64,000 nt of DNA from Leptospiraceae bacterium (GTDB lineage: Bacteria; Spirochaetota; Leptospiria; Turneriellales; Turneriellaceae), in contig JANWWS010000013.1 in the NCBI GenBank assembly GCA_025055765.1, positions 62,001-126,000 on the forward strand, read 5' to 3'. Positions within the stretch are counted from its first letter, which is position 1. Each line of letters begins with the position of its first letter. The position numbers were made by a program, and so were the translations under genes. A model generated the notes under the pieces. The model saw only the letters and a program-made list of their open reading frames with translations. It was not told the DNA's origin and searched no databases. Shown here one piece after another: positions 1 through 64,000 of this stretch.

Positions 1-1
1 C

Positions 2-901
2 GTTCTACCCCCCGGATTTTCAGCGGAACACCTAGGTGTGGCCGATTGGTATCTTTGGGATAACTTTTGGGCCCTGGGCGGTCTAAAAGAAATAGCAGAT
101 CTACCTCTAAAGAAAAAGACTTCCATCCACGAAATATACGCAAAACTCAGCTCTCAACTAAAATTATACTTGCAGGATTACGATTACTACCCCGCTGCGT
201 TGGGCCGAGGTAAGGACCCGGGAATGATCGGTTCCTTAAGCGCCCTATACCCCCTTATGTTGACAGAATTTATGGATTTGCGCATGGCCCATACCCTTGA
301 TATTATTCGCCAAAATTACTTTTTTCGAGGTGGCTTTTTTCAAGAAAATATCCATTCAGGTATCAATCCTTATTTAACCTTTCAAGTTGCCGAAAGCTAT
401 CTTTACCTTGGCCAGGCCGAGGAGGCATGGAGTATCGTTAAAAAAATTCTACCTTGGGCACAAAAAGCCTACACCTTCCCAGAAGCCGTCCACCCAAAAA
501 CGAAAGGGGGTTGTATGGGCGATGGATTTCACGGCTGGGCTTATGCTGAAGTAGTTAGCTATTTTCACAACATATTGTACCGAGAAACCCACCTTGGTCC
601 CCTCTTTTTAGGAGGACTGCCGACCTCATGGCTAAAAAAGGGATTCGAGGCAAGAAATCTTCCCACCTCAAAAGGTAGGATTTCGCTTTCTTGCCGAGAG
701 CAAGAAATCACGATTACAGGATTAAGGGAAGAACCAATTTTTTTACGCATTCCAAGAGGCTGTCGATTTATGCCAATAGACGGCATCCCCAAAAAATGGC
801 AAGCAGTACCATTCCAATCCTTTAATTGGCCTAAGCCAATAGATGGACTTATCATAAAAGTCACCCCAGTAAAAGATACGGTACGCTTTAAGGTCATCTA
901 G
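2..901 (+). CDS. Six-hairpin glycosidase-like protein, C-terminal part (truncated by window edge)
   Basis: The frame is open from the first bases of the window, and the segment LPPGFSAEHLGVADW upstream of the first GTG (position 38) fits the protein, so this is the end of a longer gene. The remaining ~299 residues contain YWDNFWALGGL-like aromatic motifs (YLWDNFWALGGL), a helical region with GHGW-like FHGWAYAEVV, and a small C-terminal beta region. This is the style of alpha/alpha six-hairpin glycoside hydrolases. Substrate and localisation cannot be told from the fragment. The stop overlaps the opposing lipoprotein gene by 8 bases. Family call is by motif impression only. Confidence 0.6.
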   Translation, partial: VLPPGFSAEHLGVADWYLWDNFWALGGLKEIADLPLKKKTSIHEIYAKLSSQLKLYLQDYDYYPAALGRGKDPGMIGSLSALYPLMLTEFMDLRMAHTLDIIRQNYFFRGGFFQENIHSGINPYLTFQVAESYLYLGQAEEAWSIVKKILPWAQKAYTFPEAVHPKTKGGCMGDGFHGWAYAEVVSYFHNILYRETHLGPLFLGGLPTSWLKKGFEARNLPTSKGRISLSCREQEITITGLREEPIFLRIPRGCRFMPIDGIPKKWQAVPFQSFNWPKPIDGLIIKVTPVKDTVRFKVI

Positions 902-1184
902 TTACTTTTTCAAAAAGAGAACTGTAGAGTTCTGGATAAATTTTTCTTAAACTAAATAGAGCATCCTCTGGCTCAAAAGAAAATTCGCGCACCACCATAA
1001 TAAAAATTTCTTTATTCGAGGGGACACTCTTTGCATAAAGATGATAGTCGAGTCGTCTCTCACTAAAGAGCTGTAAGATGTCATCGACCTGCTTCTTTGT
1101 GAGCAGCTGGCCTGGCCTTTGGGGAGAACAAGCATACCATACTAATAGGGTAACCATAATCCCCCAAAAAATTTTAGTGCGCAT
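894..1184 (-). CDS. Small putative lipoprotein
   Basis: A 96-residue protein with an N-terminal hydrophobic stretch ending in a lipobox-like LVWYAC (Cys near residue 19), which predicts lipidation and attachment to a membrane. The mature part is charged, with no motif I recognise. Its start overlaps the end of the upstream large CHAT-like gene by 11 bases, so it is the last gene of the leftward operon that begins with the outer-membrane barrel at 5080. Function unknown; it may be an accessory lipoprotein of that operon. Confidence 0.6.
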   Translation of the reverse strand: MRTKIFWGIMVTLLVWYACSPQRPGQLLTKKQVDDILQLFSERRLDYHLYAKSVPSNKEIFIMVVREFSFEPEDALFSLRKIYPELYSSLFEKVTR

Positions 1185-3411
1185 AAATCACAAAGGCAGG
1201 AAAGGCATCCGATGTGGCAACTGTTTTGCGCCAGCGCTCTCGGCTTTCTTTAAATGCCGACACAAAGGGAATTTTCTTTCTCGACATGCGAAAAAAAAGA
1301 TCATAAAAAAAGGAGACATAAAACTGCTCAGGATAAGCTGCCTCAGGCAAAATCAAAAATTTCATTCCAGTGCTCTCAGCTAAACGAAAAAGAGGTTCGT
1401 AGAGAAATGGCGCTTGTTCTTCATCAAAGACCATTCCCTCAATGTTGGGGGCTAGGCGTATCTCCTGGGCCCTAAACACTTCTTGCCCAGAAACTTTTAA
1501 TATTAAGTCTTTTTCATCATTCACCCAGCTTCCCTGCAGAAAAAACATAAGCATTTGTTGCTTACCTTTAGCCATAATTTCTTCCATAATATCGGGATGG
1601 GAGGGCGAAAGCAAAGTGTGGGCAGGAAAAGCAGAAAAAATATCTTCTAATTTTTCTTCTTGCTTTTTGAGAAAGCCTCTTGAGGCAGAAATGCCTATTC
1701 CATGATAACTTTGTGTATTACACAGGGCACACGACCTGACACGGCGTATTTGCCGCATCATTACAAGAGAGCTTTCTGGCAAATATTTTTCCCAATTTCT
1801 TTGATGAGCCTCTCCAAAAAGGTTTAATCTTAAGGTATCCATACCAACGAAAAGCCGTTTCCATTTATCAAAAATGAGCTTATTTTCAAGTACACCAGGT
1901 CTTTTCTCAAAAAGTTGCTCTTCTTCTAAGAATTGCATATAAACGTAAAAAGGACTTTCATAGACAGAAAGACAAGGCTCTCGGCATTCGTAAGATGTAA
2001 AAGAAAAGTCAGAAAACCTAACCTTTTCACGCAAGAGATAGTACTTAGTAAAAAAATAAAGAGGATTACTTTCGTCAAGCGGCAAGGACAAGGCATTTTT
2101 CTCAAGAGCATAGCGAAAATCAAGAAGCTCCATGACGTGAGGCACCCCCAGTGATTTTCTCTTCATCAGAAGCCTTTGCTCAAATAAGAACCAAGGACAA
2201 CTAGGTCTTTCTTGAAACACCAAGGAAAAGGACCAATCAGGTAAAAAAGTTTTGGACACCTCTTTTTCTGAAAAACAACTTTTGTCAAATTTCCAGAAAA
2301 GAGAGAGCTCGGCCTTGGCGTTTTCGAGTTCTTTTGTTTTTAAATCCTCTATAGCTTCAGAAAAAGCAAGATAGCTTAGCTGTCTTTGAGACAAAGCTTT
2401 TGCTTCTGGGTCTGACAAAACCATAGCCAGTTCTCGTCCAAGCCTTGCTTGGTTTAGCAAAAAGCTCGCACGCACTTCGCCTGGTATATTTTTTTTCTGA
2501 AAATAATTCTCAATTCGTCCCCAAAGCAAATCAAATCTCTCTTTTGCTTCTTGAGCTTTTCCTAGGCTTAGTAAGAGCCGAATGGCCAAAAATTCCATTT
2601 CATAATAAACATAAAATTCAGCAAGATCGGCATAATCTTTAACTGGCTGTGATACAAGTTTAAGAGCCTTGTACCAGCTACCGAAAAGGACGTAGTATCG
2701 CGCAAGAGCAAGTGGGTGTATGTCACGAGCCCAGATTTTAGCATAATCTTGAAAGACAAGATAGGCCGAGCTTATATCCCCCCTTTGCAAAAAAAGCCGG
2801 ATTAGCCTACGCCGATAAAGTCGATCCGCAAAATCCTCCCCTTTATTTTTAGGTGGCGTTAAAGACAAAGCCATAGAAGCATCCATAAGGGAAACTAACC
2901 CTGCGTATTCTTGTTCTATGGAGGGAAGGTAGGCTATAGATTCCCGGTAAATTCGGCGACATTCTTTTTGCTGCAAATTTAGTTTGTCTTCTTCTCCCAC
3001 AAGAAAATAAAATTCCTCTTTTAAAAAATTGTGTTTTAGTCTTTGTCTTAGGTATTCTTGATAGGTTTTTTGCTGTTGGGAAGTTAAACCTCGGAATTCC
3101 TCCGGGGTAGGTAGGTATCTTTTGAGCCCATATTTGCCACGTTCCACCCCCCAAGCAACGAGAAGGGCCCTCTCAGCCCGATTCAATTCTTTTTCGCTTT
3201 CTCGAAAAAGTCCCATTTCCATAAATTTTTCTGCAAGAATATGGTGCCTCTCGACTTCGTGGTAGGGACCCTCTCCAAAAAAAGGGAGATTTTGCCCAAA
3301 GAAAACCTCACCTAGTTCAATAAGTCCTTCGGGCAAAATGATTTTCTTTTCCTGGGCAGGGACAATACTCAAAAATGCAGTGAGAAAAGAAAACCGAGTA
3401 ATTAGGCGCAA
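1174..3411 (-). CDS. Exported helical-repeat (TPR-like) protein with degenerate CHAT domain
   Basis: A 745-residue protein with a signal peptide (residues 1-19, ending SIVPAQ). Residues ~50-400 are amphipathic helical repeats with TPR-like spacing. The last ~190 residues follow the order of a CHAT (caspase HetF-associated with TPRs) domain: a hydrophobic strand MLMFFLQGSW, then SGQEVFRAQEIRL, a helix-strand segment FLILPEAAYP, and a closing FPAFVIYAH like the WAxFVLYG end of CHAT. The catalytic His-Gly is replaced (Leu-Gln-Gly) and there is no Cys where the SAC motif should be (MVFDEE), so it is probably proteolytically dead. It lies 3 bases after the DctP-like gene in one operon. The CHAT assignment is an inference from residue patterns. 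Confidence 0.6.
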   Translation of the reverse strand: MRLITRFSFLTAFLSIVPAQEKKIILPEGLIELGEVFFGQNLPFFGEGPYHEVERHHILAEKFMEMGLFRESEKELNRAERALLVAWGVERGKYGLKRYLPTPEEFRGLTSQQQKTYQEYLRQRLKHNFLKEEFYFLVGEEDKLNLQQKECRRIYRESIAYLPSIEQEYAGLVSLMDASMALSLTPPKNKGEDFADRLYRRRLIRLFLQRGDISSAYLVFQDYAKIWARDIHPLALARYYVLFGSWYKALKLVSQPVKDYADLAEFYVYYEMEFLAIRLLLSLGKAQEAKERFDLLWGRIENYFQKKNIPGEVRASFLLNQARLGRELAMVLSDPEAKALSQRQLSYLAFSEAIEDLKTKELENAKAELSLFWKFDKSCFSEKEVSKTFLPDWSFSLVFQERPSCPWFLFEQRLLMKRKSLGVPHVMELLDFRYALEKNALSLPLDESNPLYFFTKYYLLREKVRFSDFSFTSYECREPCLSVYESPFYVYMQFLEEEQLFEKRPGVLENKLIFDKWKRLFVGMDTLRLNLFGEAHQRNWEKYLPESSLVMMRQIRRVRSCALCNTQSYHGIGISASRGFLKKQEEKLEDIFSAFPAHTLLSPSHPDIMEEIMAKGKQQMLMFFLQGSWVNDEKDLILKVSGQEVFRAQEIRLAPNIEGMVFDEEQAPFLYEPLFRLAESTGMKFLILPEAAYPEQFYVSFFYDLFFRMSRKKIPFVSAFKESRERWRKTVATSDAFPAFVIYAH

Positions 3412-3414
3412 GTG

Positions 3415-4389
3415 TTATTTTACTTTATCGCGCGCTTTGCGCGCCTTTTCTAAAAGCTCTCGGGAAAAGAGCTTGCCAGCAAGTTTTTCCTGCACCCTTA
3501 GGGCTGCTTCTCGCAACTTCCTAACCTCAGAGGAAGGTACTTCCACCATCTGAAGACCACTTTTTTCTAGACTCTGAAGACCTTTTTCGTTTTCACGGCG
3601 CAACTCATTTATTAGCTCACGGGAATTTTCCCGAACTACATTCAAGAGAATTTTCTGATGTTCCGCGTTAAGGGAAGAAAACCTCTGAGAATTTATCAAG
3701 GTAGCCCCTGTTCCCACAGCTAACCTCACCTTGGAATAGTAGCGTACACTGCGAAACCATTGCAAACCTATGGCTCCCATGGGCGGAGCATAAACAGCAT
3801 CTAGTCCCCCCGTTTCGAGCTGGGGCAAAACCGACTCAAAACCTAAATAGACAGGTACGAGTCCAAACTCCATGAGCATGGTTTTTACTAGCTCGTCACC
3901 TTTGGGGGCCCAAATTTTCACACCTTGCATGTCCTCAATGGTGCGAATTGGTTTTTTGCTAAATAGATACACAAAGCCTGACTCACCCCATGCAGCCAAA
4001 AGAAGACCTTTTTCAGCAAATTTCTTTTCATAATCGGGAAAGAGCTCGGCTGTCACAGCATCGATTTGCCTTTCGTTATCAAAAAAGAAAGGCAATTCGA
4101 GAATGCGTACATCCCCCACAACCTGGCCAAGCTCAATGCCGGTAAACGAGGCCATGTCTAAAAGACCACGACGGAGCTTGTCCATCATGGCCTTTTCATC
4201 ACCCGCCACACCCCCATAGAAGACCCTGAGCTTTAGAGCCCCCTTGCTTTGGCTTTCTATCTCCCTCTGCATTTTTTTTACAGAAAGTCCCCAGCTAGAC
4301 CCTTCTGGGGCAAGTGTGGCGTACTTCCAGATAACCTGGGCATTTAGGGGGAAAAACGAAAGGAAAAGTAAGGTTTTGCCTAAACGCAT
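3415..4389 (-). CDS. TRAP transporter solute-binding protein, DctP family (orphan)
   Basis: A 324-residue protein with a signal peptide (MRLGKTLLFLSFFPLNAQ). The mature part starts VIWKYATLAPEGSSW and has the family landmarks: LRVFYGGVAGDEKAMMDKLRRG, the hinge-region GVKIWAPKGDELVK, and LETGGLDAVYAPP. TRAP receptors bind organic acids or related ligands in the periplasm and hand them to DctQ/DctM membrane proteins, neither of which is in this window. The ATG at 4389 was preferred to a longer frame from 4446 because it gives a clean signal peptide and removes a 50-base overlap with the preceding barrel gene. The ligand is unknown. An Arg near residue 150 of the family normally binds a carboxylate; I could not assign it firmly. 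Confidence 0.85.
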   Translation of the reverse strand: MRLGKTLLFLSFFPLNAQVIWKYATLAPEGSSWGLSVKKMQREIESQSKGALKLRVFYGGVAGDEKAMMDKLRRGLLDMASFTGIELGQVVGDVRILELPFFFDNERQIDAVTAELFPDYEKKFAEKGLLLAAWGESGFVYLFSKKPIRTIEDMQGVKIWAPKGDELVKTMLMEFGLVPVYLGFESVLPQLETGGLDAVYAPPMGAIGLQWFRSVRYYSKVRLAVGTGATLINSQRFSSLNAEHQKILLNVVRENSRELINELRRENEKGLQSLEKSGLQMVEVPSSEVRKLREAALRVQEKLAGKLFSRELLEKARKARDKVK

Positions 4390-4396
4390 AACGCGT

Positions 4397-5080
4397 TTAG
4401 TAGGAACTGGCAAGTCCAAAACTATACCGAATGCCAATACGGGCAAGCCAGCCCGGGTAGTCAGCTGCTTTTTCCCCCTGGATATCGGGTTTTAAATTTG
4501 CCCCACGGTAGCCACCTTCCAGTAGGACCTCCACAGCCGAGGTGGGATCGAGGGTGATGGAGGTACCCACAACAGCTTGGTAGCTAAGACCATTTAGGCC
4601 ATATTTTTGCTTTGTGGTTGTCGTACCCGAAGACCCGGGAATAGTGCTTGTTTGGGTAGTTTCCCTTTGCACCTCTCCCACGGTGTAACCAATACCCACA
4701 GTTACATAGGGCTGAAAGGGCGGTTTTTCCCCCATGCCAAGCTCCCCCATGGGCAAAAAGAGTCTTGCGTTTATTAAAATAGGTATAAGATAGGTTACAA
4801 TTTCGTATTTTATTTCATAGCCTTGCATGGGCGCACTGCCTGAATGCGAAAACCGAGCCAAGCCAAGCTCCGGTGCTACGGCTAGGAGTTTATCTACCAT
4901 TAAGTTATAAGATAAAGCCCCGTCAAAACCTGTCTTCCATTCCGTTTTTTCCTCATAAGTCGTAAAATCAGATACCTTTACCTTCTGCCGCAGACCTGCT
5001 GCCCCTATCTTAATATCAAGGCTATCCGCCCAAATAGCTGCCCCAAAGAGCACACTTAACAAAATCCCAATGGCGCGCAT
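4397..5080 (-). CDS. Outer-membrane beta-barrel protein (OmpW/OmpA-barrel type)
   Basis: A 227-residue protein with a signal peptide (MRAIGILLSVLFGAAIWA) followed by alternating hydrophobic/polar strands such as FQPYVTVGIGYTVGEVQ, YQAVVGTSITLDP and the aromatic C-terminal strand WLARIGIRYSFGL, typical of small (about 8-stranded) outer-membrane barrels. The ATG at 5080 is chosen because AGGAGG lies just upstream at 5085-5090; a longer frame from 5137 would bury the signal peptide. It is the first gene of the operon with the DctP receptor, the CHAT-like protein and a lipoprotein. Barrel subtype is not certain. Confidence 0.75.
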   Translation of the reverse strand: MRAIGILLSVLFGAAIWADSLDIKIGAAGLRQKVKVSDFTTYEEKTEWKTGFDGALSYNLMVDKLLAVAPELGLARFSHSGSAPMQGYEIKYEIVTYLIPILINARLFLPMGELGMGEKPPFQPYVTVGIGYTVGEVQRETTQTSTIPGSSGTTTTKQKYGLNGLSYQAVVGTSITLDPTSAVEVLLEGGYRGANLKPDIQGEKAADYPGWLARIGIRYSFGLASSY

Positions 5081-5245
5081 ACTACCTCCTCTCAATTTTG
5101 TCACAAGCCAGGACCACACCTGGTTTTCCTCTCCCAACCTCAGGAGGCTTTAACTGCGGCAAGCTTTTTTAAGAGATACTCTCAACTCATTTAGAAAAAA
5201 GGATTTACACGCAAGGAGCTTAGCTTAGCTTACCTAATTAGTAAA

Positions 5246-6583
5246 ATGGTACAAAAAAGCGGCTTTTGCGCCCTTCTTCTATTTTTGCCTTCGTTTGTCT
5301 ATTCGTGGCAAGAACATGGTCTTGGAATATACCTTTCCTTAGAAAAATCAAATTATTTAAACCAACAAAAGGCGGTGGTGGCAAACGAGCTTTCGACTTT
5401 TTTGACAGAGAGCGAAGGAGAGCTTGAGCTCTTTTTAGAAGAGCTAGAGAAAAAAACAAAAGAGCTTTTCCCCCATTACCCCCCACGACCAGAAGAGCTT
5501 GCTTTTCGGCGCAAAGCCTCCTCGGGTATCGTCCAGCGTTTTGCTCATGCCATCCGCATAAATCCTGAACTACCCCTTGTGCTTTATAGGCAGGCACATC
5601 CAAAGACACCGTGCGGCAAACACCCCCCTTATCGAAAACCATCTGTTTTTGGGGTGGATTTTTTAAAAAACTACCGCTACTGCAGACTCAAGGTAGGAGA
5701 GAGGATATCCCCTCTTGAGGTCCTGGTGGCGGCCAGCGATGAACCAGATCATGGTCTTGACATTGGCCTTTTTGAAGACAATGGTTCCCGTCACTCCCGC
5801 CTTTACGGATTCGGTCCCCAGCCCTTTGGCGACCCACGGCTCATTTATTCAAGCCAAGCTCCCTTCCATATGGGCTTTTATCATGAAGCGCGCCTAGTCT
5901 TTTGGGCAGCCCCATTCTTAAAAAAAACCTATCCCGAGGTGCGGATATTCCAATTTCGAGAACTTTCCCGTTTTGCCTTTCGCCAAAAAAATCCCTATTG
6001 GGGATACCGCTTTCTAGGGTGGGCCCTTCATTACCTTACCGATCTAACCCAGCCCTACCATGCCACCGTCCTGCCGGGGGTTAGCCTGTGGCGGATGCTA
6101 TGGATCAATTTTCTTGCCCTTCTTGGTTTTCCTCGTGCCAAAGAAGAAGCCATCAATCTTGTCTCTAACCGACATACCGCCCTAGAAGAGTACCAGTGGC
6201 GAGTACAGAAAGAACTTTTAGAAAAGGCCCAGTATGACCACATTTTAATAAAAGCATTTGCCGCAAAAGAATTTCGTCATCCCTTAGCTTACTTTCCCTA
6301 CTATCCTTCCCAAGTGGTAGCCAAAGAAGCCTGGCAAAGATCATCTATACTAGACAACCTGCTTGTCGAGGCCTTTCCTCAATCCTATGTCTTAGATCCT
6401 TCGTTTTCCTATACTGACGAAAATAAAGCCCTCCTCATGAAGACAATAGTGGAACTTGGCAGGATTCATGAAAGAGAAAAACTAGATGAGGAACTCGTAT
6501 ATCTTTTTGAAAATTTTGGGGCCCACAGCCGCTTTTTCGTGGAAAGCGCCTTACAAGAGTTTTTTCGGGAAAACGCTTTATAG
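5246..6583 (+). CDS. Secreted zinc phospholipase C / P1-nuclease-like protein
   Basis: A 445-residue protein with a signal peptide ending at SFVYS, so the mature chain would begin with Trp (WQEHG), as in zinc-dependent phospholipase C and S1/P1 nucleases, where the N-terminal Trp ligates zinc. Further likely ligands are in EPDHGLD (near residue 167) and in the helix LGWALHYLTDLTQPYHA (near residues 257-275), which matches the family HxxxD...H signature. It would act outside the cytoplasm on phospholipids or nucleic acids; which one cannot be told. It diverges from the barrel operon across a 165-base spacer. There is no Shine-Dalgarno before the ATG. The mature chain is longer than classical family members. 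Confidence 0.7.
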   Translation: MVQKSGFCALLLFLPSFVYSWQEHGLGIYLSLEKSNYLNQQKAVVANELSTFLTESEGELELFLEELEKKTKELFPHYPPRPEELAFRRKASSGIVQRFAHAIRINPELPLVLYRQAHPKTPCGKHPPYRKPSVFGVDFLKNYRYCRLKVGERISPLEVLVAASDEPDHGLDIGLFEDNGSRHSRLYGFGPQPFGDPRLIYSSQAPFHMGFYHEARLVFWAAPFLKKTYPEVRIFQFRELSRFAFRQKNPYWGYRFLGWALHYLTDLTQPYHATVLPGVSLWRMLWINFLALLGFPRAKEEAINLVSNRHTALEEYQWRVQKELLEKAQYDHILIKAFAAKEFRHPLAYFPYYPSQVVAKEAWQRSSILDNLLVEAFPQSYVLDPSFSYTDENKALLMKTIVELGRIHEREKLDEELVYLFENFGAHSRFFVESALQEFFRENAL

Positions 6584-6623
6584 GCCGTCTGCTTTTTTTG
6601 GGTTGCCCTAAACGGGGTTTACT

Positions 6624-7592
6624 TTGCTTTTAACAGAGGATTTATTTGCCCAATTTAACAAAGCTTTGGATCAAGAGCTCCACGACATTATTGGCGAGGA
6701 TTTACCCATCTTAGCTAAGATAAAGACATATGTTATGGAAAGCGGGGGAAAAAGGGTAAGGCCCCAGCTTCTTTTACTTTTTGCAAGCCACTTTGGGGTC
6801 TATGATGCCAACGCGGTCGCCCTAGCAGCTATAACCGAAATTATCCATGCGGCAAGTCTCTTACACGATGATGTGATTGACAATGCCCAGGATAGAAGGG
6901 GAAAACCTGCGGGACGCATCTTATTTGGCAACAGGCAGGTAATCTTAGCTGGGGATTATCTTTTGGCCTGTGGTATTTGGAGGCTAAACCGCTTTGAGAA
7001 TCAAAGACTTATGGATGTCTTCACGCGGGTGATAAAAGAACTCGCTGTGGCAGAACTTTTACAAATGGAATACGAACAAAATCCCCAAATAACTCCTGAA
7101 ATTTATTATAGAATTATTTACGGAAAAACAGCCATACTTTTTGAAGCAGCTACCTTGAGTGCCGGGATTTACGCAGGGCAAGTAAACCTAGATGCTTTAG
7201 AAAAAATTGGGCGCGACATCGGCTTTTTATTTCAAATACGAGACGATATTCTCGATTACTTTGGCGCCCATCTCTTAAACAAGACACCATTTCAAGACTA
7301 TGAAAATGGGCTCTTTACTTACCCAGTGATTGAACTCTTGAACCGGGCGGAGGAAAAAACGCGTCAAGAGCTCCTGCATTTTATGACCCTGCCATGGGAA
7401 AAACGCAAAGATAAAAGGGTACAGCGCGAATTTCTGTTGTTTTTAGAGCGCCATCAGATTAAAGAAATTTCTATTTATAAAATTGAAAGCCTTTACCAAA
7501 GTATACTGCAAGAATTAAAAAACTTTCAGGAAGACGAATATATCAGGCTAATAAAAGCTCAACTGGCCAAACTCTGTCAACTAGCTATCTAA
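6624..7592 (+). CDS. Polyprenyl diphosphate synthase (IspB-like)
   Basis: A 322-residue trans-prenyltransferase that would condense IPP units onto an allylic diphosphate to make the quinone side chain. The first aspartate-rich motif is LLHDDVIDNAQDRRG, preceded by GGKRVRPQ (IPP-binding Arg/Lys), and the second is IRDDILDYFG. The usual EGKxTLP lysine after the second motif is replaced by Leu (YENGLFTYP), which is unusual. The start is a TTG at 6624, because a stop lies just upstream in frame and no ATG is available; the GGGG before it is a weak ribosome site. The gene follows the phospholipase-like gene by 40 bases and overlaps the end of purB. Confidence 0.85.
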   Translation: MLLTEDLFAQFNKALDQELHDIIGEDLPILAKIKTYVMESGGKRVRPQLLLLFASHFGVYDANAVALAAITEIIHAASLLHDDVIDNAQDRRGKPAGRILFGNRQVILAGDYLLACGIWRLNRFENQRLMDVFTRVIKELAVAELLQMEYEQNPQITPEIYYRIIYGKTAILFEAATLSAGIYAGQVNLDALEKIGRDIGFLFQIRDDILDYFGAHLLNKTPFQDYENGLFTYPVIELLNRAEEKTRQELLHFMTLPWEKRKDKRVQREFLLFLERHQIKEISIYKIESLYQSILQELKNFQEDEYIRLIKAQLAKLCQLAI

Positions 7593-8893
7593 ATAGGTGG
7601 AGGGACTCTTGCAAAAATACGTGGGATTTTTTCCAAAAAAGAGGGTAAATGAAAGACGACATCCCACTCATGGGGGGGTATTTTCTTTAATTCCTCTCTA
7701 TGCATGAGTCTTTCTTTTAGGGAAGGTCCCTCTGGATTTTCCCAAAGGCGCATAGCCTCCTCCTGTACTAGGCGGTAGGCCTCTTCCCTACTTATTTGCA
7801 ATTTTTCTGTAATAAAAAGCAAAGCCCGCGAAGAAAACAAAAGTCCTCCTGTATAATGAATTAACCGCTCGGCTTTTTTTTCATAAACCACAAGATTCTC
7901 GACCACAAAAGCCATTTTTAAAAGAATGTACTCCATAAGACTTGTTGCATCGGGTAACACAATACGCTCGGCGCTTGAGTGAGATATATCTCTTTCATGC
8001 CACAATAGCATATTTTGCCAACCAACTTGCGCATATCCTTGTATGACACGAGCAAGACCACACAGGCGCTCGCACAAGATGGGATTGCGCTTATGAGGCA
8101 TAGCAGAAGACCCCTTTTGTTTTTTTTGGAAAGGCTCCTCTACTTCGCGACTTTCCGTCTTTTGCAAAAGCCGAATCTCTTGCGCCAAATGAGCCACGGA
8201 TGTCGCGGCACTTGCCAGAGAAGCCAAATAATGGGCATGTCTATCTCTTGGAATAACCTGAGTACTCACTGGCTCCACCTTTAAACCAAGTTTTCCTAAG
8301 ACATACTCCTCTAGTTCCAGGGGGATTTGGGAGTAGGTTCCTACGGCACCCGAAATTTTGCCATAGTTCAACTCAAGTCCCGCCTCTTGCACTCGTTTCC
8401 TGGCTCGCCATAGCTCCATATAATGACTTAAAAGTTTAAGGCCTAAGGTAATTGGCTCGGCATGAACCCCATGGGTTCGGCCGACCATGGGTAGTTCCTT
8501 ATACTTGTGGGCTTGGTCATATAAAACCTGCAAGAGCTTGGTAAAGGCCTTTAAGATAAGCTCATTGGCTTCTCGCAACTGCAGTGAGAGCGCGGTATCT
8601 ACGACATCCGATGAGGTGAGACCGTAGTGCACATAGCGCCCACTTGGCCCAATATTTTCCGCCAAATTGGTTAAAAAAGCTAGAACATCATGGTTAAGCT
8701 CAGCCTCAAGCTCCTCAATACGCTTGAGCGAAAAGCTAGCCTTTGCTTTTATTTGCTCGAGCTCTTCTTGGGTAATTTTTCCCTGTTTATGCCAATACTC
8801 ACAGGTATAGATTTCAATGTCTCGCCATATTTCGAACTTTCTCTGGAGAGACCACAATTGCCGCATAGCCTCTGTGCTATATCGCTCAAGCAT
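7589..8893 (-). CDS. purB: Adenylosuccinate lyase
   Basis: A 434-residue enzyme of the fumarase/aspartase superfamily that splits fumarate from SAICAR and from adenylosuccinate in purine synthesis. The signature loop GSSAMPHKRNP is present, as are the catalytic-region motifs HYGLTSSDVVDT and GRTHGVHAEPIT (His acid). RDISHSSAERIVLPD is the conserved C-terminal-domain helix. It is the last gene of the alaS-bpt-pyrC-purB cluster, its ATG lying 8 bases inside the end of pyrC, and its stop shares four bases (CTAA) with the opposing prenyltransferase stop. Confidence 0.97.
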   Translation of the reverse strand: MLERYSTEAMRQLWSLQRKFEIWRDIEIYTCEYWHKQGKITQEELEQIKAKASFSLKRIEELEAELNHDVLAFLTNLAENIGPSGRYVHYGLTSSDVVDTALSLQLREANELILKAFTKLLQVLYDQAHKYKELPMVGRTHGVHAEPITLGLKLLSHYMELWRARKRVQEAGLELNYGKISGAVGTYSQIPLELEEYVLGKLGLKVEPVSTQVIPRDRHAHYLASLASAATSVAHLAQEIRLLQKTESREVEEPFQKKQKGSSAMPHKRNPILCERLCGLARVIQGYAQVGWQNMLLWHERDISHSSAERIVLPDATSLMEYILLKMAFVVENLVVYEKKAERLIHYTGGLLFSSRALLFITEKLQISREEAYRLVQEEAMRLWENPEGPSLKERLMHREELKKIPPHEWDVVFHLPSFLEKIPRIFARVPPPI

Positions 8894-10250
8894 ACTCCCA
8901 CTCAGCCTCTATTTCAATTTCACGACCGCGACAGTCTTCAAAAAACTCACCCTCCCGAAAAACCACATGGCCACCAACCATGGTTAAGATAGGCCAACCT
9001 CTGAGAATTAACCCATGATAGGGGCTCCAGTTCACTCTTGTGTAGAGTTTGCCATTTTCTACTTTTTTGTTTTTTTTTAAATCGACGAGCACGATATCGG
9101 CATCGTATCCGGGAAAAAGAAACCCTTTGCCTTTTAGGCCAAAAAGTTTCGCGGGGGACTCCGCCATCCAGCGTACCACTTGCTCTAATGACCAAAGCCC
9201 TTCATGCATAAGGGTAAGCATCACCGCAAGAGAAGTTTCTACCCCTGGCATACCTGACGGCGAATGGGGATACCCTCTTTCTTTTTCCTCGATAGTATGG
9301 GGTGCATGATCGGTGGCAACACAGTCAATGACACCAGCGATCAGCGCCCTACGCAGTACATCGCGGTGCCACTTTTCCCTTATAGGAGGATTCATTTGCG
9401 CATAGCTCCCCAATTTTTCGTAAACCTCTGGTGCAGAGAAAAACAAATGTTGCGGCGTTACCTCCACACTAATATAGCTCGTCTTCTCCCGCGCAAGATA
9501 GAGAGCCTCATCACCAGTTGACAAATGGAGAATATGCAGCCGGCGGCGGTATTTCTTTGCAAGACCCACCGCTTTTTGGGTTGCTCGTAAGGCAACCTCT
9601 ACGGAGCGTATCTTAGGATGCTCTTTTATGGTCGGTGAGACAATGCTTGCTTTGTTTTTTTTCAAGAGCTCCTCGTCCTCGGCGTGCACGGCAATTAGCC
9701 TGCGCCCGTGGGCAAAAATGCGTTCTAGGTCCTCATCTTGATCCACAAGGAGTTCACCCGTACTTGAACCCATAAAGATTTTGATGCCTGGTATATTGGG
9801 CACTTCATTTAAAAAGGTGAGATTTTCGGCAGTAGCTCCTGCATAAAAGTTATAGTTTACGAGGGATAGCTGGGCTGCCCTCGCCTTTTTTTCTGCCATC
9901 GCGGCAAAATCTGTCGTGGGTGGACGCGTATTGGGCATCTCCAGAAAAGAGGTAATACCTCCCGCCGCTGCCGCCCGGGAGCCTGAGTAGAGATCCTCTT
10001 TTTCGGGAAAGCCAGGATCTCGAAAATGCACTTGGGTATCGATAAGACCTGGCAAGACATATAAAAAGCGGGCATCGATTACCTCATCTGCCTGGGCAGA
10101 TAGCCCGCGGCCTATCGCCTTTACTTTACCTTCCTCGATTAAGACGTCCGCTTCTTCTTGATGGCAGGAAGTGACAACCGTGCCACCAGAGATAACTATT
10201 CTTTTGCCCTGACGGCACTTCTCGGCCAGCTGCTTAAGCATGCTCCCCAT
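8886..10250 (-). CDS. pyrC: Dihydroorotase
   Basis: A 454-residue amidohydrolase that cyclises carbamoyl-aspartate to dihydroorotate in pyrimidine synthesis. Metal ligands are visible: DTQVHFRDPG (HxH-type), the carboxylated-Lys region GIKIFMGSS, VHAEDEEL, LHILHLST and the final Asp in VATDHAPH. The length and HFRDPG motif fit the class I (PyrC/AllB-like) group. Allantoinase is the alternative, but the purB neighbour supports a nucleotide role. Two ATGs (10250, 10241) are possible; both lie inside or at the end of bpt, indicating translational coupling. Confidence 0.9.
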   Translation of the reverse strand: MGSMLKQLAEKCRQGKRIVISGGTVVTSCHQEEADVLIEEGKVKAIGRGLSAQADEVIDARFLYVLPGLIDTQVHFRDPGFPEKEDLYSGSRAAAAGGITSFLEMPNTRPPTTDFAAMAEKKARAAQLSLVNYNFYAGATAENLTFLNEVPNIPGIKIFMGSSTGELLVDQDEDLERIFAHGRRLIAVHAEDEELLKKNKASIVSPTIKEHPKIRSVEVALRATQKAVGLAKKYRRRLHILHLSTGDEALYLAREKTSYISVEVTPQHLFFSAPEVYEKLGSYAQMNPPIREKWHRDVLRRALIAGVIDCVATDHAPHTIEEKERGYPHSPSGMPGVETSLAVMLTLMHEGLWSLEQVVRWMAESPAKLFGLKGKGFLFPGYDADIVLVDLKKNKKVENGKLYTRVNWSPYHGLILRGWPILTMVGGHVVFREGEFFEDCRGREIEIEAEWEYA

Positions 10251-11028
10251 CGGGGGGTTTTGATGACTGGCTGAGTTTACGTTCCACTAATTCTGCACTA
10301 ACCCATTCTCCCGTATCAGGATCGCGGATTTCCGCCGGGCGAAAGCGCTTTTTGTAGTTCATCTTTCGAGAATCTGGTATATAATAGCCTAAATAGTAGT
10401 AGGGTATTTTGTTTTTCCGGGCAAATCTCCAGCCTTCTAAAATAATAGCGGTTCCCAGACTCCTTTCTCTCAGCGATGTATCATATACAGAATAGACCGC
10501 GGAAACCGCTTGCGGTGTTACATCAAATATAGCAAAGCCTACTAGGAGGGCATTTAGGTATACCGTAAGCTCTAGGGTGCTGCGGATTGGGGTATAAAGC
10601 TGTTGTTTGAGGTTCATGAGGCTTTCGCGACGCCATAATGATTTCCATTTTTCCACGTTCCATGAACTTTCCCGATGTTGCTCCCACAAGTAGCGCAGGT
10701 ATAGCCGAGCCTTACTTATAGTAAAATATGGCTTTGCCCATTGGAATATCAAATCACGATTCTTTTTTAACACTCTTTTTAAGCTTTTTGTCAAATTAAA
10801 CTTTTCCACAAGCACGCGATAGCTCATGCACTGCCGGCAATGTGGGCACTCCGAGCGATAAAAAATTTTCCCGTAACGGCGAAAACCACCTTCTAAAAGA
10901 GCCGTCGCCTGCTCCGCGGAGGGATCCTCGATATTTAGCATGAGCTCTTCAGACCAGCGGTTTTCAAAATACCCACAGCGTGAATAAAGCTTTTGTGCTA
11001 AAATTTCAAGCCAGCTTCCCTTGCTCAT
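10234..11028 (-). CDS. bpt: Aspartate/glutamate leucyltransferase (Bpt), N-end rule
   Basis: A 264-residue member of the ATE1/Bpt family, which transfers an amino acid from aminoacyl-tRNA to the N-terminal Asp/Glu of proteins, marking them for ClpS/ClpAP. Landmarks are CxxCxxC-like FYRSECPHCRQCMSYRV, KRVLKKNRDL, and the C-terminal YYLGYYIPDSRKMNYKKRFRP, which aligns with the YLGYWIxxxxKMxYKxxFRP block of bacterial leucyltransferases. Eukaryote-type arginyl transfer cannot be excluded from sequence alone. The start overlaps alaS by 23 bases and its end overlaps pyrC. Confidence 0.85.
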   Translation of the reverse strand: MSKGSWLEILAQKLYSRCGYFENRWSEELMLNIEDPSAEQATALLEGGFRRYGKIFYRSECPHCRQCMSYRVLVEKFNLTKSLKRVLKKNRDLIFQWAKPYFTISKARLYLRYLWEQHRESSWNVEKWKSLWRRESLMNLKQQLYTPIRSTLELTVYLNALLVGFAIFDVTPQAVSAVYSVYDTSLRERSLGTAIILEGWRFARKNKIPYYYLGYYIPDSRKMNYKKRFRPAEIRDPDTGEWVSAELVERKLSQSSKPPDGEHA

Positions 11029-13735
11029 GGCACGCTACCTCATGTGTAAAGGCTTCCAAGAATTGCCGTAGATCTTCTCGAGCCTCTTCGGCTTTCTTTT
11101 GAACCACCTGTATAAGTTCTCGCTTGCCCCCACCACGAACCGGTAGGCTTTGGCTAATACGTCTAAATGCTGCAGCAAAGTCAAGTTTTTTCATTTCTGC
11201 ATATCTTTGCGTCGTTGCTATAACCAAGGACCAACCCCCATCGGTAAAACTTGCCAAATAGTAAATACAATTCCCCTCGACTCCCCTTAATTTATCGGAA
11301 AGATGCTGCAGGTCAGCAATACTCATATTTTCTCCCTCCCAGCGACAAAAAGAAAGCCCCCCGTATTCCTGCTTCGTCATAAGCACTTGTTCTAGGATTC
11401 CTTTTGGCAAGGCCAAAGCTTTTTTCTTTTCTTTCTTTTTTTGCTCTTGGACAAGCTCCTTTATTTTTATTAGGAGCTGCTCAAAAAAATGATATGACTC
11501 ACTTGGACTCCTCTCCTTACTTTCCTTAAAGAGAAGCCGGATGTCCTCTAATTTTTGAAGATATTCTTTTTCAACGAGTTGCTTTTGCGCCTCCAAGAGA
11601 GCATCCTCAAGCCTTTTTTCCATCAGACGAAGCTGTTTTCGTGCCGCCTCACCTGCATAGGCCTCTATACGGCGGTTTCCCGATCCAGGACTTGACTCTC
11701 GGCCAATAATAAAATAACCAAGCTCACTTGTATTTTTCACATGGGTCCCACCGCAAAACTCGAGGGAATAATTTCCCATGCCTACTACCCGAACCACCTC
11801 GCCGTACTTCTCTCCAAATATCATGAGCGCCCCTTTTTTTTCTGCCTCCTTCTTAGTTAAGACCTCTGTCACCACACTAACTTTTTGATGGATGGCCTCA
11901 TTTACATCTTGTTCAATTTTTTGAATTTCTTCTACCGTAAGGGCTTTTGGGTGAGTGAAATCAAAACGCAGGTAGTCAGGATGCACGAGGGAACCACTCT
12001 GACGCACATGAGCACCTAAAACTCGCCGCAGAGCACCGTGAAGCAGGTGCGTGGCACTGTGATGACATGCTAAGGCTCTACGCCTTTCTGCATCAACACT
12101 CAGAAGTACTTCTTCACCTAAACATAACTTTCCGGTAAGGTTACGGCAGATATGTACAATCGCATCTCCCTTTTTTTGCGTATCCACAACGCGGCATTGG
12201 CCATTGGTAGACGAGATGACACCACTGTCACCCAACTGCCCTCCCCCTTCCGGGTAGAAGCAACTTTCTTCCGTAACTAAGTAGAAATCCTCCTCCCCAA
12301 CTTCCTCCTCTGTGAGAATTTTTTTTACCTCTCCATGCAAAATAAGCAAGCTTATCCGACTTTTACCGGAAAGACTCTCGTAACCAAAAAATTCGCTCTT
12401 CTCTCCCTCTAAAGGAAGACGCTCCACAAAACCCTTCCAGAGAGAACGACTGCGGCTTTTTTGTTCTTCTAATGCTGCGTAAAAACCTTCCTTGTCTACC
12501 TGAAATCCTTCCTGTTCAATAAGCTCACAGGTCATCTCAAAGGGGAACCCATAAGTATCATAGAGTACAAACGCTTCTTTTCCCGGAATGATATTATGCG
12601 CATATCGTCCAGCGCGAGCCAATTCTAGTATTTCCTCTAGTTTTTCCGCACCACTTTCTAAAGTAGTTAAAAAGCGCTCTTCTTCTTTTTTTAGGAAATC
12701 TCGGCTTAGTTCACTATTTTTCTTGAGCTCCTCATAGAGATCACCATATAAGCGTACTACCTCATCAATAAGCTGGTAAAGTTTTGGCTCTTTGTCTGTC
12801 AACTTGCGAGCAAACAAGAGGGCTCTGCGCAAGATTCGCCGCAACACATAGCCACGCGACTCTGCTGAAGGATAAATGCCATCCGCCATGGCAAATGCCA
12901 AAGCACGTATATGGTCACACACCACGCGGATGGGTACAACCGCCTCATGCTCATAGGAAACCCCAAAATGCTTTTCTATGGCAGAGCATAAAAGGCGCAA
13001 TTCATCGGTATCAAAAACAGAATCTACCCCTTGTACCAGGGTGGCTAACCTTTCAAGTCCTGAGCCAGTATCAATACCTTTATTTTTTAAGGGCAGGTAA
13101 TTCTTGCCATCAAAATCAAATTGATTAAAAACAAGGTTCCAAAATTCGAGAAAGCGCTCCCCACCCTCTCCTGGTTTGGATTCTTGCCCAAATTTAGGGC
13201 CACGGTCTAGGTAAAGCTCACTACAAGGACCACATGGACCTGTCTCTCCTGCAGGGCCCCAGAAATTGTCTTCGCGGCCGAGACGAACTACTCTTTCCCT
13301 GGGAATACCAATGTATTTTGTCCATAATTCATAAGCCTCATTATCTTCGTGGTATACCGAGACCCAAATATCTTCTTTAGAAAAGGGGAGATAACTTGTG
13401 GTGTATTCCCAAGCATAGACGATTGCCTCTTTTTTGAAGTAATCCCCAAAGCTAAAATTGCCCAACATTTCAAAAAAACAAAGATGTCTTTTCGTGCGAC
13501 CCACCGATTCGAGATCTGTAGTCCTCAAGCATTTTTGTACCGAAGCAAGCCTTGGATGCGGGGGCTTGGCGATTCCCGAAAAATAATCTTTAAATGGTAC
13601 CATCCCCGCTGTGGTAAAAAGGAGGGTGGGGTCGCTTGCAGGTAGAAGCGATGCCGACGGCATTATTTTGTGGTCTTTACTTTGAAAATACTCAAGAAAA
13701 CTCTTGCGGATATCTTGAACGCTGTATACCGGCAT
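11006..13735 (-). CDS. alaS: Alanyl-tRNA synthetase
   Basis: A 909-residue class II synthetase charging tRNA-Ala. The N-terminal catalytic core starts SFLEYFQSKDHKIMPSASL and contains GPCGPCSELYLDRG. The editing domain has the zinc/His motif HHSATHLLH (near residue 557) and the CGGTHV motif. A coiled-coil and a C-Ala domain ending in VRGGGKREL follow. The ATG has no Shine-Dalgarno, and a TATAAT box sits only about 10 bases upstream, so the message may be leaderless. It is the first gene of the alaS-bpt-pyrC-purB cluster, 47 bases after rplQ. Confidence 0.97.
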   Translation of the reverse strand: MPVYSVQDIRKSFLEYFQSKDHKIMPSASLLPASDPTLLFTTAGMVPFKDYFSGIAKPPHPRLASVQKCLRTTDLESVGRTKRHLCFFEMLGNFSFGDYFKKEAIVYAWEYTTSYLPFSKEDIWVSVYHEDNEAYELWTKYIGIPRERVVRLGREDNFWGPAGETGPCGPCSELYLDRGPKFGQESKPGEGGERFLEFWNLVFNQFDFDGKNYLPLKNKGIDTGSGLERLATLVQGVDSVFDTDELRLLCSAIEKHFGVSYEHEAVVPIRVVCDHIRALAFAMADGIYPSAESRGYVLRRILRRALLFARKLTDKEPKLYQLIDEVVRLYGDLYEELKKNSELSRDFLKKEEERFLTTLESGAEKLEEILELARAGRYAHNIIPGKEAFVLYDTYGFPFEMTCELIEQEGFQVDKEGFYAALEEQKSRSRSLWKGFVERLPLEGEKSEFFGYESLSGKSRISLLILHGEVKKILTEEEVGEEDFYLVTEESCFYPEGGGQLGDSGVISSTNGQCRVVDTQKKGDAIVHICRNLTGKLCLGEEVLLSVDAERRRALACHHSATHLLHGALRRVLGAHVRQSGSLVHPDYLRFDFTHPKALTVEEIQKIEQDVNEAIHQKVSVVTEVLTKKEAEKKGALMIFGEKYGEVVRVVGMGNYSLEFCGGTHVKNTSELGYFIIGRESSPGSGNRRIEAYAGEAARKQLRLMEKRLEDALLEAQKQLVEKEYLQKLEDIRLLFKESKERSPSESYHFFEQLLIKIKELVQEQKKKEKKKALALPKGILEQVLMTKQEYGGLSFCRWEGENMSIADLQHLSDKLRGVEGNCIYYLASFTDGGWSLVIATTQRYAEMKKLDFAAAFRRISQSLPVRGGGKRELIQVVQKKAEEAREDLRQFLEAFTHEVACHEQGKLA

Positions 13736-13745
13736 TTAAAAACAA

Positions 13746-13775
13746 ATTATAATAAAGCTCGCGTTTACTCAACAA
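13746..13775 (-). promoter_or_regulatory. Candidate alaS promoter
   Basis: Reading leftward, a perfect TATAAT occupies 13751-13746, preceded by TTGTTG (13775-13770, 18-base spacer) or TTGAGT (13772-13767, 15-base spacer). The expected start point (about 13739) is four bases before the alaS ATG at 13735, and no ribosome-binding site is present between them. It lies in the short gap after rplQ, so alaS could also receive read-through from the ribosomal operon. Confidence 0.45.
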
Positions 13776-13782
13776 AAAAGAC

Positions 13783-14313
13783 TTATTTCTTTGCAGATTT
13801 TTCTTTTTCCTTTTTCTCTTTTGACTTTTTCTCTTTCTCTTTGCTTCGACTTTTTGTTTTTACCCGAGCCAGTCCCTTTAGCCGTGCACGAAAGGCCTTG
13901 CGTTCTTCTTTAAGTTGGGCAAGCTCCTTTTTTTCCACGAGTTCTAGCAAAGCCATTTCAGAGGCATCACTTGAGCGAAAACCAACTTTTAAAACACGAG
14001 TATATCCCCCTTTATCGTATTTGGCAAAGCGCGGGCCTATATCTTCAAATAGCTTTTGCAAAACTTCTCGATTTTTAATTACCCGTCTTGCCTGCCTAAT
14101 ATTGTGGATCTTCTCTGCAGGTGAAAGCTCAAGCACGGCATTCTTGCGAGCTCGGGTGATAAGTTTTTCCGCAAGCCTACGTGCTGCCTTTGCCTTTGCC
14201 ACCGTGGTTTTTATTTGCTCATGGTAAAAAAGGCTTGTTACGAGATTTGCCAGCATGGCTCTTCGGTGGCTTGACTCTCTTTGCAATTGCTTCACCTTGT
14301 TGCTTTTACGCAT
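13783..14313 (-). CDS. rplQ: Ribosomal protein L17 with long charged tail
   Basis: A 176-residue L17; residues 1-115 match the family (RESSHRRAMLANLVTSL, HEQIKTTVAKAKAARRLAEK). Typical L17 is 115-130 residues. The remainder is a low-complexity Lys/Glu/Ser tail with no predicted fold, which would lie on the large-subunit surface near the exit tunnel if it follows the usual position. It is the last gene of the alpha-operon, 9 bases after rpoA, with GAGGGG upstream of its ATG. No terminator hairpin is evident after it. Confidence 0.95.
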   Translation of the reverse strand: MRKSNKVKQLQRESSHRRAMLANLVTSLFYHEQIKTTVAKAKAARRLAEKLITRARKNAVLELSPAEKIHNIRQARRVIKNREVLQKLFEDIGPRFAKYDKGGYTRVLKVGFRSSDASEMALLELVEKKELAQLKEERKAFRARLKGLARVKTKSRSKEKEKKSKEKKEKEKSAKK

Positions 14314-14322
14314 ACACCCCTC

Positions 14323-15321
14323 TTAGCGTACCAAGTCACGCATGCCAAAAGAAAGACCTAGGTTGGCAAGCTTACTTTTAAGCTGCAATAAAACTTTATC
14401 GGAATAATGTTTACTTTTGCGCAAGTCCTCTTCATATTTCACGACAAGATCTTTTACCGTGCGCAAGTCCAAACTACGCAAAACAGCCACCGTTCTAACA
14501 GAGAGTTCCAGTTCTTCCAGAGGTATGGTAAGCACTTTTTTTAGTCTTTCATCGGTTTCATCAAATTCTTCTTCTTCTTCGTATGTCTCTTCCTCGAAGT
14601 TAATAAAGACCGTTAGGTGCTCTTTCAAGATCTTCGCCGCATAGGCGACAGCATCTTCTGGTCTAATCGTCATGTCGGTCCAGACCTCCAAGATTAGCTT
14701 ATCGTAGTCGGTCCTTTGGTCTACCCTAGTTTCCGTGACATCAAAGTTCACTCTCTTGATGGGAGAGAAAAGCGCATCGATAGCAATAACTCCTACCTCA
14801 TCTATATATTTCTTTGTTACCTCGGCAGGTACATAACCCCGACCCCTATCAATTTGCAGCGTCATGACAAGATTGGCATCTTCGTTTAAGGTAGCCAGGA
14901 TAAGGTCTTTGTTAACCACCTCGATTTGGGTATTTACCTCCAAGTCCCCAGCCAGAAGAAATCCAGCTCCTTTTTTTGTAATCTCAATAACAAGAGGCCC
15001 TGTGCCATTGTACTTCAGCCTGACTTTTTTTAAATTTAAGATAAGGCGCGTAACATCTTCTTTGACGCCCGGTATCGTGCTAAACTCGTGGCTCACACCC
15101 TCAATTTTTACGGCCACTATGGCAGCCCCCTCTAAGTAAGACATAAGTACCCGCCGGAGGGCATTGCCTATGGTGACACCAAAGCCCTTTTCAAAAGGCT
15201 CTGCTACAAAGCGTCCATAGTCAGGACGACTTTCGACATGCTGGAATTCCACAACTCGTGGTCTTTTTAATCCCTTGAGAAGATTTTTAGGGGCTTGTGT
15301 TCTTACCTCTGTTCCGTTCAT
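14323..15321 (-). CDS. rpoA: RNA polymerase alpha subunit
   Basis: A 332-residue alpha subunit that nucleates polymerase assembly. The N-terminal domain is well conserved ([25 protein letters not shown]; the dimer and beta/beta-prime contacts). An acidic linker ([16 protein letters not shown]) joins it to the C-terminal domain. Aligned without gaps to E. coli, that domain keeps R265 and K298 but has Ala for N268, Ser for G296 and Val for S299, so UP-element or activator contacts may differ. The ATG at 15321 is preferred over a GTG two codons earlier because GAGG lies 5 bases before it. Confidence 0.97.
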
Positions 15322-15330
15322 AGACACCTC

Positions 15331-15960
15331 TTACTTTGAGTAAAGCTCAATGATGACTTGTTCCTTAATGGGGATATCCACGTGCTCCCTTGTGGGCAGT
15401 TTTAAGACTTTGGCTGATGTACCATCTTCGGCCAAATCTAGCCAATCTGGAATGAGTCCCATTCCCCTTGCGAATTCCACATTTGCCTTTAAGATCTCAT
15501 TGTCTTTAAGGCTTTCATGCACAGAAATGACATCTCCCACCTCAACCAGATAGGAAGAGATGTCTACACGTTTTCCGTTTACCCTAATATGGCCGTGACT
15601 TACAAAGTTTCTCGCTTGCGCCCGCGAGCTTGCAAAACCAGCGCGGTAAACTGCGTTATCCAGGCGGCGCTCGAGAAGCACAAGGAGATTTTCTCCCGTT
15701 ATGCCTTTCATGCGCTGCGCTTTTTCAAAGTAGTTGCGGAATTGCCTTTCAAGAACACCATAAATACGCTTTACTTTTTGCTTTTCCCGTAGCTGCACTG
15801 TGTATCCTGAATTTTTCGGTTTTCTTCTCGGTGGCGGCCCTGGGGGATTTTTTCGATGATTAAAAACACATTTTTCTGTACTACACTTGCGCCCTTTCAA
15901 AAAGAGCTTTAGACCTTCTCGGCGGCAAAGCCGGCAGACGGGGCCAATGTACCTACCCAT
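15331..15960 (-). CDS. rpsD: Ribosomal protein S4 (zinc-ribbon form)
   Basis: A 209-residue primary 16S-binding protein that nucleates assembly of the small subunit body. The N-terminus carries four cysteines (CRLCRREG..., KCSTEKC), the zinc-binding (C+) version of S4. The S4 RNA-binding domain LERRLDNAVYRAGFA...ARNFVSHGHIRVNG is intact. It is placed between rpsK and rpoA, as usual for the alpha operon, where S4 is often the autogenous regulator; no leader pseudoknot was resolved here. Confidence 0.97.
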   Translation of the reverse strand: MGRYIGPVCRLCRREGLKLFLKGRKCSTEKCVFNHRKNPPGPPPRRKPKNSGYTVQLREKQKVKRIYGVLERQFRNYFEKAQRMKGITGENLLVLLERRLDNAVYRAGFASSRAQARNFVSHGHIRVNGKRVDISSYLVEVGDVISVHESLKDNEILKANVEFARGMGLIPDWLDLAEDGTSAKVLKLPTREHVDIPIKEQVIIELYSK

Positions 15961-15965
15961 ATTCC

Positions 15966-16343
15966 CTATACCCTCCTTTTCTTTCTGGGACGACAGCCAT
16001 TATGCGGCACAGGGGTGATGTCCTTAATGAGGGTGATCTTTAGCCCCGAAGTAGCTATGGCGCGGATAGCGCTTTCGCGACCCACACCAGGACCTTTTAC
16101 ATAAATTTCCACCTCTTGCACTCCTAGCTCCTTTGCTTTTTCCATTGCTGATCGTGCCGCCATTTGGGCCGCATAGGGAGTTCCCTTTCGGGAACCCTTG
16201 AATTCCATAGTGCCCCCTGAGGCCCATGCCAGTGTGTTACCTGCCATGTCGGTAACCGTCACTATCGTATTGTTAAAGGTAGCATTCACAATTACCTTGG
16301 CTTTGGTAGTTTTTATTTTTTTTTCTTTTTTGCCTTCTGCCAT
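15966..16343 (-). CDS. rpsK: Ribosomal protein S11
   Basis: A 125-residue platform protein of the small subunit that contacts the mRNA exit region. Family blocks are [30 protein letters not shown] and [14 protein letters not shown], with the basic end [12 protein letters not shown] short Lys-rich N-terminus precedes the fold. It is 5 bases before rpsD and 11 bases after rpsM. Confidence 0.97.
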
Positions 16344-16354
16344 ATATGCCTCAC

Positions 16355-16735
16355 TTACTTTTTCGGTGGAGCCTTTTTATTGGCCACGGTGACCCTCTTG
16401 CCCTTCCGCGTGCGGGCATTGGTTCTCGTTCTCTGTCCCCGGACAGGTAACCCTTTGCGGTGTCTCAGGCCGCGGTAGCAGCCTATGTCCATGAGCCGCT
16501 TGATGTCCATGTTGACTTTTGCTCTAAGCTCCCCCTCAACGGTGTAATTGGTTTCAATAATATGGCGAATCTTAGCTACTTCTTCTTCTGTAAGTTGATT
16601 TACCCGTTTGTTGATAGGAATATTGGCTTCTTGGATGATTTTCTTGGCTCGACTGCGGCCAATACCATAAATATAAGTCAGGGCAATTTCTACCCTCTTA
16701 TTTGCAGGTAAATCGATCCCTTCGACCCTTGCCAT
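16355..16735 (-). CDS. rpsM: Ribosomal protein S13
   Basis: A 126-residue head protein of the small subunit that bridges to the large subunit and contacts P-site tRNA. It begins [18 protein letters not shown] and contains the helix-two-turn-helix region [14 protein letters not shown] and the [16 protein letters not shown] block with a basic tRNA-contacting tail. It lies 8 bases after rpmJ. Confidence 0.97.
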
Positions 16736-16743
16736 ACCTTCTC

Positions 16744-16860
16744 CTATTTTTGCCTTTGCTTATGCCGAGGGTTTACTTTACATATTACCCGCACTACACC
16801 CCCTCGTTTAATCACCCGACAGTGCGGACAAATTCTTTTAACCGATGCCCTTACTTTCAT
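16744..16860 (-). CDS. rpmJ: Ribosomal protein L36 (zinc form)
   Basis: A 38-residue protein, [16 protein letters not shown], with the Cys-Cys-Cys-His zinc ribbon (C11, C14, C27, H32). The ATG at 16860 has a strong AGGAGG upstream; the longer frame from 16929 runs back into map and is not used. It sits between map and rpsM. In many bacteria infA lies just before it, but infA is absent here. Confidence 0.95.
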
Positions 16861-16868
16861 AATTCCTC

Positions 16869-17666
16869 CTAATTTGCAGCTTGCATGAGGGCAAAAACAT
16901 CTGTCTCTGCCCCCTTGGGCAAGGTACAAATAAGCGGTCCATTTGCTGTAACCGCCACAGTATGTTCAAAATGAGCCGACAGCTTGCCATCCTTTGTGCG
17001 GATGGTCCAGCTATCCTCATCCGTATACACATCGTAAGTCCCTTCATTAATCATGGGCTCAATAGCCAGCACCATGCCATGGCGTATTTTTATGCCATCT
17101 CGCCGTCGCCCAAAGTTGGGCACTTGCGGCTCCTCATGCATCGCCTTGCCCACTCCATGACCCACAAGTTGCCTTACTACCCCATAGCCATGGCCCTCTG
17201 CGTGTCTTTGAATGGCCTCACTAATCGCGCCTATACGGTTACCTGGTATGGCCTCTTTTATCCCGCGAAAGAGACACTCCTGAGTCACCACGAGTAGCCG
17301 GCGGGCTCTTTCTGATATTTCCCCCACTGGCCAGGTCCAAGCGGTGTCGGAATAATAACCGCGAAAAAGGACACCTAAATCTATACTTATAATGTCCCCC
17401 TCCTTTAAGATACATTCCTTTTTTGGTAGGCCATGCACCACCACATCATTGACGGAGGTGCACAGGCAGGCAGGGTAGCCGTAGAGACCCAAAAAAGCTG
17501 GCTTCGCTCCCTTGCTTTCTATAAAATTGGCAGCAATCTTATCCAGCTCATAAGTGCTGATACCGGGTCGGATATAGCGGCGCAAAAGCATATGCGTCTC
17601 AAAGGAGATCATTCCAGAATCGTAAATCTTCTGTACCTCCCTGGAGGTGTAAATTCTCACTGCCAA
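16869..17666 (-). CDS. map: Methionine aminopeptidase, type I
   Basis: A 265-residue cytoplasmic enzyme that removes the initiator methionine. Metal ligands are seen in order: [10 protein letters not shown] (substrate His), [21 protein letters not shown] (two Asp), [13 protein letters not shown] (His), LAIEPMI (Glu) and the final Glu in [10 protein letters not shown]. It lacks the N-terminal zinc-finger extension of longer forms. It follows adk by 11 bases within the ribosomal operon and precedes rpmJ by 8 bases. Confidence 0.96.
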
Positions 17667-17677
17667 GGAAGTCTCCT

Positions 17678-18241
17678 TTAGTTACCAAGGGCCTCTTTAA
17701 TTCTCTCAGCTACTTCCTCCACTGTACCGAGACCGTCTACTTCGACGAGTTTCCCTCGGCTACGGTAGTAGTCAATGAGCGGCTGGGTCTTCTCCCGAAA
17801 AACCTGCAATCTCGTGCGGATTGACTCGGGATTGTCATCACTGCGCCCCTCGGCCTCTGCCCGGGACAACAGCCTTTTTACTAGTTCTTCCTCTTTCGCA
17901 GTTAGGGTTACCACCGCATCGATGGCTTTGCCGGTTTTTGCAAAAAGAGCATCTAAGGCCTCGGCCTGCGGAATGGTACGGGGAAAGCCATCTAATAAGA
18001 AACCCCGTTCGCAATCTTTCTGGCCCACTCTTTCTTCAATTATACCAATCATCACCTCATCGGGAACTAAGTCTCCTCTGTCCATATAATCCTTTGCTTT
18101 AAGTCCAAGAGGAGTTCCCTTCCTCACGGCATCGCGCAATATGTCCCCTGTACTTATCTGCACGATGCCCAACCTATCCATCAGTATCTTGGCCTGGGTG
18201 CCTTTGCCCGCACCGGGTGGACCCAACAAAATAAGGATCAT
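17678..18241 (-). CDS. adk: Adenylate kinase, short-lid form
   Basis: A 187-residue enzyme interconverting ATP + AMP and 2 ADP. The P-loop GPPGAGKGTQA, the AMP-binding STGDILRDAVRKG and DGFPRTIPQAEAL, and the LID-region RAEAEGRSDDNPE are present. The lid is short and has no zinc cysteines, matching the 185-195-residue subclass. Its start overlaps the secY stop by four bases. Confidence 0.97.
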   Translation of the reverse strand: MILILLGPPGAGKGTQAKILMDRLGIVQISTGDILRDAVRKGTPLGLKAKDYMDRGDLVPDEVMIGIIEERVGQKDCERGFLLDGFPRTIPQAEALDALFAKTGKAIDAVVTLTAKEEELVKRLLSRAEAEGRSDDNPESIRTRLQVFREKTQPLIDYYRSRGKLVEVDGLGTVEEVAERIKEALGN

Positions 18242-19608
18242 CGCACAATCCCTACCCTGGCCTTTATGGGACTGCGCCGGCTTTTATCCAAAAAGCCTTC
18301 GTAGTTGCGCATTACGAGCTGACTGTGAATTTGCTTCAGCGTGTCAAGCGTAACTCCTACCGTAATAAGAAGAGAGGTCCCCCCAAAGAGATAGGCCATG
18401 TTCGAATATTTTTGCAAATCCCAAATATTAATAATGAGATCAGGGGCAATAGCAATAAAGGCTAAAAAGAGAGCTCCTGCTAAGGTGATCCGGTTAAGTA
18501 CGTACTCAATATATTCCTCTGTCTCGCTACCAGGCCTTACTCCAGGAATAAATCCCCCATTTTTCTTTAAAGCTTCTGCTAGGTCCTTTGGGTTATATTG
18601 GATAGCTGTATAAAAATAAGCAAAAAACACAATGAGCACAATATATAAAAACATCTGCACAAGTGATCCCGGTGCCAAATATGCTTGGATAGCCGCACTA
18701 AAGCCAGGATAGCTACCTTCCAAATAACTTGCAATTTGAGAGGGGAAAAGCAAAAGAGAGGAAGCAAAGATAATTGGCATGACATTGGCCGCATTTACCT
18801 TAATGGGCAATACCTGACTTGTGCCCTGGTATATTTTGCGCCCAACAATTTTCTTTCCATAGTTTAATGGTATCTTTCTTTGCCCCTCACTTAAGATAAT
18901 ACTGAGACCAATCATGATAACAAATATGACTATTAAAATTAATACAAGAAGCATGTCGAGAGTTCCCGTTGGGTTTTGCACATCGGCCCAAAAGGTAGCC
19001 ACCGCGGAAGGAGCTCCTGAAATAATACCTGCAAAGATAAGCAAAGAGACTCCATTACCAATACCCCGCTCGGTCATGAGTTCCCCTAACCACATGAGAA
19101 AGATAGTTCCTGTGGTTATAGTGAGAATAGTTAACAAGACAAAACCTAGACTATCCCCCCCTTCAATAATGCCCGGCATTTGCACATTTAGAGAGGAAAT
19201 ATAGACCGTGATCCCGTAGCTTTGGAGGGCACATAATACAACAGTTCCATAACGCGTGTACTGATTTATCTTGCGCCGGCCGTACTCCCCCTCTTTCGCT
19301 AATCTCTGCAGATTGGGTACCACCACCATTAGTAACTGCATGATTATGGAAGCCGAGATGTATGGCATGATCCCAAGGGCAAAAAGAGACAGTCGCTTAA
19401 AAGCACCCCCCGCAAAAAGATCGATATAATCAGTAAGTCCCTTTGCGCCCCCTGCCGCTTGTTTAAAATAATCCTCGAGCACCTGAAAATTGATCCCTGG
19501 TACCGTAATGTGCGCCCCAATACGAAAAACTATAATCATAAGCAAGGTAAACATAATTTTCTTTCTTAGATCAGGTATGCGCAACACTGTCAGGAGAACT
19601 TTCATCAT
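18238..19608 (-). CDS. secY: Protein translocase channel SecY
   Basis: A 456-residue polytopic membrane protein, the central pore of the SecYEG translocon. Ten hydrophobic helices are visible. [21 protein letters not shown] forms TM1 with the plug region, [19 protein letters not shown] matches TM2, and the ATP/SecA-contact loop region RVGIVR-like basic tail ends the chain. It lies in its usual spc-operon position between rplO (4-base overlap) and adk (4-base overlap). Confidence 0.97.
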
Positions 19609-20096
19609 GGCTCAGGTTTGCCCCCTTTCAACACAAGTTTGCCCCCCAGCTCCTCAACAAGTTGGCGGGCTTTTGCCGAAGCCGCATCTACTTCTAAAGT
19701 GATGCCCTCTAGACTAATTTTCTTTTCTTTTTCCGTTATGTGAGCTAAGAGCTTGACTGGTAGCTTTTTTTTGGCAATTAACCCAGCTTCGAGGAGAGTC
19801 TCTCTCTTTATCTCGCCTGGGGCTAACTTTTTATCTTCAAGGGCTTTGAGAATCTTTCCCAAGTTGACAATCACATACGAGCGGCGAAATAAGCTATTGC
19901 TAAAACCCCTTTTAGGCAATCTCTTGTAGAGAGGTTGCTGGCCACCCTCAAAACGCGCTGGTATCTTTCCCCCCGTGCGCGCGGTTTGCCCCTTTCCCCC
20001 TCGACCCGATGTTTTGCCAAGACCCGAACCAGTGCCCCGGCCTACCCTCTTACGGGGACGATTAGCCCCTTTTCTTGGCTTAATGTCAAGCTTCAT
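19605..20096 (-). CDS. rplO: Ribosomal protein L15
   Basis: A 163-residue large-subunit protein. The Gly/Arg-rich N-terminal extension ([19 protein letters not shown]) and the central [19 protein letters not shown] block are diagnostic; that extension threads into 23S rRNA. It overlaps secY by four bases and rpmD by four bases, indicating coupled translation. Confidence 0.97.
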
Positions 20097-20275
20097 GGCA
20101 ACTCCTCAACCTTTACTAAAAAACTGACTTTGTCAATCATTCCCTTTATGGCAGGATTCATGATGTGCTCACGGCTATCCCCGATCTTGCGTAGACCAAG
20201 TGCTTGCAATGTTCGCTTTTGCTTTTTTGTTTTTCTGCTTTGGCTGCGTACTTGCGTAACCCTAACTTTCATCAT
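20093..20275 (-). CDS. rpmD: Ribosomal protein L30
   Basis: A 60-residue protein with the L30 fold pattern [11 protein letters not shown]...[12 protein letters not shown] and a C-terminal KVEELP strand. It lies 5 bases after rpsE and overlaps the rplO start by 4 bases. Confidence 0.95.
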
Positions 20276-20280
20276 AACGG

Positions 20281-20940
20281 TTAACCCCCACTTTCACTGT
20301 GGCTACTACCTGTTCCTAAGCCCAACCTTTCGCGTTTTTCCATACGCCTTTTGTGACTATAAGGACCAAAAATCACCGGCAGGCTTACTCCCCTTTTTGC
20401 TTTTGCATCCTCTGCGGTGATGAGCTGCATGAGACCATTCATAGTAGCTTTCACCACATTGAGAGGGTTCGATGAACTAAGCACTTTGGTAAGGATGTCT
20501 TGTACACCTGCCAATTCCACAACGGCCCTCACTGCATCGCCAGCTATAATACCCGTACCCGGTGCGGCAGGTTTGAGCAAAACCCTTGCTGATTTAAATC
20601 GCCCCAAGACCTCATGGGGTATAGTAGTGCCATGTAGCTTTATCTTGACTAAATTTTTCTTGGCATCTTCAGAACCCTTGCGTATGGCTTCGGGCACCTC
20701 TTTAGCCTTGCCAAAACCAATCCCCACATAGCCGTGACCATCACCTACTACTATGAGGGCATTAAAGGAAAACCGCCTCCCCCCCTTTACCACTTTGGCT
20801 ACCCGTGCCATCTTCACAACCCTTTCCATGAGCTGAATTTTTTCTCCGTCAATTATGATGGCATTTCGGTCTGAGCTGTCTTGTTTAATGATCCGCTTTT
20901 TCTTATTAATTACCTTGGCCTGGTCTCTTGCTTCTTCCAT
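20281..20940 (-). CDS. rpsE: Ribosomal protein S5 with terminal extensions
   Basis: A 219-residue S5; E. coli S5 is 167. The core (residues ~37-200) has the dsRNA-binding domain [41 protein letters not shown] and the C-terminal [18 protein letters not shown]. An N-terminal extension rich in Lys and a Ser/Gly tail are extra. S5 sits near the mRNA entry site and influences fidelity. The gene is one base after rplR. Confidence 0.96.
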
Positions 20941-20941
20941 A

Positions 20942-21322
20942 CTATATCTTTACCCCATGTTCTCTTAAGGTATCTACGAAAGTCTTCACGCGCCCATGAT
21001 AAAGCCGGTTACCCCGATCAAAAACATAGCCCTCCGGACGCCAGAGGTTTTTTTGCTTGAGGAGTTGCGCAAATTGCTCTGCCAATTTGCGCGCAGCTTC
21101 TTTATTCTTTACCGTTTCACCAGTTTTCAAAGGTGGCACTGACGTACTTAATGTTGCTAGAGTTCTGCCCGTGGTATCATCAATGAGCTGCGCGTAGAGA
21201 TAGCGGTTGGAAACATGAAAATAAATCCGCCACAAGCCCCTGCGGTTTACTTCTTTGAGTTTTAAGCGCACTCTTTTCTTACGCCTTTGCCTTAATTCCA
21301 TAATTTTCTCGGCATATCCCAT
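20942..21322 (-). CDS. rplR: Ribosomal protein L18
   Basis: A 126-residue 5S-rRNA-binding protein. The blocks [32 protein letters not shown] and [17 protein letters not shown] (family FDRGGYxYHGRVxALAD) are clear. The N-terminal basic arm RRKKRVR contacts 5S rRNA. It lies 9 bases after rplF. Confidence 0.96.
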
Positions 21323-21331
21323 AGTGCCCTC

Positions 21332-21871
21332 CTATTTCTTGCCTGTCTTGCCAGCCTTGCGCCTTATTACTTCGTCTTCGTATTTAATCCCCTTGCCCTT
21401 ATAAGGCTCTGGCTTTTTAAACGCACGGATTTCGGCTGCTATCTGACCCACTCTTTGCTTGTCTATACCACTTACTTTAATTTTTGTTGGATCTATAACC
21501 TCAATCTTCACATCACTAGGCTCGGGATACACCACCTCGTGGGAAAAACCAAGACTTAACACTAGCTCTCTTCCACGTTTTTGAGCCCGATATCCGACCC
21601 CTTGTAAAACCAAGATTTTGCTAAAGCCCTGAACTGTTCCGGAAACATGATTAGCCAAAAGCGCACGCGTCAGGCCATGCTTGGCCTTCATGTCTTTACT
21701 CTCACCATGGCGGTGTACCTGTAGTTTACCGTCCTTTTCTTCTACCGTAATACCCTCGAAGAGCGGCAGCGTCAGTTTTCCCAGGGGTCCTTCAACCAAT
21801 ATTTCCTTCTCCTTAACCTCAACCCGTACCCCTTTCGGTAGGGGGATTGGTTTTACTCCAATACGCGACAT
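21332..21871 (-). CDS. rplF: Ribosomal protein L6
   Basis: A 179-residue protein of two tandem L6 folds. It starts MSRIGVKPIPLPKGV. The C-terminal repeat ends EPYKGKGIKYEDEVIRRKAGKTGKK, the conserved KPEPYKGKGI(R/K)Y signature. It sits near the factor-binding centre of the large subunit. Spacing is 7 bases from rpsH. Confidence 0.97.
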   Translation of the reverse strand: MSRIGVKPIPLPKGVRVEVKEKEILVEGPLGKLTLPLFEGITVEEKDGKLQVHRHGESKDMKAKHGLTRALLANHVSGTVQGFSKILVLQGVGYRAQKRGRELVLSLGFSHEVVYPEPSDVKIEVIDPTKIKVSGIDKQRVGQIAAEIRAFKKPEPYKGKGIKYEDEVIRRKAGKTGKK

Positions 21872-21878
21872 AATTACC

Positions 21879-22274
21879 TCAGTACACCTTACACAACACT
21901 TCTCCGCCTACATTGTGAAAGCGAGCTTCTTTATCTGTCATAATCCCTTTGGGGGTCGAAAGAATGGTGATCCCTAAGTTATTAAGGGTCGGGGGGATGT
22001 CCTTGATACTTCGATAGATCCTTAGACCGGGCTTGGATATACGCTCGATACCCGCGATAACGGGTTTACCCTCATAATACTTTAATTCCACCTTGGCCAT
22101 AGGGATATGCCCCTCTTTGTAAGGATAAAAGGCGGCTATGTAACCCTCTTTTTTTAAAATACCCAAAATAGCCAAAATAGCTTTGTTAACACGCACGTCG
22201 ACGGTTTCATGCCGAGCCCTTTGCGCATTTCGTATACGGGTCAGTGCATCCGCTATAGGATCTGTATGGCTCAT
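21879..22274 (-). CDS. rpsH: Ribosomal protein S8
   Basis: A 131-residue central-domain 16S-binding protein. It begins DPIADALTRIRNAQRARH and ends with the family STPKGIMTDKEAR...GGEVLCKVY. In E. coli S8 represses the spc operon by binding near rplE; no equivalent leader structure was resolved here. It is 7 bases after rpsN. Confidence 0.97.
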   Translation of the reverse strand: MSHTDPIADALTRIRNAQRARHETVDVRVNKAILAILGILKKEGYIAAFYPYKEGHIPMAKVELKYYEGKPVIAGIERISKPGLRIYRSIKDIPPTLNNLGITILSTPKGIMTDKEARFHNVGGEVLCKVY

Positions 22275-22281
22275 GGCTACC

Positions 22282-22467
22282 TCACCAAGAAGACTTGCTT
22301 ACCCCTGGAATCTGTCCTTTGGAAGCCAATTCTCGAAAGCAAATACGACACATTTGAAAGCGCCGCATAAAACCACGCGGACGCCCACAAAAGGGGCACC
22401 GGTTGTACTTGCGCACCTTGTATTTGGGCTCCCTTTGGGCCTTGATCATGAGGGATTTTTTTGCCAT
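22282..22467 (-). CDS. rpsN: Ribosomal protein S14, type Z (zinc form)
   Basis: A 61-residue short S14 with the zinc cysteines [10 protein letters not shown]...[10 protein letters not shown] (C24, C27, C40, C43). Zinc-free longer S14 (about 100 residues) is not present in the window. AGGAGG precedes the ATG. It lies between rplE and rpsH. Confidence 0.96.
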
Positions 22468-22475
22468 AATTCCTC

Positions 22476-23033
22476 CTATTTCTTTCGGATCGGGAAACGG
22501 AATTTTTCCAAGAGGGCAAGGGAATGGGCCACTGACTCAGAGCGAATTACCAAAGTTATGTCCATCCCATGAATGACATCAACTTGGTCAAAGTTAATTT
22601 CAGGAAAAATAATTTGCTCTTTAATACCTAAGCTATAATTACCCTGGCGGTCAAATGCCTTGGGGCTGAGACCTTGAAAATCCCTTACTCGGGGGAGGGC
22701 CACATTAACAAGCCGATCCAAGAACTCGTACATTCGGCGTTTGCGCAGGGTTACCATAAGCCCAATAACCATGCCCTCCCGAAGCTTAAAAGAAGAGATG
22801 GACTTCTTAGCCCTTGTTTTTACCGGCACCTGACCCGTTATAGCTGCCAATTCATGCGCAAAAGTATCAATCACCTTGGGGTTGGCGATGGCCATACCAG
22901 CCCCTACGTTAATAACTATCTTTTTTAGCTCGGGTACCTGCATAATGGATTTAAGGCCAAGTTCTTTTTTTAACTCGTGCCGGTATTGGTTGAGATATGC
23001 TTCCTGAAGTCTTGCGTACTGGACCACAGCCAC
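22476..23033 (-). CDS. rplE: Ribosomal protein L5
   Basis: A 185-residue 5S rRNA-binding protein. Typical blocks are [39 protein letters not shown], and [14 protein letters not shown]. It bridges 5S rRNA and P-site tRNA and contacts S13. The start is 3 bases after rplX. Confidence 0.97.
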
Positions 23034-23036
23034 TCC

Positions 23037-23396
23037 TTATGAATCAAGTTCTGTTCCCGACTTTACCAAGATACGCACCTTTTTGCCTTGTTTGTTAACA
23101 CCCATCCGAATACGACTAGGCTTCTTGGCCTTAGGATCGTAGATCATTACGTTCGAAATATGTATCGAGGCCTCCCTTTCCACCACCCCGCCTTTAGGGT
23201 TCTCCTGAGTTGGACGCTCATAGCGTTTTCTTAAATTAACCCCCTTTACCCAAACCCTGCCCTTCTCCCGATCAATAGCCAAAATCTCTCCTTTTTGCCC
23301 CTTCGCCTTACCTGCAATAACTACAACAACATCCCCCCTTTTTAAGCGGGTTTTCAACTTGGGCTTTTCATGGCGGTTTTTCTTTTTCCCTGCCAT
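23037..23396 (-). CDS. rplX: Ribosomal protein L24
   Basis: A 119-residue assembly-initiating 23S-binding protein. A basic N-terminal arm precedes the KOW motif (KRGDVVVVIAGKAKGQKGEI). VVEREASIHISNVMIYDP and the end (SRIRMGVNKQGKKVRI) match the family. It shares one base with the end of rplN. Confidence 0.96.
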   Translation of the reverse strand: MAGKKKNRHEKPKLKTRLKRGDVVVVIAGKAKGQKGEILAIDREKGRVWVKGVNLRKRYERPTQENPKGGVVEREASIHISNVMIYDPKAKKPSRIRMGVNKQGKKVRILVKSGTELDS

Positions 23397-23788
23397 TAGA
23401 GCACCTCAGGGGCAAGCGAGATAATCTTCATGAATTGCTTGTCACGCAGTTCACGGGCCACCGGACCAAAGATACGGGTTCCCTTGGGATTATTATCTTT
23501 ATCAATAAGGGCACATGCGTTTTCATCAAAGCGAATATAGCTGCCGTCGGCACGCCGGATTTCTTTCTTCGTTCTTAAAATAACAGCCCTTTGAACGGCC
23601 TTTCGGTGGTCTTTCTTGCCACTTGCGTCCTTTAGCCCATATGCGGGAGTCGCTGATTTCACCGCAACCACCACGATATCCCCCACACGGGCATAGCGCC
23701 TTCTTGTGCCACCAAGCACCTTAATAATTTGCACTTGCTTGGCTCCCGAATTATCCGCTACTTTGAGATACGATTGCATCTGCAGCAT
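23396..23788 (-). CDS. rplN: Ribosomal protein L14 with short insertion
   Basis: A 130-residue L14; the common form is 122. [32 protein letters not shown] and [13 protein letters not shown]...[11 protein letters not shown] are conserved. An extra ~8 residues (around [18 protein letters not shown], residues 50-66) replace the usual short IPRGKVKKGDV loop. The ATG lies 38 bases inside the end of rpsQ, an unusually long overlap for this operon; a second ATG three codons on would shorten it only to 29. Confidence 0.96.
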
Positions 23789-24053
23789 AGTTTTCTCCTG
23801 TACCAGAGCTGCTTTTTATAATTTCTAAAAGACGGTGTCGCTTTCTACGAGAAAGTGGCCTTGTTTCCACAATCTTTACCACATCGCCTACCTTGGCTCT
23901 GCCCTCTTCATCGTGGACCAATAGCTTTTTGCTCCGCCGAATAACTTTCTCTACACGGCGATCCTTTTTATGGTATTCGATGAGAACTGTTACTGTCTTT
24001 TGCATTTTAGCCGCTATAACCAACCCCACAAGTGTCTTCTCCCGTGCTGCCAT
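23751..24053 (-). CDS. rpsQ: Ribosomal protein S17 with C-terminal extension
   Basis: A 100-residue S17; residues 1-83 match the family ([56 protein letters not shown]). The last ~15 residues ([19 protein letters not shown]) look unlike S17 and are encoded by the bases that also hold the rplN start, suggesting that the original stop was lost and the frame runs on into rplN. Confidence 0.95.
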
Positions 24054-24055
24054 GG

Positions 24056-24301
24056 CTATTTACCACTTTTGCTTTTGGCTGATATGCCGAGCTCCCTTTG
24101 GCGCAAAACGGTATAGATGCGAGCAACATCTCTTTTTAAATGAGTTATCCGGGCTGTGTTGGGGACTGTCCCGGTCACTAGCTGAAAGCGCAGCTGTTGC
24201 AACTCTTTCTTAAATTGGCGGGCCATTGACCGCAGCTCTTCATCACTCATCTCATGGAATGAGACCTTCTTTGAGGATTTTTGGCCACTTTTACGTAGCA
24301 T
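24056..24301 (-). CDS. rpmC: Ribosomal protein L29
   Basis: An 81-residue L29 of the helical-hairpin type (LRSMARQFKKELQQLRFQLVTG, ITHLKRDVARIYTVLRQREL). Usual length is 60-70. The extra N-terminal 17 residues could be real or reflect a start at the internal ATG at 24250 (64 residues); neither ATG has a clear ribosome site. The longer start keeps the gap to rplP at 40 bases, so it is listed. Confidence 0.9.
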   Translation of the reverse strand: MLRKSGQKSSKKVSFHEMSDEELRSMARQFKKELQQLRFQLVTGTVPNTARITHLKRDVARIYTVLRQRELGISAKSKSGK

Positions 24302-24341
24302 GGGAGATCCATATTTTAAAAAAGACTCATTGCGTCAAGCC

Positions 24342-24752
24342 TTACTTTAAACGTTTTACTATTTTCGTGCGCAAGGGCAGTTTGGCCGCCGCTCGTTGTA
24401 GCGCCTCTATCATGAGAGCCTCGTCTGCACCCCCCATTTCAAACATAATCTTTCCTGGTTTAACCACAGCCACATAGTACTCTACATTACCTTTTCCCTT
24501 TCCCATACGGGTCTCTGCTGGTTTTCTTGTGACAGGTCTATCAGGGAAGATACGTATCCACACCTTAGCTCCCCTGCGCACATGGCGCATCATGGCTACC
24601 CGGGCCGCCTCAATTTGTCTTGAGGTAACTCGGTTGGCGCTAACCGCTTTGAGTCCCACATCCCCAAAGGACACTTCATTGCCCGCCTTTGAGAGCCCCT
24701 TTAATCTACCCGTATGGGGCTTTCGGTATTTTAGTTTTTGTGGTGCTAGCAT
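24342..24752 (-). CDS. rplP: Ribosomal protein L16
   Basis: A 136-residue protein at the A-site tRNA elbow. It starts [19 protein letters not shown] and holds the signature [46 protein letters not shown] is the second diagnostic block. It lies 8 bases after rpsC and is followed by a 40-base gap before rpmC, the widest inside the ribosomal cluster. Confidence 0.97.
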
Positions 24753-24760
24753 AACATCTC

Positions 24761-25438
24761 CTAGGCTTCTCTTCTTTTTACCTGGTAGCGATCTTCCTCA
24801 CTTTCCTTTGTTTCTAAATAATCCCCATTGTAGATCCAAACTTTTACCCCGATTTTTCCATAGGTAGTATCTGCTTCCGCAAAACCATAGTCAATCATAG
24901 CTCGCAGGGTATGGAGGGGGACTCTTCCCTCTAGGTATTGCTCGCGTCGGGCCATTTCTGCCCCGTTGAGCCTACCCGATACCATCACACGCACTCCTTG
25001 GGCCCCGGAGCGGATAGCTGCGCGCAGAGCGGCCTTCATCGCCCGGCGAAAGGGAATTCTCTCTTCAATTTGCAGGGCCACTGATTCCGCGAGAGCCTGC
25101 GCTGACCCTTCTGGCTTTGAAACCTCAATAATCTTAATTTCTAGGGGTTTACTCACCAATTTGGCTAGCTGGTTTTTAAGCGTATCTATGGTTTTGCCCT
25201 TAGGGCCAATCACCACTCCTGGCTTCGTGCTATGTAGCTTAACATGGATTTTTTCCGGGTAGCGATCAATCACCACACGCACAACACCACTTTTGCCAAA
25301 TCGCTCCTTTATAGCACGTCGAATGGCCAGATCCTCATGCAGGATCCGAGCATAGTTTTCCTTCTTCGCATACCAAATGGAATCCCATGTGCGATTAATT
25401 TTTAGTCGAAGCCCTATTGGATTGCTCTTATGTCCCAT
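24761..25438 (-). CDS. rpsC: Ribosomal protein S3
   Basis: A 225-residue head protein at the mRNA entry tunnel. The N-terminus [19 protein letters not shown] and the KH domain [19 protein letters not shown] are present. The C-terminal signature [26 protein letters not shown] is intact, including the basic residues linked to helicase activity in E. coli. It is 8 bases after rplV. Confidence 0.97.
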
Positions 25439-25446
25439 CTCTCCTC

Positions 25447-25782
25447 CTATTCATCAGATAGCACCACCGTTAGCCGGCAGGTACGGCGCAAAATTCGGTC
25501 AGCCCTTCCCCTTGCCCGAGGCATATAGCGCTTCCAGCTAGTGGTACCATCTACAAATATTTTCTTTATGTATAGCTCCGCGGGATTTATTTCAGGATTC
25601 ATCGCGCGCGCATTAGCATAAGCCCCCTCTAAGGTCTTTAAGATAATTCTTGCTCCTTTTTGGGGCATATAGCGCAAGATATCGACAGCCTCGGGAAAGA
25701 CATACCCTCTTACCTCGTCAGCCACAAGCCTCATCTTGCGCGCTGACATCCTAACAGGCCATGCACTTGCTTTTGCTTCCAT
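25447..25782 (-). CDS. rplV: Ribosomal protein L22
   Basis: A 111-residue protein lining the exit tunnel. [31 protein letters not shown] and the tunnel-loop region [20 protein letters not shown] are conserved. The loop shows no obvious macrolide-resistance-type deletion. Spacing is 5 bases from rpsS. Confidence 0.97.
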
Positions 25783-25787
25783 ATTCC

Positions 25788-26066
25788 CTATTTACCTGCC
25801 TTTTTGTCTAAACTTGTGTGCCCTTTAAAGGTGCGCGTAGGGGCAAACTCGCCTAGCTTATGACCTACCAAGTTTTCCGTAACATACACGGGGATAAAGG
25901 TCTTCCCATTGTGCACTAGGAAGGTCAAACCCACCATTTCTGGAAAAATGGTCGAACGGCGTGACCATGTCTTTATTGGCCGCTTGTCATTCGTGGCGCG
26001 CGCCTTTTCTACTTTTTTAAATAAGTGATGATCAATAAACGGCCCCTTCTTTACTGACCTGCCCAT
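25788..26066 (-). CDS. rpsS: Ribosomal protein S19
   Basis: A 92-residue head protein that pairs with S13. The sequence [34 protein letters not shown] and [17 protein letters not shown] are all family-standard. Its start codon shares one base with the rplB stop. Confidence 0.97.
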
Positions 26067-26908
26067 TACTGCTCCCCTCTCTTACGATCCTTGCGCGAAA
26101 TAATAAATTTCTCACTCGGTTTTCTTTTATTGCGCGTCTTGTAACCCCGGGTGGGCTTACCCCACGGAGTCTCCGGGTGGCCTCCCCCCTTAGAGCGACC
26201 TTCCCCTCCACCATGGGGATGGTCGATGGGGTTCATAGCTACTCCCCTCACCGCTGGTCTTTTACCAAGCCAACGACTCCTCCCCGCCTTTCCTATGGAC
26301 ACCAATTCATGTTCTAAATTCCCCACCTGCCCAATTGTGGCTCGACAACGGTTGTGTATTTTTCTTGTCTCACCCGAAGGCAAGCGCACGATGGTATAGT
26401 CGCCATCCCGTCCAGATATTGTGGCAAAACTTCCTGCCGACCTCGCTAACTGACCACCTTTGCCTATCTGCAACTCAATATTATGCACATTGGCACCAAT
26501 GGGCAGATTGCCAATGGGTGCGCAGTTGCCTATTTCGTTTTCTACCTTTTCCGCCGAGATCACGGTCATGCCCACTTTAAGTCCCAAGGGAGCTAAAATA
26601 TAACGGCGCTCCCCATCGGCGTAGCAAATGAGGGCTATATTGGCTGACCGGTTAGGGTCATATTCTATGCTCTCCACCTTACCCGGCACATTGAGTTTAT
26701 CCCTCTTAAAATCAATAATACGGTACATGCGCTTGTGCCCACCACCCCGATGGCGCACCGTAATGCGCCCGTGGTTGTTCCGCCCAGCCTTCTCTGGAAG
26801 ATACACTAAAAGGGGCTTATAAGGTTCCTCCCGGGTTATTTCATCCGACTTTAGTACCGTCATCCAACGCCGGCCGGCACTTGTGGGTTTAAATTTCTTA
26901 ATAGCCAT
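26066..26908 (-). CDS. rplB: Ribosomal protein L2
   Basis: A 280-residue primary 23S-binding protein near the peptidyl-transferase centre. The diagnostic C-terminal block [21 protein letters not shown], including the conserved His, is present, as is the N-terminal [20 protein letters not shown]. The start shares one base with rplW. Confidence 0.97.
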
Positions 26909-27192
26909 TAGACTCCCTCAAATAAATTAATCTTATCATTGGGCTTTAAAAAAACATAGGCCTTTTTTCGGCGAGAACGGAACCCTATACCCATCCGGTT
27001 GTTCTTTTGCTTGGGTTTTTCGTTAACAATGTTGACCTTTAGGGGGCTAATGCCATAAATCTGTTTTATCGCCTGTGCAACAAGTACCTTATTGGCCCGC
27101 GGGTCCACCTCAAAGGCATAACAGTTTTGTTTCCGCAACATTTCTGCCTTTTCGGTAACTATGGGGCGCCGTATAACGTCATAGAGATCCAT
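26908..27192 (-). CDS. rplW: Ribosomal protein L23
   Basis: A 94-residue exit-tunnel protein that docks trigger factor and [41 protein letters not shown] and [10 protein letters not shown] match the family; the trigger-factor Glu is probably the one in VTEKAE or the loop after KVN, which I could not fix. It lies 9 bases after rplD. Confidence 0.96.
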
Positions 27193-27201
27193 CTACCCCT
27201 C

Positions 27202-27885
27202 CTATGCGTTTACCTGGGCCATTTTGTCAAAGGCGGCCTGGCTAAAGACAAGTCCAAAGTTGTATAGCAACGGGTGTGCTGCCATCCGGGAGATACTTAT
27301 GGTCTTTACCCAGGGTATATTGCGCAGCGAGAGCTTGGCATAAAGCTCACTATCATCTATAACAAGTGTTATATTTCTACGCCCTCGGTTGCTGTACTTG
27401 CGGATCTTACGGCCCTCTTGCCAAAGCTGAACAAATGGGGCTGAGTGAACCACTTGGGTAAGATCTTCGAAAGCCTTTTTTGTGGAGACCTCCTTCCAAG
27501 GGATTTCATTGAGGATCACTATTTCCCGCTCTTGCGCCTTTGCTGTAAGAATGTGCTTTAAGGCCACCCTCTTCTTTTCCCGTGGGAAGTGCTCTCGATA
27601 ATCTCTTGGGATTGGGCCAAAGACAATTCCCCCATGACGCCAGTGTGGGTTTCGGATGGATCCCTGTCTTGCCCTGCCGGTACCCTTCTGCCGCCAGGGT
27701 TTTTTACCCCCACCACGGACTTCTCCCTTTGTCTTGGTTTTGTGTGTGCCCTGTCTTTCATTCGCAAGCTCGGCTTTAATGGCTTCCCAGATGAGGTGCT
27801 CATTTACCTCATCCACGAGCCAGCCCTGGGGGAACTCCCTCGACCCCACTTGGCTGCCAGTGACTGTGAGCACGGGTATTTGCAT
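27202..27885 (-). CDS. rplD: Ribosomal protein L4
   Basis: A 227-residue protein with the exit-tunnel loop GGGKKPWRQKGTGRARQGS followed by WRHGGIVFGPIPRDY. The N-terminus and the C-terminal domain (NITLVIDDSELYAKLSLRNI) fit. In E. coli L4 attenuates its own operon; here the operon head is tuf, so such control would need a different leader. It follows rplC by 8 bases. Confidence 0.97.
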   Translation of the reverse strand: MQIPVLTVTGSQVGSREFPQGWLVDEVNEHLIWEAIKAELANERQGTHKTKTKGEVRGGGKKPWRQKGTGRARQGSIRNPHWRHGGIVFGPIPRDYREHFPREKKRVALKHILTAKAQEREIVILNEIPWKEVSTKKAFEDLTQVVHSAPFVQLWQEGRKIRKYSNRGRRNITLVIDDSELYAKLSLRNIPWVKTISISRMAAHPLLYNFGLVFSQAAFDKMAQVNA

Positions 27886-27893
27886 AAGAACTC

Positions 27894-28520
27894 CTACTTC
27901 ACGTAGACATATACGAGAGAGCCATTGGGTCCTGGTACGGCCCCCTTTACCAACATCACATGCTCCTGGGGGATGATTTTCATAACTGATAAATTGCGGA
28001 CCGTTACTCGTCTGCCACCCATGCGGCCAGGCATTCTCTTTCCCTTCACCACCTCACTTGGGTCAGTGCCGGCCCCAATGGAGCCAGGTGCTCTATGGAA
28101 GGCAGAACCATGAGAGGCCCGCCCACCGCCAAAACCATGGCGCTTTACAACACCTTGAAATCCCTTTCCCTTCGATATTCCCGTAACCGAGACCTTCTCG
28201 CCTACTTGAAATAAGGAAATATCTAAGAGCTGACCAACCTCCGTCGTTTGAGGAAAATCACGCACCTCCCAACTGTGGCGAACATAATAATTTATCTTGG
28301 CAAAGGCCGGGCCTTGATGGCCTCTTTCTGCCTTGGTTAGCAACTTTTCCCGAACGGGACCATAACCAATCTGTACCGCATTGTAGCCATCTTTTTCTTT
28401 GCTCTTTATTTGCAATACGGGACATGGGCCGCATTGCAAGGCTGTCAACGCGACATAGCGGCCTTTATCATCCCACATGGCCATCATCCCTAGTTTTCTT
28501 CCTAAAAGCCCCTTTGCCAT
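27894..28520 (-). CDS. rplC: Ribosomal protein L3
   Basis: A 208-residue protein that reaches the peptidyl-transferase centre. Landmarks are [38 protein letters not shown] with [19 protein letters not shown], and [13 protein letters not shown]. The central loop is intact. It lies 9 bases after rpsJ. Confidence 0.97.
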
Positions 28521-28529
28521 AAAGACCTA

Positions 28530-28838
28530 TTATGACTTGATATCTACGGAGACCCCAGCCGGCAGTTGCAGTTTCATCAGGGCATCAATGGTGTCCTCTG
28601 TCGGCTCCAGGATGTCAATGAGGCGCGCATGCGTGCGCATTTCATATTGATCCCGCGAGTCTTTGGAAATAAAAGTGGAGCGCAGTACGGTAAATTTTTC
28701 AATTTTGGTGGGCAAAGGCACAGGCCCTGCCACCCGCGCCTGGGTACGACGCACTGTGTTGACAATCTCCTGAGCCGACTGGTCTAAAAGTCTATGGTCA
28801 AACGACCTGAGCTTTACCCTGATTTTCTGCACCGCCAT
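28530..28838 (-). CDS. rpsJ: Ribosomal protein S10
   Basis: A 102-residue S10 (also NusE, which binds NusB in antitermination). [53 protein letters not shown] (split here as [15 protein letters not shown] and [12 protein letters not shown]) are standard. It is the first ribosomal-protein gene and follows tuf by four bases. Confidence 0.97.
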
Positions 28839-28842
28839 AAAT

Positions 28843-30048
28843 CTAGTCTATTATCTTGGTAACCACACCTGCTCCAATCGTTCTGCCACCTTCTCTAATA
28901 GCAAAGCGCAAACCCTCTTCCATCGCCACAGGGTAGACCAGTTCTACTTCTAAATTGACATTGTCCCCAGGCATCACCATCTCAACTCCCTGCGGCAAGT
29001 GAATTGTCCCGGTTACATCTGTCGTTCTAAAGTAAAACTGGGGTCGATAGTTGTTTTTAAATGGGGTATGCCGGCCCCCTTCTTCCTTGGTCAGTACCAA
29101 CACCTCTGCTTGGAATTTTTTATGGGGGGTAACCGTTCCAGGCTTAGCCACCACCTGCCCGCGCTCTACATCTTCTTTTTTTGTACCACGCAAGAGCAAT
29201 CCTACATTGTCCCCTGCTTGACCAAAATCCAGAAGCTTGCGGAACATTTCAATTCCCGTAACTGTGGTCTTCTGGGTTTCCCGTAGACCGACTATCTCAA
29301 CTTCTTCGTTTAAGGTAATCTTGCCTCGCTCAATTCGTCCCGTAACTACCGTACCACGACCCTGAATAGAGAATACATCCTCAATAGGCATGAGGAAGGG
29401 CTTATCGATATCCCGCACAGGTTCCTTGACATAGGTGTCCAAGGCCTCTGCCAACTTTAGGATAGCTCCTTCCCCAATGTCACTGGTATCACCTTCCAGC
29501 GCCTTCAAGGCAGAACCTGCGATAAAGGGTATCTCATCACCGGGAAATTTGTATTTTTTTAGGAGATCCCTTACCTCCATCTCCACGAGCTCCAGAATCT
29601 CCGCCCTCTCAGATTCAGGCAGCATATCAACCTTATTTAAAAAGACGACAATCTGCGGCACTCCCACCTGCCTTGCCAAAAGAATATGCTCCCTCGTTTG
29701 GGGCATGGGACCATCCACAGCGGATACGACAAGGATAGCCGCATCCATTTGGGCCGCTCCGGTAATCATGTTCTTGACATAGTCAGCATGACCCGGACAG
29801 TCCACATGAGCATAGTGGCGTTTGTGAGTTTCGTATTCTTGATGGGATGTGGCAATGGTGATGCCACGAGCCTTTTCTTCCGGGGCATTGTCAATTTCTT
29901 CATAGCTAACCGGGCGGTTTCTACCCCCCACACGACGCGCCAAAACAGTAGTAATAGCCGAGGTTAGGGTAGTCTTGCCATGGTCAACATGGCCAATTGT
30001 GCCCACATTCACATGTGGTTTGCTTCGGTCGAATTTTTCTTTCGCCAT
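28843..30048 (-). CDS. tuf: Elongation factor Tu
   Basis: A 401-residue GTPase that delivers aminoacyl-tRNA. G1 GHVDHGKT, G3 [14 protein letters not shown]4 NKVD and domains 2 and 3 ([26 protein letters not shown]) are intact. It heads the ribosomal operon directly; fusA, rpsG and rpsL, which often precede tuf, are not here. AAGGAG lies 8 bases before the ATG. The segment ATSHQEYET and the length point to a leptospiral relative. Confidence 0.98.
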
Positions 30049-30095
30049 GGTTATCTCCTTAAAAAAGAGTATCCTTGTTGTCCCTTAATGCACTG

Positions 30096-30114
30096 ATTGC
30101 TCTTTGTGAGCAAT
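30096..30114 (-). promoter_or_regulatory. Perfect inverted repeat in the tuf leader
   Basis: ATTGCTC and GAGCAAT, separated by 5 bases, form a perfect 7-bp inverted repeat about 50 bases upstream of the tuf ATG and 120 bases upstream of the divergent hisD. It could be an operator or a small hairpin in the tuf leader. A leftward TATACA-like -10 box lies near 30130. Function not known. Confidence 0.35.
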
Positions 30115-30234
30115 TCCCAGGCGGACAGTGTATAAAATGCTCTCAAGGCGGCAAATCTTTTTGCAGAAAATTACCTCATAGAAAAATTTCCGAGAAAAGA
30201 GTTTTCATATCCTAAACTATTATAAGCCTTACTT

Positions 30235-31596
30235 ATGGATGAGATAATCCCCATTATAGAGCTGGAAAGCCTGTCCCAAAAAGAAAGGAAGAAAATCATC
30301 GCTCGCAGTCATTTGGATTTAGATCAAATTTTAGAAGAAGTCATAAGACCGATGGCCAGAGACATAGAAGAGCGTGGTTTTGCTGCCCTCCGGGAAATAA
30401 GTTTGCGCTACGATCGTTTTTTCCCCTCCCCCCTTGTCTTAACACGGGAGGATCTCAGGATTGCCTATAGCCATTACAAACAAAAGTTCCCCCACGAAAT
30501 AAAAGCTTTTCTAGAGGCCCTCGAAAATATCAAAGCGTTCCATGAAGCTCAAAAATTAACCCCTGTTCGTGTTAATGTGGCTCAGAATAGTTTAGGATTT
30601 ACTTTTATCCCTTTTGACCACGTGGCCTTATATGTTCCCGGCGGAAAAGCCCTTTATCCATCTACGGTACTTATGGGGGTTGTGCCTGCCAAGATAGCAG
30701 GGGTAGCCGAGGTATCCGTCTTCTCTCCCCCCTCAGAGACAGGTGTGGTAAGCGAAGTGGTACAGGCTGTTGCTTATCTGGCAGGGGCTGATAGAATTGT
30801 GCAATTGGGAGGCGCCCAAGCCATTATAGCAGCAGCCCTGGGTATTGAGGAAATTTCCTTGGCTGCGGCCGATTTTGTTTACGGTCCCGGTAACATTTAC
30901 GTGGCGGCAGCTAAAGTTTATGCCTTCTCCCGCTTGTGGTGCGGGATCGATTCTTTTGCAGGTCCCTCAGAGGTCATTATCATAGCAGACAGCTCCGCCA
31001 ATCCCCATTATGTGGCGCATGACCTCCTAGCTCAGGCCGAACACGATGAACAAGCCTCCGCTATTTTATTAACTAATGACCGCCAACTTGCACAGGCTTG
31101 CCTTGAGGAAATCCGTAAAGCACTTGCTGAGAGGGGGGAGCGAAGCCATATTACCGAAAAAGCCATCCGAAATAACGGCAAAATATTTCTTGTCAAGGAC
31201 CTCAATGAGGCGCTGGACTTCGTCCACGAGTATGCCCCGGAACACCTGGAAATCATGGCGGAAAATGATATGGAAATCCTCAGCCGTGTACGCGCTGCCG
31301 GCAGTATCTTTCTGGGTCCCTATTCCCCTGTAGCTGCAGGAGATTACTATACGGGGACGAACCACATTCTTCCCACGGGAGGTGCCTGCCGTTTTGCTTC
31401 TGGGGTAAGTACCCACACTTTTTATAGGCGAATTAGCTGGCAAAAGGTAAGTGAAGCTGGTCTGCGCCAGGCTGCACCTGCCATTGCCCTTATGTCCCGA
31501 GTGGAGGGACTTTTTGCCGAACATGGTTATAGTGTACTTGCCCGTTTTGACGACCTGAAAAAGGAGCTCTGGTATGGAAATCCCCCTTCCCTTTAA
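30235..31596 (+). CDS. hisD: Histidinol dehydrogenase
   Basis: A 453-residue enzyme for the last two oxidation steps of histidine synthesis. The signature around the zinc site, GIDSFAGPSEVIIIAD, HDLLAQAEHDEQA (Gln, His) and EHLEIMAEN plus GNIYVAAAK, is intact. It diverges from tuf across 186 bases. No other his gene is nearby. The ATG has no Shine-Dalgarno and an AT-rich TATTATAAG box ends 9-12 bases before it. The final 23 bases overlap the next small gene. Confidence 0.97.
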   Translation: MDEIIPIIELESLSQKERKKIIARSHLDLDQILEEVIRPMARDIEERGFAALREISLRYDRFFPSPLVLTREDLRIAYSHYKQKFPHEIKAFLEALENIKAFHEAQKLTPVRVNVAQNSLGFTFIPFDHVALYVPGGKALYPSTVLMGVVPAKIAGVAEVSVFSPPSETGVVSEVVQAVAYLAGADRIVQLGGAQAIIAAALGIEEISLAAADFVYGPGNIYVAAAKVYAFSRLWCGIDSFAGPSEVIIIADSSANPHYVAHDLLAQAEHDEQASAILLTNDRQLAQACLEEIRKALAERGERSHITEKAIRNNGKIFLVKDLNEALDFVHEYAPEHLEIMAENDMEILSRVRAAGSIFLGPYSPVAAGDYYTGTNHILPTGGACRFASGVSTHTFYRRISWQKVSEAGLRQAAPAIALMSRVEGLFAEHGYSVLARFDDLKKELWYGNPPSL

Positions 31597-31990
31597 AAAA
31601 GAATTATCTCATTTCCCCGGCGTTTTTCTCTGTGGGGACGAAAGCCTATTTATACAAAAAAGACCTGCTGTGCGAGGCGAGGAACGCCTTCGCAGTCGCG
31701 AGGTACACCTCAAAGATTTGGGACTTTTTCCCTTGGAGGAAAAAAACCTCTCTATTTTAGAAGAATCTCTCGCGTACAAAAACCACAGACTCACCATACC
31801 CCCCCTATTAAAAAATAGTAGGATCCCCATCTTTTATGCTGAAGGTCCATCTCTGCCCGTTTATATCCCTCTCTGTGCTTTCCCTGTGTTACGTTACTTT
31901 TCTGCCATGTGGGAATATACGGGGGAAGGTGTGGAAATCCTACTCATGGGTTTTTTAATTGTGGACTCTTTTGTAGGAGGGAGTGCATGA
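31574..31990 (+). CDS. Small protein, possible TilS C-terminal-like domain
   Basis: A 138-residue protein that I do not recognise with confidence. It begins inside hisD (23-base overlap) and ends in an ATGA overlap with the phosphatase gene, so it is a translated member of this cluster. The stretch IPPLLKNSRIPIFYAEGPS resembles the IPpwlRxxiPllyadG segment of the C-terminal domain of tRNA-Ile-lysidine synthetase, and RPAVRGEERLR could be the matching upstream arm. The catalytic N-terminal domain of TilS is not present. Treat as unknown. Confidence 0.55.
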   Translation: MEIPLPFKKELSHFPGVFLCGDESLFIQKRPAVRGEERLRSREVHLKDLGLFPLEEKNLSILEESLAYKNHRLTIPPLLKNSRIPIFYAEGPSLPVYIPLCAFPVLRYFSAMWEYTGEGVEILLMGFLIVDSFVGGSA

Positions 31991-32454
31991 AAAAAATCCT
32001 TTTTGTTTGCCTGGGGAACATATGCCGCTCACCCCTCGCCCAAGGCATTTTTGAGAAAAAAATTGCCGATAGAGGGCTTTCGGGAAAATATTACGCGGAT
32101 TCAGCTGGCATCTCTGCCTACCATGAGGGGGAAAGACCTCACATAGGTTCCATCCGGGTGGCTCGTGAAAAGGGTATAGATATTGAAAAACAGCGCAGCC
32201 GACCTGTACGCTATAGCGATCGCCATGAATTTGACTATTTTGTGGCCATGGATCGCAGCAATTATCATGCCCTGTTAACCGACTTTGCTCTGCCTCCCGA
32301 AAAAGTATTGCTTATGCGAGATTTCGACCCACAGGGTGGTGACGATGTACCTGACCCGTGGGGGAAGAACCATGCTGCTTTTTTGGAGGTCTATGCGATT
32401 TTAGATAGATCCATTGAAAAATTTATTGATTTTTTAGAGAAGGATAGAACCTAG
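31987..32454 (+). CDS. Low-molecular-weight protein tyrosine phosphatase
   Basis: A 155-residue cytoplasmic phosphatase (alternative: arsenate reductase of the same fold). The P-loop FVCLGNICRSPLAQG (Cys-x5-Arg-Ser) starts the protein and the general-acid loop is DVPDPWG near residue 120. AGGAGGG sits before the ATG at 31987; the longer frame from 31909 runs back into the upstream gene. No exopolysaccharide or kinase genes are adjacent, so its substrate is unknown. Confidence 0.93.
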   Translation: MKKILFVCLGNICRSPLAQGIFEKKIADRGLSGKYYADSAGISAYHEGERPHIGSIRVAREKGIDIEKQRSRPVRYSDRHEFDYFVAMDRSNYHALLTDFALPPEKVLLMRDFDPQGGDDVPDPWGKNHAAFLEVYAILDRSIEKFIDFLEKDRT

Positions 32455-32458
32455 TCTA

Positions 32459-33178
32459 GTGGACCTGAGGAATACCCTTCTTTTCCTGGCTCTTGTACAA
32501 GTAGGCTTTGCCTCTAGTGCAGATAAGTTGCTTTATGAGGCTGTTTGGAAAAGGGATCTCCAAAAGGCAAAAGAAGCGGTAGCTAGGGGTGCTAATGTTA
32601 ATTATAAAACCCCCTATGACGAGGACTTCCCTTTGGGTATCGCCGCCTATTTAGGAGATTTACGCATGGTACTTTTTTTGCTCAACATGGGAGCTCACGT
32701 AAATTTAGCTAAAAAGGGAGGTTGGAATGCCCTAATGGCTGCGGCGGATGAAGGCCACCTAAAGATCGTGCAACTGCTCATAACGAAGGGTGCCGCGGTA
32801 GACAGTAAGACAGCCATGGGTCGCAGTGTTCTTATGCGAGCAGCCTACCAGGGACAAACCGAGATAGTGCGCTATCTCCTACGCCAAGGAGCCAACCCCA
32901 ATGCCCAAGACAACGAGGGTACAACTGCTTTAATGCTAGCTGCGCAAAATGGACATGAAGATGTAGTACACCTACTGCTTGCACGCGGTGCAAGGGTGGA
33001 ACTAGTGAACCAAAAAGGCAAAAGAGCCATCGATTATGCCAGGGAGTATGTCCACAAACACTACATTCTCATGGGTAAGGAGTATCGAGGAAGGCTCTTA
33101 GAACTCCTTGGGATGGAAAAAAGAAAAACTGAGATTCCAAAGGGCAAGGGACAAGAAAAAAAACGCCTTTATTTCTAA
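32459..33178 (+). CDS. Exported ankyrin-repeat protein
   Basis: A 239-residue protein with an N-terminal signal-like helix (NTLLFLALVQVGFASSA) and about four to five ankyrin repeats (residues ~25-185), for example GWNALMAAADEGHLKIVQLLITKGA and NEGTTALMLAAQNGHEDVVHLLLARGA split by helices. The C-terminus is Lys-rich. It starts with GTG four bases after the phosphatase stop. Ankyrin repeats mediate protein contacts; no partner is shown by the sequence. Confidence 0.88.
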   Translation: MDLRNTLLFLALVQVGFASSADKLLYEAVWKRDLQKAKEAVARGANVNYKTPYDEDFPLGIAAYLGDLRMVLFLLNMGAHVNLAKKGGWNALMAAADEGHLKIVQLLITKGAAVDSKTAMGRSVLMRAAYQGQTEIVRYLLRQGANPNAQDNEGTTALMLAAQNGHEDVVHLLLARGARVELVNQKGKRAIDYAREYVHKHYILMGKEYRGRLLELLGMEKRKTEIPKGKGQEKKRLYF

Positions 33179-33198
33179 GGAAAGGAGGGCAAAAAACT

Positions 33199-33552
33199 AT
33201 GCCAGAGGGTCCTACCTTCCGTTCGGGAGACAAACAAAAACGCTCCAGTGGTAGGGTTAAGCTTAATGCCCAGGGGTATTATCGTTTGAAGGGACAAGAG
33301 TGGACACCTTGTACTATTTTAGACATTGCGGGTGGCGGACTTGCCCTTGAAGGCAAATTTTCCTTTTATCCTGGGGATGTACTTGAGGTAAAATTCCTTT
33401 TAGAAGGACGACCCTTAATTGTGGAAGTCCAGGTTACAAATGTAAGAGGCAGAAAGGCAGGGTGTACCTTTATTTCCTTGTCGCAGCCCGATCGGGACTT
33501 CATACAGGATTATATGCACCGCAATTTTTTTGGCGACAAAAAAACTATCTAA
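33199..33552 (+). CDS. PilZ-domain protein
   Basis: A 117-residue single-domain PilZ protein, a class of c-di-GMP receptors. The RxxxR motif is RSSGR (residues 15-20) and the second motif is DIAGGG, where family members normally have DxSxxG; here the Ser is Ala, so c-di-GMP affinity is uncertain. The beta barrel follows (DVLEVKFLLEGR, VEVQVTNV, GCTFISLS). An AGGAGGG precedes the ATG. It overlaps the opposing TonB-like gene by 8 bases. Confidence 0.85.
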   Translation: MPEGPTFRSGDKQKRSSGRVKLNAQGYYRLKGQEWTPCTILDIAGGGLALEGKFSFYPGDVLEVKFLLEGRPLIVEVQVTNVRGRKAGCTFISLSQPDRDFIQDYMHRNFFGDKKTI

Positions 33553-34420
33553 CGATAATTCGAAAAATCATAGGCACGATAAGGGCGTCATTTTCCAAAA
33601 GTTCCTCAGGTGGTGGGCCGAAATTCTTGGAACGCACAATAGCTTCTGTGCACGAGTGATCTAAGGCTTTATAGCCTAAAGACTCCCAGAGTTTCACATC
33701 GACCACGTCTCCGTCGCGGTTAAGCATGAATACCACTTTGATATCTTGGGGGGGAAAGGTAGAGTAACGCACATAGCCAGGTGTATAGCTCATACGGTGA
33801 TACTCATCTCCGAAGGTTGGATAGGGGATTCCCCCTGGCGGTGCCCAATGCTGCTGGATTTTATCAAGCATTCGGCGAAAGTAGTGATAATGTTCGAAGT
33901 TTTTTGTTGGTATCTGGGGCTTACCCCGCGCATCCCAGCTAAGAGCAAAGCGATCGCGAAATTCGTAGTAGACTGGGATACGCATCTCTTGTTTATCTAT
34001 GAGTTTTTCTTTTTTTTCAGGATCTCTCGTTTCTTTGACCTCGAGGGGGGAATCTAATTGTCGGCTTTTTAAAATGGCGGTGCGGCCATGGGGCTCCTTT
34101 TTAGCTAGGGCTAACTTATAGTCCCGACTAATAGCTTCAAAGCCCTTTTCGCGAGTTAGCTGGCCTCGGGCCATCGCATCGCGGTTGGAGAGGAAAACTC
34201 TTTCTTTTTTTTCCCGGGTGGGTTTTTCTTCTGGATTCTCAAGCAAAACACGAATTTCCCGAGAGGGAGTCCATGAGACTTGTTGGGTAACATGAGCCAT
34301 GATTTTAAGGGGAACTCGCTCCACAATGATCAAGTAAGCAATAAACCAGGCAGAGAGAGAAAAAAAGATGAGCCACCTGCGGTCTTCAAGCCGAAAGGTT
34401 GTATGTTTTCCGACTTCCAT
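33545..34420 (-). CDS. TonB-like energy-transducer protein
   Basis: A 291-residue protein with a short cytoplasmic N-terminus, one membrane helix (residues ~15-35, WLIFFSLSAWFIAYLII), a charged periplasmic stretch and a C-terminal domain of TonB type (DIKVVFMLNRDGDVVDVKLWESLGYKALDHSCTEAI in outline, residues ~218-291). No ExbB/ExbD genes lie nearby. It follows the TPR lipoprotein of the Gld operon by 5 bases and may be the last gene of that operon. Confidence 0.75.
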   Translation of the reverse strand: MEVGKHTTFRLEDRRWLIFFSLSAWFIAYLIIVERVPLKIMAHVTQQVSWTPSREIRVLLENPEEKPTREKKERVFLSNRDAMARGQLTREKGFEAISRDYKLALAKKEPHGRTAILKSRQLDSPLEVKETRDPEKKEKLIDKQEMRIPVYYEFRDRFALSWDARGKPQIPTKNFEHYHYFRRMLDKIQQHWAPPGGIPYPTFGDEYHRMSYTPGYVRYSTFPPQDIKVVFMLNRDGDVVDVKLWESLGYKALDHSCTEAIVRSKNFGPPPEELLENDALIVPMIFRIIVR

Positions 34421-34425
34421 AAATT

Positions 34426-35154
34426 TTAGGGAGGTGAAAAAAGCCCCTCCTCAAGTAATTTCACATAAGGACTAAACTTTGTTCCCTCACGAAGAAGTAG
34501 CTCCCATGCTTTTTCTTTGTTGTTACTAATATAATAATAATAAGCTGCCCTAAGGAGAATTTTTTCATTTTTGACTCCCCCCTCATAGAGCTGCTGAAGA
34601 TAGCGCGCTTTGAGCTGTGGGCTTTTATAAAATCCCGAAACTTCCACATACTGCAGGTGTAGTTCTGCTTCCGCAGGATAAAGTTGTAGGCCTTTTTCCA
34701 GGGCCATTAAGGGATGGAAATTTTCACTTGGCGGTATTTTCGCGGCAAGTAAAAAGAAATTCGGGGAGCTTACTTTCTGCTCCATGGCTTTGCGATAAAA
34801 CTCAAGCGCCTCTTGCGCCTTGCCTTCTCGTAAAGCCATGAGGATGAGCTTTTCGTAAGCCAACAGGCGCTCTTTTTCCCCCAGCTCTTTCGCCAGGGCT
34901 TTTTCAAGGCAGCTTTTCGCCAAAGGGTAAGTTATGGGATTTTCCGATAACAGTATACCTTTGCCATAAAGGGCAAGAGAATGGTCACTTTGTTGCTGCA
35001 AAGCTTTGTTAAAGAAATAAAGAGCATGGCTTGGCTTCCCTTGGTTGAGATAGGCAAAGCCCATGCTCGTATAGCTATCGGGACTTCGACAAAAACCTAC
35101 GGCCAGTAGTCCCAAAAAGAAAAGACTATGGTGAGCCCGGATTTTTTTGCTCAA
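34426..35154 (-). CDS. TPR lipoprotein of the Gld operon
   Basis: A 242-residue protein with a lipobox-like LLAVGFC (Cys ~22) and tetratricopeptide repeats (SMGFAYLNQGKPSHALYFFNKAL, residues 28-60; ALREGKAQEALEFYRKAME, ~108-130). It overlaps the end of the DUF4340 gene by 29 bases. It would act at the membrane as a scaffold, perhaps for the Gld-type exporter; that is inferred from operon position only. Confidence 0.75.
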   Translation of the reverse strand: MSKKIRAHHSLFFLGLLAVGFCRSPDSYTSMGFAYLNQGKPSHALYFFNKALQQQSDHSLALYGKGILLSENPITYPLAKSCLEKALAKELGEKERLLAYEKLILMALREGKAQEALEFYRKAMEQKVSSPNFFLLAAKIPPSENFHPLMALEKGLQLYPAEAELHLQYVEVSGFYKSPQLKARYLQQLYEGGVKNEKILLRAAYYYYISNNKEKAWELLLREGTKFSPYVKLLEEGLFSPP

Positions 35155-36064
35155 ATTCCTCTGGTTTCGTTAGGTAATTTTCCACCTGGTACTTGGAAAT
35201 CGTAAGCAAGAACGGGTTGTCCGTAGAGCTTGCGACATACTCCCCTTCTTTTAGTGGGCCATAGATGGAGAGCTCCTTGGTTAGGTTGCCCTGTAGCTGG
35301 AGAACGACTTTGTAGGCTAGTGGCGGCGATTTTTCTTTATAAAACCGATACCCCTTGAGCTCAGAAAGCTGGTTTAAGAAACTCTCCACCCGGTTTTTGT
35401 CGGCCGGTACATCTTTCTTGCCATAGGAAAGCTGCCAGCCAGTCTCCCCTAGCTGGGCAAGCTTAAAGGAAGACTTTCCGCTTATCACCACTTCCTTTAT
35501 ATTGGGCCTTGCTACCAGAAGAAGGGTCTTTTCACGATAGGCATCGACTTCCTGGTTCCAATCACTGCGTAGGCTTCCCTTAGCGGAATAGACATCGTCT
35601 TCGCCAAAGCGACGAACCAAGGTAGAGGTGTAGTTCGAGGCGGCTTTACCTAACTGTAGGCGTGCTAGCACTTTTGAATTTTCCCCCTCTAAAATGATGT
35701 GAAAATTGTCATCCGCCACCTCTAATTCCTGGAATTTATCCTTACTTGAGCTGACTTTTTGGTATCGGCGTATGTCTAAGAGCTTTTTCAAATTCTCCGC
35801 AATTTTTTTGGAGTCGGCATTGTAGTTATTTCCACCGTATTCTAAAAGCCAACCAGAGGAAGTTCGTGTAAAAACACGTCTCTCGTCTTTATTGATCACC
35901 ACAATACGACGTACATCTTCCTCGGCCACATCTTTTAAAAGTAGAGGAGAGCGTCCATAGCTTTGTTCGAAAAGCAAAAACGGATCATTTACGAGAAAGC
36001 CTATAATAAATAGCACCACAACAACCAAAAGGAGGACAATATTGCGATTACGGAAATCAACCAT
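35126..36064 (-). CDS. DUF4340-domain membrane protein of Gld-type exporter
   Basis: A 312-residue protein with one N-terminal membrane helix (NIVLLLVVVVLFIIGFLV) and a repetitive beta-rich outside domain. DUF4340 proteins are regularly encoded after GldG-like genes; the pattern RRIVVINKDERRVFTRTSSGWLLEY fits. It starts within the last 8 bases of gldG. Function in the complex is unknown. Confidence 0.8.
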   Translation of the reverse strand: MVDFRNRNIVLLLVVVVLFIIGFLVNDPFLLFEQSYGRSPLLLKDVAEEDVRRIVVINKDERRVFTRTSSGWLLEYGGNNYNADSKKIAENLKKLLDIRRYQKVSSSKDKFQELEVADDNFHIILEGENSKVLARLQLGKAASNYTSTLVRRFGEDDVYSAKGSLRSDWNQEVDAYREKTLLLVARPNIKEVVISGKSSFKLAQLGETGWQLSYGKKDVPADKNRVESFLNQLSELKGYRFYKEKSPPLAYKVVLQLQGNLTKELSIYGPLKEGEYVASSTDNPFLLTISKYQVENYLTKPEEFEQKNPGSP

Positions 36065-37745
36065 GGCTTCCTCCTTGCACCCTTACCATTACGCTAACAC
36101 CCTCCCTTGAAAGTTTCTTGCGGCGCATAACCCTTCTTGCTCCATAGCCCACAAGTATCCCAAGGGGGATGGCATAGGCAAGGAAGGTCAGTATATCTTG
36201 CTGGGTCTTGGAGATCGCCCTTTGGGAAACAGCTAACTTTTGCTTCTTGCGCAATTGGGCGAGCTCTTCCATGCCGTTTAAGACATCCACAGCTGATAAC
36301 AGAAAACTGAGATTTGCTTCTAGGCACTCACGACAGCCTATAACGCTAACCACGGGTAAATCCGTAAACACATAAGGACTGCCCAAGGCCACAATGGTAG
36401 CATCCGCTGTTGCTTCTTTTTGTAGGGTAAAATCTTTGGGGGCATCTTTCGGTAAAGGGCGGTTCGCAAAATAGCTCGGAAACTTACCCCTTACATAAAC
36501 GGCCACCTGATAGTCCGTGCGTGTTTCTTCGAAAGTCTCTAACATAGAGGCGACCTGGCGTGGGTCTAGGAAGACAAAATTTTGTTTTGCGATAGTCTCG
36601 GCACTCGTCTTAGCTAAAAAAGTTGTCTTAAAGCCTTTTTCTGCTGATACCACATTTCCATCTATTTTAACCGACGAGGTGTAGGGCACGAATAGACCAA
36701 AGAGCCCCTCCCCAATGGGATGCTCTTGATTTAGGCCACTGCGACCAATGAGAATCCAAAAGGGGTAAGGCAATGGCTGGACGGTAAAAAAATCAATCTG
36801 TTGCAACCAGGGTAGGCTGCCCCGAGAGGCAAGGTCAAGCAACATATCAGAGCCAGTATCAATACCATAATGCCTTAAGAATTCCTGAGCTTCGGTATTC
36901 CCCACCGAAGCCATGAAGTTCTGTAAATTGACATTCATAGGAGAAGCCGCAACAATGAGACTTCCACCCCTCATGAGAAACTGGTCAAACCGCAACCGAT
37001 CGAGCTCACTAAAGCGATCGGGAGCAATGACAAGCATAACTGATACCTCGGGGGGGATTTCTTGGGAATTGGTATCGATTTGCATAATATCCCCATAGAG
37101 AAGCTGCACCCTCTGGGTAAATGATTGCATCGTGTGCCACAAGGGTATATTTTGCCCCCGGAAAAGTTGAAAGGGACCATGGTTCGTTAAAAAACCAATC
37201 CTTTTTTCTTGAGGGTTTGACATTTTTCTAATCCGGGCGGTGAGCTCGTACTCTAACTCCCGGCTTTGCAAAACATTAGCAATGGTCTCCGTTTTTTCTC
37301 CATAGCTCAGGGCTACTGAATAATAAGCGCTCCGGAATTCCTGCTTTTTTACATCGAGCTGTCCAATGGGCGTCGGTTGGATACCAAGAGCCGAGGCCCT
37401 TTCCCGCGCATCCTTGTCGTTATCCGGGTCAAGAAACAAAAGCTTTAACTTACCCCGCGAATTTGCTGCGTATTCCTTTAGGAAGTCTTTAATATTCTTT
37501 ATTTGTTGCACAAAGGCAGGGGGAACATCAGTGGAAAAAAAGGCCTCCACAATGACAGGGTCTTGAAGGTTCCTTAAGACATTCTTTGAGGCCTGGGTGA
37601 TACGAAACTGGCCCTCCTGTGAGAGATCGAAGCGAAGATAAATACCGTAGCTTAGGTAGTTAAGAGCCAAAAATAGGGCTACAAGGAGGACCGTAGTTAC
37701 TTTTTTACTCTCTTGGAAGTTCTTTATGAGATCTTGCACCTGCAT
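36057..37745 (-). CDS. gldG: GldG-like ABC exporter auxiliary protein (first copy)
   Basis: A 562-residue protein with an N-terminal membrane helix (residues 17-37), a large outside IFT52/GldG-like domain containing FRITQASKNVLRNLQDPVIVEAFFS, and a C-terminal helix (LTFLAYAIPLGILVGYG) with a basic tail. GldG pairs with the permease GldF and ATPase GldA. Gliding function is known only in Bacteroidota; in spirochaete-like genomes the role is unsettled. It lies 5 bases after the permease gene. Confidence 0.85.
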   Translation of the reverse strand: MQVQDLIKNFQESKKVTTVLLVALFLALNYLSYGIYLRFDLSQEGQFRITQASKNVLRNLQDPVIVEAFFSTDVPPAFVQQIKNIKDFLKEYAANSRGKLKLLFLDPDNDKDARERASALGIQPTPIGQLDVKKQEFRSAYYSVALSYGEKTETIANVLQSRELEYELTARIRKMSNPQEKRIGFLTNHGPFQLFRGQNIPLWHTMQSFTQRVQLLYGDIMQIDTNSQEIPPEVSVMLVIAPDRFSELDRLRFDQFLMRGGSLIVAASPMNVNLQNFMASVGNTEAQEFLRHYGIDTGSDMLLDLASRGSLPWLQQIDFFTVQPLPYPFWILIGRSGLNQEHPIGEGLFGLFVPYTSSVKIDGNVVSAEKGFKTTFLAKTSAETIAKQNFVFLDPRQVASMLETFEETRTDYQVAVYVRGKFPSYFANRPLPKDAPKDFTLQKEATADATIVALGSPYVFTDLPVVSVIGCRECLEANLSFLLSAVDVLNGMEELAQLRKKQKLAVSQRAISKTQQDILTFLAYAIPLGILVGYGARRVMRRKKLSREGVSVMVRVQGGSHG

Positions 37746-37750
37746 AAGAC

Positions 37751-38497
37751 CTACCTACTTTTCTCAATACTACGCCAATTTAGATACAGGAATAAAGCAG
37801 TGAATAATATAAAAAACAGGATATCACGAGTATCAAAGATGCCGCGACTTAGGGACTCATAGTGCCAACTTACCGATATAAAAGCCATTAGGTCCTTGAG
37901 CCAACCCAACACAAGAGCCAGAGCTGGAACATTAAAGAGCATGGTTGACAAAAAACTCGTGGCGTATAATACAAAAAACACTAAAGTCGTCACTAGAAAG
38001 GCCACGGTTTGTTCGGCAAAGAGCCAGGAGATATATTGCCCAAGCGCAATATAGGCGCCACCCATAAAGATGGCCCCAAGATAGCCCCCTATGATAACCA
38101 TGAAATCAGGTGAGCCTGCATACACAGCGATGCCTACGACAGGTAAGGTCAAGGAAAGAGCTAATATTAATAAGAACATGGCCGAGATGTACTTGCCGAC
38201 AATAATTTCTATGGTACTCATAGGCAAGGTAAAGAGGATTTCTGTGGTACCTGCTTTTTTCTCCTCGGCCCATAATCTCATAGTGACAGCGGGGATAAAA
38301 ACTAGGAAGGGGATGTGGAAAGATTCAAACAAAAGCTGGATATTCTTGCCTGTCTCCCAAAAGCGCAAAAAAACCAGAATATTGACAAAAAATATAAAAA
38401 TAGCCAGGAAAATATACCCAACAGGGGTATTAAAGTAATTATTGACTTCACGCCTGGCTATCACAAGCGCATGTCTTGTCTCAAAGTTTTTCTTCAT
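37751..38497 (-). CDS. gldF: ABC-2 type permease, GldF-like (first copy)
   Basis: A 248-residue integral membrane protein with about six helices. The N-terminal VIARREVNNYFNTPVGYIFLA and the cytoplasmic coupling motif RLWAEEKKAGTTEILFTLP are diagnostic of this ABC-2 subfamily. Its start overlaps the ATPase gene stop by 4 bases, so ATPase and permease are translationally coupled. Confidence 0.9.
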   Translation of the reverse strand: MKKNFETRHALVIARREVNNYFNTPVGYIFLAIFIFFVNILVFLRFWETGKNIQLLFESFHIPFLVFIPAVTMRLWAEEKKAGTTEILFTLPMSTIEIIVGKYISAMFLLILALSLTLPVVGIAVYAGSPDFMVIIGGYLGAIFMGGAYIALGQYISWLFAEQTVAFLVTTLVFFVLYATSFLSTMLFNVPALALVLGWLKDLMAFISVSWHYESLSRGIFDTRDILFFILFTALFLYLNWRSIEKSR

Positions 38498-39414
38498 ACA
38501 TGGCCTCCCGTGAGGGTGCGAAAAATTTCGGCAAAAGAGCGGCGCTCATAATAAAGCTCTGCCAGCCGCCATCCCTCCTTTACGCAAAGCTCATAGAGCC
38601 GTACCGTATCGAATTGGGTATTGGCGATGCGCAGTTTATACCAAGCCTCTTCTGTGGTTATTTGTATGTCCCCCTCCGCTATGCCTAGGAAATTAGCTAC
38701 CGTTTTGGCTGAAACACCATCCCCCTGAAGACGGGCTACCACATGTCCACTTTGCTGCCCTGCCCTTGCAATATGATCATCGAAAACAATTTTTCCCTGG
38801 GAGATAATAATAGCCCGACTGCAGACGGCTTCCACCTCACTTAATATGTGGGTACTTAACAAAACCGTCTTTTCACTAGCTAATTTTCTCAGTAATTCTT
38901 GGATTTCGGCAATTTGATTGGGATCAAGACCAGAAGTAGGCTCATCTAAAATTAAGACCTCAGGATCATGCACAAGAGAAGCTGCCAGTCCCACCCTTTG
39001 CCGATAACCTTTCGAAAGCTCGTGTATAGGTCGGTAATAATAGCCTTCGAGTCCGGCCGCCGCCACGGCGTACTCAATACCCCTTTTCTTGTCGGCCGGA
39101 CTAAGGTCCCGCGCGTCCGCTACAAAGTTAAGAAAATCGCATACAAGCATGTCAAGATAACTCGAGGAACTTTCCGGTAAATAGCCAATGAGTTGCTGCA
39201 CCTCCCTACGGTTTTGGCGGATGTCCATACCCCCAATTTTAACAGTTCCCGAGGTGGGCTCATAATAACCTGTTAGCATTCGCATGGTAGTTGTCTTCCC
39301 CGCCCCATTAGGTCCTAAAAGACCCACTGCTTCTCCTTTGCTGACTTGGAACGAAACATCTTGTACCGCAGTTACGATATCGAACTTTTTTGTGAGAGAA
39401 ATAGCCTCTATCAT
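38494..39414 (-). CDS. gldA: ABC exporter ATPase, GldA-like
   Basis: A 306-residue ATPase. Walker A GLLGPNGAGKTTT, Q-loop IGYLPESSSSY, signature LSKGYRQRVGLA, Walker B VLILDEPTSGLD and the H-loop STHILSE are intact; residues after ~220 form the C-terminal regulatory segment typical of GldA/NosF-like proteins. It begins the leftward six-gene operon ending with the TonB-like gene. The ATG at 39414 is used; a TTG at 39450 would add 12 residues. It is the only exporter ATPase among the Gld-type genes here and could serve both permeases. Confidence 0.9.
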   Translation of the reverse strand: MIEAISLTKKFDIVTAVQDVSFQVSKGEAVGLLGPNGAGKTTTMRMLTGYYEPTSGTVKIGGMDIRQNRREVQQLIGYLPESSSSYLDMLVCDFLNFVADARDLSPADKKRGIEYAVAAAGLEGYYYRPIHELSKGYRQRVGLAASLVHDPEVLILDEPTSGLDPNQIAEIQELLRKLASEKTVLLSTHILSEVEAVCSRAIIISQGKIVFDDHIARAGQQSGHVVARLQGDGVSAKTVANFLGIAEGDIQITTEEAWYKLRIANTQFDTVRLYELCVKEGWRLAELYYERRSFAEIFRTLTGGHV

Positions 39415-39508
39415 GCGCGGCCAAACTTTGATGAGTCCGATGCATGTCAAGTTTTTTTGATGAGAGCGTCGTCATCTATGCAAATCACCCCAAAATTTTG
39501 TTCTAGGC

Positions 39509-39537
39509 TTGACATTCCATTAGCTAAATAGTATGCT
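39509..39537 (+). promoter_or_regulatory. Strong sigma70-type promoter for the PEBP gene
   Basis: TTGACA at 39509-39514, a 17-base spacer, and TATGCT at 39532-39537. The start point should be near 39544, which is after an upstream in-frame ATG at 39533 and before the ATG at 39551. This fixes the latter as the likely start with a leader of only about 7 bases. Confidence 0.65.
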
Positions 39538-39550
39538 TTCCATAGTCAAG

Positions 39551-40105
39551 ATGCGTCGAGCATACTTTGGGGGGGTGTGTCTCTCCCTTCTCTTTATCAG
39601 CTTTGCAAAAGCCGGAAAAAAGGAGGGATTTGTGGCAGAAAAATTTAGCCTCACATCGACGGACTTTGCCCATCAAGGTAAGATCCCCAAAGAGTGCACC
39701 TGCGATGGTCAGGATATCTCGCCCCAGCTTAGTTGGACAAACCCCCCTCCGGGAACCAAGTCCTTTGCCCTTATTGTGGACGATCCCGATGCACCTGATC
39801 CTAAAGCACCCAAAATTACCTGGGTCCATTGGGTTCTCTATAACATACCAGCTTCCACAACAGAGCTCCCCAAGGGAGTAAAAAACCTACCTCCAGGAAC
39901 AAAAGAAGGACTCAACGACTGGAAAAGAACAGGGTATGGCGGACCTTGTCCCCCCATAGGGGAGCACCGCTATTTTTTTAAACTGTATGCTCTAAAAGAG
40001 GTTCTCCCTGACCTAGGAAAACCCACAAAAGCGGAACTTGAGAAAGCTATGCGGCCCCATGTTTTAGCAGAGGCTGTGCTTGTCGGTAAATACGGGCCCC
40101 GTTAG
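39551..40105 (+). CDS. Secreted YbhB/YbcL-family (PEBP, Raf kinase inhibitor-like) protein
   Basis: A 184-residue protein with a signal peptide (residues 1-20, ending SFAKA). The PEBP ligand-pocket blocks CDGQDISPQLSWTNPPPGTKS, LIVDDPDAP, VHWVLYNIP, and the GYGGPCPPIGEHRYFF segment are conserved. The start at 39551 is chosen because the promoter -10 box covers the upstream ATG. Ligand and role are unknown; it is the first gene of the rightward operon with the second permease and GldG. Confidence 0.9.
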   Translation: MRRAYFGGVCLSLLFISFAKAGKKEGFVAEKFSLTSTDFAHQGKIPKECTCDGQDISPQLSWTNPPPGTKSFALIVDDPDAPDPKAPKITWVHWVLYNIPASTTELPKGVKNLPPGTKEGLNDWKRTGYGGPCPPIGEHRYFFKLYALKEVLPDLGKPTKAELEKAMRPHVLAEAVLVGKYGPR

Positions 40106-40122
40106 AGAGCAAAAAAAGTTGA

Positions 40123-40161
40123 AAAAAGACATGAACCCCAAGGTTTAGGCCATGTCTTTTT
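40123..40161 (+). terminator. 11-bp hairpin overlapping the next start codon
   Basis: AAAAAGACATG (40123-40133) and its exact complement CATGTCTTTTT (40151-40161) form a perfect 11-bp stem with a 17-base loop, the loop itself holding AACC/GGTT. It lies right after the PEBP stop, and its right arm ends in five Ts, so it may be an intrinsic terminator. The right arm also contains the ATG (40152) of the permease gene, so it may instead restrict that gene's translation. Confidence 0.45.
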
Positions 40162-40877
40162 GGTTTCCTGTCTTTGAGCTCTCCCGAAGGGATATGGGTG
40201 ATTTTTTTCGCTCCATGAGTACCTATGTGATTTTTTCATTTGTAATTTTTCTCTTTGGCATTTCAGCCTGGTATGCGTTAAAGCAGCAAGCAAGCATCTT
40301 TCGCGCGGTACAGTTTATTTTTTATGTTCTCTCGGGGGCTATGATGGTCTCAGGAGTACTCCTGGCCATGCGTCTTATTGCCGAAGAGCGCCAGGAAGGG
40401 ACCATTGAACTTTTACTTACCTTCCCCATCAATGAATTGCAAATTGTTCTTGGAAAATTTACCGCTGTAAAATGGATATTGCTTTTTGAACTTGCCCTCA
40501 CACTTCCCATTAGTCTTAGTCTTGTATTTTTGGCCAAAGCAAATTTAGGACAGCTCTTATCGGGCTATCTTGGGGCCTTACTTATTGGTCTCTCCGCAGC
40601 TGCTGTAACCTTTTTTTACAGTGCTTGGACCCGGTACCAACTTTTGGCAGCTCTCGCGGGAGGGGCCAATGTTATTTTCTTTCTTCTCCTCGGCTATTTT
40701 TCACCTTATATTGATCCTCCCTTAAAGCAGGTTCTGCGGGAATTTTCTTTTTATGTGCATTTCATGAATTTTGAGAAAGGTGTGATATCTCTACCCGACG
40801 TGGTGTTCTATATAAGCATTATATCCTTTTACTTATTCTTAACCCGCCTAGCTTTAGAGAGCCGACGCTTGGCATGA
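40152..40877 (+). CDS. ABC-2 type permease, GldF-like (second copy)
   Basis: A 241-residue membrane protein with six helices. It has the family start FWFPVFELSRRDMGDFFRS and coupling motif RLIAEERQEGTIELLLTFP. It is related to but clearly different from the leftward copy, and no ATPase gene is adjacent on this strand. Its start codon lies in the stem of the 40123-40161 hairpin, with no clear Shine-Dalgarno. Confidence 0.9.
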   Translation: MSFWFPVFELSRRDMGDFFRSMSTYVIFSFVIFLFGISAWYALKQQASIFRAVQFIFYVLSGAMMVSGVLLAMRLIAEERQEGTIELLLTFPINELQIVLGKFTAVKWILLFELALTLPISLSLVFLAKANLGQLLSGYLGALLIGLSAAAVTFFYSAWTRYQLLAALAGGANVIFFLLLGYFSPYIDPPLKQVLREFSFYVHFMNFEKGVISLPDVVFYISIISFYLFLTRLALESRRLA

Positions 40878-40893
40878 ACGGAGGTTAAATTTT

Positions 40894-42684
40894 ATGCAAA
40901 TTCTAAACAAAGTTCGACAAAACATACCCCTTTTTTCCTTGTTTAGTTTAATTTTGCTCATTGTCATTCGCCAGTTTTTTCATGATGTTCTTTATCCCCC
41001 CATGGTCCTTATTTTTGCTTATTCTCTTGCTCTCTTTTATCTCGCTCTTACCCTAAGAGAAAGAGAAAAGAAGCTCAATAGCCTCTTTTTCCTGGCCTTT
41101 GTATTTACATTTCTCATAAGCTATTTTTTGCAAAATGAAAATCTGTGGCTTTACCAAACAAGGGAAGGCAGCTTACGAGAGGAGAACACAACTATTCTCG
41201 TCTTTCGCACCATCATGTACGCAAGTGGTTACATTTTGGTTCTCTATAGCCTGGCTTTATTGGGAAGTAATCCAAGACAACAGCCTAGCCACAGCCAATT
41301 TTTGCGCAACAGGGTATTGGCCCTCACGGTATTCCTAAGTTTTCTTATAGCTCTGAATTTTGCAGCGAAGAAACGACCCATTATGTGGGATGCTACTTTT
41401 ATGGGTCAGTTTCAGCTTTCTGCTGAAGGGAAAAAATACATAAGCGAAGTAAGAGAAAAACTTTCCATCACTGCCTTTTATCCTTTTTTTCATGAGTTAC
41501 ATCGGGAAATTTCCATTTTTTTAAACGACATAGCCCAGACAAATAACCTAATTGAAGTAAGTTTGCACGATGCACTCAGAGAAAGAGAGATTGCATTAGA
41601 AAAAAAAGTGGATCGTAATGGCTGGCTCGTCATAGAAAAAAAAGATGCACAAGCTACCGAAGTGGACAAATACTCCCAGGTGCGCAAGATTTCTGTTACA
41701 ACCAAAGATGATTTTCGCCACCTCGAAGCAGATCTTTTGTCGGCAATACAAGCTCTGACCTCGCAACGCAAGAATATCTATTTTACAGTGAACCATGGAG
41801 AAATTCTGCCAGACGGCAATATACGTGAGGAAAAACTCAGCATTTTTAAAGAGCAGTTAATTAAAAATAACTATGAGGTAAAATATCTCAACGCTAAAGT
41901 TGGCTTTCCTGAAAAGGTTCCGGACGATGCGGCAGCAGTGATTATCTCAGGCCCACGCACTGCTTTCTCTCCTGCTGAACAAAAAGCACTGGTAAACTAC
42001 TTTGACAGAGGAGGTAAGTTCTTAATTTTTTTGCGCCGTCATGGTGAAGATCTTTCTTTTCTTTTTCGCAAACTAGGTCTTCGCATGGAGCACGCACCCG
42101 CCCGCAGCGAAGTAGCGTTAAAGCCCAAAAGCAACAATCTCATAGCAGAACGCTATGCCGAAGAGGGGTTTACCCGACGGCTTATTCAAATGAGCGAGGC
42201 GGAGAAGTTTTCTTTTTTTCCTGATTGTGGCTCTTTCACTATAGAAGCAAAAGAGGGTATCTTTCAGAAGACCTTTATTTTTTCTGACAGCCGTTCCTTT
42301 GTTGATTATAATAACAATGGCAAACAAGATCCTCCTCGGGAAAGCTTACAAAGCCTTAATATTGCTGTGGCGGCAGGTTCAAAAACAGAAAATCAGGAGC
42401 GTCGCAGCGTCCTGGCTTTCGCCAGTGCTGACTTTTTGCTTGACAAGTACATAAAGATGGGCCAAAATCTTTATTTAGCTATTGGTGGCTTAAATTGGCT
42501 CTTAGAAGATGAGAGGCTTATCTATGCACTTGAGCCCAAATTAGAAGAAAAACCCGTCTCGCTCAGCCCCCGTCAGGATGATTTTCTTTTTTATAGCTTT
42601 GTCATTATTTGGCCTATGTTACTTTTAGGAGGAAGTTTCCTCATATTGAAAATTCTTTCCCCCAAAATTACAAGGGAGACGTAG
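40894..42684 (+). CDS. GldG-like membrane protein (second copy)
   Basis: A 596-residue protein with five N-terminal membrane helices (within residues ~10-155; e.g. LFSLILLIVIRQFF, LFFLAFVFTFLISYFL) instead of the single helix of the first copy. A large outside GldG-like region (FQLSAEGKKYISEVREKLSITAFYP, ~170-550) and a C-terminal helix follow. GGAGG lies before the ATG. The extra helices suggest a fusion with a permease-like segment. It is cotranscribed with the second permease. Confidence 0.8.
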   Translation: MQILNKVRQNIPLFSLFSLILLIVIRQFFHDVLYPPMVLIFAYSLALFYLALTLREREKKLNSLFFLAFVFTFLISYFLQNENLWLYQTREGSLREENTTILVFRTIMYASGYILVLYSLALLGSNPRQQPSHSQFLRNRVLALTVFLSFLIALNFAAKKRPIMWDATFMGQFQLSAEGKKYISEVREKLSITAFYPFFHELHREISIFLNDIAQTNNLIEVSLHDALREREIALEKKVDRNGWLVIEKKDAQATEVDKYSQVRKISVTTKDDFRHLEADLLSAIQALTSQRKNIYFTVNHGEILPDGNIREEKLSIFKEQLIKNNYEVKYLNAKVGFPEKVPDDAAAVIISGPRTAFSPAEQKALVNYFDRGGKFLIFLRRHGEDLSFLFRKLGLRMEHAPARSEVALKPKSNNLIAERYAEEGFTRRLIQMSEAEKFSFFPDCGSFTIEAKEGIFQKTFIFSDSRSFVDYNNNGKQDPPRESLQSLNIAVAAGSKTENQERRSVLAFASADFLLDKYIKMGQNLYLAIGGLNWLLEDERLIYALEPKLEEKPVSLSPRQDDFLFYSFVIIWPMLLLGGSFLILKILSPKITRET

Positions 42685-43488
42685 ATGGCTATACCCAAAG
42701 CGCTTACCATTGCAGGTTCCGATAGCGGCGGTGGAGCTGGCATCCAAGCCGACCTAAAAACCTTCTTTGCTCATGGAGTCTATGGAATGTCGGTAATAAC
42801 AGCCGTCACGGCCCAAAATACGCAAGCTGTTACGGCTGTCGAGGTATTTAAAGGTTCCTTTGTACTTGCTCAACTTGAAGCTGTTTTTAGCGATCTCGGG
42901 GTGGATGCCGCCAAGACGGGGATGCTTGCCAACGCAGAAATTATTGAGACTATCTCTGATTATTTAAAAAACCACAAATTAAAGCGGCTAGTGGTAGATC
43001 CTGTGATGATTTCAAAATCAGGCCATCCCCTTTTAGAACAAGAGGCCAGTGAGGCCCTTATAAAAAAACTTTTGCCACTTGCCCTCGTTGCGACGCCAAA
43101 TCTTTTTGAAGCAGAAAGAGTTACGGGCAAAAAAATCACCAGCAAAGATGATATGAAGGAGGCTGCCAAATTTTTCTTTGAAATAGGGGTCGCTTTCCCA
43201 ATAATTAAAGGAGGACATTTAAAAGACATGCCAGCCGTAGATATACTCTATGATGGGAAAAATTTTTACGAGTGGGAAAGTCCCCGGCTAACTACTAAGC
43301 ACACCCATGGCACAGGTTGTACTTTCTCTGCCGCTATCACTGCCCTTTTGTCGAAGGGCTATGAAGTTCCCCAAGCCGTAGAGAAAGCAAAGCACTATAT
43401 TACGGGAGCGATCGCCACAGCCCCAGGGCTTGGCCATGGTTTTGGACCCGTAAATCATTTTTATAATACAGGGATCCCACTTGAGTAG
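42685..43488 (+). CDS. thiD: Hydroxymethylpyrimidine (phosphate) kinase
   Basis: A 267-residue ribokinase-fold enzyme phosphorylating HMP and HMP-P for thiamine synthesis. ALTIAGSDSGGGAGIQADLKTF and the anion-hole/catalytic HTHGTGCTFSAAITALL are diagnostic. It starts directly after the GldG stop and is followed, with overlap, by a 2H phosphoesterase. No other thiamine gene is in the window. Confidence 0.95.
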   Translation: MAIPKALTIAGSDSGGGAGIQADLKTFFAHGVYGMSVITAVTAQNTQAVTAVEVFKGSFVLAQLEAVFSDLGVDAAKTGMLANAEIIETISDYLKNHKLKRLVVDPVMISKSGHPLLEQEASEALIKKLLPLALVATPNLFEAERVTGKKITSKDDMKEAAKFFFEIGVAFPIIKGGHLKDMPAVDILYDGKNFYEWESPRLTTKHTHGTGCTFSAAITALLSKGYEVPQAVEKAKHYITGAIATAPGLGHGFGPVNHFYNTGIPLE

Positions 43489-44029
43489 GAATAAGGCTTA
43501 CCGAGCCTTCCTTGGGCTCTGCCCTATCCCAGGCCTCATCCCTTTTTGGAGAAAATTCGTGCTTGAATTACCTAGAAAATCTTCCGTGCAAGCTCAGCCT
43601 TGGTATAAACTACATCTCACGGTGCATTTTTGGCCTAGCCTTTCCCGCGCTGAATTTTTTGAGGTACTTCATTTTTTACGCAAGTTTCGCGATGACCTGA
43701 AGCCCAGGATTTTCTGCCAAATCTCGGGCTTTGACGTTTTTCAAAGGGCAGGTGTGCTTTATCTCTGCGAAAAATCGCCTCAGGTAAGAAATCTTAAGGA
43801 AAGACTTCTACCCCTTATTCAACAATTGCCATCTTCCCTTCAAGGAGAGACGCAGCGACCTTTTGTTCCCCATTGGACTGTGCTGCGCCGCTACGATCCC
43901 TATTGGCTTACAAAGCCGCCATCCTTTTTGGAAAAGCTAAAAGATTTTTACCTAGAGGGTTATTCCCCCGCTTTGGAGTTTTATTTTTCCGCCTATGGCA
44001 TTTATGAGGCTCATAGTCTCTTTTTATAG
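43481..44029 (+). CDS. 2H phosphoesterase (RNA 2',3'-cyclic phosphodiesterase, ThpR-like)
   Basis: A 182-residue protein with two HxTx motifs: HLTV (in YKLHLTVHFWP) and HWTV (in FVPHWTVLRRY), the catalytic pair of the 2H superfamily. The spacing fits the ThpR (LigT) branch, which cleaves RNA 2',3'-cyclic phosphates. It starts with TTG at 43481, 8 bases inside thiD; no ATG is available. Its stop overlaps the opposing DUF445 gene by 6 bases. Confidence 0.85.
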   Translation: MSRNKAYRAFLGLCPIPGLIPFWRKFVLELPRKSSVQAQPWYKLHLTVHFWPSLSRAEFFEVLHFLRKFRDDLKPRIFCQISGFDVFQRAGVLYLCEKSPQVRNLKERLLPLIQQLPSSLQGETQRPFVPHWTVLRRYDPYWLTKPPSFLEKLKDFYLEGYSPALEFYFSAYGIYEAHSLFL

Positions 44030-45253
44030 CCAGGCAAACGCTAGAGCCTGACCTAAGCCCACAAGGGCTCCCAGCACGGCCCCCACCACAATTAAAATCC
44101 ACTCATCTTCTTGAAAGGCTGTACGCAAGAGAGCTTCAAATTCATCAGGAGGAAGATTTTCCATACGCTCCCGCAGGGTATTTTCTAGATCCATGGCTTC
44201 CTCCATGTACTTTTCTACGCGAGCGACAGACTTGGGTACCACAGAGGTGAGTTTTTCTACTATGTACCTACGAATTTTCTCGTACTGCTCTGTACCCACC
44301 ATAAGCTCCATCACGGGACGGGCAAAGCCTTCAATTTTCGCAAGTCCCTGAAGGATATGTCTTTGAATCATGTGAAAAATCTCTTCGGCCGTTTTTCCAT
44401 AAATAATGGACTCTAAAATATTTCTGGGGGTCAAAATGCGCGTTGCCACAAGATGCGCGTACTCTGCGGAGACTTCTTTCTGGCGTCTCAAAAAAAGACC
44501 TTGATATTTTATAAAACCAAAATAAGTAGTCTCATAAAGGGGTCGAAAAATCATCTTCAAAGCAAGCCAATTTGTGGCATAGCCCACAATCACACCCACA
44601 ATAGGCAAAGTCCATGGCTCAGCATAGATGGCCCATATCAAAGCCTGGACAATGCCAAAAAGAAAGCCAAAGTAGAACCCCGAAATCTCAATAAAACGAA
44701 ACTCTTTTTTCCCACAGCGCTGGAACATTTCATTTAGATTTTTTACATTTTCACCCGTGAGATTTTGGATTACGAGATGTTTTAGGTCAAATAGCTGCAA
44801 GATATTGCGCTTTGTCTCTGTTACAATATCTTCAATCACGGGCTCAATTTCCTCACTAACCCTCTTAGATATCCCTTCTTTGATATTAGTGGGAACCATC
44901 TGCCACATTTGCGGATTGGCGAACCGCCCCACATCTTCGACAAGCTCATCTGAGACCTGCCTCACGGGGGGGCTCATTTCACGAGCCATCTGCTTGGGCT
45001 CCACCCTATCGAAAATTTCCTCAACTTTAATAAGTCTTTGCGTGATCATATCCGTAGCTCGGCCTGCCATTTTATAAGCTTTGCGTGGTATAATCCCTTG
45101 CCACCCCAAGTAGGGAGGTATACCCCAAAATTTTAGGGGATAAAATGTCATTTTAATAGCTACCCAATTGGTAAGCCAGCCAATAAAACCACTTACAAAG
45201 GGAATGCTTAGGTATTCTAAAAGCTTCTGGTGTGTCAAAAGCCAATCAATCAT
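44024..45253 (-). CDS. DUF445-family membrane protein
   Basis: A 409-residue protein with N-terminal, central and C-terminal membrane segments (SIPFVSGFIGWLTNWVAIKMTFYPL; PIVGVIVGYATNWLALKMIF; WILIVVGAVLGALVGLGQALAF). The repeated GWLTNWVAIKM / YATNWLALKM motif identifies DUF445 (YheB/YjiN-like), whose function is not settled. The ATG at 45253 is preferred to a GTG at 45265. It overlaps the nucleotidyltransferase by 8 bases. Confidence 0.85.
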   Translation of the reverse strand: MIDWLLTHQKLLEYLSIPFVSGFIGWLTNWVAIKMTFYPLKFWGIPPYLGWQGIIPRKAYKMAGRATDMITQRLIKVEEIFDRVEPKQMAREMSPPVRQVSDELVEDVGRFANPQMWQMVPTNIKEGISKRVSEEIEPVIEDIVTETKRNILQLFDLKHLVIQNLTGENVKNLNEMFQRCGKKEFRFIEISGFYFGFLFGIVQALIWAIYAEPWTLPIVGVIVGYATNWLALKMIFRPLYETTYFGFIKYQGLFLRRQKEVSAEYAHLVATRILTPRNILESIIYGKTAEEIFHMIQRHILQGLAKIEGFARPVMELMVGTEQYEKIRRYIVEKLTSVVPKSVARVEKYMEEAMDLENTLRERMENLPPDEFEALLRTAFQEDEWILIVVGAVLGALVGLGQALAFAWL

Positions 45254-46253
45254 GCCGCACCCCACGGTAATAAGAATGGTCTCCCAAGACGAGTTCTCCT
45301 TGTGCTCCCACCACTTCTACCTGGCGACCCAAAATGCTGTTTTGCAGCTCGCAGCGCTCTATTCGGGATTCTTTATCTGCGATAAAATTTTTAAGCTGGC
45401 TTTGCCTAACAACAGTCCCAGAGGAAAGACTCACATAAGGACCTATCTGCGAATCTTCTACCTTTGCTCCCGCGGAGACAAATACAGGGGGATGTATTTG
45501 CGAATTATGGATCTCTCCTTTTAGGATATTTCCCTGCCTAGACAACAATATGGCGTTTGTCTCAATGAGACTCGCTAGAGTTCCTGCATCTTCCCACGTG
45601 TTTAATTTAAAATAGCGCATTCGGATACCCATTTCCCTCACCATAAGTCCATAGGCATCGGTTGCCTGGTATTCCCCCCTTGTTTTTATATCACGGCGCA
45701 TTAAGATCTCTAGGGCGTGAAAGAGGGGTTTTGCCTCAGGGAAAAAATTTACACCAGGTAAGGTAAGGTTCGTGAGTGGTTTTTCTGGTTTTTCTACAAA
45801 ATTGGTGATATATCCTTCACGGTCAATTTCAATGATACCAAAGCGTCGAGGATCAGCTACCTCGAAAACCCCTATGAGTGGTATACTACTTTGAATTACC
45901 GGCTTTAGGTCCGCCGTAAATAGGGTGTCTCCATAGACGACAAGAAGCCCAGAAGAAGGAGGGATAAGTTCTTTTGCCTGGTAAAGAGCATGGCCCAAAC
46001 CCAGCTGTTTTTCTTGGTAGGCAAATTTTATTTTTAGGTTTGGGTACGCAGATAGGAGCTCCTCTTCCATGAGTTCTCGCAGGTAGCCTGTTACAATGAC
46101 AAAATTTTCAATGCCAAAAGAAGCAACCTGGTCAATAATGTGGAAGATCATCGGCTTTCCGGCCACAGGCAACATGGCTTTCGGAAGGGTATGGGTCAGC
46201 GGCCGCATACGGGTACCCTTACCCGCAGCGGGCACAAGACAGGTAATCGACAT
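45246..46253 (-). CDS. Sugar-1-phosphate nucleotidyltransferase with left-handed beta-helix tail
   Basis: A 335-residue protein. The nucleotide-binding start is VPAAGKGTRMRPLTHTLPKAMLPVAGKP, and YGDTLF holds the metal-binding Asp. The second half is a hexapeptide-repeat tail (residues ~240-335, FVSAGAKVEDSQIGPYVSLSSG). This fits the RmlA/GlmU-like enzymes that make NDP-sugars; the tail may bind or regulate. The exact sugar is unknown, and no polysaccharide genes adjoin it. Confidence 0.88.
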   Translation of the reverse strand: MSITCLVPAAGKGTRMRPLTHTLPKAMLPVAGKPMIFHIIDQVASFGIENFVIVTGYLRELMEEELLSAYPNLKIKFAYQEKQLGLGHALYQAKELIPPSSGLLVVYGDTLFTADLKPVIQSSIPLIGVFEVADPRRFGIIEIDREGYITNFVEKPEKPLTNLTLPGVNFFPEAKPLFHALEILMRRDIKTRGEYQATDAYGLMVREMGIRMRYFKLNTWEDAGTLASLIETNAILLSRQGNILKGEIHNSQIHPPVFVSAGAKVEDSQIGPYVSLSSGTVVRQSQLKNFIADKESRIERCELQNSILGRQVEVVGAQGELVLGDHSYYRGVRHD

Positions 46254-46255
46254 AG

Positions 46256-46276
46256 ATAGAAGCTCCCACCTTCTAT
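46256..46276 (-). promoter_or_regulatory. Hairpin presenting a ribosome-binding site
   Basis: On the minus-strand RNA the 7-bp stem ATAGAAG/CTTCTAT encloses the 7-base loop GTGGGAG, and the nucleotidyltransferase ATG follows 2 bases after the stem. The purine-rich loop is the only ribosome-site candidate. Whether the stem forms in cells is unknown. Confidence 0.35.
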
Positions 46277-46333
46277 GGTTTCGTCAACTGATTTTCTTCT
46301 TGCAGCTTCTCAACGCACCACAAGAATATCACC

Positions 46334-48685
46334 ATGAAGTTTACTTGGAGTTGGCAAATCTTCCGTAGTCGCTGGGCTTATGCCATCTATGTTTTTCTCC
46401 TCGCAGGAGCTCTCTCCTACACCCCAAGTTGGTTCTTTGCTCAGGAAATATTGGCGTGGCAAGACCTTATTTTGCTAGGAAAGGCTTTAGGTTTTCTGGG
46501 GCTTTTAGGTTTACTTTTTCTCATCACTATTTCTGCAAACTACTTTGGTTTGGAGAGAACTCGCACCATGGGCTTACTTATTGGGTTTAGTATGGCCCTC
46601 CTCTTTATAGGCATTCACTCAAGTCTAAAACTACTAGAACCCATTGAGGAAGCTTCCCTTGACTTTCGTTTTCGTCTTTCTGCTGGGGAGATTACGGAGA
46701 TCCCCATTGAATCAGGTACGGTTATCCAGCGCAAAAACCCAAGAGCCCACCCTGCCATTCAAATCGTAGGAATTACTACCGAGACAGTTAAAGAATTTGG
46801 TGGATTTCCTTTTTCTTGGAAATATTATGCACGCTATTTAAAAGCCCTCAAAGATTCTAATCTCAACACCGTTATGTTTGATATTTTCTTCCTGGATAGT
46901 CAAAAAAATACATTTGAACTCGATGGGAAAACAATAACACTCAGCGAAATCATGCGCGAGCACGGAAAAGTAATTGTGGACTACGGCTTTGAGACAGACC
47001 CACGAAAATTATATGATTTTGAACAGGCAAGAGGTCAAGACAAAGAATTACAGGAGAGACTTCGCGAATTAGAGCGCTTCCGCATCCCCGACCGCAATAT
47101 CATACCCACCCCTTACCTCCAAGGACCAGAATGGGTAGCCTACCCCGATCCCCCCTTAGCAGAGATCACTCGCTCGGTAAACGCCATTGGCGCCGCCAAT
47201 GTCAAGTATGCACCGGGGAGTAAAAACTACAAAATGCCCATGGTCATTAAATGGGAAAACAGGCTTTACCCCTCTATTTCGCTTCTACTCGCCTGCCACT
47301 ACTTTGGCATTGATGTTACCCGTGATGTGGAAGTAAAGTTGGGAGAATATGTCCTGCTCAAGAATATCCCTGAGAAAAAGGTGCAATGGGACCCATTGAG
47401 TGAAGAAAAAGCAGACATCATGACAAAGCCTAATCCCCAACGCGAAATCCGCATACCTATTGACGAAGAAGGGCTCATGTATATTAACTTTATTGGTGGG
47501 GCTTTTTCCTTTCCCTCGGAGCCTTTGCATGAAATAGTACGCGCAGAAGAGGAAAATCCCGGCACCTACTCCCAAAAACAAAACCCCTTTGTTTTTAAAG
47601 ACAAAATGCTACTAACCGCCATGTATTATGCGACAGGGGTAGCTCGAGATATCCACCCCGGACCTTTTGGCCTTGTCGCTGGTATTGAACACCACGCCAA
47701 TGCCTTAAATACAATTTTACAGCAAGACTTTATGTATCATGCTCCGCCATGGCTTGACTACCTCATCTTGCTTTTTGTGGGACTTTTGGTGGGTTTTCTG
47801 GTGCCCCGCTACAACACCATTTCAGTTCTGCTCTACATTGCCCTTTTCAGTGTGCTTTTTGTTATAGAAGTATTTCTTGTCTTTAATGTCTTAAATTACG
47901 TACATACTTTCTTTGTTCCCTTTATTGAAATGACATTGACTCTAATTACTATTGTGGCCTATAAGTCTTTCACAGAAGAAGAAAAAGTAAAATACATTAA
48001 GAACACCTTCAGCAAATTTGTTTCTAAAGAGGTAGTAAACGAGCTTTTAGCGAATCCCGATCTCTTAAAATTGGGTGGCGAGAAAAAGGAAATTACCGTA
48101 TTTTTTTCCGATGTACGGGGCTTTACGACTATTTCGGAATCTCTCTCCCCAGAAAACCTCGTGACTCTACTAAACGACTATCTTTCTGTTATGACTGATA
48201 TTATTATAGAATACCGCGGCACTATCGACAAATATATGGGAGATGCCATCATGGCTTTTTGGGGAGCACCTATCCCCGAAAAAGACCATGCCTACCTGGC
48301 TTGCCTGGCGGCGCTCAAGCAGGTCAAAGAACTTGCTAAGTTACAAGAAAAATGGCGAGAGCAAAATTGGCCTAAGCTCGATATTGGTGCTGGATTAAAT
48401 ACAGGAGAGGCTGTGGTTGGTAATATGGGCTCCTCCCGCCGCATGGACTACACGGTCATGGGAGATACCGTAAACCTGGCCTCTCGACTTGAAGGTGCAA
48501 ACAAAACGTACTATACCCATATCATTATTTCCGAGAGCACCTACGAAAAGGTGAAGGACCGAGTGGTTGTTCGGGAACTCGATTATATCCGCGTCAAGGG
48601 GAAACTTAAACCTGTAACTATCTATGAGCTTTTGGATATAAAAAATGAAGAAGATTTTGAAAAATACCGGGTAAAGAGTATTTAG
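46334..48685 (+). CDS. CHASE2-domain adenylate cyclase
   Basis: A 783-residue membrane protein: N-terminal helices (residues ~15-100), a CHASE2 sensory domain outside the cytoplasm (~95-475, FDIFFLDSQKN, EEGLMYINFIGG), further membrane helices (~475-555) and a C-terminal class III cyclase (~575-770). Metal residues are in VFFSDVRGFTTIS and GDAIMAFWGAP; Lys in KYMGDAIM and Asp in RRMDYTVMGDTVN match adenylyl rather than guanylyl specificity. It would make cAMP in answer to an outside signal. Its stop overlaps feoB by 4 bases. Confidence 0.92.
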   Translation: MKFTWSWQIFRSRWAYAIYVFLLAGALSYTPSWFFAQEILAWQDLILLGKALGFLGLLGLLFLITISANYFGLERTRTMGLLIGFSMALLFIGIHSSLKLLEPIEEASLDFRFRLSAGEITEIPIESGTVIQRKNPRAHPAIQIVGITTETVKEFGGFPFSWKYYARYLKALKDSNLNTVMFDIFFLDSQKNTFELDGKTITLSEIMREHGKVIVDYGFETDPRKLYDFEQARGQDKELQERLRELERFRIPDRNIIPTPYLQGPEWVAYPDPPLAEITRSVNAIGAANVKYAPGSKNYKMPMVIKWENRLYPSISLLLACHYFGIDVTRDVEVKLGEYVLLKNIPEKKVQWDPLSEEKADIMTKPNPQREIRIPIDEEGLMYINFIGGAFSFPSEPLHEIVRAEEENPGTYSQKQNPFVFKDKMLLTAMYYATGVARDIHPGPFGLVAGIEHHANALNTILQQDFMYHAPPWLDYLILLFVGLLVGFLVPRYNTISVLLYIALFSVLFVIEVFLVFNVLNYVHTFFVPFIEMTLTLITIVAYKSFTEEEKVKYIKNTFSKFVSKEVVNELLANPDLLKLGGEKKEITVFFSDVRGFTTISESLSPENLVTLLNDYLSVMTDIIIEYRGTIDKYMGDAIMAFWGAPIPEKDHAYLACLAALKQVKELAKLQEKWREQNWPKLDIGAGLNTGEAVVGNMGSSRRMDYTVMGDTVNLASRLEGANKTYYTHIIISESTYEKVKDRVVVRELDYIRVKGKLKPVTIYELLDIKNEEDFEKYRVKSI

Positions 48686-50745
48686 TTCCCGAGAAAATAA
48701 AGAGCTAGACGATAAGCAAGAAAAGCAAGTACATAGGCAAGAGCAGTCATGTAGATAAATAGAAACAAGGGCCAGCGCCAGCTTATGAGCTCCTTCTTCA
48801 CCACCGCAAGGGTACTCATACACTGAGCGCTTAAAGCAAAAAATACCAACAACGAGATAGCTACGGCTGGGTTAAAGGCAAAACCATCTTCTTTTTTTGT
48901 TCTTGGAAGCTTTTCTGCTAAAGATAAAGCTGTTTCTTCGTCGGCATCCTCCCCCACCTGATAGAGAATTCCTAAAGTAGAAATAATTAGTTCACGGGCA
49001 GGAAAAGCAGCTAAGACAGCCACAGATATCTTCCAATCAAAACCAAGAGGAGCAAAAAGAGGTTCCACAGCTCTACCCATTCTGCCAAGGAAACTCTGCT
49101 CTAAGGCAAAGGCCTTTTCTTTTATCGCCAGGAATCTTTCTTTTTCGCTTTCCTTTAAACCCTCTGGCATTTCCTTTAAAGTTTTCATATACCAACTCTG
49201 ATAAAGCGCATCTTCTTTTTTTATTTTGGGGAAATATGAAAAAAACCAAATGACAAGAGAAAATACTAAAATTACAGATCCTGCTGTAGTTATAAATTTT
49301 AAAGCTGCTGTTTTTACTTTGTAGTAAATATTTTTCCATTGGGGAAGTCGGTAATCGGGCAGCTCTAATAAAAAAGATGACCCTTCTTTGCGAAAAAGGC
49401 TTTTAGAGAAAAGATAAGCCATGGGTAAGGCCACGAGTGGCCCTAGGGCATGTATAGCTACAAAAGCTAATGCCGCTGCAAATTTACCATAAAAGGGTTC
49501 CACAAAGGCACTAATTAGTACCCAGTAAAGAGGAAGTCGAGAAGAACACGACATCAGGGGTGCAATGAGAATCGTGATGACTCGCTCTCGATGTTCTGCA
49601 ATCGTGCGTGTGGCCAGCACACCGGGGATGGCACAGGCAAAACTTGAGAGAAGTGGCACAAACGCCTTGCCGTTAAGGCCACTCCAGCCTAAGAGCTTGT
49701 CCATAAGAAAAGCCGCTCTTGCCAAGTAGCCACTTTCTTCCAAAAGTCCCAAAAAGAAGAAGAGAAACACTATTTGCGGAACAAAAACCAAGACAGATCC
49801 AACACCTTGGATTAGGCCATCTATGACAAGGGAGTGTAAAATGGGAACTTTTGCCAAGGGAGCCGCCGCAAAGTGAGCAAAGGTACCGAAAGTAAACTCA
49901 ATTAGCTCCATAAGAGGCTTGGCCCAAAAGTAAATAGCCTCAAAAATAAAAAACATCACAAGCGCAAAAACCCCCAAACCCCATACCGGATGAGTCACGA
50001 TTTTGTCTAACTTATCACTATAACTCTGGCTTTCCTTTCGCTCCTGGAGGTATACCCCTCTTAGCTTTTCTTCTATGATATGATAGCGAAGAGAAGCCGC
50101 TGCTTGATTTCCCAAGATCTCATCGAACAAGGCAAAATCTACGGCTTGCTTATGAAAACCACGGCTTTTCAGCTTCTTTTCAATGTCAGGAGGAAAGTTA
50201 ATACGAGCAGGAGGTGGTGGATTTTCTACATAGTGACAAATTTCTTTTTTTAGCCTTTGCAGATCCTCTTGATCGCGTAAATCCACATAGAGCACTGGTA
50301 TACCAAGACGGCTAGCTAAGAGATCTGTTTGAACACGCAGACCCTTTTTTTGCGCCAAGTCTTTCATGGTAAGCACAAGAACGGTAGGATAGGAAAGCTG
50401 CGCCAATTGCGTGTAGAGGTAAAGACTACGCTTGAGGGTAGTGACATCCGCTAAATATAAAACCAAATCAATGGACAAAAAATCCGCCTCTTTTCCCAGA
50501 AGTGTTCGAGCTGTTACCCCCTCTTCAGGAGAATAGGCTTTGAGACTGTAGCTCCCGGGAAGATCACTTAGCAAAATCTCGCGCCCAGCACAAAAAAAAA
50601 TGCCGCTTTTTTTCTCTACCGTAGATCCTGGGTAATTAGCAATATACTGTCTTGCCCCACAAAGTGCATTAAAAAGGGTGGATTTACCACTATTGGGGTT
50701 GCCAACTAAAGCAATATGGGCAATCTTTACTGGGTATTGACCCAT
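48682..50745 (-). CDS. feoB: Ferrous iron transporter FeoB
   Basis: A 687-residue inner-membrane protein. The N-terminal G domain has G1 GNPNSGKST, G3 DLPGSYSL, and G4-type MKDLAQ; the membrane domain (residues ~270-685) holds two Gate-type regions, including ALSSFACAIPGVLATR and LMSCSSRLPLYW. It takes up Fe2+ and follows feoA with a short overlap (19 bases), under the Fur box at 50986. Confidence 0.97.
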   Translation of the reverse strand: MGQYPVKIAHIALVGNPNSGKSTLFNALCGARQYIANYPGSTVEKKSGIFFCAGREILLSDLPGSYSLKAYSPEEGVTARTLLGKEADFLSIDLVLYLADVTTLKRSLYLYTQLAQLSYPTVLVLTMKDLAQKKGLRVQTDLLASRLGIPVLYVDLRDQEDLQRLKKEICHYVENPPPPARINFPPDIEKKLKSRGFHKQAVDFALFDEILGNQAAASLRYHIIEEKLRGVYLQERKESQSYSDKLDKIVTHPVWGLGVFALVMFFIFEAIYFWAKPLMELIEFTFGTFAHFAAAPLAKVPILHSLVIDGLIQGVGSVLVFVPQIVFLFFFLGLLEESGYLARAAFLMDKLLGWSGLNGKAFVPLLSSFACAIPGVLATRTIAEHRERVITILIAPLMSCSSRLPLYWVLISAFVEPFYGKFAAALAFVAIHALGPLVALPMAYLFSKSLFRKEGSSFLLELPDYRLPQWKNIYYKVKTAALKFITTAGSVILVFSLVIWFFSYFPKIKKEDALYQSWYMKTLKEMPEGLKESEKERFLAIKEKAFALEQSFLGRMGRAVEPLFAPLGFDWKISVAVLAAFPARELIISTLGILYQVGEDADEETALSLAEKLPRTKKEDGFAFNPAVAISLLVFFALSAQCMSTLAVVKKELISWRWPLFLFIYMTALAYVLAFLAYRLALYFLGN

Positions 50746-50951
50746 ACCGCCTCTGCATCTTTTCGGCGCAGACAGAGCCTATAGCCAAGAAGGGAAACCT
50801 CTATGGGATCACCCCATGGCGCCTTGTTCTTAAGCTCAACATATTCTCCCGGCACAAAACCTAGTTCCATGAGCCTTGGGGCTATGGCCGAGGACTCTAT
50901 TTGGCTGATTTGGCCCTTTTCTCCTAAGGCTAACTCAGATAGACGCACCAT
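50727..50951 (-). CDS. feoA: FeoA, ferrous iron transport accessory protein
   Basis: A 74-residue SH3-like cytoplasmic protein (LSELALGEKGQISQIE, RLMELGFVPGEYVELKNK). The ATG at 50951 is chosen because it gives the usual ~75-residue length; an upstream ATT-type or longer frame to 50984 would add 11 unlikely residues and run next to the Fur box. It is first in the feoAB operon. Confidence 0.93.
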   Translation of the reverse strand: MVRLSELALGEKGQISQIESSAIAPRLMELGFVPGEYVELKNKAPWGDPIEVSLLGYRLCLRRKDAEAVWVNTQ

Positions 50952-50985
50952 AGCCCGCCCTAAGCTCCTCTCTATTATTGTCAAC

Positions 50986-51004
50986 GAAAATGAAAATCAT
51001 TTTC
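50986..51004 (-). promoter_or_regulatory. Fur box upstream of feoAB
   Basis: The 19-base site GAAAATGAAAATCATTTTC matches the classical Fur consensus (GATAATGATAATCATTATC) at 16 of 19 positions. It sits 35 bases upstream of the feoA ATG, where it would cover the likely promoter. Iron-dependent Fur repression of feoAB is known in many bacteria. Confidence 0.85.
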
Positions 51005-51014
51005 AACTCAAAAG

Positions 51015-51028
51015 TGAACAAATGTTCA
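51015..51028. promoter_or_regulatory. TGAAC-N4-GTTCA palindrome
   Basis: A perfect palindrome TGAACAAATGTTCA lies between the Fur box and the hydrolase promoter. The GAAC-N4-GTTC core equals the Firmicutes-type LexA box, but no lexA or other SOS gene is visible, so this may be any operator. It is 41 bases upstream of the hydrolase ATG. Confidence 0.4.
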
Positions 51029-51035
51029 AAAAAGC

Positions 51036-51062
51036 TTGCCTTTATATCGCCCCACATATAAT
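51036..51062 (+). promoter_or_regulatory. Candidate promoter for the alpha/beta hydrolase
   Basis: A perfect TATAAT at 51057-51062 is preceded by TTGCCT at 51036-51041 (15-base spacer). The expected start point is at or next to the ATG at 51069, implying a leaderless transcript. Confidence 0.45.
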
Positions 51063-51068
51063 AACGCC

Positions 51069-52031
51069 ATGTATAACTCTGCCTTTGCTTTCGAAAAATT
51101 TCTAGCGGAGAGGTGGGAAAGTCTGCCTCTGCAGGGTCTTGAAAGTTGGGGAAAGAAACTTGCGTTTTCGATTTTAGAAAGAGTAGTTAACTATAAAAAG
51201 AAGACCGTTACTTTTGACGCAACTTCCTACGAATGCCTTTTCTTAGGCGATCCTAAAAACAGGCCATTTGTGTGGCTTCATGGGTTCAGTGATAATAAAT
51301 ACAGTTTCTCCCGAGTGGCCATGAAATTGAGTCGCAAATTTTATGTGGTCATTCCCGATCTTCCAGGCTTTGACAACAGTACACAACTCATCCACCAAGA
51401 ATATAATTTAGACTACTACACCGCCTACGTCGCCGCCCTTTTTCAGCAACTCGAACTAAAAGACGCTATCTTAGCGGGTAACTCCTTGGGTGGTGCCATT
51501 GCCCTGCAACTAGCCGCCCAACGTGGGGAGCTTGTCTCTCACATTATGCCAGTTAACACTGCAGGAGTTTTAGGCCCAACTTTACGAGGATTTTATAGAG
51601 AACTACTCTCGGGCCATAATATCTTTCACATCACAAGTTATCGGGATTTTGAATACTTTTTAGGCCGAATATTCTACCGCCTTCCCCCCCTGCCCTTTCC
51701 CTTGAAGCTTTTTGTGTATCGCGAGTTGCGCCACAATTCCTTTTGGTATAACAAACTTATGAGCGACCTAACCCATGGTCTTTTTGGAGCCGAGGGACTT
51801 AAGGAAGCTCGCCAATACAAAAACTTTGGTCTTGATAATATGCTTTCCCAAGTTAACTGCCCTACAGATATCATTTGGGGAGAACAAGACTCGCTCTTCC
51901 CTCTAGAGCTTGGCTACTACCTCACGGAAAAAATAAGAAAAGCTTCTTTGCACATTATTACCAATTGTGGCCACTGCCCACATCTAGAAGCACCCGAGCA
52001 TCTTGCTCATCTTTTTTTAAAACTTGCCTAA
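51069..52031 (+). CDS. Alpha/beta hydrolase
   Basis: A 320-residue enzyme of the alpha/beta fold. The oxyanion-region LHGFSDNKYSFS, nucleophile elbow GNSLGG (Ser ~140), acid in WGEQDSLFPLE and His in CGHCPHLEAPE form a credible catalytic triad. There is no signal peptide. Substrate unknown (esterase or lipase-like). The ATG at 51069 is used; a TTG at 51036 lies within the likely promoter. Its stop overlaps the FliG-like gene by four bases. Confidence 0.87.
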   Translation: MYNSAFAFEKFLAERWESLPLQGLESWGKKLAFSILERVVNYKKKTVTFDATSYECLFLGDPKNRPFVWLHGFSDNKYSFSRVAMKLSRKFYVVIPDLPGFDNSTQLIHQEYNLDYYTAYVAALFQQLELKDAILAGNSLGGAIALQLAAQRGELVSHIMPVNTAGVLGPTLRGFYRELLSGHNIFHITSYRDFEYFLGRIFYRLPPLPFPLKLFVYRELRHNSFWYNKLMSDLTHGLFGAEGLKEARQYKNFGLDNMLSQVNCPTDIIWGEQDSLFPLELGYYLTEKIRKASLHIITNCGHCPHLEAPEHLAHLFLKLA

Positions 52032-53035
52032 TAGATATACTCGTCTTCGTCTCGAGCAAAAAAAAGCTTGCCCTCCTCCCTCAATTTTTCTGCCATCTGC
52101 ATGATTTGCCTACGATGGTATTCTACCTCACGCAAGGGCAGAGGACCTAAGTTTTCCATTTCATCGGCAATATCTTTAGCTCGGTTGATGGAGACACTGT
52201 TAAAGATATGCTGCCTTAAGTCTCTTCCCGCTCCTTTCAAAGCCCGCGCCCAAACTCCTGGATCGGGGATCATCTCGTGCAAGAGCCTTATTCCCTCGCG
52301 TCTTACCTCAAGTAAATCAGAGAAGGTAAATAGCTTTTCTCTAAGCCGCTCGCCAAGCTCAGGCATCTCTCGTTGCAAACTTTCTAAGAGTTCTACTTCT
52401 TTTTCAGGACTCATATGCCTTAAAATTTGCGACAAAATTTCCTCGCCATCCACCTTGGATTCCAGATGGTTCTCTTCAGATAGCTTTTCGAGTTCCTCAA
52501 CAAGCTTGGCAGCAAGTCTCTCGAGAGCCTCTGGTGAGATCTTTTGCGTTTTTGCAATGCGACGAGCAACGGCTGCTTTTCTAGAATCATCGAGAAAAGA
52601 CAAAATCTTCGCTGCATAAGCCGGCTCTAAAACCGCCAGAGTAACCGCCACTATCTGATCACTCTCCTTTTCAAGAACCTTTGCCACAAGCTCTACTGGA
52701 TATTCCTGAAGAGCTCTTAACTTTTGAGTAAATTCCCTGCGACTAAGTCTCTCCAGGATCTCCTGAGCCTTTTCTGGACCAAGTGCCTTCGTTAAAAGCT
52801 CCTCTGCTTTTTCTTTCCCCCCCTCAAGCTCTTCTCGTCGGCGCTCCATTTCATCCTTAAGTTTTGCGAGAGCTGCCTGCTTCTCTTGCGCGCTAATGTG
52901 CTTTATAGACAACACAGCCTTGATAAGTTTTTCAGCCTCTTCGGGGCTCAGTTTTTGTAAGACTCGCCCTGCAGTTTCGGGACCGAGGGAGATCAGGGCA
53001 ATTGCAGCTTGTCTTATTTTATCATTTTCTGCCAA
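52028..53035 (-). CDS. Divergent FliG-like protein
   Basis: A 335-residue protein with the three-domain arrangement of FliG, the flagellar rotor switch protein. The middle and C-terminal domains are recognisable (VAVTLAVLEPAYAAKILSFLDD, ALKGAGRDLRQHIFNSVS, ENLGPLPLREVEYHRRQIM). The EHPQ motif is ESDQ, and the conserved DDRSIQ before the torque helix is RREGIR. No flagellar genes adjoin; instead the three genes before it form a partner-switching set. It could be a second FliG tuned by that pathway or have a non-rotor role. Confidence 0.82.
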   Translation of the reverse strand: MAENDKIRQAAIALISLGPETAGRVLQKLSPEEAEKLIKAVLSIKHISAQEKQAALAKLKDEMERRREELEGGKEKAEELLTKALGPEKAQEILERLSRREFTQKLRALQEYPVELVAKVLEKESDQIVAVTLAVLEPAYAAKILSFLDDSRKAAVARRIAKTQKISPEALERLAAKLVEELEKLSEENHLESKVDGEEILSQILRHMSPEKEVELLESLQREMPELGERLREKLFTFSDLLEVRREGIRLLHEMIPDPGVWARALKGAGRDLRQHIFNSVSINRAKDIADEMENLGPLPLREVEYHRRQIMQMAEKLREEGKLFFARDEDEYIY

Positions 53036-53043
53036 GGACTTTC

Positions 53044-53373
53044 CTATGAGGCAAGAGCTTCTTCTTCTGTTTCGTAAATATCAAACATATCCATGAGTTC
53101 CACTACTTCAAAGATCTTACGCACCGGACTATTGAGTTGGCATAATTTAAGTCGCCTAGAGTTAGCCTTAAGTATACGCATGACCGCCACAAGGACTCTT
53201 AAGCCACTTGAAGACATATATTCAACTTCTGCTAAGTTGATAACCACATCTCCTTTGGGGTGCTTTTCCAAAATCTCGTTAATCTCCCTCTCCACCTCGG
53301 CACTTAATTGCACATCGAGGCGGCCACGCAAATATATTATTAGTTGCTCACCAACCTGCTTTGTGCGGATCAT
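53044..53373 (-). CDS. STAS-domain anti-sigma factor antagonist-like protein
   Basis: A 109-residue single STAS domain (RsbV/SpoIIAA type). The phosphorylation site is in EVEYMSSSGLRVLVAV (Ser near 57-58), and the N-terminal LIIYLRGRLDV and CQLNSPVRKIFEVVEL fit the family. Such proteins bind the kinase in their unphosphorylated form. It lies 30 bases after the RsbW-like gene and 8 before the FliG-like gene. Confidence 0.92.
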   Translation of the reverse strand: MIRTKQVGEQLIIYLRGRLDVQLSAEVEREINEILEKHPKGDVVINLAEVEYMSSSGLRVLVAVMRILKANSRRLKLCQLNSPVRKIFEVVELMDMFDIYETEEEALAS

Positions 53374-53403
53374 TTACCCCCCTGGTCATGTTACAAATAA
53401 ACC

Positions 53404-53841
53404 TCAAGATGACAACCTTTTGAGCAAAATGGTTCTATTTTCCCCATCACGACATTGATAACGGATTCGGCTCATGAGACTACGCATAAGGTGCACACCA
53501 AAACCCCCTCTGCGTTTGCCCGCTAGGTTTAAACGAATATCCGGCAAGGGAACCTTAGCCATATCAAAAGAAATACCTCGGTCCCGCAATATAACTTCCA
53601 CTACGTTTCTTTTCTTGCGCAAGGTTAGTTCAATAGTGTCACTTTTGCGCCGTGCTTCATCAACTGGTCCATATGCATGTAGGATAATATTAGTCGCCGC
53701 TTCATCACAAGCCAAGACTATGTCATCAAGGTCCTCTCTCGATACCCCCCAATTGCTTAGGGTTGATTCCACAAAGCTTTTTACTTTAGGAATTTCTTTT
53801 ACGTCAACCTGAAAATTGTGACGAACGACAAACATATTCAC
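53404..53841 (-). CDS. RsbW-like serine kinase / anti-sigma factor
   Basis: A 145-residue HATPase of the GHKL family. The N-box is DEAATNIILHAYG, G1 is DRGISFD, and G2 is GGFGVHLMRSLM. These kinases phosphorylate STAS antagonists and sequester a target, classically a sigma factor; no sigma gene is adjacent. Its start overlaps the phosphatase gene stop by four bases. Confidence 0.9.
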   Translation of the reverse strand: MNMFVVRHNFQVDVKEIPKVKSFVESTLSNWGVSREDLDDIVLACDEAATNIILHAYGPVDEARRKSDTIELTLRKKRNVVEVILRDRGISFDMAKVPLPDIRLNLAGKRRGGFGVHLMRSLMSRIRYQCRDGENRTILLKRLSS

Positions 53842-56216
53842 TCCAAAATCTTTATTACCATTAATGTGAAATCATCATAAAGTCCTTCATTACCAGTAAA
53901 GTCTCGCACATGCTTGTAAATCTCTTTTACTATGTCCTCAGCGCTTCGGGATGAGTACTGTGCCACAAGCTCCTTTAACCTCTCAAGTCCAAACTCTTCT
54001 TGGGCATCATTAATGGCTTCTACGACACCATCGGTGTAGAGCACGATAATATCTCCCTTTGCTAAATGCGTTTTACCCTCACCAAAAGGACCATGAGTTT
54101 TCGAATCTAAAATTCCCAGGGGCCTGCCCTTGGTGCGCAAGATCTCAAAATCATGGGTCAAGGCTCGGTAGATGAGCTGTTCGTTGTGCCCCGCCGATGA
54201 ATACGAGAACTCCCCAGTGGGGGCTCGGTACATCGAGTAAAAAAGAGTAACAAACATGCCCGAGTGGCTATCCTGATAAATGAGATCATTTGCCCTGTAG
54301 AGCGTTTCTGCCGGCGATTTGCCTTCCCGAGATATGGTACGTAAAATGGAACTTGTCACTGCCATAAACAAGGCAGCGGGCAAGCTTTTTCCGGAAACAT
54401 CAGCTATAGAAAAAATGTATTTCTCTTGGTCGCGAAAATAATAATAGTCATAGAAATCCCCCCCCATTACTTTTGCAGGCATAGAAATCACACCCATGTC
54501 AACATGGTGTGAATCTAGTTTCCTGTGTGGTAAAATAGATTTTTGAATACTGGAGGTAATCTCTAGTTCTTTTTCGTAAGCCCTTTTCGCCATCATTTCA
54601 TTAAGAAGCCTAAGATTTTGAATTCCTTGCGTCACTTGCACCGCTATAGTTGAAACCAAACGAAACTCATCCTCGGAGAATCCTTCCGGCGTGTTTTTCT
54701 CGGAAATAGTAAGCAAACCATAGATCTCCTCTCCTGCCATGAGAGGGTAAATAATGCAGGCGCCCGTACGATATCGCTTTTCATTTCGGTAGCTCGCGTA
54801 TTCACTAGACAAGAGATCATTTGTGTAGATAATCTTCCTTTGACGAAAAGCAATCCCGGCGAGGCTCGTAGAAAGAGGGATTTTTTCCGCTTCATAGTTG
54901 TTAAGCTCAAGCCCTACTTGAGCGACAATTCTTAGACAGTCTGCTTCATTATCATAAAGCAGAATAGACACTCTTGCTGCTTGCAATTCATCGGCTATTA
55001 TACGCACAATGGAATTATACAACTCTTTTTCCTTTAAATTGGAAATCAATACCTTACTTATTTCATGCAAACTAGAGAGTTCATGAACTTTCTTTTTAAG
55101 CTCACGGTTAATATGGCGCAAAGAATCTATTAGTTCTCGATTGTGTATGGCCAAGGCGGATTGTTCTGCAAAACTTTGAAAAAGCTCTAAATCTTTTTCG
55201 CTAAATTCCTCCCTGCCTATGGAGTTAATAACTTCAATAACGCCAATAACTTCGTTTCGCACAAGTAGCGGTGCGGCTATCATATTCCTGGTAACAAAAT
55301 TAATAGTTTTGTCGGCTTGCCTAAAGAGCCTTGGATCATTTTGGGCATCATTGACAATGAGGGGCTGCTTTGTTTGCGCTACATAACCCGCAATTCCCAC
55401 CCCTATGGGGATGCGTATTTCCTTTAGTCCCTTTTCATTCTCCCCTGTAATGGTGTTAAAATAAAGCTCCTGTGTTTTCTTATCAATTAACATAAGACTT
55501 GAGGCTTCGGCTTTTAAGACAAGCTTGGCAGATTCCATGATCGACTCTAAGAGACTTTGAAGGTCCAAAGTAGAATTAATTAACTTCGATACCTTCATCA
55601 TTTCAGAAAGAAGGAAATTCGCCTCGACATAGTTCTTGTAGAGGTACATGTTTTCCAGTAAAGCCAACAGACTTTTTGAGAAACTTACTAACAAACGATG
55701 CGCAGCGGAATCAAGGGCAGTGCTGGCAAGAAGCCTACCAAAGCTATTAGCCAAACTTTGCAAAAGCGAAAGATCCTCTTCACCAAAATGGCCATCCTTT
55801 AATTTTTTTTCTAAAATTACAACACCCACTGGGGATTTTGACCTTACCAAAATGGGTACAGCCAGGTAGGACTTTTGGGATTCTCCTACAAAATCCCCCT
55901 CCTCTGTGTATAGAGGTTGCCCTTGAAAGAGCGTTTGAGCTAGGCGGTTTTTCATTACGACATTCCCAAGCTGCCTCTCAACAGGTGTTACATGTGAATC
56001 TCTTGAGCAAATTATTCTAGTCTTGCCGTCTACGAAGCGCAAAAAGACTTTGCCACCTTCGCTTTGCGCCAGGTACATGGCAGTGCGCAGCAAAAAGCGT
56101 GCCGCTAAGTACAGCTGCGGGTGGGGTTTTAAGGCAAAATTAGCTCCTTCTTTCTCGATGACCGGCGGTAGGCCAGAGACCACCTCATGTTGGGCCATTA
56201 AATCCACGGTTACCAT
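53838..56216 (-). CDS. GAF-GAF-GAF-SpoIIE phosphatase
   Basis: A 792-residue cytoplasmic protein with three GAF-type sensory domains (residues ~35-165, ~215-365, ~385-535), a short coiled linker (ITSSIQKSILPHRK) and a C-terminal PP2C/SpoIIE domain (~575-790) with metal motifs GGDFYDYY, IADVSGKSLPAALF and YDDFTLMVIK. It would dephosphorylate the STAS protein two genes downstream. GAF domains likely sense a small ligand, identity unknown. Confidence 0.92.
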   Translation of the reverse strand: MVTVDLMAQHEVVSGLPPVIEKEGANFALKPHPQLYLAARFLLRTAMYLAQSEGGKVFLRFVDGKTRIICSRDSHVTPVERQLGNVVMKNRLAQTLFQGQPLYTEEGDFVGESQKSYLAVPILVRSKSPVGVVILEKKLKDGHFGEEDLSLLQSLANSFGRLLASTALDSAAHRLLVSFSKSLLALLENMYLYKNYVEANFLLSEMMKVSKLINSTLDLQSLLESIMESAKLVLKAEASSLMLIDKKTQELYFNTITGENEKGLKEIRIPIGVGIAGYVAQTKQPLIVNDAQNDPRLFRQADKTINFVTRNMIAAPLLVRNEVIGVIEVINSIGREEFSEKDLELFQSFAEQSALAIHNRELIDSLRHINRELKKKVHELSSLHEISKVLISNLKEKELYNSIVRIIADELQAARVSILLYDNEADCLRIVAQVGLELNNYEAEKIPLSTSLAGIAFRQRKIIYTNDLLSSEYASYRNEKRYRTGACIIYPLMAGEEIYGLLTISEKNTPEGFSEDEFRLVSTIAVQVTQGIQNLRLLNEMMAKRAYEKELEITSSIQKSILPHRKLDSHHVDMGVISMPAKVMGGDFYDYYYFRDQEKYIFSIADVSGKSLPAALFMAVTSSILRTISREGKSPAETLYRANDLIYQDSHSGMFVTLFYSMYRAPTGEFSYSSAGHNEQLIYRALTHDFEILRTKGRPLGILDSKTHGPFGEGKTHLAKGDIIVLYTDGVVEAINDAQEEFGLERLKELVAQYSSRSAEDIVKEIYKHVRDFTGNEGLYDDFTLMVIKILE

Positions 56217-56254
56217 AAGTTTCTATCTTGGCAAGTCAAAACAACGAACTTTCG

Positions 56255-56758
56255 TTAAACCACTGCTTTTAATTCCTGCTCGGCAAACCAGCGCAGCTCC
56301 GCGGGGGAAAGCTCACTTTTATCAAGACCCAATTCCTCAAAGTAAAAACAAAGCTGTGCTAAGCGCAGGATAGTGTTATCCCTTTTTTGCGCCTCCTTGC
56401 CTAATTCTATAAAATAGAGATCTTTTATCTCTTGCCTATAGGCATTGTCTTTTCCAGTGAAAATTAGAGCAGCCTCCATAAGATCGTACATAATAGTGCG
56501 GCAAAAGCGCAGGAACTCTTCATCTTCTTTTTCCCAATGAAGTCGAGCTAACTGTACTTGAAAATAATCGCCCCAACTAATAATATCGGGATAAACCCCA
56601 TATTTTACGAAAAGTTCCTGTGCCTTCTCTTCACTGGTATAAGGTTCGCGTGCTAGGCGATCTACAAATTCTTTTAGTTGTCCCAAAGCTTCTATTTTAA
56701 CGGAATTTAACCGTCTGCGCCCTACCATTTCGCTTAATTGGGGATTGAGTTGACACAT
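56255..56758 (-). CDS. Unknown protein heading the partner-switch operon
   Basis: A 167-residue protein without signal peptide or membrane helix, mostly helical and acidic; Trp/Tyr-rich stretches such as DIISWGDYFQVQLARLHWEK are its most distinctive part. I do not recognise a family. It lies 38 bases before the SpoIIE gene on the same strand and starts the operon that includes the RsbW-like, STAS and FliG-like genes. Confidence 0.7.
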   Translation of the reverse strand: MCQLNPQLSEMVGRRRLNSVKIEALGQLKEFVDRLAREPYTSEEKAQELFVKYGVYPDIISWGDYFQVQLARLHWEKEDEEFLRFCRTIMYDLMEAALIFTGKDNAYRQEIKDLYFIELGKEAQKRDNTILRLAQLCFYFEELGLDKSELSPAELRWFAEQELKAVV

Positions 56759-56820
56759 ACTTTTTTTTCGACTTAAAGAGCATAAGGCTCAAGCAATGCC
56801 TTGCCGATATTTTCTCAAGA

Positions 56821-57279
56821 ATGAGATTCCTCTTTTTAGCCTTGACCTTGCTATCACCTCTTCTTTGGTCCCAAGAGCAGAGTCAGGACAAGCTTTTGTA
56901 TTTGCTGGCTTTATCTCTACACAAAGAAGAGCGATCTCATGAAGCCTTGAGCCTACTTGAAGATCTCTGTGAACTTTACCCGGAATCCCCCCTCTTTGTG
57001 ATGGCAAGCGAAAAAATGGCTGAAATTTTTAGAGAAAAAAAGATGTATGGGCAGGCAGCAAAAATCTACCGCATGCTGGCGGTGCGCCTTGGCCCCACCC
57101 TACAAGCCATGAACTACCGCCTCCAAGAAGCTAAGATCCTGCGACAACTCGGCCATTACGTAAAAGCGGAGGAGATCTTGAAACAAATCATTTACCTTTT
57201 GCCAGAAAGTCCTGCTGCCACAGAAGCAGAAAATGAACTTAAGAGCATCTCTTTTGTACGGCAATTACATGCTGAATAG
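56821..57279 (+). CDS. Small exported TPR protein
   Basis: A 152-residue protein with a signal peptide (residues 1-17, MRFLFLALTLLSPLLWS) and two to three tetratricopeptide-like repeats (LLYLLALSLHKEERSHEALSLLEDL; MYGQAAKIYRMLAV; GHYVKAEEILKQIIYLLPE). It overlaps the opposing HDOD gene by 15 bases. TATTTT at 56808 ends 7 bases before the ATG and no Shine-Dalgarno is present. Role unknown. Confidence 0.78.
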   Translation: MRFLFLALTLLSPLLWSQEQSQDKLLYLLALSLHKEERSHEALSLLEDLCELYPESPLFVMASEKMAEIFREKKMYGQAAKIYRMLAVRLGPTLQAMNYRLQEAKILRQLGHYVKAEEILKQIIYLLPESPAATEAENELKSISFVRQLHAE

Positions 57280-58158
57280 TTCTTCGCAAAATGAATAAAA
57301 TGAATCTTCGGCAATGCGTGCCTTAAGATCATTCAAGAAAAAACTCTTTTGCCTTGCCTCAAGTTTTAAGTGAGAGGCATAGTTCTCGAATATGTTATGG
57401 TAATAATTGTGCCACTCTGGCTTTAAGTTTTGGGTATACTCCGTATAGCCCCCCAAGATAACTAAAATTCCAGCCATTATCACAGGCAGCACTAGAGGAT
57501 TTTTTTCGTCATAACTGACATCGATTTCCCAGTGTTCTAGTTTCGCAAGCTCATAAAGCTCGGCCGGGAAATTCCAACGCTGCATGGCAAGTTCACTTAC
57601 TTCTGGGCCACTTACACCTAACTCTTTTTTTTCAAGTTCCCGAAGTTTTTTTACATCGAGGCCGTGGTCAGCTTGATAAAAGATCATCCCATAGGTTTCC
57701 GTGAATTGGTTATTTAGGATCATCATTCCCATGTCTTTCAGAAGAGCAGCCATAAAGGCCTCATCGCGTAAATTGCGGCGACCTAATTGCTCACAAATAA
57801 TTTTTGCGATAAGTGCTGATAGCACCGAGCGCATCCAGAGCTCCTTTTGCACTTTATTGGAACGACGATGCCGAGGGAAAAGAGAAGCACTTGACACTAG
57901 CAAAGTAAGACTCTTAATTGTCTTAAAGCCTAAAAGAGTAATGGCTTGTGACAGCGAAGTTACCTTATTCGAACGCGCGTAAAAAGCTGAATTTGCGATC
58001 TTTAAGATCTTCGAAGTGAGGGCGGGATCGACAGCAACGATAGCCTGCAATTGATCAGAGGATACGTCAATGTTGCTCTCTTCAATTTGGAGGATTTTGG
58101 AGACCACCTGCGGCATTGGCGGTAGATCTATATTCTGGAGCTTCGCACTGCCCATCAT
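57265..58158 (-). CDS. HDOD-domain signalling protein
   Basis: A 297-residue protein dominated by an HDOD domain (residues ~10-215): LPPMPQVVSKILQIEE, DPALTSKILKIANSAFY, LSQAITLLGFKTIKSL. The HD metal residues are absent, as usual for HDOD, so it is a regulatory rather than hydrolytic domain. It is transcribed away from the spoT gene. Candidate promoter: -35 TTGACA and -10 TAACTT upstream. Confidence 0.9.
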   Translation of the reverse strand: MMGSAKLQNIDLPPMPQVVSKILQIEESNIDVSSDQLQAIVAVDPALTSKILKIANSAFYARSNKVTSLSQAITLLGFKTIKSLTLLVSSASLFPRHRRSNKVQKELWMRSVLSALIAKIICEQLGRRNLRDEAFMAALLKDMGMMILNNQFTETYGMIFYQADHGLDVKKLRELEKKELGVSGPEVSELAMQRWNFPAELYELAKLEHWEIDVSYDEKNPLVLPVIMAGILVILGGYTEYTQNLKPEWHNYYHNIFENYASHLKLEARQKSFFLNDLKARIAEDSFYSFCEELFSM

Positions 58159-58169
58159 GCTACCGAATC

Positions 58170-58198
58170 AAGTTAGCGTTTTGCCATTTGTTTGTCAA
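58170..58198 (-). promoter_or_regulatory. Candidate promoter for the HDOD gene
   Basis: Leftward TTGACA (58198-58193), 17-base spacer, then TAACTT (58175-58170; weak). The start point would be about 5 bases before the ATG at 58158, again a very short leader. Confidence 0.4.
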
Positions 58199-58421
58199 TA
58201 AATTCTTCAAGTAAGTTCTCTTGCCTTATGTAGCATATTTCTAAATAACGGCCACCAATCTGCGGGGAGGATTTTCTTGTAATCTATATCTATAGCCTTG
58301 CGAAAGATTTCCAATTGAACCTTTTTTGTCAGGGCTACAGGATGAGCCAAGCCACCAGAAAATGGGACAAAAAGTCAGACTTGACATTCCATCATTTTTT
58401 TGCTTCTTTACATAGGGAAAG

Positions 58422-60455
58422 ATGCAGCTGCGTTTCATACCCCAGACAGTTTTTAAACCCAAAAGCAGTCAGGAGCAAAGCTTAGAAAATCTGCTTGAGA
58501 AAATTCAAAAAAAAAGCAGTCGGGCTGAACGCGCTCTCGTGCGTAAAGCTTACTATCTGGCCGAAGATGCGCACAAATTCCAAAAACGACTATCTGGCGA
58601 GCCTTATATAACCCATCCCTTGGCCGTGGCTCATCTCTTAGCTGATCTTGATATGGATCATGAAGCTATTTGCGCAGGTCTTTTGCACGATGTACTAGAA
58701 GACACAGCAATTACCCGCGATTACTTAGAAAAAGAATTTGGGCCCACCATTACCCAAATCGTCGATGGGGTTACTAAGATTTCTGTATTAAAATCAAAGG
58801 GAAGTGAAACCGCCCAAGCAAATAACATTCGCAAGATAATCCTAGCTACTGTGCAAGATGCTCGAGTCCTCATTGTAAAGCTAGCTGACAAGCTCCACAA
58901 TTTGCGAACCCTCTCTTTCCATACCCCCGAAAAAGTAAAGAGAATTGCCCAAGAAGCCCTTGAAATATATGCCCCCCTGGCTGGCCGGCTTGGCATCTAC
59001 AAAATCAAGGCCGAAATGGAAGATCTTTGTCTTTATTATTTAAAGCCTGAGGAATATCAAAAAATTAAAGCTGCTATCGCAGAGAAAAAAGCCAATAGAG
59101 ATGAGCGAGTAAACAAAATCATTGAAATTTTGCAAGACAAACTGCGCGAAGAAAAAATCAAAGCCAAGCTTGAAGGCCGCTCAAAACATTTTTACTCCAT
59201 ATACAAAAAGATTTATGAGCAAAAAAAAGACCTCGATGAAATCTATGATCTCACAGGCGTACGTGTACTAGTAGACAGCGTACAAGATTGCTATGCTGTC
59301 TTAGGTATTGTCCATACCCTATGGAACCCTATCCCAAACCGCTTTAAAGATTATATCTCCGTACCGAAATCCAATGGTTACCAAAGTTTGCATACTACCG
59401 TGGTGGGACCGGAGGGGAAATTTTTAGAAGTGCAAATTAGGACCTTTCGCATGCACCAAATTTGTGAATACGGTATTGCCGCACACTGGGCTTACAAGGA
59501 AAAAGAAAACAACTTAAAGTCACTGCAAGAGCAATTTCGCCTGTTGCAAAATATAGCTACCGTACAAGAAGAAGGTGGCGACGCCCACGAATTCATGGAA
59601 GAACTCAAGACCAATCTATCTGTCGAAGATGAGGTCTATGTCTTCTCACCCAAAGGAGAAATTTTTTCCTTACCTGCAGGCTCTACGGTACTTGACTTTG
59701 CTTTTCGCATACACACCGAACTAGGACTTAAATGTGCCGGGGCCAAGGTTCAAGACAGACTAATCTCCATCCGTACCCCTTTAAAAAGCGGCGACCAGGT
59801 TACCATACTAACAAGTCCTCATGTGCAGCCTTCCCCGAATTGGTTGCGCTTCTTAAAAACCCCACAGGCCCGAGCTAAACTTAGGGCCTATTTCCGACGC
59901 AACGAACCTACTGAAGCAAAAATTGAAGAAAAAAAAGTTGAAACAAAAAGCACGAAAACTATTGAATCATTGCCAAGAAAATCGAAAATCAAGAAAGCAT
60001 GCGAACCCATAGTTGAATTCTACGGCGAAACAAATTTACCTCATCGCCTGGCAAGGTGTTGCAATCCACAACCTGGCGACGCCATTATTGGATTTATAAC
60101 TCGCCAACACCATCTCTCCGTACACAAAAAGCATTGCCCTGCCCTTAAAGCTCTCACTCTTTCTTCAGAAAATATCTCGCGACTTGTCAGCGTTCATTGG
60201 AGGGGTGAGAACCAAGAAGCCGTTCTTTTAATTGAAGGAGAGGATCGTCCACAAATCTATCTAGACTTAGTACGCACCTTGGCCGAGGCGGGAGCAAATA
60301 TCATCGAGGCAAAAGCCGAGACCTCTCATGATGGGAAAATTTCCGATACCTTTCGTATAGAATTCGACTCGGAGGCACACCTAGAGGGTATTATAGTGGC
60401 ACTGAAACAAATCCCAGGGGTAAGTGCTGTAAAAATGTTGTCACCAGATGCATGA
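58422..60455 (+). CDS. Bifunctional (p)ppGpp synthetase/hydrolase, RelA/SpoT (RSH)
   Basis: A 677-residue RSH protein. The HD hydrolase domain (HPLAVAH, LLHDVLEDT) appears intact, and the synthetase has GRSKHFYSIYKKI, YDLTGVRVLVD and RFKDYISVPKSNGYQSLH, the RxKD type of bifunctional enzymes. TGS (~395-455), zinc-finger-like (HRLARCCNPQPGD...CPAL) and ACT (~600-677) domains follow. A TTGACA at 58381 may be its promoter; GGGAAAG precedes the ATG. It would set stringent-response alarmone levels. Confidence 0.96.
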   Translation: MQLRFIPQTVFKPKSSQEQSLENLLEKIQKKSSRAERALVRKAYYLAEDAHKFQKRLSGEPYITHPLAVAHLLADLDMDHEAICAGLLHDVLEDTAITRDYLEKEFGPTITQIVDGVTKISVLKSKGSETAQANNIRKIILATVQDARVLIVKLADKLHNLRTLSFHTPEKVKRIAQEALEIYAPLAGRLGIYKIKAEMEDLCLYYLKPEEYQKIKAAIAEKKANRDERVNKIIEILQDKLREEKIKAKLEGRSKHFYSIYKKIYEQKKDLDEIYDLTGVRVLVDSVQDCYAVLGIVHTLWNPIPNRFKDYISVPKSNGYQSLHTTVVGPEGKFLEVQIRTFRMHQICEYGIAAHWAYKEKENNLKSLQEQFRLLQNIATVQEEGGDAHEFMEELKTNLSVEDEVYVFSPKGEIFSLPAGSTVLDFAFRIHTELGLKCAGAKVQDRLISIRTPLKSGDQVTILTSPHVQPSPNWLRFLKTPQARAKLRAYFRRNEPTEAKIEEKKVETKSTKTIESLPRKSKIKKACEPIVEFYGETNLPHRLARCCNPQPGDAIIGFITRQHHLSVHKKHCPALKALTLSSENISRLVSVHWRGENQEAVLLIEGEDRPQIYLDLVRTLAEAGANIIEAKAETSHDGKISDTFRIEFDSEAHLEGIIVALKQIPGVSAVKMLSPDA

Positions 60456-61197
60456 AAAGGAAAATCAGAGAATCTTCATTTCAGGCGCATCTCGAGGCAT
60501 TGGAGCCCAACTAGCGCTAGCCTACGCCCAAGAAAATGTCGTTTTAGGGCTTTTGGCTCGCAACGAGGAAAAACTCAAGAACGTAGCTCTCGCCTGCCAA
60601 AAGAAAAAAGCCACCGTTTTCACCTACACAGCAGATGTAACGGACTTCCCAAAGATCCGAAATATATGTTTGGATTTTGTTGATAAAGCCGGAGGCATTG
60701 ATATTGTTATTGCCAATGCTGGTATGGCTACAGGCCCCTCCCGAAAAGGGCTATATGCCAGTGATAGACTTTGCGAGGTTGTCAACACAAACTGCTGTGG
60801 CGCAATTTTTCTCTTAAATGAGTTTTTGCCCATTATTTTAAACCAAAAAGAGGGTACCTTAGTTGCCATCTCTTCTGTGGCCTCCTTCCTCCCTTTTTTG
60901 CCGGGGAGTTATGCCGCCTCAAAAGTAGCCTTGAATTACTTTATGGAGGGGCTACGACTACGCCATGAAACCAAAAAAATAAGATTTGTTACCATCTGCC
61001 CAGGCTATGTTGCCACCGACATGACCTCCCACTACTCCAAGTTGCCCTTTGTTATTTCCTCAGAGAAAGCAGCTAAGAAAATCATCTCAGCTATTAATAA
61101 AGGCAGACGGCTTTATATTTTTCCCGCAATCTGGAGATTCGTAATCCTCATAGCTAAGCTCATGCCAGGCATGGTGCGACGCTACCTCCTAAAATGA
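60448..61197 (+). CDS. Short-chain dehydrogenase/reductase
   Basis: A 249-residue classical SDR. The nucleotide motif is GASRGIG, NAG is in IVIANAGMA, and the catalytic pair is Ser in AISSVASF and YAASK. Substrate unknown; the C-terminal hydrophobic part (RFVILIAKLMPGMV) suggests membrane contact. It overlaps the RSH gene by 8 bases, so they are probably cotranscribed. Confidence 0.92.
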   Translation: MHEKENQRIFISGASRGIGAQLALAYAQENVVLGLLARNEEKLKNVALACQKKKATVFTYTADVTDFPKIRNICLDFVDKAGGIDIVIANAGMATGPSRKGLYASDRLCEVVNTNCCGAIFLLNEFLPIILNQKEGTLVAISSVASFLPFLPGSYAASKVALNYFMEGLRLRHETKKIRFVTICPGYVATDMTSHYSKLPFVISSEKAAKKIISAINKGRRLYIFPAIWRFVILIAKLMPGMVRRYLLK

Positions 61198-61203
61198 ACT
61201 AAA

Positions 61204-61923
61204 ATGAAAAAAAAAGATCGTCTCTTTGCAAAATCCCCATGGTTGCGTGTCTTTGAATTTAATCGCGAAGTAGCAAGCGTTTTTGATGATATGGCAGAGC
61301 GCTCTATACCTCATTACAAAGAAGTCTTGGAAATGACCGCAAGAATCTGTCATAGGCTCATGCCACGGGGGGGATATATTTACGATCTTGGGTGCTCAAC
61401 AGCCAATCTCTTTGGCTTTTTAAGCATATACTTTGAGGAAGAAAATTTTCAATATATCGGCATAGACAGCTCCCAGGCAATGATCGACAAAGCCAGACAA
61501 AAATACAAAAAGAAACAAAACATTCAGTTATTATACGCTGATATCAACGAACTGGATTTCCCTCACGCCTCGGCAATAATTGCCAATTACACCCTTCAAT
61601 TTATTAATCCCTCACACCGACTCAAAATTCTAAAAAACGTTTATGCCTCGCTTTTACCCAAGGGTATTTTTATTGCATCGGAAAAAATAAAAGATCCCAA
61701 TGCTGAAATAGATGAGCTTTTCCAGGAGTTTTATTATAACTTTAAGAAAGAAATGCGCTACAGCGACCAAGAAATTGCACGCAAACGCGAAGCATTGGAA
61801 AATATTCTCATTCCACTGAGTTTAAAAGCGAACTTAAAGCTTGTAAAAAAGGCTGGCTTTAATAAGATCTCTTTATTCTTCAAATGGTACAACTTTGCCT
61901 CTTTTCTAGCCATAAAAGACTAA
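61204..61923 (+). CDS. cmoA: Carboxy-S-adenosyl-L-methionine synthase
   Basis: A 239-residue SAM-binding protein of the CmoA type, which makes carboxy-SAM from SAM and prephenate for the wobble-uridine (cmo5U) tRNA modification. VFDDMAERSIPHYKEV, IYDLGCSTANLFGF and ADINELDFPHASAIIANYTLQF match CmoA. The partner CmoB is not here. It lies 6 bases after the SDR and is followed by a hairpin terminator. Confidence 0.92.
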   Translation: MKKKDRLFAKSPWLRVFEFNREVASVFDDMAERSIPHYKEVLEMTARICHRLMPRGGYIYDLGCSTANLFGFLSIYFEEENFQYIGIDSSQAMIDKARQKYKKKQNIQLLYADINELDFPHASAIIANYTLQFINPSHRLKILKNVYASLLPKGIFIASEKIKDPNAEIDELFQEFYYNFKKEMRYSDQEIARKREALENILIPLSLKANLKLVKKAGFNKISLFFKWYNFASFLAIKD

Positions 61924-61940
61924 GGAGAGCTTTTGTCAAT

Positions 61941-61965
61941 AGCCATGCTTTTTCGCTGGCTTTTT
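61941..61965 (+). terminator. Intrinsic terminator after cmoA
   Basis: AGCCA (61941-61945) pairs with TGGCT (61957-61961), extended inward by a GC/GC pair past a one-base bulge, and is followed by TTTTT (61961-61965). It is the only convincing terminator at a convergent junction in the window. A second hairpin (GGCT/AGCC with AAAAGT/ACTTTT, 61958-61993) overlaps it and could serve rpoN on the other strand. Confidence 0.5.
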
Positions 61966-61995
61966 GAAAAGTAGTAAAATACACTTTTGAGCCTT

Positions 61996-63315
61996 TTAGC
62001 TTAGGCGAGTTGATTTTCTTCCACGGGCCGACTTTAAGTGGAGCATCATACGGTATTTGGCTACTGTTCGCCTTTTTACATCAAAACCCATTTCCTGCAA
62101 CCGCTCAGTAATTTTTTCATCAGAAAGAGGCTTTTGCGGATTTTCCTCGGCAATAAGGCGCAAAATGGCTAAGCGTAGATCTTCGGGGACATAATTTTCC
62201 CCATTACGGCCTTTAATTTTACTGACGAAAAAGTAACGGAGCGGAAAAATCCCCCAGCGACACTGACAATATTTATTGGCTACCAGGCGGCTTATCGTGG
62301 AAATGTTTAGGTTCATTTCTCGTGCTACCTGTCTCATGGTGAGAGGTTTTAGAAAATATGGCCCTTTTTGAAAAAAATGATTTTGGTATGTCAAAAGCCT
62401 CGTGGCAAAATCAAGTAAGGTTTTTTGGCGAAAGGAGATAGCACTTAAAAAACTCCGCGCCTCGGCTAGGTAGCGCTGCCATTCTTGGCTTACATCTTTT
62501 ACGCCTTCCACAAGCTCTTTATTAAGCCCTATTTCGGGTAATAGCTCGCCACAGACGTGAACATGTAAGCTACCCTCCTTTTCCAAATATAAGACATCAG
62601 GGTAGATCATATTTTCTTGCCGCCGCCAAAAACGGCGTGCCGGGTATGGATCCATCCTCTTTAGCTTCGATACGAGTCGCACCACTTGCTCAACCGGCCA
62701 GTGCAATAGCTCAGCAAGCTCCTTTCTTTTTTCAAAATTGAGTTGGCCAAGATCCTGGCTCCTTTGAGCTAAAACCAAGAGAAAATCCTGGAGCATCACA
62801 TCTTGGGGATAAAGCTGCTCTGCCTGCCATTCCAAAGCTTGCCATTCGTCTTGAGCGCCGATACCACTAGGCTCAAGTTCCTGGATGTAACGTAGGCATT
62901 TCTTGAGCTCACTTTCTCTATACCCCATGCTCTTCGCAAGTTCCGCATGAGGAATGGTTACAAAACCCCTATTATCTATAGAAGAGATTATGGCCTTTGC
63001 CAAGGGCAAAAGGTTAGGTGGGCAAGCTAAGGCTTTAAGCTGAGTTTCAAGATAGTCTTGAAGAGAGATTTCTGAACCGATAACAGCTTCCCAAGAGAAA
63101 TCTGAGCCAATACCTTGGCGCCCAAGCGGCATGGCAAACCGACCGGTGAGCGCGGCAGGTTTCCTTTCCTCAAGAAAAGGATTTTCTTCTAAAACCTTCT
63201 TGATTTCTTGCTGAAGCTCAAGTTGGTTCAACCGCAAGACCGTAAGAGATCGGCGCAGGGTTGGAAAAAGTTTGAGGGTTGGCTTTTGTTGGAGAGATAG
63301 CTTAACAGAACTCAT
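61996..63315 (-). CDS. rpoN: RNA polymerase sigma-54 factor
   Basis: A 439-residue sigma-54. The N-terminal region I (LSLQQKPTLKLFPTLRRSL) and region III domains are recognisable, and the C-terminal RpoN box reads RRTVAKYR. It recognises -24/-12 promoters and needs an AAA+ activator. Its ATG follows the lptB stop directly, the usual lptB-rpoN order. Confidence 0.96.
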   Translation of the reverse strand: MSSVKLSLQQKPTLKLFPTLRRSLTVLRLNQLELQQEIKKVLEENPFLEERKPAALTGRFAMPLGRQGIGSDFSWEAVIGSEISLQDYLETQLKALACPPNLLPLAKAIISSIDNRGFVTIPHAELAKSMGYRESELKKCLRYIQELEPSGIGAQDEWQALEWQAEQLYPQDVMLQDFLLVLAQRSQDLGQLNFEKRKELAELLHWPVEQVVRLVSKLKRMDPYPARRFWRRQENMIYPDVLYLEKEGSLHVHVCGELLPEIGLNKELVEGVKDVSQEWQRYLAEARSFLSAISFRQKTLLDFATRLLTYQNHFFQKGPYFLKPLTMRQVAREMNLNISTISRLVANKYCQCRWGIFPLRYFFVSKIKGRNGENYVPEDLRLAILRLIAEENPQKPLSDEKITERLQEMGFDVKRRTVAKYRMMLHLKSARGRKSTRLS

Positions 63316-64000
63316 TTATATACGAAAATCTTCTCCCAAATAAATTTCACGGGCTTTTTTGTCTCTAATCAGTCTATTGGCACTTCCTTCCACAAGGACC
63401 TCTCCTTGGTACATAATATAAGCCCTATCGGTAATCTTTAATGTCTCCCGAACATTGTGATCGGTTATGAGAATACCTAGGCCGCGTTCTTTAAGGTGCA
63501 TAACCACAGTTTGTATGTCTTTAACGGCTATGGGATCGACACCAGCAAAAGGCTCATCCAGTAAAAGAAACTTTGGCTCAGAGGCAAGAGCCCTTGCAAT
63601 TTCAGCACGCCGCCTCTCCCCTCCCGACAGAGTCACACCCTTTTGCTGCTGCACATGCTCAATTTCAAGCTCCTTTAGCAAATTTTCTGTAATTTCCTTT
63701 CTGCGTTCTTTAGAGATATTGCGCAACTCCAAGATAGCTTCTATGTTTTCTCGCACAGTAAGCCCTCGAAAAATCGATGCTTCTTGGGCTAGATAGCCAA
63801 TGCCCAGCCTTGCTCTTTGGTACATAGGAAAATGAGTGATTTCTTTATCGCCTAAAAAAATTTGACCTTGGGTGGGACGCACAAGCCCCACTACCATATA
63901 AAAAGAAGTGGTTTTACCTGCTCCATTAGGACCCAAAAGACCAACAATCTCCCCCTGCCCAACGGTAAAGGAGACCTGGCGCACCACCATGCGCCGTCCA
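63316..64000 (-). CDS. lptB: LPS export ABC ATPase LptB (5' end beyond window)
   Basis: At least 228 residues of LptB, the ATPase that drives lipopolysaccharide transport from inner to outer membrane with LptFG. Walker A GPNGAGKTTS, signature TLSGGERRRAEIARAL, Walker B LLLDEPFAGVDP and ITDHNVRE are present. The frame stays open to the window edge (GRRMVVRQVSF), so the true start, normally about 10 residues further on, is missing. It directly precedes rpoN. Confidence 0.95.
   Translation of the reverse strand, partial: GRRMVVRQVSFTVGQGEIVGLLGPNGAGKTTSFYMVVGLVRPTQGQIFLGDKEITHFPMYQRARLGIGYLAQEASIFRGLTVRENIEAILELRNISKERRKEITENLLKELEIEHVQQQKGVTLSGGERRRAEIARALASEPKFLLLDEPFAGVDPIAVKDIQTVVMHLKERGLGILITDHNVRETLKITDRAYIMYQGEVLVEGSANRLIRDKKAREIYLGEDFRI

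Follow-up and report, generated by a model that had tools for sequence, protein, structure and literature searches.

A conserved partner-switching unit carrying a divergent FliG paralog in an order of spirochaetes

Introduction

What does a partner-switching operon control when a paralog of a flagellar rotor protein stands at the place of a sigma factor? The partner switches of Bacillus (RsbU-RsbW-RsbV and SpoIIE-SpoIIAB-SpoIIAA) combine a PP2C-like phosphatase with sensors, an RsbW-type kinase and a STAS protein with a conserved serine in a tight operon, and all of these features are shared by a locus of a Leptospiraceae bacterium, found in a stretch of 64,000 nucleotides of contig JANWWS010000013.1 (the window). 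In Bacillus a sigma gene often lies where the window operon, itself without one, has a gene for a FliG paralog (FliG1), and the window RsbW differs further in scoring far under the RsbW and SpoIIAB equivalog cut-offs. A first-pass annotation of the window had suggested that FliG, or a motility structure, might be the output of the switch instead of transcription.

Results

The unit in the window

The gene families given in the first-pass annotation (SpoIIE/GAF phosphatase, RsbW, STAS and FliG) all agree with the open reading frames and profile scores (Table 1), and no sigma gene was found in the window cluster, as had been stated. The same-strand spacing is as tight as described, with gaps of -4 (overlap of the phosphatase and RsbW genes), 30 (RsbW/STAS) and 8 bases (STAS/FliG1) in the four-gene core; the TTG start of FliG1 is preceded by GGAAAG just after the STAS stop codon.

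Table 1. Features of the window, with positions counted from its first letter
Feature	Position	Strand	Evidence or remark
FliG paralog (FliG1), 335 aa, TTG start	52028..53035	-	FliG_N, FliG_M and FliG_C above Pfam cut-off
STAS antagonist, RsbV/SpoIIAA-like, 109 aa	53044..53373	-	STAS 72.1 bits; TIGR00377 80.5 bits, above cut-off
RsbW-type serine kinase / anti-sigma fold, 145 aa	53404..53841	-	HATPase_c_2 73 bits
SpoIIE phosphatase, three GAF and a SpoIIE/PP2C-like domain, 792 aa	53838..56216	-	Pfam SpoIIE 170.7 bits, GAF 149 bits
167-aa protein of no matched family	56255..56758	-	Neighbour 38 bases upstream of the phosphatase gene; outside the conserved core
Cluster of the 167-aa protein, TPR and HDOD genes	56255..58158		Recurs in loci L233, L235 and L236
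Large GTPase-transporter ORF by a small ORF	48682..50984		Looks like a FeoB-FeoA pair
CHASE2 adenylate/guanylate cyclase	46334..48685		Pfam CHASE2 103.6 bits, Guanylate_cyc 86.8 bits

The operon had been described as one of five genes, of which four form a conserved unit and the fifth belongs to a separate conserved cluster. The 167-aa product of the fifth gene matched no family above cut-off among the Pfam and NCBIfam profiles. Of the 18 genomes of the order, 14 have a homologue: that of the window and 13 of the 17 others. In these relatives the homologues lie away from the FliG1 operon, and several adjoin genes for a TPR and an HDOD protein, as are also found directly after the gene in the window. 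Membership of the operon was ruled out on these grounds. In two genomes of family f4 no more than about 250 bases separate the gene from another STAS gene.

Conservation within the order

The comparison set comprised 18 genomes of the window's order, probably Turneriellales. The phosphatase, the kinase and FliG1 occur in identical order in 16 of them, joined by STAS in 14 of the 16, while FliG1 identity to the window protein ranges from 22 to 50%; an arrangement kept at such identities is not due to chance. Both a phosphatase ortholog and FliG1 are missing from the remaining two genomes, G017 (92% complete) and G001 (54% complete), and since the genes are adjacent, their joint absence may reflect a single assembly gap. 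Relative to the preceding stop codon, FliG1 starts at -4 to +11 bases in 15/16 genomes, the other (G015) having an annotated overlap of 32. Around the unit many flanking genes differ among genera; a LeuC/LeuD-like pair, identified by eye, is found downstream of FliG1 in several genomes. None of the 16 operons contains a sigma gene.

The STAS gene is missing from the unit in two genomes of family f3, where the gaps between RsbW and FliG1 are -4 and 0. Relocation of the gene was ruled out, as the remaining close STAS of these genomes is the ortholog of another of the window genome's STAS loci, in the same context. Also conserved in the order is a second locus with a STAS gene, close to a peptidase-like gene (L239 5586-8525, L237 and L238); in the window genome it adjoins a putative cyclic-nucleotide-binding protein, and it is apparently another STAS system.

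FliG1 and the switch outside the order

FliG1 also occurs in the sister families of the class and in other spirochaetes, but apart from the switch. No neighbouring RsbW or SpoIIE gene came up in an HMM search of the flanks of 33 unlinked FliG1 loci (9-14 kb at 12 of them and about 2.6-4 kb at 21), and STAS gave a single weak match of 18 bits at a distance, which rules out that these loci appeared unlinked through poor reading of their flanks. The unlinked FliG1s of family f6 (L015, L017, L021 and others) have long, variable N-terminal extensions, with open frames of up to 522 aa. The conserved co-occurrence on which the first-pass annotation had staked its proposal is found in 16/16 FliG1-bearing genomes within the order and fails outside it, in the sister families.

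Related phosphatase-kinase-STAS modules do occur in the sister families without FliG, often as a SpoIIE::RsbW fusion with a TPR gene upstream, and the closest STAS proteins without FliG are 57-62% identical to that of the window. The module is thus not intrinsically tied to FliG, and a universal tie was ruled out. The gene after STAS in these modules often encodes a protein of ~800 aa that only weakly resembles trehalase and other 6-hairpin glycosidases. The full order (TPR-type gene, GAF-SpoIIE::RsbW, STAS, ~800-aa glycosidase-like gene) recurs in sister spirochaete families at L158 (8634-15572), L165 (2075-8876), L230 (2864-9982), L156 and L159, a conserved partner switch with a puzzling carbohydrate-enzyme-like partner; other phylum members (L118-L120, L135 and L140) have a large gene after STAS that may resemble it.

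Because FliG1 and the module are unlinked outside the order, their linkage most simply has a single origin, in this order. The 16 genomes are consequently not 16 independent events, and a linkage that arose once cannot establish contact between the proteins.

Switch proteins and candidate partners

The signalling motifs of the switch are intact. Those of the phosphatase (ADVSGK, YTDG and DD(F/L)T) and of the kinase (the RsbW N-box D-E-x-x-x-N and the GG(F/Y)G lid) are conserved in 16/16 orthologs, and the phospho-serine motif of STAS (EYMSSSGLR, with SSSG) is invariant in all 14 genomes that have the gene. Since these motifs are conserved throughout, phosphorylation and dephosphorylation by the switch proteins would be expected from what is known of their families.

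Binding of a sigma factor is the classic role of RsbW family members, and an unlinked FliA/WhiG-like or RpoS-like sigma may be the RsbW target, with FliG1 merely co-transcribed for the same physiological response. The genome encodes RpoD, an RpoS-like group-2 sigma, a FliA/WhiG protein (421 bits to WhiG) and three ECF sigmas, among which the FliA/WhiG-like and RpoS-like proteins are the closest candidates, and the sister-family module, which has no FliG, also fits such a role. Against this, no SigB/F/G-type sigma in the genome passes its cut-off, no sigma gene accompanies the operons of the order, and neither the near-overlap of FliG1 nor the persistence of RsbW beside FliG1 after STAS loss is explained. 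On balance a sigma target is considered unlikely. As RsbW-like proteins and sigmas are numerous, cross-talk among switches is possible. The correlation of evolutionary rates between RsbW and FliG1 is suggestive in one pair and absent in another, and was therefore set aside as a sign of contact.

STAS itself would be the output if its unphosphorylated form bound FliG1 or the motor directly, and STAS outputs are known from the SypA, BtrV and RbaV systems (PMC8256260). It is the most conserved of the four unit proteins and FliG1 directly follows it in 14/16 genomes, yet the f3 genomes keep SpoIIE, RsbW and FliG1 in its absence and its close relatives outside the order occur without FliG, so that a STAS output appears very improbable.

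FliG1 is an altered second FliG

The window FliG1 has all three FliG domains above Pfam cut-off (FliG_N 95.3, FliG_M 79.3 and FliG_C 97 bits), and the label 'divergent' given to it earlier is justified by its score of 185.9 bits to NCBIfam TIGR00207 (fliG), under the equivalog cut-off of 226.7. Its predicted structure matches solved FliG, including the FliF-bound FliG_N, FliM-bound FliG_M and MotAB-bound FliG_C domains, in a model whose domain arrangement is uncertain (pTM 0.36). The usual flagellar operon (fliF-fliG-fliH-fliI) does not contain FliG1: the place directly after FliF is held by a canonical FliG (G000:C26). FliM is single-copy in 18/18 genomes of the order and FliF was found in 17/18, the exception being the 54%-complete G001. 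With at most one of each per genome in these 18 genomes, no dedicated second FliF or FliM for FliG1 was found. One genome has a further, nearly identical copy of canonical FliG on a contig of 5 kb (L198, G016:C2), which possibly reflects a strain mixture in the assembly.

In a tree of linked, unlinked and canonical FliGs, with no identified Borrelia FliG1 among them, the linked FliG1s form one clade (100/100) next to the unlinked FliG1s, with canonical FliG apart (100/99) and the branching among FliG1 groups unsettled. The EHPQR site of FliG binds FliM (PMC6290876). EHPQ is invariant in 32 canonical FliGs, and about two thirds of the unlinked FliG1s retain it, whereas all 16 linked FliG1s have it altered, the window protein to ESDQ. 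The charges of the torque helix (E. coli numbering) are retained in part: K264 is present in all linked FliG1s and an acidic residue at 289 in most of those outside the Turneriella genus, but R281 is displaced by a single position, a shift shared by most FliG1s. Where dN/dS could be estimated in close pairs it was 0.026-0.047, indicating purifying selection.

The change goes furthest in group g6, which we take to be the Turneriella genus. Here FliG1, whose stem branch in the tree is very long at 3.36 changes per site, has lost the FliF-binding domain: no FliG_N match was detected by Pfam at the N-terminus of the four proteins scanned, and the top 50 matches of the predicted structure include no FliF:FliG_N complex, while the FliM- and MotAB-bound domains are still matched. 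In place of FliG_N there appears to be a short segment containing an amphipathic helix, which is found in 7/7 g6 proteins with a moment of 0.61-0.72 in a helical window chosen post hoc (0.2-4.6% of shuffles score as high). A decaying gene was ruled out by the low dN/dS and by the open reading frame being conserved in 7/7.

Simple co-expression is the remaining account, by which the operon promoter would set the dosage of FliG1, a second rotor protein like any other, and the switch would exert no control at the protein level. FliG1 is after all an old spirochaete paralog, unlinked in most relatives, and in Borrelia it is an asymmetrically localised motor protein (PMC7225975). Such an account predicts neither the retention of the unit in four families despite rearranged flanks nor the altered FliM interface and the FliF-domain loss in g6, and is judged quite unlikely.

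Discussion

The proposal that FliG is the output gains from the abutting RsbW and FliG1 genes where STAS is lost, from the lack of a SigB/F/G-type sigma in the genome and from the rotor-interface features that the linked FliG1s have lost; the FliA/WhiG-like and RpoS-like sigmas keep a transcriptional output possible. Of the readings considered, the likeliest, held tentatively, is that the switch gates FliG1, and more probably through RsbW than through STAS, given that RsbW and FliG1 remain together in the genomes whose unit lacks STAS.

By analogy with the family, the GAF sensors of the phosphatase would set its activity, RsbW would phosphorylate the STAS serine and SpoIIE would remove the phosphate, the active-site motifs for these last two steps being conserved. 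RsbW would bind FliG1 for as long as STAS is phosphorylated; unphosphorylated STAS would take RsbW and so free FliG1, which would then alter the flagellar motor via its M and C domains. In species that have kept FliG_N, FliG1 would join the rotor as a paralogous subunit; for the Turneriella genus a clutch- or decoy-like factor is envisaged. The most specific form of this proposal is that RsbW has swapped a sigma client for FliG1, held or released by serine phosphorylation as a post-translational gate on the periplasmic flagellar motor, and that the g6 FliG1, with its FliF domain lost and an N-terminal helix gained, would be a dedicated, possibly membrane-associated output and not a rotor subunit. 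This specific form is somewhat unlikely to hold in full.

To our knowledge, none of the BtrUVW, SypE-SypA, RbaVW, HmpUVW and HptB switches has a FliG operon partner, and no paper joining partner switching with FliG was found in the open-licence literature. These systems, which include BtrUVW of Bordetella type III secretion, SypE-SypA of Vibrio biofilm formation, RbaVW, HmpUVW and HptB-PA3346-PA3347, are sigma-independent or of unassigned output (PMC8256260); their partner-switch proteins govern secretion, biofilms or motility, and STAS is frequently the output, whereas the proposed target here is a motor-protein paralog. Borrelia burgdorferi likewise has a second, divergent FliG (FliG1) beside the canonical one (FliG2) (PMC7225975), but that of the unit is linked to a partner switch, has an altered FliM motif and lacks FliG_N in the Turneriella genus. 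The EpsE clutch (PMC3000366) and the YcgR brake (PMC10140304) act on the motor at FliG and not via transcription, as is proposed here. In the present case, though, regulation would fall on a paralog of FliG, with serine phosphorylation as the signal in place of EPS synthesis or c-di-GMP.

For several partner switches no sigma factor is known, which raises the question of what their kinase or STAS protein binds in its stead; the comparison of genomes here points to a FliG paralog as a candidate client. The Turneriella genus provides a clear example of a FliG paralog without its rotor-docking domain, and the lineage includes a cultivated member of that genus. If the proposal is true, a bacterial serine-phosphorylation switch would act directly on the flagellar motor, and the second FliG carried by many spirochaetes would be given a function.
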